32,592 bases of DNA. It comes from Chloroflexota bacterium (lineage in GTDB: Bacteria; Chloroflexota; Dehalococcoidia; DSTF01; RBG-16-68-14). The translations under genes were made by a program, and so were the position numbers. The notes beneath the pieces were generated by a model that ran no database searches, had not been told where the DNA came from, and worked only from the letters and a program-made list of their open reading frames with translations. The DNA is taken from the NCBI GenBank assembly GCA_022570885.1, contig JACZYW010000007.1:1-32592 (forward strand). The letters are read 5' to 3'. Below, piece after piece: positions 1 through 32,592 of this stretch (the stretch's first letter is position 1; each line of letters begins with the position of its first letter).

Positions 1-731
1 GAGTAGCCGTACTTGTGCAGGTCGGCCGATATGGAGGTGACGCCTGGGACGGCGAAGTCGAACGGCGGCACCGGGTGCCCTAGGCGTCGAAGGAAGGGGA
101 GGAGAAAGCCGCCCAGACAGGCGTCGACATGGCAGCAGATCTCCCGTTCCTGGGCCAGGGCCGCCAGCTCGGGTATCGGGTCGACGACGCCGTATGGATA
201 GCAGGGCGCCGACCCGACGATGAGTATCGTGTTATCGGTGATCGCCGCTCGAGCCGCGTCCACGTCGGCGCGCAAATCGTCGCGAACCGGGATGTGGACG
301 AGCTTCAGGCCGAGGTAGTGCGCCGCCTTATCGAACGCAGGGTGGGCCGTAACCGGCACGACCAGCTCTGGCGCAGTCACCTGCGGCCGTTCCTCGCGCG
401 CCCAGTCGCGAGCGGCCTTCACCGCCATGAGGATGCTCTCTGTCCCGCCCGAGGTCATGTTGCCGGCCGCTTCGCTGAAACCTAACAGATCGGCGGTGAT
501 AGCCACGACCTCCGCCTCGAACTTCTTGAGGCTGCGGAACGCTGTGGGGCCCAGGCCGTTGGTGTAGAGAAAGTCGGCGTAGGTATCGGCGAGCAGCTCG
601 GCCACGTCGTCGCCGGCGAAGTAGACCAGCGTCCAGATCTTCCCATGTCGCCAGTCGACATCCCCGGCGCTCTGCGCGCGCATCTCCTCTCGCAGCTCTT
701 CGCGTGGCGTGCCGGTGGTTGGAAGCTTCAT
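1..731 (-). CDS. PLP-dependent decarboxylase / aspartate aminotransferase-family protein (sphingosine-1-phosphate lyase-like), C-terminus cut by the window edge
   Basis: Reverse translation from ATG at 731 gives MKLPTTGTPREELREEMRAQSAGDVDWRHGKIW...GNMTSGGTESILMAVKAAR...TSISADLHKYGY. The TSGGTES motif and the HK PLP-lysine region are typical of group II PLP decarboxylases. Confidence 0.85.
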   Translation of the reverse strand, partial: MKLPTTGTPREELREEMRAQSAGDVDWRHGKIWTLVYFAGDDVAELLADTYADFLYTNGLGPTAFRSLKKFEAEVVAITADLLGFSEAAGNMTSGGTESILMAVKAARDWAREERPQVTAPELVVPVTAHPAFDKAAHYLGLKLVHIPVRDDLRADVDAARAAITDNTILIVGSAPCYPYGVVDPIPELAALAQEREICCHVDACLGGFLLPFLRRLGHPVPPFDFAVPGVTSISADLHKYGY

Positions 732-819
732 AGCGCCCTCCTTCGAGGAAGTGAGACATCGCGTTGCTGGCTGGCGCTCAATCATATCATGTGGTGAAGG
801 ATGCTCGGGAAGCAGACGC

Positions 820-848
820 TTGACCGGCTTTGGGTGTCGCTGTAGACT
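820..848 (+). promoter_or_regulatory. Sigma70-type promoter for the SDR gene: TTGACC - 17 bp - TAGACT
   Basis: TTGACC at 820-825 and TAGACT at 843-848 with a 17-bp spacer, upstream of the SDR ORF. Confidence 0.55.
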
Positions 849-914
849 CACCTCGCCGTGGCCGCGTCGGCCTTGGCGCTGCCCCGGGTTTGGATTGGAA
901 AGGATGGGAACGTT

Positions 915-1643
915 GTGAGACTACGCGATAAGACGGCGCTGATCACCGGCGCGGGCTCGGGTATCGGCCGCGCCATCGCCCTCGAGTTCGCCCGCGAGGG
1001 GGCGAAGGTGCTGGTGGCGGAGCTGAACGAAGCGGCGGGCCAGGCCGTCGTCGACGAGATCGGCGCGGCGGGCGGCGAAGCGCGGTTGCAGCGCTGCGAC
1101 GTGGCGAAGGAGGCGGAGGTGCAGGCGGCGATCCAGGCAGCCGTCGATGCCTTTGGCCGGCTGGACATCATGGTGAACAACGCGGGCGTGGGCCGGAGCG
1201 ATTGGGATACGACGCTGGCGATCAACCTCTCCGGCGTCTACTACGGATGCAAGCACGCCGCCGAAACGATGGCCGCTCAGGGTGGCGGCTCTATCATTAA
1301 CCTCGCGTCGGTCCTGGGCTTGGTAGGCGTGGGCAGCAGCGAGGTCGATCCCTACGTGGCGGCCAAGCACGGAGTGGTGGGGCTTACCCGCAACTTCGCG
1401 ATCACATACGCCGCGCGGGGGGTGCGGGTGAACTGCCTCAACCCCGGCTTCATCGAGACGCCGATGACCAGGGAGATTTCGGAGAACGCCGCGATGCGGC
1501 CGCACATCGAGCGGCAGACGCCTATGGGTCGCTGGGGCAAGCCCGAGGAGGTGGCGAAGGCCGCCCTCTTCCTCGCCTCCGACGACTCGTCCTTCGTCAC
1601 CGGCGCGCCGCTCATCGTCGACGGCGGCTGGACCGCGCACTAG
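915..1643 (+). CDS. Short-chain dehydrogenase/reductase (SDR family, NAD(P)-dependent)
   Basis: TGAGSGIG nucleotide-binding motif, NNAG, YxxxK (YVAAK), C-terminal VDGGWTAH. GTG at 915 is preferred over the ORF-track start at 858 because the domain begins there and an AAAGGA-like SD precedes it. Confidence 0.9.
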   Translation: MRLRDKTALITGAGSGIGRAIALEFAREGAKVLVAELNEAAGQAVVDEIGAAGGEARLQRCDVAKEAEVQAAIQAAVDAFGRLDIMVNNAGVGRSDWDTTLAINLSGVYYGCKHAAETMAAQGGGSIINLASVLGLVGVGSSEVDPYVAAKHGVVGLTRNFAITYAARGVRVNCLNPGFIETPMTREISENAAMRPHIERQTPMGRWGKPEEVAKAALFLASDDSSFVTGAPLIVDGGWTAH

Positions 1644-1728
1644 CCCTCAATAGCGATACAGGCAACCGGGGTTTTGCGGAACAGCTAACTGGTCGCGTTT
1701 TGAACCGAGGAAACGCGGAAAGTGAGTC

Positions 1729-1805
1729 TGGAGCCAGCGAAGGGAATCGAACCCTTGACCTGTCGATTACGAATCGACTGCTCTACCAGACTGAGCTACG
1801 CCGGC
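1729..1805 (-). tRNA. tRNA-Thr (anticodon CGT), with encoded CCA
   Basis: Minus strand GCCGGCGTAGCTCAGTCTGGTAGAGCAGTCGATTCGTAATCGACAGGTCAAGGGTTCGATTCCCTTCGCTGGCTCCA folds as a cloverleaf: acceptor GCCGGCG/CGCTGGC, anticodon stem GTCGA/TCGAC with loop TTCGTAA, T-arm GGTTCGATTCC. Confidence 0.93.
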
Positions 1806-1825
1806 TTAGCCTCAGTATAGCATCG

Positions 1826-2012
1826 GCTACAGTGGGTCTCTAGGCGCGACGGGTCGCCGTCCTTGCCATAGTTAGACGCCATGCACGAAGTGCTACGAGT
1901 GCACGCGCCGGAGGAGCTACAGTGGGTCTCTAGGCGCGACGCGTCGCCGTCCTTGCTATACTGGGCGCCATGAGCGAAGTGCTACTTGTGGAGGCGACGG
2001 AGGAGCTGCAGC
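1826..2012 (+). repeat. Imperfect ~90-bp tandem duplication covering the promoter and first codons of the downstream regulator gene
   Basis: GCTACAGTGGGTCTCTAGGCGCGACGsGTCGCCGTCCTTGcyATA... starts at 1826 and again at 1916. Similarity continues through ATGcaCGAAGTGCTAC versus ATGagCGAAGTGCTAC to GGAGGAGCT.CAG. Confidence 0.92.
1957..1962 (+). promoter_or_regulatory. -10 element TATACT giving a near-leaderless transcript of the regulator
   Basis: TATACT at 1957-1962 lies 7 nt before ATG at 1970, so the expected start point is at or next to the A of the ATG. Confidence 0.5.
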
Positions 2013-2638
2013 CGCTGGCCGAGGAGCTGGAGCGAGCCGGCTTCAGCGTTAGCGCCTGCCCCTGGGCCGAGGTGGCCGAGCGGGTCTCGAACGGCGGGCC
2101 TATCGATCTGCTCCTCGTCAACCTGATGGATCGGGCTACCGACGCAACGATCCGCGAGCTGCTGCGGGCGGACGTGGTTCCTCCCCGTACCGCCACCATC
2201 GCCATTTTGCACCATCGAGAGCTGGCCGACCTGGACCCGGCGCTGTCGCTGGACGACTTTCTGGTCTACCCTGCGCCGGCCGAGGAGCTCATGGCCCGCG
2301 TCCGACGGGCCATCTGGCGTCGGGCGGGCGCCGAGGGCTCCCACCTGCTGCGCCGCGGTGACCTAACGATCGACCAGGCGAACTACAAGGTGTTCGTCGG
2401 TGGCCGGCCCGTCCAGTTGACGTTCAAGGAGTACGAGCTGCTGCGCTTCCTGGCGCAGAACCACGATCGGGTCTGCACTCGCGAGACGCTGCTCAACCGG
2501 GTGTGGGGGTACGATTTTTACGGCGGCGGCCGCACCGTCGATGTGCACATCCGACGCTTGCGCAGCAAGATCGAGGACAGCTCGCACACCTTCATCGAGA
2601 CGGTGCGCAACGTCGGCTACCGCTTCCGCGCCGGCTAA
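1970..2638 (+). CDS. OmpR/PhoB-family winged-helix transcriptional regulator with degenerate receiver domain; GlnR-like
   Basis: C-terminal QLTFKEYELLRFLAQNHDRVCTRETLLNRVWGYDFYGGGRTVDVHIRRLRSKIEDSSHTFIETVRNVGYRFRAG is a trans_reg_C domain. The receiver lacks the acidic pair and the expected phosphoacceptor Asp. It sits next to amtB-glnK-glnA. Confidence 0.88.
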   Translation: MSEVLLVEATEELQPLAEELERAGFSVSACPWAEVAERVSNGGPIDLLLVNLMDRATDATIRELLRADVVPPRTATIAILHHRELADLDPALSLDDFLVYPAPAEELMARVRRAIWRRAGAEGSHLLRRGDLTIDQANYKVFVGGRPVQLTFKEYELLRFLAQNHDRVCTRETLLNRVWGYDFYGGGRTVDVHIRRLRSKIEDSSHTFIETVRNVGYRFRAG

Positions 2639-2666
2639 GGCTGCCGTCCTTCACCTTGTGAAGTTC

Positions 2667-2721
2667 GTAACACAAACGTAACCTCCCCGAAACCCAACAG
2701 AAACGCCGCTCTGTCTAGAAT
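2667..2721 (+). promoter_or_regulatory. Four-box operator (GTAAC-n6-GTAAC-n6-GAAAC-n6-GAAAC) plus -10 TAGAAT upstream of amtB
   Basis: GTAAC at 2667 and 2678, GAAAC at 2689 and 2700, each exactly 11 bp apart; TAGAAT at 2716-2721. Confidence 0.75.
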
Positions 2722-2773
2722 GCGGGGAGCAGAATATCCATAGCTCCGCTTGCAGTGAAAGGGGTTGGTTGCA

Positions 2774-4090
2774 ATGATAGATTCCGGCGATACAGCGTGG
2801 ATGCTCATGTCCACGGCTCTGGTGATGCTGATGACACCAGGGCTGGCATTTTTCTATGGTGGGTTGGTCCGTAGCAAGAACGTCCTGAGCACGATGATGC
2901 ACAGCTTCATCGTCATCGGGATCATCGGCGTGTTATGGGTCGTCGTCGGCTATACGCTGGCCTTCGGGCCGGACGCGGGCGGAGGGCTTATCGGCAATTT
3001 TGACTACTTTGGCCTGAAGGATGTCGGCCAGGAACCGGGGCCGTATGCCCCTACGATTCCACACCTGGTGTTCATGGTGTTTCAGATGACGTTCGCCATC
3101 ATCACGCCGGCGCTCATCACGGGCGCCTTCGCGGAGCGGGCGAAGTTTGGCCCGTTCCTGCTCTTTATGGCGGTCTGGTCGCTCGTCGTCTATGCGCCTA
3201 TCGCCCACTGGGTCTGGGGAGACAGCGGCTGGCTGCTCGAATACGGCGCGCTCGACTTCGCCGGTGGAACGGTCGTGCACATCAACGCGGGCGCTGCGGC
3301 GCTTGTGGCGGCGCTGCTCTACGGAAAGCGCCGAGGCTATGGCAAAGACCCGATGGAGCCGCACAACATCCCGTTCGTGCTCTTGGGCGCGGCGTTGCTC
3401 TGGTTCGGCTGGTTTGGCTTTAACGCAGGCAGTGCGCTCGGTGCGAACGGCGTCGCTGCGAACGCCTTCGTCGTCACCTTCGTCGCGGCGTCGACGGCAA
3501 TGGTGACCTGGGTGCTCTTGAGCTGGCAGCTCAACGGCAAGCCCAGCGCAGTTGGGGCGGCAGCAGGCGCTGTTGCTGGCCTGGTGGCGATTACACCGGC
3601 CGCAGGATTCGTCGATACGATGCCGGCGATCGCGATTGGTGTCGGCGCCGGAGCGTTCTGCTACGGCGCGGTCCAGTTGCGGATCAAGCTGAAACTGGAC
3701 GATTCGCTCGATGTCGTCGGCGTGCACGGCGTGGGCGGCGCCTGGGGCGCGTTCGCGACGGGCATCTTTGCCGTCGCCACGGTTGGAGGCGGCGCTGGCC
3801 TCATTGACGGGGAAGCGAGCCAGATGGGCCGACAGCTCGTCGGCATTGGCGCTACTATGGGCTACTCCTTCGTGATGACATTTATTATCCTCAAGGTGAT
3901 CGATAAGCTCTTCGGGCTGCGCGTTTCCGATGACGAGGAGGAGATCGGCGTCGACGCCGCGCAGCATGGCGAGCGTGGCTACGTGTTTGAGATTGGTGGT
4001 ACCGGGTTCGTTGGTATCCCAGAGGCGGCAGCCGAGCCTGCTGCGAGTGAGGCTCCCGCGCCGGCAGGCTCCGGCGGCGGCGGCCTGTAA
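2774..4090 (+). CDS. amtB: Ammonium transporter Amt
   Basis: MIDSGDTAWMLMSTALVMLMTPGLAFFYGGLVRSKNVLSTMMHSF..., GAFAERAKF, D...HVHGVGGAWG. ATG at 2774 is preceded by AAAGGGG; the ORF track starts at TTG 2765. Confidence 0.95.
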   Translation: MIDSGDTAWMLMSTALVMLMTPGLAFFYGGLVRSKNVLSTMMHSFIVIGIIGVLWVVVGYTLAFGPDAGGGLIGNFDYFGLKDVGQEPGPYAPTIPHLVFMVFQMTFAIITPALITGAFAERAKFGPFLLFMAVWSLVVYAPIAHWVWGDSGWLLEYGALDFAGGTVVHINAGAAALVAALLYGKRRGYGKDPMEPHNIPFVLLGAALLWFGWFGFNAGSALGANGVAANAFVVTFVAASTAMVTWVLLSWQLNGKPSAVGAAAGAVAGLVAITPAAGFVDTMPAIAIGVGAGAFCYGAVQLRIKLKLDDSLDVVGVHGVGGAWGAFATGIFAVATVGGGAGLIDGEASQMGRQLVGIGATMGYSFVMTFIILKVIDKLFGLRVSDDEEEIGVDAAQHGERGYVFEIGGTGFVGIPEAAAEPAASEAPAPAGSGGGGL

Positions 4091-4444
<354 letters not shown>

Positions 4445-4486
4445 CGGTCAGGCGCCCCGCAAAGAAGGAGGAGGAGGAAGCACTTA

Positions 4487-5926
4487 GTGACACCTGAAGA
4501 CATTGCGGAAGTTACGAAGCTCATCAAAGAGAAGAACATCTTGATCGCTGACCTAAAGTTCAACGATCTGCCCGGCCTCTGGCAGCACTTTTCGATGCCT
4601 ATCTCAGAGCTGACTGAGATGGACGATCTGACCACGAGCATCTGGGTGGATGGCGTCGGCTTCGACGGGTCCAGCATTCGCGGGTTTCAGAAGATCCAGG
4701 AGAGCGATATGATCCTCATCCCGGATCCCAAGTCCGCTCGCCTGGACCCGATCCTGAAAGTGCCCACGCTGAGCGTTATCTGCGACATCTACGATCCGCT
4801 CACCCGTAAGCCCTACAGCAGGGACCCACGCTATATCGCCAAGAAAGCGGAGGAGTACCTCAAGTCCACCGGCATCGCCGATACCAGCTACTGGGGGCCG
4901 GAGGGAGAGTTCTTCATCTTTGACGATGTCCGCTTCGACCAGACTGAGAACTCAGGCTACTATCTCATCGACTCGGTCGAAGGCGAGTGGAACAGCGGCC
5001 GGCAAGAGAACCCCAACTTGGGCTACAAGCCTCGCTTCAAGGAAGGCTACTTTCCCACGCCACCGCATGACTCATTCCATGACCTCCGGACCGAGATGAT
5101 CCTGACGATGGCCGAGGTTGGCATTAAGGTGGAAGTTCACCACCACGAGGTCGCTACTGCCGGCCAGGCCGAGATCGATGTGAAGTTCGATTCACTCTTG
5201 AGCATGGCCGACACGATGATGTGGTATCGCTATATCATCAAGAACGTCGCCCGCAGGAACAACAAGGTCGTAACGTTCATGCCCAAGCCGCTCTTCGGCG
5301 ATAACGGCTCCGGCATGCACACTCACCAGAGTCTGTGGAAGGGCGATACGAACACGTTCTTCGATGAGAAGGGCTACGCGCTCCTTAGCGAAACGGCGAA
5401 GCACTACGCCGGCGGGCTCCTGAAGCACGCTCCGGCTCTGATGGCGTTCTGCGCGCCCACCACCAACTCCTACAAGCGGCTGGTGCCTGGCTTCGAGGCG
5501 CCCGTGAATCTGGTCTACTCCGCCCGCAACCGGAGCGCCGCGGTACGCATTCCGATGTATACGGATAACCCCAAGAGCAAGCGGCTGGAGTTTCGCCCGC
5601 CGGATAACGCCTGCAACCCATACCTGGCCTTCCCCGCCATGCTCATGGCGGGCCTGGATGGCATCCAGAACGGCATCGATCCAGGAGAGCCGCTGGAGAA
5701 GAACACCTACGAGCTCACTCCAGAGGAGCAGGCGAACATGCGCACCGTCCCTGGCTCTCTGGAGGAGGCGCTCGATGCCCTGGAGGAGGACCACGAGTTC
5801 CTGCTAAAGGGCGATGTCTTCACACAGGACGTGCTGGACGTCTGGATCGAATTCAAGCGGGAGCAGATCGCCGCCGTTCAGCTTCGGCCTCACCCGTATG
5901 AGTTCCACCTGTATTTCGACGTCTAG
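4487..5926 (+). CDS. glnA: Glutamine synthetase type I (GSI-beta-like), GTG start
   Basis: [71 protein letters not shown]-terminal [13 protein letters not shown]. Confidence 0.97.
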
Positions 5927-5949
5927 CCGCTGACAGGTTGCAGCAAGCC

Positions 5950-5975
5950 GCGGGGCCGCCACATGGCGGCCCCGC
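5950..5975 (+). terminator. Strong GC hairpin downstream of glnA (probable terminator; no clear U-tract)
   Basis: GCGGGGCCGCCA-CA-TGGCGGCCCCGC, perfect 12-bp complement. Confidence 0.55.
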
Positions 5976-5988
5976 TCTCGCCTCGGAT

Positions 5989-6042
5989 GTAACCCGTTCG
6001 TAACCTGCGCGGTAACTCTACGTAACGTGTCGCGCCTATAAT
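5989..6042 (+). promoter_or_regulatory. Four-GTAAC operator plus -10 TATAAT upstream of the second glutamine synthetase
   Basis: GTAAC at 5989, 6000, 6012 and 6022 (spacings 11, 12, 10); TATAAT at 6037-6042. Confidence 0.72.
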
Positions 6043-6080
6043 GAAGCTACCTACCGCACATCGCCGGAAAGGAGGCAATC

Positions 6081-7406
6081 ATGGACGACCCGCGCGAATT
6101 CGTACTGCAGACCTGCAAGGATCAGGACATCAAGTTCATCCGCTTCTGGTTCACCGACATCCTCGGCTCTCTCAAGAGCTTCGCCATCACCGTCGAGGAG
6201 CTGGAGCAAGCGATGCAGGAAGGGATGGGCTTCGACGGCTCCTCGATCGAGGGGTTCGCCCGCATCGATGAGTCGGACATGGTGGCGATGCCCGACGCGA
6301 CGACGTTCCAGATCCTGCCCTGGCGTCCGCGCGAGCGAGGCGTGGCGCGCATGTTTTGCGACATCCTGATGCCCGATGGCTCACCGTTCGAGGGAGACCC
6401 CCGCTACGTGCTGAAGCGCAACCTGAAGCGCGCGGCGGACCTGGGCTTCACCTTCTACGTCGGGCCGGAGCTCGAGTTCTTCTACTTCAAAAACTCCCAA
6501 GGCACCGAGCTCCTGGACGCCGGCGGCTACTTCGACCTGACCCCGCTGGACGCGGCCAGCGACCTGCGTCGCCAGACGGTGCTCACGCTGGAGGAGATGG
6601 GCATCGGCGTCGAGTATAGCCATCACGAGGTGGCCCCCAGCCAGCACGAGATCGATCTGCGCTACACCGACGCCCTCACCATGGCCGATAGCGCCATGAC
6701 CTATCGACTGGTGGTGAAGGAGGTGGCCATGGCCAACGATGTCTACGCCACCTTCATGCCGAAGCCAATCGCCAGCGAGAACGGCTCTGGCATGCACGTG
6801 CACCAGTCGCTCTTCAAGGGCGAACGCAACGCCTTCTTCGACGCGGAGGATCCCTACCACCTCTCGTCCCTCGCCAAGGCGTACATCGCCGGACTGATGC
6901 GCCATGCCGCGGAGATTACGCTGATTACCAACCAGTGGGTCAACTCCTACAAACGGTTGGTACCGGGATACGAGGCGCCGGTCTACATCACCTGGGCGCG
7001 GCGCAACCGGTCGGACATGATCCGCATACCGGAGTACAAGCCGGGCAAGGAGGTAGCGACGCGCATCGAATATCGCGTGGCCGATCCCGCGTGCAACCCC
7101 TACCTCGCCTTCGCCGCCATGCTCGCCGCCGGGTTGGCAGGCATCGAGGGTGAGTACCCGCTGCCGGAGCCGACGGAGGAGAACGTGTTCGAGATGAGCG
7201 AAGAGGACCGTCGGGAGCGGGGCATCGAAGTGGTGCCCGGCACCCTCCACGAGGCGATCCAGGCCGCTGAGGAGAGCGAGCTGTTGCGTACCTGCCTGGG
7301 CGACCACGTCTTCGAGAGCTTGATCAAGAACAAGAAGATCGAATGGAACGACTATCGCATGCACGTGACCGACTTCGAGCTCGACCGGTACCTGAGCGTG
7401 CTGTAA
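6081..7406 (+). CDS. glnA: Glutamine synthetase type I, second paralogue (GSI-alpha-like)
   Basis: MDDPREFVLQTCKDQDIKFIRFWFTDILGSLKSFAI..., [73 protein letters not shown] upstream. Confidence 0.96.
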   Translation: MDDPREFVLQTCKDQDIKFIRFWFTDILGSLKSFAITVEELEQAMQEGMGFDGSSIEGFARIDESDMVAMPDATTFQILPWRPRERGVARMFCDILMPDGSPFEGDPRYVLKRNLKRAADLGFTFYVGPELEFFYFKNSQGTELLDAGGYFDLTPLDAASDLRRQTVLTLEEMGIGVEYSHHEVAPSQHEIDLRYTDALTMADSAMTYRLVVKEVAMANDVYATFMPKPIASENGSGMHVHQSLFKGERNAFFDAEDPYHLSSLAKAYIAGLMRHAAEITLITNQWVNSYKRLVPGYEAPVYITWARRNRSDMIRIPEYKPGKEVATRIEYRVADPACNPYLAFAAMLAAGLAGIEGEYPLPEPTEENVFEMSEEDRRERGIEVVPGTLHEAIQAAEESELLRTCLGDHVFESLIKNKKIEWNDYRMHVTDFELDRYLSVL

Positions 7407-7428
7407 CTCGGCGTTGTTCTGCTCGCCA

Positions 7429-7458
7429 CAGGGGGCGGCCCATGCGGGCCGCCCCCTG
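7429..7458. terminator. Bidirectional hairpin between convergent glnA paralogue and nuoN
   Basis: CAGGGGGCGGCCC-ATGC-GGGCCGCCCCCTG, perfect 13-bp stem in the convergent intergenic gap. Confidence 0.75.
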
Positions 7459-7478
7459 TTCTAGATCGACGTTCTGGC

Positions 7479-8924
7479 TCAGGCGAAGAGCAGCTTCGTC
7501 GCCTCCTCCGCCACCTCGAGGAGGTGACGGGGGTAGATCCCCACGTAGAACACGCCCGCGACCAGCGCCACCGCGAGCCCGCTGAGCAGCACCGGCACCT
7601 GTAGCCGTCCGGGCTCCTCCGGCTCCGAGATGTACATCTCCTTGATCACCATCAGGTAGTAGTAGATCGAGACGAAGCTCATCGTGACGGCGATGACCGC
7701 TAGCCAGAGGAACCCTTCGCTCGCTACGGCCTGGAAGAGGATGAACTTCGTGAAGAAGCCCGCGAAGAGGGGCATGCCCGAAAGCGAGAAGAGGGCCGCC
7801 GCCAGCACCGCCGCCAGCAGCGGCGCTCGCTCCGCCATGCCGCGGAAGCCGCGGATCTCCTCCTTGTCGGTCAGGTTGTACCAGGCGATGATGCAGATGA
7901 ACGCCGCCAGGTTGGTGATGACGTAGCCCGATAGGTGCAGCAGCAGCGCGCTCGCCGATGCTGAGGAGAGCGCAGCCAGCGCCATCAGCATGTACCCCAC
8001 CTGGCCGATAGAGGAGTAGGCGAGCAGCCGCTTGATGTTGCTCTGTTGGAGCGCCACCAGGTTTCCCACCACCATCGTTATCGCGGCCAGCGCCGCGATC
8101 ATCCACTGCCAGTCGTCTCGCACCGGCATGAACGCGCCCGAGAAGAGCCGCAGCAGCAGGGCGAAGCCTGCCGCCTTCGAGGTCGCGGAGAGGTAGGCCG
8201 TGATGGGCAGAGGCGCTCCTTCGTAGGCGTCGGGCGTCCACATGTGGAAGGGCACCGCCGCTACCTTGAAGCCGAGCCCGGCCAACACCAGCACCAGCCC
8301 CATCAGCAGCCCCAGCTCGAAGCCGTCCGTCCCGCCCGCGTAAGCGGCGGCGATCTCGTCGTAGAAAGTTGAGCCTGAGGAGCCGTAGATGAAGCTGATG
8401 CCGTAGAGGAGGAGCGCCGAGGCGAACGCGCCCAGCAGCATGTACTTCAGCCCGCCTTCGTGCGAGCGGCGGTCGCTGGTGGAGAAGGAGACGAGCACGT
8501 AGAGGCAGAAGCTGAGCAGCTCCAGCGAGATGTATGCGGTCAGTAGCTCCCGCGACGCCGCCATATAGATCGCGCCGATGGTCGAGAGCACCAGCAGGGC
8601 GTAGTACTCGCCCGGGTTGCTCAGCCGCGCCTGGACGTAGTGGGCCGAGGCCAACGCCACGACTGCGGTGCTGGCGATGAAGAAGACCCGGAAGAACGTC
8701 GTGTAGTTATCGATGAAGATCAGCCCGGCGAAGTCGCTCTCCTTGTTCACCCAGCCGAGCGAGAGCACCAGGATCGCCACCAGGCCGGCCGCCGTCAGGT
8801 AGGGCAGCCACTCCTTGCGGAAGCGCGGCGCGAAGAGATCGAGCGCGAGGATCAGCGCCGCCAGCCCGCCCAGGCAGAACTCCGGCGTCAGGAGCGAGTA
8901 GTCGAGGTTTAGCTCATTCGACAT
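7479..8924 (-). CDS. nuoN: NADH-quinone oxidoreductase subunit N
   Basis: MSNELNLDYSLLTPEFCLGGLAALILALDLF...; Proton_antipo_M features; position at the end of the nuo cluster. Confidence 0.94.
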   Translation of the reverse strand: MSNELNLDYSLLTPEFCLGGLAALILALDLFAPRFRKEWLPYLTAAGLVAILVLSLGWVNKESDFAGLIFIDNYTTFFRVFFIASTAVVALASAHYVQARLSNPGEYYALLVLSTIGAIYMAASRELLTAYISLELLSFCLYVLVSFSTSDRRSHEGGLKYMLLGAFASALLLYGISFIYGSSGSTFYDEIAAAYAGGTDGFELGLLMGLVLVLAGLGFKVAAVPFHMWTPDAYEGAPLPITAYLSATSKAAGFALLLRLFSGAFMPVRDDWQWMIAALAAITMVVGNLVALQQSNIKRLLAYSSIGQVGYMLMALAALSSASASALLLHLSGYVITNLAAFICIIAWYNLTDKEEIRGFRGMAERAPLLAAVLAAALFSLSGMPLFAGFFTKFILFQAVASEGFLWLAVIAVTMSFVSIYYYLMVIKEMYISEPEEPGRLQVPVLLSGLAVALVAGVFYVGIYPRHLLEVAEEATKLLFA

Positions 8925-8961
8925 GCGCGCGACGCCTCACTCCTGGAACTCTGAGCGGTCA

Positions 8962-10467
8962 CTATCCTACCCCCGGGATGCGCAGCACCGAATCGGCGAT
9001 GCGGTCGACGAACGGGCTGGGGAACACCCCCATGAAGACGATGAAGGCGATGAGCAACGCGCCCGCGGCCTGCTCCAGGTGGGACATCTCCTTCAGGTCT
9101 GCCCATCGCTCGTTGGCCGGGCCGAAGAAGGCCTGGGACAGCATTCGCAGGATGTAGACCGCGGTGATCGCCGCGCCCAGGATGCCCAATGCGCCCAGGG
9201 CGGGGTAGGTTTGGAACGTGCCCACGAAGACGTTGAACTCGGCGACGAAGCCGGAGAGGCCCGGTAACCCAAGCGAGGCGAGCCCGGCAATGGAGAAGAA
9301 TGCGACGAAGCGCGGCATCTTCTGGGCCAGCCCGCCGAAGACGGACATGTCGCGTGTGTGGGCCTGGTCGTAGAGCGCGCCTACCATGGCGAAGAGGAGG
9401 GCCGTCATCACGCCGTGCGAGAACATCTGGAGCACCGCCCCGTTCACGCCGATCGGATTGAGCGTCGCCAGCCCCACCAGCACGTAGCCCATGTGGCTCA
9501 CGCTGGAGTAGCCTATCATGTACTTGAGATCGGTCTGCGCCATCGCCGATATCGCGCCGTAGACGACGTTGACCGTGCCCAGCGTGATCAGCGCCGGCAT
9601 CCAGAAGTCGGCGCCCTCCGGCAGGAGCTGCATCCCCAGCCGGATGATGCCGAAGGCGCCCAGCTTCATCAGCACGCCGGCGTGGAGCATGCTCACCGCT
9701 GTCGGCGCGGCCACATGGCCATCGGGCGACCAGGTGTGGAAGGGCCAGAGGCCGGCCAGCACCCCGCAGCCGATGAGGAAGAGCGGGAAGACGATCTTCT
9801 GGAAGTTCTCGTCGAACTCCACCTCGTATAGCGTCGGCAGATCGAACGTGCCGATGCCCGCCTCGACGAAGACGGCGAAGATGCCGACGAAGATGAATAC
9901 GCTGGCGCCCACCAGGTAGAGCATCAGCTTCATCGCGCTGTACTCCTTGGTCCGCGCGAAGGTGGGGAAGACGCTGCTCGATCCCCAGACGCCGATGAGC
10001 AGGTACATCGGCAGCACGGCCAGCTCGTAGAAGAAGAACCAGAAGAAGAGGTCTAGCGAGGCGAAGACGCCGAAGACGCCGGCGACCAACACGAAGAAGA
10101 GGACGAAATAGTCCTTGTTCCGGTAGTCGATCTTCCACGAGATGATCGTTCCGGTGAAGGCGACGATGCCGGTGAGCAGCACCATCGGCGCGCCGATGCC
10201 GTCGATCCCCAGGTGGAGGGTGATGCCGTTCTCGCCGAGAAAGCCGATGTTCTCGATCCAGGTCCAGCGCAGTTCGAACTGGAACTGGTCGCCGCTGGAG
10301 AGCTGGTAGGCGAAGAAGGCGTAGAGCGAGAGGCCGAAGAGGACGAAGCCCGTCGCCACCGCGAGTACGCGTATCGCGTTCGGGTAGCGCGAGGGGATGA
10401 CGGTCAGCGCCAGCGCCGTCAGCAGCGGCACGGCGATGGTCGCCAGCAGGATGTAGCCTGTTTGCAT
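8962..10467 (-). CDS. nuoM: NADH-quinone oxidoreductase subunit M
   Basis: LGIDGIGAPMVLLTGIV...FFYELAVLPMYLLIGVWG...TWSPDGHVAAPTAVSMLHAGVLMKLGAFGIIR. Confidence 0.95.
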   Translation of the reverse strand: MQTGYILLATIAVPLLTALALTVIPSRYPNAIRVLAVATGFVLFGLSLYAFFAYQLSSGDQFQFELRWTWIENIGFLGENGITLHLGIDGIGAPMVLLTGIVAFTGTIISWKIDYRNKDYFVLFFVLVAGVFGVFASLDLFFWFFFYELAVLPMYLLIGVWGSSSVFPTFARTKEYSAMKLMLYLVGASVFIFVGIFAVFVEAGIGTFDLPTLYEVEFDENFQKIVFPLFLIGCGVLAGLWPFHTWSPDGHVAAPTAVSMLHAGVLMKLGAFGIIRLGMQLLPEGADFWMPALITLGTVNVVYGAISAMAQTDLKYMIGYSSVSHMGYVLVGLATLNPIGVNGAVLQMFSHGVMTALLFAMVGALYDQAHTRDMSVFGGLAQKMPRFVAFFSIAGLASLGLPGLSGFVAEFNVFVGTFQTYPALGALGILGAAITAVYILRMLSQAFFGPANERWADLKEMSHLEQAAGALLIAFIVFMGVFPSPFVDRIADSVLRIPGVG

Positions 10468-10477
10468 CTTCCCTCTC

Positions 10478-12373
10478 TTACTTCAGCGAGAATGCCACCA
10501 GCGTCAGCGCCACGATGCCGATGACGATGGCGAGAGCGTAGTTGGGCAGCCGGCCCGTCTGCTGAAACTTCAGCAGGTAGCCGATGAAGCCTGTCGCTTG
10601 GGCGCTGCCGTCGACGATGGTGTCGTTGACAACGTTTCGGTCGAACCAGGCGAGCATGCGCGAGGCCATCAGCACGACGCGGTCGATGACCGCCTGGTAG
10701 AGGTCGTCCAGGTAGTACTTGTTGACCAGCAGGGTATGCACCGGCTTCAGCACAATGGCCGCGATGATCGCCAGGCCGGGACGCTCCTTCCAGATGAGCC
10801 AGCCGACGCCGAGGCCGGACGCCACGAGCAGCGTCGAGCCGATGGCGACGGCGACGTCGAAGCGGAAGACCTCCGGCTCGTGCAAGAAGATGATCTCGCC
10901 GATGCCGCCGGGGAAGCCCATCGCGCGGCCCACCTGGTCGAAGACGACGAAGCCGGCCACTACCGACAGCACGGCCAGCAGTACGAGCGGCACCGACATC
11001 GTGGGCGGCCCGTCGTGGGCGTGCTCGATGGCCTCCGGCTCCTTCGCTTCGCCCAGGAAGGTGAGGATGAAGAGCCGCGCCATGTACATCGCCGTCACCG
11101 GCAGGGTCAGCAACAGGAGCGCGAAGACCGCGCGGTTCTCCGTGGCGACGACGAGGATCTCGTCCTTCGCCCAGAAGCCGGCTAGGAAGGGCAGGCCGGC
11201 CATCGCCAGCGCGCCGATGGCGAACGTGGCGCCCGTAAGCGGCATCTTCGACCAGAGCCCGCCGAGCTGCGAGACGTCCTGTCGCTCGGTGGCGTGGATG
11301 ACGGAGCCGGCGCCCAGGAAGAGGAGCGCCTTGAAAAAGGCGTGAGCAAACAGATAGAGCATCGCGGCGGCAGGCGAGCCCAGGCCCAGTGCTACGAACA
11401 TCAGGCCCAGGCTGTTGAGCGTGGAGTAGGCGATGACGCGCTTGATATCGGTCATCACCAGCCCCATCGACGCCGAAAGGAACGTCGTTAGCAGGCCGAC
11501 GGCCAGTATCAGCTCCTGCGCGCCCGCTACCAGCTCGAAGAGAGGCAGAGTGCGGGTGACCAGGTAGACGCCGGCCACCACCATCGTCGCGGCGTGGATC
11601 AGCGCGCTGACGGGCGTGGGGCCCTCCATCGCGTCGGGCAGCCAGACGTGGAACGGGAACTGGGCCGACTTGCCCATCGCGCCCATGAAGATCAGGAAGA
11701 CCGATGCCGTCAGCACTTCGGTGCGGATCTGCCCGGCCTGGGCCGCTTCGATCACCCCCTGGATGCTGAAGGTGCCGGTTTCGCGCCAGAGCAGGATGAT
11801 GGCGATAAGCAGCCCCACATCGCCCAGTCGCGTGGTGATGAACGCCTTCTTCGCCGCCTCGGCCGCGGAGCGTAGGTGGCTGTAGTGGCCGATGAGCAGG
11901 TATGAGCAGAGCCCTACCAGCTCCCAGGCGAAGTAGAGGACGAGGAAGTTATCGGCCAGCACCAGCGCCAGCATGGAGGCGACGAAGAGCGATATCACGG
12001 CGTAGTACCAGCCGTAGCGCGAGTCGCCCTTCATGTAGCCCAGCGAGTACACCTGCACCATGAGGGCGACGAAGCTCACCACCACGAGCATCACGACGGT
12101 GATGGCGTCGACGTGGACGCCTAAGTTGAGCGTGAGGTAGCCGGGGACGCTCATCCATTCGATGCTGTTCGTGACGCCGCCGAACTCAGGCCCGTGTTCG
12201 GCGATGGCGCTGGTCAGGTCGGCGATGATGGGGAAGGTGAGCGCGAAGGTGGTGAAGATGGCGGCGATCGCCAGCCAGTCGCCCTTGCGGGGGAGGTACG
12301 GGCCGAAGAGCGTCAGGACCACGAAGGCCCCTGCGGGCAAGAGGGGCAGCAGCCAGGCCTCCGACATGCCCAT
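10478..12373 (-). CDS. nuoL: NADH-quinone oxidoreductase subunit L
   Basis: 631 aa, WELVGLCSYLLIGHY, HVWLPDAMEGPTPVSALIHAATMVVAGVYL, HAFFKALLFLGAGSVIHA. Confidence 0.96.
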   Translation of the reverse strand: MGMSEAWLLPLLPAGAFVVLTLFGPYLPRKGDWLAIAAIFTTFALTFPIIADLTSAIAEHGPEFGGVTNSIEWMSVPGYLTLNLGVHVDAITVVMLVVVSFVALMVQVYSLGYMKGDSRYGWYYAVISLFVASMLALVLADNFLVLYFAWELVGLCSYLLIGHYSHLRSAAEAAKKAFITTRLGDVGLLIAIILLWRETGTFSIQGVIEAAQAGQIRTEVLTASVFLIFMGAMGKSAQFPFHVWLPDAMEGPTPVSALIHAATMVVAGVYLVTRTLPLFELVAGAQELILAVGLLTTFLSASMGLVMTDIKRVIAYSTLNSLGLMFVALGLGSPAAAMLYLFAHAFFKALLFLGAGSVIHATERQDVSQLGGLWSKMPLTGATFAIGALAMAGLPFLAGFWAKDEILVVATENRAVFALLLLTLPVTAMYMARLFILTFLGEAKEPEAIEHAHDGPPTMSVPLVLLAVLSVVAGFVVFDQVGRAMGFPGGIGEIIFLHEPEVFRFDVAVAIGSTLLVASGLGVGWLIWKERPGLAIIAAIVLKPVHTLLVNKYYLDDLYQAVIDRVVLMASRMLAWFDRNVVNDTIVDGSAQATGFIGYLLKFQQTGRLPNYALAIVIGIVALTLVAFSLK

Positions 12374-12432
12374 TAGTTAGCCGCCTGATTGCTACTCGAC
12401 ATAAGATTAGGCCATGTACTGCATTCCCAGGC

Positions 12433-12456
12433 GGGACAGACCCGAAGGTCTGTCCC
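12433..12456. repeat. Dispersed palindromic repeat GGGACAGACC-CGAA-GGTCTGTCCC (copy 1), nuoL-nuoK gap
   Basis: Perfect 10-bp stem; near-identical copy at 18861-18883. Confidence 0.85.
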
Positions 12457-12476
12457 TACGGACGAACGCTTGCTGC

Positions 12477-12803
12477 TCACCACTTCAGCTCGTCTATCTC
12501 GTCCACGTTGGCGGTCTTCCGGTAGCGGAAGATGCGCAGGATGATGGCCAGCGCCAACCCCGCCTCCGCCGCGGCGATGGTGATGATGAAGATGGCGAAG
12601 ATGATGCCGATGAACTGCTCAGGCGAGGTATACGCGGCGAAGGCCACCATGTTCACGCTGGCCGCGTTCAGCATCAGCTCTATGGACATGAGAATGAGCA
12701 CGGCGTTGCGCCGGGTGAGGACGCCGTAGACGCCCAGAGAGAAGAGGATAGCGCTGAGGACGAGGAAGTGCTCGAGCGGGATCTGTTGAGTGACAGCCTC
12801 CAA
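12477..12803 (-). CDS. nuoK: NADH-quinone oxidoreductase subunit K
   Basis: LEHFLVLSAILFSLGVYGVLTRRNAVLILMSIELMLNAASVNMVAF... Confidence 0.95.
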   Translation of the reverse strand: MEAVTQQIPLEHFLVLSAILFSLGVYGVLTRRNAVLILMSIELMLNAASVNMVAFAAYTSPEQFIGIIFAIFIITIAAAEAGLALAIILRIFRYRKTANVDEIDELKW

Positions 12804-12805
12804 CC

Positions 12806-13303
12806 CTACTCTCCCTCATCCTGGTGCGACAGCACGATCGCGCCAACGAGCGCAACGAGCAGCACAAGCGAAGCGATCTCGAACGGTACCGCCCAGCGGC
12901 GGAAGAGCGCGTCGCCCAGCACTTCGAAGGGGACGAGCGTCGTCTCCCCCACATCGCCGGGCCAATTGCTCGTGGCGACGGCGGCGATGAGCAGTCCCCC
13001 CAGCAGCGACGAGACGACGGCGGCGAGGGGCCACTGGGAGCCCACCATCGTCTCGGGCAGGTCGCTGGCGCGGGTGAGCATCAGAGCGAAGATGAGCAGC
13101 ACGGTGACGGCGCCGCCATAGATGAGCACCTGCACCAGCGCCAAGAACTCCGATGCCAGCAGGATGTAGAGTCCGGCCACTGCCAGCATCGCCAGGATCA
13201 GGAAGAGGGCTGCGTGGACGGCGCTCCGCATGAGCACCACTCCCAGGCCGCCTGTCACCGCTAGCGCGGCGATGAGATAGAAGACGCCTTGCGCTACTGT
13301 CAT
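12806..13303 (-). CDS. nuoJ: NADH-quinone oxidoreductase subunit J
   Basis: MTVAQGVFYLIAALAVTGGLGVVLMRSAVHAALFLILAMLAVAGLYILLASEFLALVQVLIYGGAVTVLLIFALML. Internal ATG at 13303 preferred over the track start at 13357. Confidence 0.93.
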   Translation of the reverse strand: MTVAQGVFYLIAALAVTGGLGVVLMRSAVHAALFLILAMLAVAGLYILLASEFLALVQVLIYGGAVTVLLIFALMLTRASDLPETMVGSQWPLAAVVSSLLGGLLIAAVATSNWPGDVGETTLVPFEVLGDALFRRWAVPFEIASLVLLVALVGAIVLSHQDEGE

Positions 13304-13370
13304 ACTGCCGTTGTGGCTCTCATCGCGTAATCTAAAGTATCGCCCAATTACGAACAACCGTAGGGGGCCT

Positions 13371-13835
13371 TCATTCGGCCACCCACGTATCGATCTTCTC
13401 TTGCTTGTGTTGCGACAGAAGCTGGTCCAGGTCCAGCACCAGATCGTTGCGGTCGAACTTCGAGAGCTCGTGGCCGGCCCAGGTGTTGTTCATCGCGATC
13501 GCCTCGAAGTTGCACACCTCCACGCAGATGTTGCAGCGCATGCAGCGCCCGTAGTCGATCCAGAACTCGTCGATGATCTTGCGCCGCTTGCTCTTATCAT
13601 CCGCGTGGAGCGGGTTGTCCTTCATCGTCACGGTCATGCATTCGACGGGGCAGGCGCGTTCGCAGGCGTGGCAGCCGGTGCAGAACGGCTCGTCGACGTC
13701 CTTGTCCCAGAGCAGGATCGGGAAGGCGCGGTCGCGTTGGGGCACCTCTCGGTGCTTCGTCGGGTACTCGATCGTCACCGGCTTGCGCAGCGTCATCGCG
13801 AAGGTGACGTACATGGCCTTGAGGATTCCGATCAT
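13371..13835 (-). CDS. nuoI: NADH-quinone oxidoreductase subunit I (two 4Fe-4S clusters)
   Basis: CTGCHACERACPVECM and CMRCNICVEVCNFEAI ferredoxin motifs in a Nuo context. Confidence 0.94.
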   Translation of the reverse strand: MIGILKAMYVTFAMTLRKPVTIEYPTKHREVPQRDRAFPILLWDKDVDEPFCTGCHACERACPVECMTVTMKDNPLHADDKSKRRKIIDEFWIDYGRCMRCNICVEVCNFEAIAMNNTWAGHELSKFDRNDLVLDLDQLLSQHKQEKIDTWVAE

Positions 13836-13880
13836 CGTTCAGCTCTCCTTACTCGCTCCGGCGAGTTTGTTCTTGTTGGA

Positions 13881-14055
13881 TTAGCCACAGATTGACACCG
13901 ATTGGCACAGATAGTTTTCCTGTTGCACTAGCCACAGATCGACACCGATTGGCACAGATAGTTTTCCTGTTGTATTAGCCACAGATCGACATAGATTAGC
14001 ACAGATAGTTTTCCTGCTGTATTGGCCACAGATCGACATAGATTAGCACAGATAG
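13881..14055. repeat. Four-copy 47-bp tandem repeat between nuoI and nuoH
   Basis: Units start at 13881, 13928, 13975 and 14022: YTRGCCACAGATYGACAYMGATTRGCACAGATAGTTTTCCTGYTGYA; the last copy is truncated. Confidence 0.95.
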
Positions 14056-14099
14056 GTGATTGACTTGCTGCGCCCATTTGCCTGAAGATCTCACGCCCA

Positions 14100-15275
14100 T
14101 CACGCCGAGCTGCCGCCTTCCGCGCCTTCGGGAGCCGTCAGTGACGCTGTTGCCTTGCGGCCTCCGCGAACGGGTATGAGCCGCACTTTGCGCGGCTCGG
14201 TCTGCCCCACGCGCGCGATGATGTACCCGGCCAGCGCCAGCCCCGCGCCCGAGGTGAGCAGCAGGAAGATGTGCGGCCAACCGTAGACCAGCACCAGGCC
14301 GTTGAGAAAGATCTGGAGGAAGGAGAGCGGGATGAGCACTTTCCAGCAGTAGCTCATGAGCTGGTCGATGCGTAGCCGGGGAAAGCTGAAGCGGATCCAG
14401 ATGAACAGCAGGATCAGGAGGCTGGTCTTGGCAAAGGTCCAGATCAGCTGTAGCCAGAGTCCCGCTTCTGCACCCAGCGGCCAGTTCCAGCCCCCGAGGA
14501 AGACGATGGCGCCCAGCAGGCTGTAGATGAAGAGGCTTGCGTAGGACGCGAGGAAGAACATCGACCAGCGGATGCCGCTGTACTCGATGAACGGCCCGCC
14601 TACCACCTCCGACTCCGCCGTCGGGATGTCGAAGGGCTGGCGCTCCAGCTCGGCCAGGACGGCGGCGATGAAGATGAAGAACGCGAGCGGCTGCCAGACG
14701 ACGAGCGGCACCCGCCCCTGGAACTCTACGATCTCGTGCAAGGCGAGGGAGCCGGCCACCATCGAGACGGCCAGCAGCGACAGCACCAGCGGCACCTCGT
14801 AGCTGATGAGCTGCGCCGCCGCCCGCATGCCGCCCAGCAGGGCGTACTTGTTGTCGGAGGCCCAGCCGGCCAGGAGGAAGCCGAGGAATGAGAGTCCGGT
14901 CACCGCCACGACGTAGAACAGCCCCAGGTCCAGGAAGCTGATCGCCAAGTTTTGCGTAAAGGGAATGGCGATGAAGGCGAGGAAGGTGGGGACGAAGACG
15001 GCGAAGGGCGCTAACTCGAAGATCCAGCGGTCCGCGGTGGCGGGCCGCAGGTCTTCCTTCCCGATGAGTTTGAGCGCGTCGGCCAGGGACTGGAGCGTCC
15101 CGTGCGGCCCTACGCGCATTGGCCCCAGCCGATTCTGCATGCGCGCGGCGACCTTGCGCTCGATGTAGATCAGCGCCATCACGACGACTGTCATCAGCCC
15201 GACGATCACGATCACGCCTACGAAGGCGTCCAACCAGGCGTTTTCGATGTTGATACCGGCGCTTGGCATGCTCAT
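14100..15275 (-). CDS. nuoH: NADH-quinone oxidoreductase subunit H
   Basis: ALIYIERKVAARMQNRLGPMRVGPHGTLQSLADALKLIGKEDLRP...ELERQPFDIPTAESEVVGGPFIEYSGIRW. Confidence 0.96.
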   Translation of the reverse strand: MSMPSAGINIENAWLDAFVGVIVIVGLMTVVVMALIYIERKVAARMQNRLGPMRVGPHGTLQSLADALKLIGKEDLRPATADRWIFELAPFAVFVPTFLAFIAIPFTQNLAISFLDLGLFYVVAVTGLSFLGFLLAGWASDNKYALLGGMRAAAQLISYEVPLVLSLLAVSMVAGSLALHEIVEFQGRVPLVVWQPLAFFIFIAAVLAELERQPFDIPTAESEVVGGPFIEYSGIRWSMFFLASYASLFIYSLLGAIVFLGGWNWPLGAEAGLWLQLIWTFAKTSLLILLFIWIRFSFPRLRIDQLMSYCWKVLIPLSFLQIFLNGLVLVYGWPHIFLLLTSGAGLALAGYIIARVGQTEPRKVRLIPVRGGRKATASLTAPEGAEGGSSA

Positions 15276-16390
15276 CTGTCCACGTCACAGAGCACGATGT
15301 CTACCGAGCCGAGGATGGCGACGGCATCGGCGATGTAATTGCCGATGGTCATCGTTCGCAGGGCCGAGAGGTTGGAGAACGAGGGCGAGCGGATCTTCAG
15401 CCGGTAGGGCTTGTCACCGCCCTTGGAGACGATGTAGATCCCGTACTCGCCGCGGGCGTTCTCCACCGCGGCGTAGACCTCGCCCTCCGGCGCGCGGAGC
15501 TTGCGGGGCAGCTTCTCGGGCAGGATGGGCCCTTCGGGCAGCTGCTCCAGCGCCTGCTCGACGATGCGAATCGACTGGTGGGTCTCCTCCAGCCGCACCA
15601 GGTAGCGGTCGTACACGTCGCCATACTGGCCGATAGGGATGTCAAAGTCGAAGCGGTCGTAGACTGAGTAGGGCTGGTCTTTGCGCAGGTCCCACGGGAC
15701 GCCGCTGGCGCGCAGCATCGGCCCCGTCAGGCCCCAGTCGATGGCGTCCTCGGCGCTGATCGCGCCCACGCCCTTCGAGCGGGCGACGAAGATCTCGTTG
15801 TTCGTGAGGAGCATGTCCAGGTCTTTCAGACCCTGCTTGGTCTGCGGGAGTACCTCTCGTACTCGCTGGACGAAGTTCTCTGGCACGTCCCAGACGACGC
15901 CGCCTGGGCGGAAGTAGCCGTACATCATCCGCTCGCCGGAGACCTCCTCGAAGATGTCCTGGATGTACTCGCGTTCGCGAAAGGCGTACATGAAGCTGGT
16001 GCCGAAGAGCCCGAGGTCGATGCCGAACGCGCCGATGAACATGAGATGGCTGGTGATGCGGTTGAGCTCGCAGAGGATGACGCGAAGGTACTCTGCCCGT
16101 TCCGGCACCTCCAGCTTGGTGAGCTTCTCCACGGCCATGCAGTAGGCCTGCTCGTTCAGGAACTGGGTCAGGTAATCGGTGCGGTCCTGGTAGCCGATGC
16201 CCTGGCGGTAGTCCATGTTCTCGGAGAGCTTTTCGCCGCCGCGGTGCATGTAACCGATGTGCGGTTCCACATCGATGACCTTCTCGCCATCGACGGTGAG
16301 CACCATGCGAAAGACGCCGTGGGTGCTGGGGTGCTGCGGCCCCATGTTGATGTTGATGTCGACGGTTTCTAGCTCTTGTTGCTGTACCAT
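15272..16390 (-). CDS. nuoD: NADH-quinone oxidoreductase subunit D
   Basis: NMGPQHPSTHGVFRMVLTVDGE...EPHIGYMHRGGEKL...; C-terminal SVDIVLCDVDR; 4-bp overlap with nuoH. Confidence 0.96.
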   Translation of the reverse strand: MVQQQELETVDININMGPQHPSTHGVFRMVLTVDGEKVIDVEPHIGYMHRGGEKLSENMDYRQGIGYQDRTDYLTQFLNEQAYCMAVEKLTKLEVPERAEYLRVILCELNRITSHLMFIGAFGIDLGLFGTSFMYAFREREYIQDIFEEVSGERMMYGYFRPGGVVWDVPENFVQRVREVLPQTKQGLKDLDMLLTNNEIFVARSKGVGAISAEDAIDWGLTGPMLRASGVPWDLRKDQPYSVYDRFDFDIPIGQYGDVYDRYLVRLEETHQSIRIVEQALEQLPEGPILPEKLPRKLRAPEGEVYAAVENARGEYGIYIVSKGGDKPYRLKIRSPSFSNLSALRTMTIGNYIADAVAILGSVDIVLCDVDR

Positions 16391-16448
16391 AGTTTCGCTA
16401 CTAGCTGCTCATTCTGGCCTAACGATCAAGCAAGCCGGCTGCGACCTC

Positions 16449-16892
16449 CTACTCGAAGAAGTCGCAATCGGCGATCTTCCATGCACCGTCCTCTTTCACC
16501 ACCCTATTGTAGTCCTCCTCGCTCCCCAGAGGCCCCTCTTCACCAGCAATGGAGGCCGTACCCTGAGGTGCGGCTTCGGCAGTGTCACCCTGTAAGTTCC
16601 GCACGTCAACGCCGGTCAGATCGAACTCGATGCCCAGAACCCCGACTAGATCGAGCGCCTCTGAGAGGCTATCCTCAACGTTCGCGCAGTTCGCTGAGAA
16701 TAAACCGGCCAGCGTATTGCCGTCACCGTCTTCGAAGGCGCTGTAGAACTCACGGACCAAGCTCTCAATAGCGGCTGTGTCGCCGTCGCCGTTTCCTCCA
16801 TTGCCATTGCCGCCGTCGTCTCCATTACCGCCGCAGGCCACAACCAGCAACCCGAACAAGAGAACCGCGAACAGCTTCAACACGATGTTCAT
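16449..16892 (-). CDS. Small lipoprotein, NTF2/SnoaL-like fold suspected, lodged inside the nuo cluster
   Basis: Lipobox LLVVACGG, then a Gly/Asn/Asp linker GGNGDDGGNGNGGNGDGD and an IESLVREFYSAFEDGDGNTLAGLF...VVKEDGAWKIADCDFFE pattern. Confidence 0.7.
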   Translation of the reverse strand: MNIVLKLFAVLLFGLLVVACGGNGDDGGNGNGGNGDGDTAAIESLVREFYSAFEDGDGNTLAGLFSANCANVEDSLSEALDLVGVLGIEFDLTGVDVRNLQGDTAEAAPQGTASIAGEEGPLGSEEDYNRVVKEDGAWKIADCDFFE

Positions 16893-16948
16893 GCTACCCT
16901 CCTTGGCAGTACGCTACACAACCTAGGAATCCCTTTCCAATGAGACCA

Positions 16949-17668
16949 TCACTCCTTGGTCTCCCCTTTGCCTTCTCCGGTCTCCTCGCCCAGCAGCTCG
17001 CCCTGCCACTCCTCGATCTCTGCCAGCGGGCTGTCCTTGCGTAGCGGAAAGTGATCGGTCATGTCCTCCGGCAGGAGCAGCGGCACCAGGTGCGGATGCC
17101 CCTCGAAGATGATGCCAAACATGTCGCGGGTCTCCCGCTCGTGCCAGTTCGCTCCCTGCCAGACGGAGGTGACGGAAGGCACCTGTGGGTCGTCTCGGGT
17201 CAGGCGAGTCTTGATCACCACTTCGTGCCCCTTCTCCAGCGAGACGAGCTGGTAGACGACCTCCAGGCCGTCCTCCAGGTAGTCGACGCCGAAGAGGGAG
17301 CGTAGGAACTTGCAGTCGAGGCTTGGGTCGTCCTTGGCGGTCTGCATCACCTGCGGGATGTCGTCCCGGCTGACCTCGATGATGACGCTGTCGAGGCCCT
17401 GGTAGGCCTCTAGCTTCACATCGGGCAGCGCCTGGGCGAAGAGGTCGGCGATGCCGCCGGGCGGAGGGCGCTCCCTATCGGATGTCTTCGCCTCGGCCGC
17501 CGGTTCTGGTAGGCCCGGGCGCTGAGAGGAGGCGCCTCCCGGAAGCACCTTGGGTCGCTCCGCCTTCGGCTGGCCCGCTCCACCTTGGGCCTTGCCTGCG
17601 GCGGGCTCTTTGCTCTGCTCGTTCGCCGCGCTCTCGGCCGGGCTTTCGCTCTGCTCCTGCTCCGCCAT
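16949..17668 (-). CDS. nuoC: NADH-quinone oxidoreductase subunit C, with low-complexity N-terminal extension
   Basis: HERETRDMFGIIFEGHPHLVPLLLPEDMTDHFPLRKD is diagnostic. ATG at 17668 overlaps the nuoB stop. Confidence 0.93.
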   Translation of the reverse strand: MAEQEQSESPAESAANEQSKEPAAGKAQGGAGQPKAERPKVLPGGASSQRPGLPEPAAEAKTSDRERPPPGGIADLFAQALPDVKLEAYQGLDSVIIEVSRDDIPQVMQTAKDDPSLDCKFLRSLFGVDYLEDGLEVVYQLVSLEKGHEVVIKTRLTRDDPQVPSVTSVWQGANWHERETRDMFGIIFEGHPHLVPLLLPEDMTDHFPLRKDSPLAEIEEWQGELLGEETGEGKGETKE

Positions 17669-18288
17669 TAAAACTTGCCGCGCTCCTCCATGATCTTGTG
17701 CTGTAGGGCGATGAATCCGTCGATGAGCGCCTCCGGCCGCGGCGGACAGCCGGGCACGTAGACATCCACGGGGATGATCTTGTCTACTCCTTGGAGGACG
17801 CGATCGTAGCGCGTGTAGGGGCCGCCGTTGGTGGCGCAGGCGCCCATGGAGATCACCCACTTCGGGTTGGGCATCTGTTCGTAGAGCAGCTTGACGGCCG
17901 GCGCCATCTTCTTCGTCACCGTCCCGGCGATGATCAGCACGTCTGCCTGTCGGGGCGAGGCGAAGGGCACGATGCCGAAGCGCTCCAGATCGTGGTGCGG
18001 CATGTAGGTGGCGATCATCTCGATGGCGCAGCAGGCGAGGCCGAAGGTGAGCGGCCAGAGCGACGACTTACGCACCAGCGCCAGCACGGCCTCCGTCGGC
18101 ACCTGCATCACGCCCGGCAGGATCTGCCGGTAGGCGGCCTTGCCGTAGTCCACTTCTACTGGTGTGAGGAGTTCCGCCTCTCGCTCGATGCCGGTCTTCG
18201 GCCGTTCGGAGGGCGGGACCACCTTGGGCGGCGCATCCGGCGTGTTGCTTACGTCGGTCTCGGCGGTCGCGCCTTCGGTTACTTCCAT
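17668..18288 (-). CDS. nuoB: NADH-quinone oxidoreductase subunit B
   Basis: [19 protein letters not shown]...[42 protein letters not shown]...[16 protein letters not shown]. Confidence 0.96.
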
Positions 18289-18653
18289 TGCAGCACCCCC
18301 TTCTTCCAGGCGTAGACCAGGCCGCTGCCCAGGATGAGGATAAAGAGCACCATTTCGTAGAAGGCCACCGGGCCGATGTCGACGAAGGTGACGGCCCAGG
18401 GGAACAAGAACACTGCTTCCACATCGAAGATGAGGAAGAGGATGGCGAACAGGTAGTAGCGGATGTGCACCTGCGTGCGCACGCGGCCGATGGGCACCAT
18501 GCCGCACTCGTACGTGGTGCGCTTCTGCCGCGATTCCGAGAAGGGCGCCAGGAGGCGTGAGGCGAGGAGGGCGGAGAGGACGAGGATAGAGCCGATGATG
18601 GTGGCGAGCAGGACGGCGACGTAGTTATCGAAAAGTAGCTGCACAGCCCCCAA
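18279..18653 (-). CDS. nuoA: NADH-quinone oxidoreductase subunit A
   Basis: [43 protein letters not shown]. Confidence 0.95.
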
Positions 18654-18784
18654 CTCCGCCTCGCGAGCTGACGCCCGCAGAGATTGTGGCCTGCTTCACG
18701 AGGCCACACCCATCCTAGCAGGGAGCGGATATTGCGTCAATTAACAAGCGGATGCTTGATTTATTGGTGACGGCGATGGAGCGT

Positions 18785-18832
18785 CATGCTGAGCCGTTCG
18801 CTTTGCTCACGCCGAAGCCTGTCGAAGCATCT
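18785..18832. repeat. Dispersed repeat CATGCTGAGCC...GCCGAAGCCTGTCGAAGCATCT, copy A
   Basis: 48 bp; near-identical to 18898-18946. Confidence 0.88.
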
Positions 18833-18860
18833 CGTTCGTAGTTCCAGGTTCCACGCTTCT

Positions 18861-18883
18861 GGACAGACCTGAAGGTCTGTCCC
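18861..18883. repeat. Dispersed palindromic repeat GGACAGACC-TGAA-GGTCTGTCCC (copy 2)
   Basis: Perfect 9-bp stem, same sequence family as 12433-12456, both followed by CTACG. Confidence 0.85.
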
Positions 18884-18897
18884 TACGAGGCCTTTGC

Positions 18898-18946
18898 CAT
18901 GCTGAGCCGTTCGGCTGAGCTCACGCCGAAGCCTGTCGAAGCATCT
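18898..18946. repeat. Dispersed repeat CATGCTGAGCC...GCCGAAGCCTGTCGAAGCATCT, copy B
   Basis: 49 bp; differs from copy A only in a few central bases. Confidence 0.88.
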
Positions 18947-18956
18947 AGGCGCGGGC

Positions 18957-19439
18957 TCAGGGTGACGGCTTCGCCAGCGCCCGGCGGATGGCGCGGATCT
19001 GCTCGGTATGGCTGCGGTCGTGGTTGGCGATGCGCTGGATCATCTCGCGGACGCTGATCGACTCGCGCTCTGGGTGGCCGCCCGCGCGGTCGAGCTCTTC
19101 CGGCGTGAGCGACCGCGTCCAGCGCACCACCTCCTCGTGGGCGAGGGCCATCGCCAGCTTCACGCCCTTCGCGTCCTGCTCGATGGCGTCGGCGTGCTCC
19201 CGCGCCCACGCCTCCTCGTCGAAGTAGACGAAGCTGTGGCCGGGCACGTCGCGGAGCGCCTGCGCCTGCGAGAGGTAGTAGCGGTCGACGTCGGGCAGGT
19301 GGGCGAGCAGCTCGATGATCGCCCAGCCCGCTTCCTCGGGGCGGCGGCGGAGATCGTCGTCCGAGACGTCCTGGCAGACGGTCAGCAGCTCGCTGCGGGC
19401 GTTCCTCAGGTCATCGACGAGGTGGAAGGCGCAGGTCAT
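18957..19439 (-). CDS. DinB-family (YfiT/DinB four-helix, putative metal-dependent) protein
   Basis: AGWAIIELLAHLPDVDRYYLSQ...ISVREMIQRIANHDRSHTEQIRAIRRAL; conserved His positions of the DinB superfamily. Confidence 0.82.
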   Translation of the reverse strand: MTCAFHLVDDLRNARSELLTVCQDVSDDDLRRRPEEAGWAIIELLAHLPDVDRYYLSQAQALRDVPGHSFVYFDEEAWAREHADAIEQDAKGVKLAMALAHEEVVRWTRSLTPEELDRAGGHPERESISVREMIQRIANHDRSHTEQIRAIRRALAKPSP

Positions 19440-20614
19440 GGCGTCGCCTCGTCTTCTGGCCAGTCAAGCGGTAGGTCTAATATCTCCGTTAAAGGTGCTC
19501 CGTCATGCCATTCAACCTGCCCTTCGCGAACGCTCGCATAAGGCAGGCGGTTCAACTCGGATTCGTACGGTTGCTCTGCCCAAGGGTTGTGATACAAACA
19601 AATACCCGCCCGCGGAACGCTCCATGGAGTAAGTCGTTGCACTAATAGGACAGCACTCGTTCGTGTGTACCTCGGTCCTTTTAGACTCGTCCATGCTCCG
19701 TCGAGAGCTCTCGTCACGCCCTGGAACTCTAGGGTCGTTCGGTCGAGATTCCACTGCTCAGATCCAAAGAGCGCTTGAATCGCGTCTTCCCTATCGATCC
19801 CGGGCTCCAGTGCATTGATCGCAATCACGTATTGTAGGTTGAGCCTTCCGTACCTTCGAGACTTTGTCACGACTCCGGCTCTAATTGACTGCCTCGCGCT
19901 ACTCCAGGCTGTCTCCGTGAAGATCCCGAGAGGTCGTGTCGTCTCTGTGCCCCTGGACTCTGCTCGCTTCGGCACCGGATAGAACTCGAACGCGCCTCCG
20001 TCGTGCTCGTATATCCAACGCGGCAGGCCGTGGAATCCTTGTGCGTCAAACGCTTGTTCAACCTCGTTGGGATCAGTCGTCGTCAAGTGTTCTTCAAGAA
20101 AACTCCGTATGTCTTTCGCGCGGGGTGGAGTTCTTGGGGAATGTCTCAGATCGACTCCGAGAAAGAAGTTGGGTGATGCTATCTTGTCGAGGACATCATA
20201 GACGACGTTGACGCGTGCTCTAGCAGCTGTCTCCTCTTTGGACTCACCAGTGACGACCTTAGCCTCTAAATACGCAAGATTGCCATTCCTCGACTGAATT
20301 TTGAAGTCTGGCTGCCTGCTGGTAGTTGGGAGTCTGGGATGGATTTCGGCATGGCAGCCCAGCCGTAGTAGTAGTTCGTGAAGAAACAGCTCAAAGAACG
20401 CAGAACGAAACCCTGTGTCACCCTTGGCTCGGAGGCGTTGACGCAAATCGGTTCGTGCTTCAGGTGGATACCTAGAGAACCATGCTTCTAGAAGCCCTCT
20501 GACCTTCTGCGCTTCAATGCGTGCAGATCGGTTTAGATAGGGGAACTCGGCTTCTGCATGCCGTGGAGGACCGGTATCTAGGCGTGGGATGTTGTCAAAG
20601 ATCGTGGATTGCAA
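19436..20614 (-). CDS. Uncharacterised protein with PD-(D/E)XK-nuclease-like core
   Basis: GCHAEIHPRLPTTSRQPDFKIQSRNGNLAYLEAKVVTGES has the D-(x)n-ExK pattern. TTG start 5 bp past the valS stop; ATGA overlap with the DinB gene. Confidence 0.6.
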   Translation of the reverse strand: MQSTIFDNIPRLDTGPPRHAEAEFPYLNRSARIEAQKVRGLLEAWFSRYPPEARTDLRQRLRAKGDTGFRSAFFELFLHELLLRLGCHAEIHPRLPTTSRQPDFKIQSRNGNLAYLEAKVVTGESKEETAARARVNVVYDVLDKIASPNFFLGVDLRHSPRTPPRAKDIRSFLEEHLTTTDPNEVEQAFDAQGFHGLPRWIYEHDGGAFEFYPVPKRAESRGTETTRPLGIFTETAWSSARQSIRAGVVTKSRRYGRLNLQYVIAINALEPGIDREDAIQALFGSEQWNLDRTTLEFQGVTRALDGAWTSLKGPRYTRTSAVLLVQRLTPWSVPRAGICLYHNPWAEQPYESELNRLPYASVREGQVEWHDGAPLTEILDLPLDWPEDEATP

Positions 20615-20618
20615 GGCT

Positions 20619-23414
<2,796 letters not shown>

Positions 23415-23510
23415 GCCTATCTCCCATGTTCCATGTTCTTCCTCATGCGACTCGGCCCCGATTCCTCGGGGCCGCTCAGCGCTACGATGTGTGGCTGCGT
23501 TCGGCCCGGG

Positions 23511-24269
23511 TCAGAGCCCGCGGGCTACGACCTCGCCGTCTACGACCGCTGCCTCGTTCGTCTCAGGCCCCGCCAGAAGCCGGGCCCGTCGCTGGGCCGC
23601 CACTTCTAGCTGCGAGACGCGCGCCAGCGCCCGCCGCGTGTCGGAGGCGACGCGTGCCGGGTCGTTCTGGCGTACGCGGTACTTGAACAGCCAGTAGGTG
23701 AACTCTCGCAGCTCGCCGTACGAGATCTCGTCGCCGTTCGGGATGGTGTCTGTCTCTCTGCAGGCGGCGAGCAGCTCGTCGCGGCCGCAGCCGTAGATGC
23801 GCTCGAAGACCTCGCGCTCCACGCTGCCGTCCTGATCGGAGATGGAGGAGCGGCGCTCCTTCATCACCTCTTCTTCCACCACAAGCTGGAGCGCCTCCTC
23901 CACGACGACGCCGTAGAGGTAGTTGAGGTGGGCGCGGTGCTTGGCGGCGCCGATGGCCTGCTTGAACTCGTCGGCGTCCAGCTCCCGCGGCGGCCGGCCG
24001 AAGAAGAGGAGCGCCTCGCGCTCGTCGTCAGGGATGGCGCCGTTGGCGGCTTCGCACAGCCGCTCGGCGAGCAGCAGCCAGTCGAAGGCCTCGCCGCCGA
24101 TGAGGTAGCGATACTGGCGGCCGTCCACCACCTCCTCCGGCGTCTCCCAGTGGGCGATCGCCTCCAGCAGGGCGGCGAACCAGTCGTCGCCAGCCTCGAG
24201 CGCCTTGCTGAAGCGATCGAGCGCCTTTGGCGTCGTCGTTTTCTGCGCTGCCGTACGTTTTCGTCCCAT
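23511..24269 (-). CDS. Conserved-looking protein of unknown function
   Basis: 252 aa, MGRKRTAAQKTTTPKALDRFSKALEAGDDWFAALLEAIAHWETPEEVVDGRQYRYLIGGEAFDWLLLAERLCEA...; ATG 2 bp after the secA stop. Confidence 0.75.
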   Translation of the reverse strand: MGRKRTAAQKTTTPKALDRFSKALEAGDDWFAALLEAIAHWETPEEVVDGRQYRYLIGGEAFDWLLLAERLCEAANGAIPDDEREALLFFGRPPRELDADEFKQAIGAAKHRAHLNYLYGVVVEEALQLVVEEEVMKERRSSISDQDGSVEREVFERIYGCGRDELLAACRETDTIPNGDEISYGELREFTYWLFKYRVRQNDPARVASDTRRALARVSQLEVAAQRRARLLAGPETNEAAVVDGEVVARGL

Positions 24270-24271
24270 CG

Positions 24272-26887
<2,616 letters not shown>

Positions 26888-26902
26888 GATGTCATCGCGA
26901 CC

Positions 26903-26983
26903 TTAGCGCCGGCCGCGCTTGCGCCCACCGCGGATGTGCGCCAGCGCTTCTTCTTCACTCAGTATCGAAATGCTCCGCGACAT
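26903..26983 (-). CDS. Candidate 26-codon leader ORF upstream of secA
   Basis: ATG at 26983 gives MSRSISILSEEEALAHIRGGRKRGRR*; its stop lies 15 nt before the secA ATG and overlaps TAAGGT. Below the ORF-track length cutoff; no homology evidence. Confidence 0.3.
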   Translation of the reverse strand: MSRSISILSEEEALAHIRGGRKRGRR

Positions 26984-27011
26984 CCTTCATAATACCTGCT
27001 GCGCCGTGGAC

Positions 27012-27248
27012 TCACAGCGTCTCAGAGAAATCATAGACCACTTCAATCGCGGGGTTTGCAGGCAGTCCGTGCCGTTCGTGCTCACCGCCCTCAAGGTGGA
27101 GCAACACTGCTTCGCGGATGTTGTGCTTTAGTTCGTTCAGCGATGTCGCCTCGGTGAAGATACTGAGACCCTCTGCGCGGGCGAGGTAGTGATCACCTTC
27201 CTTCGTCACCACCATCGTGACCGCTCCAGCCTTCTCCTTGGTTACCAT
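27012..27248 (-). CDS. HicB-like small protein, no HicA partner seen
   Basis: MVVTKEGDHYLARAEGLSIFTEATSLNELKHNIREAVLLHLEG resembles the partial RNase-H fold of HicB antitoxins. Confidence 0.6.
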   Translation of the reverse strand: MVTKEKAGAVTMVVTKEGDHYLARAEGLSIFTEATSLNELKHNIREAVLLHLEGGEHERHGLPANPAIEVVYDFSETL

Positions 27249-27261
27249 CGTCTCACGCCCC

Positions 27262-28203
27262 CTATTGGAATAGCTCCCCGACGGAACGGCCGGTGTGAAT
27301 ACGGCCGATCGCTTCGCCGATCATCGGCGCCATGCTGAGCACCTCGATCTGGGGGATCCGCTTCTCGGGTGGTAGCGGTATCGTGTCGGTGACGACGAGC
27401 TCTTGGAGGGCGCTCGCTTTGAGGTCTTCGACGGCTGAACCCGAGAGAAGGGCGTGGGTGACGCCGGCGTAGACCGCTATCGCGCCCCGGTCCATGAGCA
27501 CTCTGGCGCCCTCCATCAATGTGCTGCCGGTCAGGATCTCGTCGTCCACGATCACAGCGGTTTTGCCCTCCACGTCACCGATGACGTTGAGCACTTCCGC
27601 CACCTCGTCGTTGCCCGTCCGCCGCTTCTCGATAATGGCCAGCGGCGCGTCGAGCGTTTGGGCGACGTTGCGGGCCCGTTTGGAGCCGCCCTCGTCGGCA
27701 GCGACGACAACTGGGTTCTCAAGATCCTTGTTGATGAAATAGCGGCTGATCATGTAGAGCGCCGTAAGCTCATCGACCGGGATGTTGAAGAAGCCCTGGA
27801 TCTGGCCGGCGTGTAGGTCCACCGTGAGCATGCGGTCGGCTCCCGCGGTTTCGATCAGGTTCGCTATGAGCCGGCCGGTGATAGGCACCCGCGGTTGGTC
27901 TTTCTTGTCGCTGCGGCCATACGCGTAGTACGGCACCACCGCGGTCACCCGCCCGGCCGAGGCGCGCTTCATGGCGTCGATCATGATCAGCAGCTCCATG
28001 ATGCTGGTGTTCACCGGGGAGCTCATGGGCTGAACGATAAACACGTCGCGCTCCCGGACGTTCTCCTGAATGCGGACGAAGATGTTCTCGTTGCTGAACT
28101 CGAACACCTCGCATTCGCCCAGCGGTGACTCCAGGTAGTTGCAGACGGACTGCGCCAGCTCTGGGTGCGCGTTCCCGCTGAAGATCCGCAGCTCTTGCAC
28201 CAT
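27262..28203 (-). CDS. prs: Ribose-phosphate pyrophosphokinase
   Basis: ELRIFSGNAHPELAQSVCNYL...VFIVQPMSSPVNTSIMELLIMIDAMKRASAGRVTAVVPYYAYGRSDKK...VDLHAGQIQGFFNIPVDEL...VIVDDEILTGSTL. ATG at 28203 with GGAGGAT SD; the track ORF start at 28350 is too early. Confidence 0.95.
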   Translation of the reverse strand: MVQELRIFSGNAHPELAQSVCNYLESPLGECEVFEFSNENIFVRIQENVRERDVFIVQPMSSPVNTSIMELLIMIDAMKRASAGRVTAVVPYYAYGRSDKKDQPRVPITGRLIANLIETAGADRMLTVDLHAGQIQGFFNIPVDELTALYMISRYFINKDLENPVVVAADEGGSKRARNVAQTLDAPLAIIEKRRTGNDEVAEVLNVIGDVEGKTAVIVDDEILTGSTLMEGARVLMDRGAIAVYAGVTHALLSGSAVEDLKASALQELVVTDTIPLPPEKRIPQIEVLSMAPMIGEAIGRIHTGRSVGELFQ

Positions 28204-28269
28204 ATCCTCCCTGCGTGCTGCTGTACCGGCCAAAGGCCAAACCAGACTCGCCCGCACGTATTGTATGGA

Positions 28270-28313
28270 GCACGGGCCGGGCAAGGACTCAAGATCCTCC
28301 GACCGGCCCGTGC
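28270..28313 (-). promoter_or_regulatory. Structured 5' leader hairpin of prs
   Basis: 11-bp perfect inverted repeat GCACGGGCCGG...CCGGCCCGTGC with a small internal AGGA/TCCT stem, 67-110 nt upstream of the prs ATG. Confidence 0.45.
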
Positions 28314-28517
28314 CTCGCGCCTCAAGCGTCTGTCTGGTAGACCATCTCAACTATAGCATACGGTGTGTGCAGATTCGACTCTCAACGAGCCCCGATTTTT
28401 TCGTGGAGACCCCTTCAGAATGTTCGGCTATGGCCGATTGATGTAGTGGTAGATAGGCGGATGGAACGATGTAGGCCATACAGCGAAGCCCCGATAATTG
28501 CGCGGAAACTGTGATGA

Positions 28518-29579
28518 TTAGGAGCCGTTGTAGTAGTCGTATACGGCCCGCGAGATGCGCGCGATGGCGGCGGTGCCCTCGTCGCTATAGCCGAAGTCGG
28601 TGAGGACGACGATGACGTAGGTAGCGGCGGGCGAGTAGACGATGCCGGCATCGTGGCTGGCGTTGCTCCAACTGCCGGTCTTGTGGGCCACGCGGGTCCC
28701 CTCCGGCAAAAGCGCGGGCAGCCTGTCGTTGAAGTAGGTGTCAGAGAGCAGAGCGAGCATCTCGTCGCTGGCCGTCTCGCTCACGGCCTGCCGTCGGGCG
28801 ATCATCTCCATCAGCAGCGCCATTTCGGCGGCGGTGGTTGGCAGCGAGTCCGGCCGATAGCGAGAGACCTCCAGCCCCAGGTCTCGCAGCGTCTCGTTCA
28901 CGTTGTCCATGCCGACGCGGTCCAGCACGAAAAGCGCCGCGACGTTGCCGCTGACGCGGATCATCTGGTCGACCACTTCGCCTAGCGTCACCTCGTCGCA
29001 CGCCGCCAGCTCACCCTCGTTGAGGACGAACTCATCCTCGTAGTAGTCCGAGATAATGTAGCGTTCGTCGAAGTCGAGGAGGCCTGCCTCCCGGTGGCGG
29101 TAGGTCTCCAGCAGCACCCATATCTTGTAGAGGCTGGCGGAGTAGAAGCTGCGTTCGCCGGCGAGGGCGGCGCCGCGACCGTCGGCCAGGTTCTTCACTA
29201 CCACTGCGATGTGCGCTTCGTCGTCTCCCACGGACTGCCGGACGACCTGCTCGAGCGCTGGGTCGGCAGTGAACGTCAGCGGCTGATAGGGGGCTAGCTC
29301 GGGCGGCTTGCCGACGGGCCTGAGCAGGATGGGCTGGCCAGGCAACGGCTCGTACGGTGCGCCTTGGGGATACGGATCGGCGCAGCGGTCGTCCTCGCCG
29401 AGCCAGACGAGTGGCGTCACCAGCACCGTGGTGGGAGGTGGGATCGGCGTCTCGGTAGGTGGAGGAGGCGTTTCGGTGGCTGTGGCCGCAGGCGTCGATG
29501 TCGGCGGCGGCGTGGACGCCCCGCTGCAGGCAGCGAGAAGCAGCGCCAGCAGACCTACCGCGAAGAGTCGGGCCGGCAT
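28518..29579 (-). CDS. Class A beta-lactamase-like serine hydrolase lipoprotein
   Basis: Lipobox LLAACSG, Pro/Thr linker, SxxK (SASLYK), SGN in place of SDN, KTG (HKTGSWSNASHDAGIVY). Confidence 0.82.
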   Translation of the reverse strand: MPARLFAVGLLALLLAACSGASTPPPTSTPAATATETPPPPTETPIPPPTTVLVTPLVWLGEDDRCADPYPQGAPYEPLPGQPILLRPVGKPPELAPYQPLTFTADPALEQVVRQSVGDDEAHIAVVVKNLADGRGAALAGERSFYSASLYKIWVLLETYRHREAGLLDFDERYIISDYYEDEFVLNEGELAACDEVTLGEVVDQMIRVSGNVAALFVLDRVGMDNVNETLRDLGLEVSRYRPDSLPTTAAEMALLMEMIARRQAVSETASDEMLALLSDTYFNDRLPALLPEGTRVAHKTGSWSNASHDAGIVYSPAATYVIVVLTDFGYSDEGTAAIARISRAVYDYYNGS

Positions 29580-29580
29580 G

Positions 29581-30837
29581 CTACACCGGCTCGTGGCCCT
29601 TCGACTCCAGGAGCACCCGGCGCGTCAGCGCGAGGGCGGTGGTGACCGCCCGCCGCTTCACGGCCTCCCTACCCTGGGCGAACTGGTAGCTGACGTGTTG
29701 CGGCACGGTGAAGGCGGCATCGAAGCCGACGTGGATCGTGCCGGGCGGCTTCTCCTCCTCCGGGTCCGGCCCGGCGACGCCGGTGATGCCGACGCCGACA
29801 TCGGCGTTCAGCCGCTCGCGGACGGCGCGCGCCATGTCGCGCGCGCACTCGGCGCTGATCGCGCCGTACTGGGCGATGATCTCGGGATCGACGCCCCAAG
29901 CGATCTTCGTCTCGGCGTTGTAGGCGACGAGGCCGCTGCGGAAGTAGGCGGAGCTGCCGGGCACGTTGGTGATCGTATTCGCCAGCAGCCCGCCGGTGCA
30001 CGACTCCATCGTCGCCAGGGTGAGATGGTTGCGCTGGAGGAGATCGCCTATTGCGCTCTCCAGCGTGTCGTCGTCGGCGCCCCAGACGGCGTCGCCCAAG
30101 ATGCGCCGCATCTCCTCCTCCAGCGGTTGCATGAGGCGCTGCGCTTCCTCTCGGCTCGACGCCTTGGCGGCGATGCGGAGCTGGACGCCGTCCGGGCGGG
30201 CGTAGACGCCGATGCTGGGGTTGGTGGACTTGAGCAGGGGGCTCACCAGCTCGTCCACGTGTCCTTCGCCTATGCCCATCGTCTTCAGCGTGCGAGTGAC
30301 GAGCACGGTACGCTGTCCCGCGGTGCGCCGCTCCAGCTCCGGCGCCACCTCTCGCTCCCACATGCGCTGCATCTCCGAGGGCGGGCCGGGCATCGCGACG
30401 ATGATGTGCCCTTGTCGCTCTACCCACCAGCCGGGGGCGGTGCCCCGCGGGTTGGGGATGGCGCGCGAGGAGGGGATGAGCATCGCCTGCTTCAGGTTGC
30501 GCTCCGGCATGGTGGCGCTCCGCTGCGCGAAGAACTCACGGAGCTGCCGCTCCAGCTCCGGGTCGACTGAGGACTCCTCGCCCAGCACGCGGGCGATCGC
30601 TTCGCGCGTGAGATCGTCCTCGGTGGGGCCCAGGCCGCCGGTGGTGAGCACCAGGTCTGAACGGCCCCAGGCGCGCTCGATGACTTCCGTAAGGCGATCC
30701 ATGTTGTCGCCCACCTTCGACGTGTAGAAGAGGTCGATGCCCAGCGCAGGCAGGCGCGCGGCGAGATACTGGGCGTTGGTGTCCAGGATCTCGCCCAGGA
30801 GCAATTCCGTGCCGATTGAGATCAGTTCCGCCTGCAT
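29581..30837 (-). CDS. cinA: CinA-family protein (molybdopterin-binding domain plus nicotinamide-nucleotide amidase domain)
   Basis: MQAELISIGTELLLGEILDTNAQYLAARL...TTGGLGPTEDDLTREA...; C-terminal TLATMESCTGGLLANTITNVPGSSAYFRSGLVAYNAETK. ATG at 30837 preferred. Confidence 0.94.
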   Translation of the reverse strand: MQAELISIGTELLLGEILDTNAQYLAARLPALGIDLFYTSKVGDNMDRLTEVIERAWGRSDLVLTTGGLGPTEDDLTREAIARVLGEESSVDPELERQLREFFAQRSATMPERNLKQAMLIPSSRAIPNPRGTAPGWWVERQGHIIVAMPGPPSEMQRMWEREVAPELERRTAGQRTVLVTRTLKTMGIGEGHVDELVSPLLKSTNPSIGVYARPDGVQLRIAAKASSREEAQRLMQPLEEEMRRILGDAVWGADDDTLESAIGDLLQRNHLTLATMESCTGGLLANTITNVPGSSAYFRSGLVAYNAETKIAWGVDPEIIAQYGAISAECARDMARAVRERLNADVGVGITGVAGPDPEEEKPPGTIHVGFDAAFTVPQHVSYQFAQGREAVKRRAVTTALALTRRVLLESKGHEPV

Positions 30838-30847
30838 AGGCGAAAGC

Positions 30848-30876
30848 AGCATAGGATACGGCACGAGGATCGTCAA
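30848..30876 (-). promoter_or_regulatory. Sigma70-type promoter of cinA: TTGACG - 17 bp - TATGCT
   Basis: Minus-strand TTGACG (30876-30871) and TATGCT (30853-30848) with 17-bp spacing; ATG 10 nt after the -10. Confidence 0.6.
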
Positions 30877-30968
30877 GCCGTGCGCGATAGGGATTAACTT
30901 CCCCCTAAGGGCAACCGATACTCACATATGAGAATATTCCGCTTAGTAAACATGTCAGAATCCCCTAT

Positions 30969-32592
30969 ATGACGACGAACGAAGAACATACCGTGCGCTC
31001 ACTAGACGCGAAACGCCGCGAGCAGACGCCGCAGGCGCTGGCCCGCCTGGCATTGGGAGCGCTCTTCACTGTGCTCTGGATATTTCTCTGGGTGCTGAGC
31101 ATTCCCATGCCGGTCCCCTTCTTGCTGAACCTCGTTGTATACATGCTGTTCTTCCTCCTCTACTGGCGGCTCGTCTTCCTGCTGCCCACCGTTCGTGCTG
31201 TCGAATTGGCCCACTACGGCATGCTGGCTATCGATCTCCTCTTCTACACCGCCACGGTCTACTTCCTGGGAGGCGCCTCCTGGCTGGGGGCCTTCGCCTA
31301 TATCTTTGGGCTGATCTTCGCCAATACTTTCCTGGACTTGCGGCGCGGTTTGGTCTATACCAGCGGGGCCAGCCTCGCGTTTGTCGGTCTCGTCCTGCTG
31401 GAGGCGACGGGCGCCGTTCCCCACTACGTCTATCTGGAGCAGGGGGCGCTGCGCTACACGGACGCCCGATTCGTGGTGTCGACCGCCATCGGCGGCGTCG
31501 GCGTCTTCTTTAGCATCTACATCTGGGTGAACTGGGTGGGCCACCAGCTCCGTCGCGAACGCGATGGAGCCGTCCGCGCCCAGGAAGAGGTGTTGGGCGC
31601 CCGGGCGGAACTCGAGCGCGCGAACGCCGAGCTGGAGGAGCTCGTGAACGTGCAGCACGCCGAGTGCGAGCTGGCGACCGCCGCGCTGCAGGAGAGCGAG
31701 GAGCGTCTACGCGCCGTCTTCGCGAACGTGCCCATCATCCTCTGGGCGATCGACCAGGAAGGTGTGTTGACGGTTTCTGAGGGCAAAGGGCTGAAGGCGC
31801 TAGGGCTGAAGTCTGGGGAGGCTGTCGGCCACTCGATCTTCGACGTATTCCGCGGTGCCCCGGAGGTTCTCGATAGCGTGCGCAACGCCCTCGCCGGCAA
31901 ATCGAGCACAGGCGGATCAGCTCCCATCACAGTGGAGGTGAAGGGGCTGACGCTTGAGATACGCTCGAGGCCGATTCGCGGCGACAATGGCGAGACCCTC
32001 GGCGTTATCGGCGTCGCCATGGACATCACAGAGCGCAAGCGAGCGGCGGAGGCGTTGCGGGTGAGCGAAGAGCGCTATCGTGACTACTACGATCACGCAC
32101 CGAACGCCTATCTGTCCGTGGACATGGAAACGGGTCAGATCGTCGAGTGTAACCAAACGACAGTGGAGATGCTGGGTCTTCGCAAAGAGGAGATCGTCGG
32201 ACACAAGGCTATGGAGTTCTACACGCCGGCATCACTCGAGCGTGCTCGCGCCGCTTTTGGGGTGTTTCTCTCTCGTGGAGAGGTACACTCCATCGATCTG
32301 CAGGTACAGCGCGGCGATGGCACGGTCATCGACGTCACCCTCGACGCGACGGCTGTGCGGGCTCCTGACGGCCGCATCCTGCGAAGCCGGTCGATGTGGC
32401 GCGACGTCACTGAGCGCAAGCGAGCGGAGGAGGCGTTGCGGGTGAGCGAGACGAAGTTCCGCACCCTGGCCGAGACGGTGAACGTTGCGGTCTTCATCTT
32501 GCGGGGAGACAAGATGCTCTACGTGAACTCTGCGGCGGAAACGCTCAGCGGCTACACGCAAGAAGAGTTGCTTGAGATGAACTTCTGGGACG
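30969..32592 (+). CDS. Membrane-anchored multi-PAS sensor protein (probable histidine kinase or similar), 3' end outside the window
   Basis: Open from ATG 30969 to the window end; absent from the ORF track, apparently because it has no stop in the window. About five hydrophobic segments (LALGALFTVLWIFLWVLSIPMPVPFLLNLVVYML...), a coiled linker, then at least three PAS units (FANVPIILWAIDQEG..., YDHAPNAYLSVDMETGQIVECN..., FRTLAETVNVAVFILRGDKMLYVN...) ending in ITERKRAAEAL and VTERKRAEEAL. Confidence 0.88.
   Translation, partial: MTTNEEHTVRSLDAKRREQTPQALARLALGALFTVLWIFLWVLSIPMPVPFLLNLVVYMLFFLLYWRLVFLLPTVRAVELAHYGMLAIDLLFYTATVYFLGGASWLGAFAYIFGLIFANTFLDLRRGLVYTSGASLAFVGLVLLEATGAVPHYVYLEQGALRYTDARFVVSTAIGGVGVFFSIYIWVNWVGHQLRRERDGAVRAQEEVLGARAELERANAELEELVNVQHAECELATAALQESEERLRAVFANVPIILWAIDQEGVLTVSEGKGLKALGLKSGEAVGHSIFDVFRGAPEVLDSVRNALAGKSSTGGSAPITVEVKGLTLEIRSRPIRGDNGETLGVIGVAMDITERKRAAEALRVSEERYRDYYDHAPNAYLSVDMETGQIVECNQTTVEMLGLRKEEIVGHKAMEFYTPASLERARAAFGVFLSRGEVHSIDLQVQRGDGTVIDVTLDATAVRAPDGRILRSRSMWRDVTERKRAEEALRVSETKFRTLAETVNVAVFILRGDKMLYVNSAAETLSGYTQEELLEMNFWD

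Follow-up and report, generated by a model that had tools for sequence, protein, structure and literature searches.

In the Actinobacteria, the OmpR-type regulator GlnR activates glnA and recognizes a published four-repeat DNA box (gTnAc-n6-GaAAc-n6-GtnAC-n6-GAAAc; PMC10704036). The GlnR dimer is held by a charge network of Asp50, Arg52, and Thr9 (PMC12632262, PMC10704036), and in mycobacteria a four-GlnR complex holds RNA polymerase (PMC10704036). HP1043, ChxR, RitR, and other atypical OmpR-family pseudo-receivers work without aspartyl phosphate (PMC12632262).

Nitrogen regulation is little described amongst the Dehalococcoidia, a group within the Chloroflexota that includes the organohalide-respiring Dehalococcoides and marine SAR202 bacteria. 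A literature search found no report on GlnR in the Chloroflexota or Dehalococcoidia, which is weak evidence of novelty. Here, an OmpR-type regulator adjoining amtB was explored within a 32,592-nucleotide stretch of a Chloroflexota genome (contig JACZYW010000007.1; hereafter, the window). The regulator is probably a GlnR-type transcription factor of the Dehalococcoidia, predicted to act on the putative promoters of the amtB-glnK-glnA genes and of another glnA copy.

Results

The regulator ORF (1970–2638, + strand) encodes an OmpR-type protein of 222 amino acids, with a start codon backed by the exact N-terminal alignment of four close orthologs. A pseudo-receiver (residues 1–118) precedes a winged-helix DNA-binding domain (residues 126–220), the latter identified as the OmpR/PhoB domain described in an earlier note on this DNA by a Pfam Trans_reg_C match of 98.7 bits on residues 145–219. 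There was no Pfam match to Response_reg in the N-terminal half of the regulator, though four ordinary response regulators scanned in like manner matched this model with E-values of 1e-29 to 1e-34. AlphaFold2, supplied with 30 orthologs, returned a confident two-domain model of a beta-alpha receiver and a winged helix (mean pLDDT, 89.4), in which the orientation of the domains is unsure (pTM, 0.58).

Downstream and on the same strand are ORFs for the ammonium transporter AmtB (2774–4090; homologs in 48 of 60 genomes), the PII protein GlnK (4103–4444; syntenic in relatives), and two glutamine synthetases, glnA1 (4487–5926; homologs in 37 of 60 genomes) and glnA2 (6081–7406; syntenic in relatives), with amtB and glnA2 as predicted targets. 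These are followed by NADH dehydrogenase genes on the opposite strand. No histidine kinase gene is adjacent to the regulator in the window, in agreement with the earlier description of a regulator lacking a partner kinase, a statement limited to linked kinases. In one relative (L045, G002:C53), an additional amtB-glnK pair has been inserted ahead of the standard amtB, downstream of the regulator, and this pair has an extended box to itself, with five or more repeats.

A TATACT -10 element for the regulator gene (1957–1962, + strand) occurs 7 nt before the ATG. As TATACT-N7/8-ATG is kept in all five family members, the regulator mRNA is probably leaderless in its own family; in the neighboring family f4, TATACT lies further upstream, with space for a leader. 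The regulator promoter and the first ~14 codons are spanned by a 90-bp tandem duplication (1826–2011; 96% identity over 45 nt and 83% over 46 nt), in the upstream copy of which the -10 reads CATAGT, a decayed form of TATACT, and the ATG is false. A tRNA-Thr (CGT; 1729–1805, minus strand) is directly upstream of the duplicated promoter.

Receiver positions were read from an alignment with 25 ordinary response regulators, using CheY numbering. The position of the phosphoacceptor (CheY D57; D in 25/25 ordinary response regulators) is occupied by N51, that of T87 (T in 24/25) by L80, and that of K109 (K in 25/25) by Y100, while the acidic pair D12 (D/E in ordinary response regulators) and D13 (D) corresponds to E8 and A9. 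Of the five catalytic positions, only E8 is still acidic, such that the loss of the acidic pair claimed previously holds for its second member alone, and the claimed loss of the phosphoacceptor Asp was borne out. The regulator therefore lacks the complete PhoB/RegX3-type active site (Asp, Thr, and Lys replaced by N51, L80, and Y100, respectively) and has a non-catalytic pocket as in GlnR, with the second acidic residue, the Thr, and the Lys gone (A9, L80, and Y100). Across 30 orthologs, the phosphoacceptor column contains N (n = 9), D (n = 9), S (n = 5), E (n = 3), A (n = 2), C (n = 1), and H (n = 1), and Lys109 is retained in two. As the residue varies freely, the column is under no constraint as a phosphoacceptor. 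Judged from its sequence, normal aspartate phosphotransfer would be impossible for this receiver. Two distant orthologs (L024 and L025) retain both the active-site Asp and the Lys (LKP) and are possible intermediates between a working receiver and a pseudo-receiver.

In the OmpR family, the alpha4-beta5-alpha5 face is the dimer surface, as known from PhoB. The residues of this face (D95/D96, E106, and R110) are 93–100% kept in the orthologs, and the receiver of the regulator may be maintained for dimerization, not phosphotransfer. The Asp50-Arg52-Thr9 network, of which the D and R are present in 16/16 actinobacterial GlnR rows, is missing from the regulator, where the corresponding residues include N51 and M53.

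The closest solved proteins by single sequence, ortholog profile, and fold were the GlnR structures 8hig and 8hih, ahead of RegX3 (ortholog-profile scores of 187 and 185 bits vs. 158 bits). The top fold match of the model was 8hih, GlnR in the M. tuberculosis transcription complex (E-value, 1.3e-17; 35% identity), with the structures of RitR and HP1043 ranked below GlnR. A full-length tree of 114 proteins separated 96 GlnR-type rows (actinobacterial GlnR, an Acidimicrobiia group, Omnitrophota, Dehalococcoidia, and the studied regulator) from 18 ordinary response regulators encoded in the same genomes with a branch support of 100. To guard against mutual attraction of decayed receivers, a second tree was constructed from the DNA-binding domain only, to which RegX3, 7e1b, and five regulators of other Chloroflexota were added. 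GlnR-type and ordinary regulators remained separate, with a support of 94–95, under the starred level. Structure, profile, and phylogeny thus all place the regulator with GlnR, as the earlier note had supposed, and in both trees it is apart from the ordinary response regulators.

The DNA-binding domains of the regulator and GlnR have several marks in common, GG[x]RTVDVH[IV]RRLR and RNVGY or RSVGY with a shorter loop, in place of which ordinary regulators possess RGVGY. The winged helix is 55–59% identical to that of actinobacterial GlnR; the receiver half is just 21–27% identical, no nearer than to ordinary receivers. With the Pfam GlnR_1st model, the regulator scored 15.3 bits, under the cut-off of 27, compared to 19.5 bits for the ordinary RegX3 and 39.2 bits for a relative (L018), and the cut-off was exceeded in 3 of 30 genomes. 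This score was rejected as proof of membership, as RegX3 and an ordinary regulator score equally high. The stretch 'LDDFLVYPAPAEELMAR' (LDDFLVYP), previously likened to GlnR, was likewise rejected as a GlnR mark, as ordinary response regulators conserve D95/D96, E106, and R110 to the same degree and the motif is generic to them. The GlnR-specific evidence consists of the DNA-binding domain and the DNA boxes. At the level of primary structure, the regulator and actinobacterial GlnR are seen to descend from a single branch of the OmpR family.

Both of the putative operators named in the earlier note consist of four GNAAC-type repeats with the 11-bp period of the published GlnR pattern. Upstream of amtB, the box GTAAC-n6-GTAAC-n6-GAAAC-n6-GAAAC (2667–2704, + strand) is kept in sequence and place in four close relatives with an ortholog, and is followed after 11 bp by a putative -10 (TAGAAT; 2716–2721, + strand), a spacing also kept in relatives. 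No separate -35 was recognized in the amtB promoter, and this is the sole full match to a box plus -10 in the genome. Upstream of glnA2, a second box, GTAAC-n6-GTAAC-n7-GTAAC-n5-GTAAC (5989–6026, + strand), has its third repeat shifted by 1 bp and is followed after 10 bp by a putative -10 (TATAAT; 6037–6042, + strand); the box also occurs in two related genomes (G004 and G002), with the same 10-bp spacing to TATACT. As the boxes end 10–11 bp before the -10, they would stand where a -35 is normally found, an arrangement to be expected if an activator were to hold RNA polymerase there. By chance, 0.07 matches to a four-repeat box are expected in the window. The two boxes are the only such sites in the genome (2.3 Mb) at one mismatch, with zero sites for a reversed-pattern control; across 60 genomes, there were 13 exact four-repeat sites and none for the reversed control.

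The regions upstream of amtB were scored against the literature consensus for actinobacterial GlnR, with a threshold of 20 out of 29. Scores of ≥20 occurred before amtB in 24 of 30 loci compared to 11 of 180 control stretches, and the high-scoring loci include the majority of those from family f4, in which amtB and the regulator gene are unlinked. Of 26 genomes with the regulator, 23 had a box before amtB, compared to one of four lacking it (Fisher p = 0.018, uncorrected for relatedness). The exceptions are three of the 26 AmtB loci from regulator-carrying genomes, where the score was <20, and one box in a genome of 54% completeness in which no regulator was detected. Beyond the two sites, scans of the regulator's own genome for three repeats and for two repeats plus a -10 were at background (91%-complete genome; weak sites would escape). 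The designation "master regulator" in the earlier note is therefore not supported, as only two box-bearing promoters were found in the genome, both in this locus. Additional sites in another genome (G039; L073 and L074) had no recognized nitrogen gene beside them.

With a gap in the scores, above about 128 bits, as the cut, clear orthologs were counted in 45 of 60 sampled Dehalococcoidia genomes, including that of the studied regulator, and 24 of 46 ortholog copies lie no more than 1.5 kb from amtB or glnA. Two genomes assigned to this class share an identical protein or contig with named records (G033 with Dehalococcoidia bacterium UBA2247, and G043 with a groundwater Chloroflexi MAG), on which basis the window was placed in the Dehalococcoidia. 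The regulator is also present in the small single-contig genomes of family f17, several of which have amtB with an adjoining box. In a phylum-wide draw of 251 genomes, every match >200 bits was from the Dehalococcoidia. No GlnR-type genes were found among about 220 genomes of Chloroflexota beyond the Dehalococcoidia, and the best such matches examined were ordinary regulators whose active sites are complete. Genes of the GlnR type are also present in MAGs of Omnitrophota, Armatimonadota, and Latescibacterota (L144, L148, L153, L157, L164, L168, and L175), and the family is therefore wider than the Actinobacteria and Chloroflexota. A GlnR-type gene on the contig of a Massilia (Betaproteobacteria) isolate (L136:3983–4714), beside a non-ribosomal peptide synthetase, falls within the Dehalococcoidia f4 branch and was probably acquired by gene transfer.

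Discussion

The tree, the fold, the DNA boxes, the target genes, and the loss of the catalytic residues together support the kinship with GlnR and the independence from phosphorylation that the earlier note had proposed, and the prediction of a phosphorylation-independent, local nitrogen regulator of GlnR type outside of the Actinobacteria is well supported. Because the Asp50-Arg52-Thr9 network is absent (N51) and the Pfam receiver cut-off is missed, the regulator, which is predicted to act like GlnR and to share its descent, is called a variant of GlnR rather than a plain GlnR.

In the proposed mechanism, the receiver would dimerize without phosphate via the alpha4-beta5-alpha5 face, on which D96, E106, and R110 are kept. 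Constitutive dimers, two per box, would occupy the four repeats, which are arranged head to tail, substitute for a -35 element, and recruit RNA polymerase at the amtB-glnK-glnA and glnA2 promoters, such that nitrogen shortage would lead to more ammonium uptake and glutamine synthesis. Nitrogen status may reach the regulator through its amount, its modification, or the neighboring GlnK, which, being encoded two genes away from the regulator, is a candidate signal partner and no more; in actinomycetes, the nitrogen signal to GlnR is likewise unsettled (PMC12632262, PMC10704036). More speculatively, and with a rather low probability, the Dehalococcoidia may operate GlnR in another, independent manner, in which the dimer forms without the Asp50-centered network and nitrogen status is conveyed to the pseudo-receiver by a protein or metabolite, with GlnK as the obvious candidate.

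Several other explanations can be weighed against a GlnR-type activator. An ordinary PhoB- or RegX3-type response regulator may have lost its kinase and active site, with a receiver decayed in convergence with GlnR. The best general NCBIfam matches, to PhoB and MtrA models (all far under cut-offs), and the low identity of the receiver to GlnR agree with such an origin, and degenerate receivers, which evolve fast, could attract each other in a tree. It is nonetheless improbable, as the DNA-binding domain alone still joins GlnR and carries the same marks, the boxes fit the GlnR code and targets, and the decay is old, being common to the 45 genomes with orthologs. It is more improbable still that a different OmpR-type regulator binds the GTAAC boxes and that the pseudo-receiver protein has another role. 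Further response regulators are encoded in the genome and binding of this protein to the boxes is a prediction, but the regulator gene and the box co-occur across genomes, and in many families the regulator is tightly linked to amtB or glnA.

Assuming a GlnR-type regulator bound at these boxes, it is unlikely, though slightly less so, that it acts as a repressor, or as both repressor and activator, with boxes that overlap the -35 region and block RNA polymerase under nitrogen excess. The distance of the boxes to the -10 means that the -35 position is covered, and in actinomycetes GlnR does repress some targets, both of which count towards repression. Activation is favored by the lack of a recognizable -35, as expected where an activator substitutes for it, and by the activation of glnA and amtB by GlnR in actinomycetes.

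A GlnR-type activator in this lineage would extend this type of regulator and its DNA code to the Chloroflexota. Orthologs with N, S, E, A, or D at the position of an Asp that is essential in actinobacterial GlnR provide a natural experiment, and their comparison could address a long-standing question, namely how GlnR is switched when it is not phosphorylated.

Amongst known systems, the GlnR of Firmicutes (MerR family) and NtrC are nitrogen regulators of different families, and the former has only a name in common with the type described here. HP1043, ChxR, and RitR, which are pseudo-receivers as well, differ from the studied regulator in lineage and targets. The phosphorylated regulators RegX3, PhoB, and MtrA share the domain layout, the winged-helix fold, the conserved alpha4-beta5-alpha5 face, and binding sites of 11-bp direct repeats, but keep D-D, D57, T87, K109, and the RGVGY loop and form a separate branch of the full-length tree (support, 100). 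Compared to the GlnR of Streptomyces, Amycolatopsis, and Mycobacterium (8hig and 8hih), the regulator belongs to another phylum and adjoins amtB, has an Asn for the phosphoacceptor Asp at a position free to vary in the clade, does not keep Arg52, has a receiver under the GlnR_1st cut-off, and is associated with only two boxes seen in this genome, compared to the global regulon of GlnR. In common with actinobacterial GlnR, it possesses an OmpR-type winged helix with the RNVGY and short-loop marks, a non-catalytic receiver with no partner kinase nearby, and predicted four-repeat gTnAc/GaAAc boxes with an 11-bp period at the same amtB-glnK and glnA targets.
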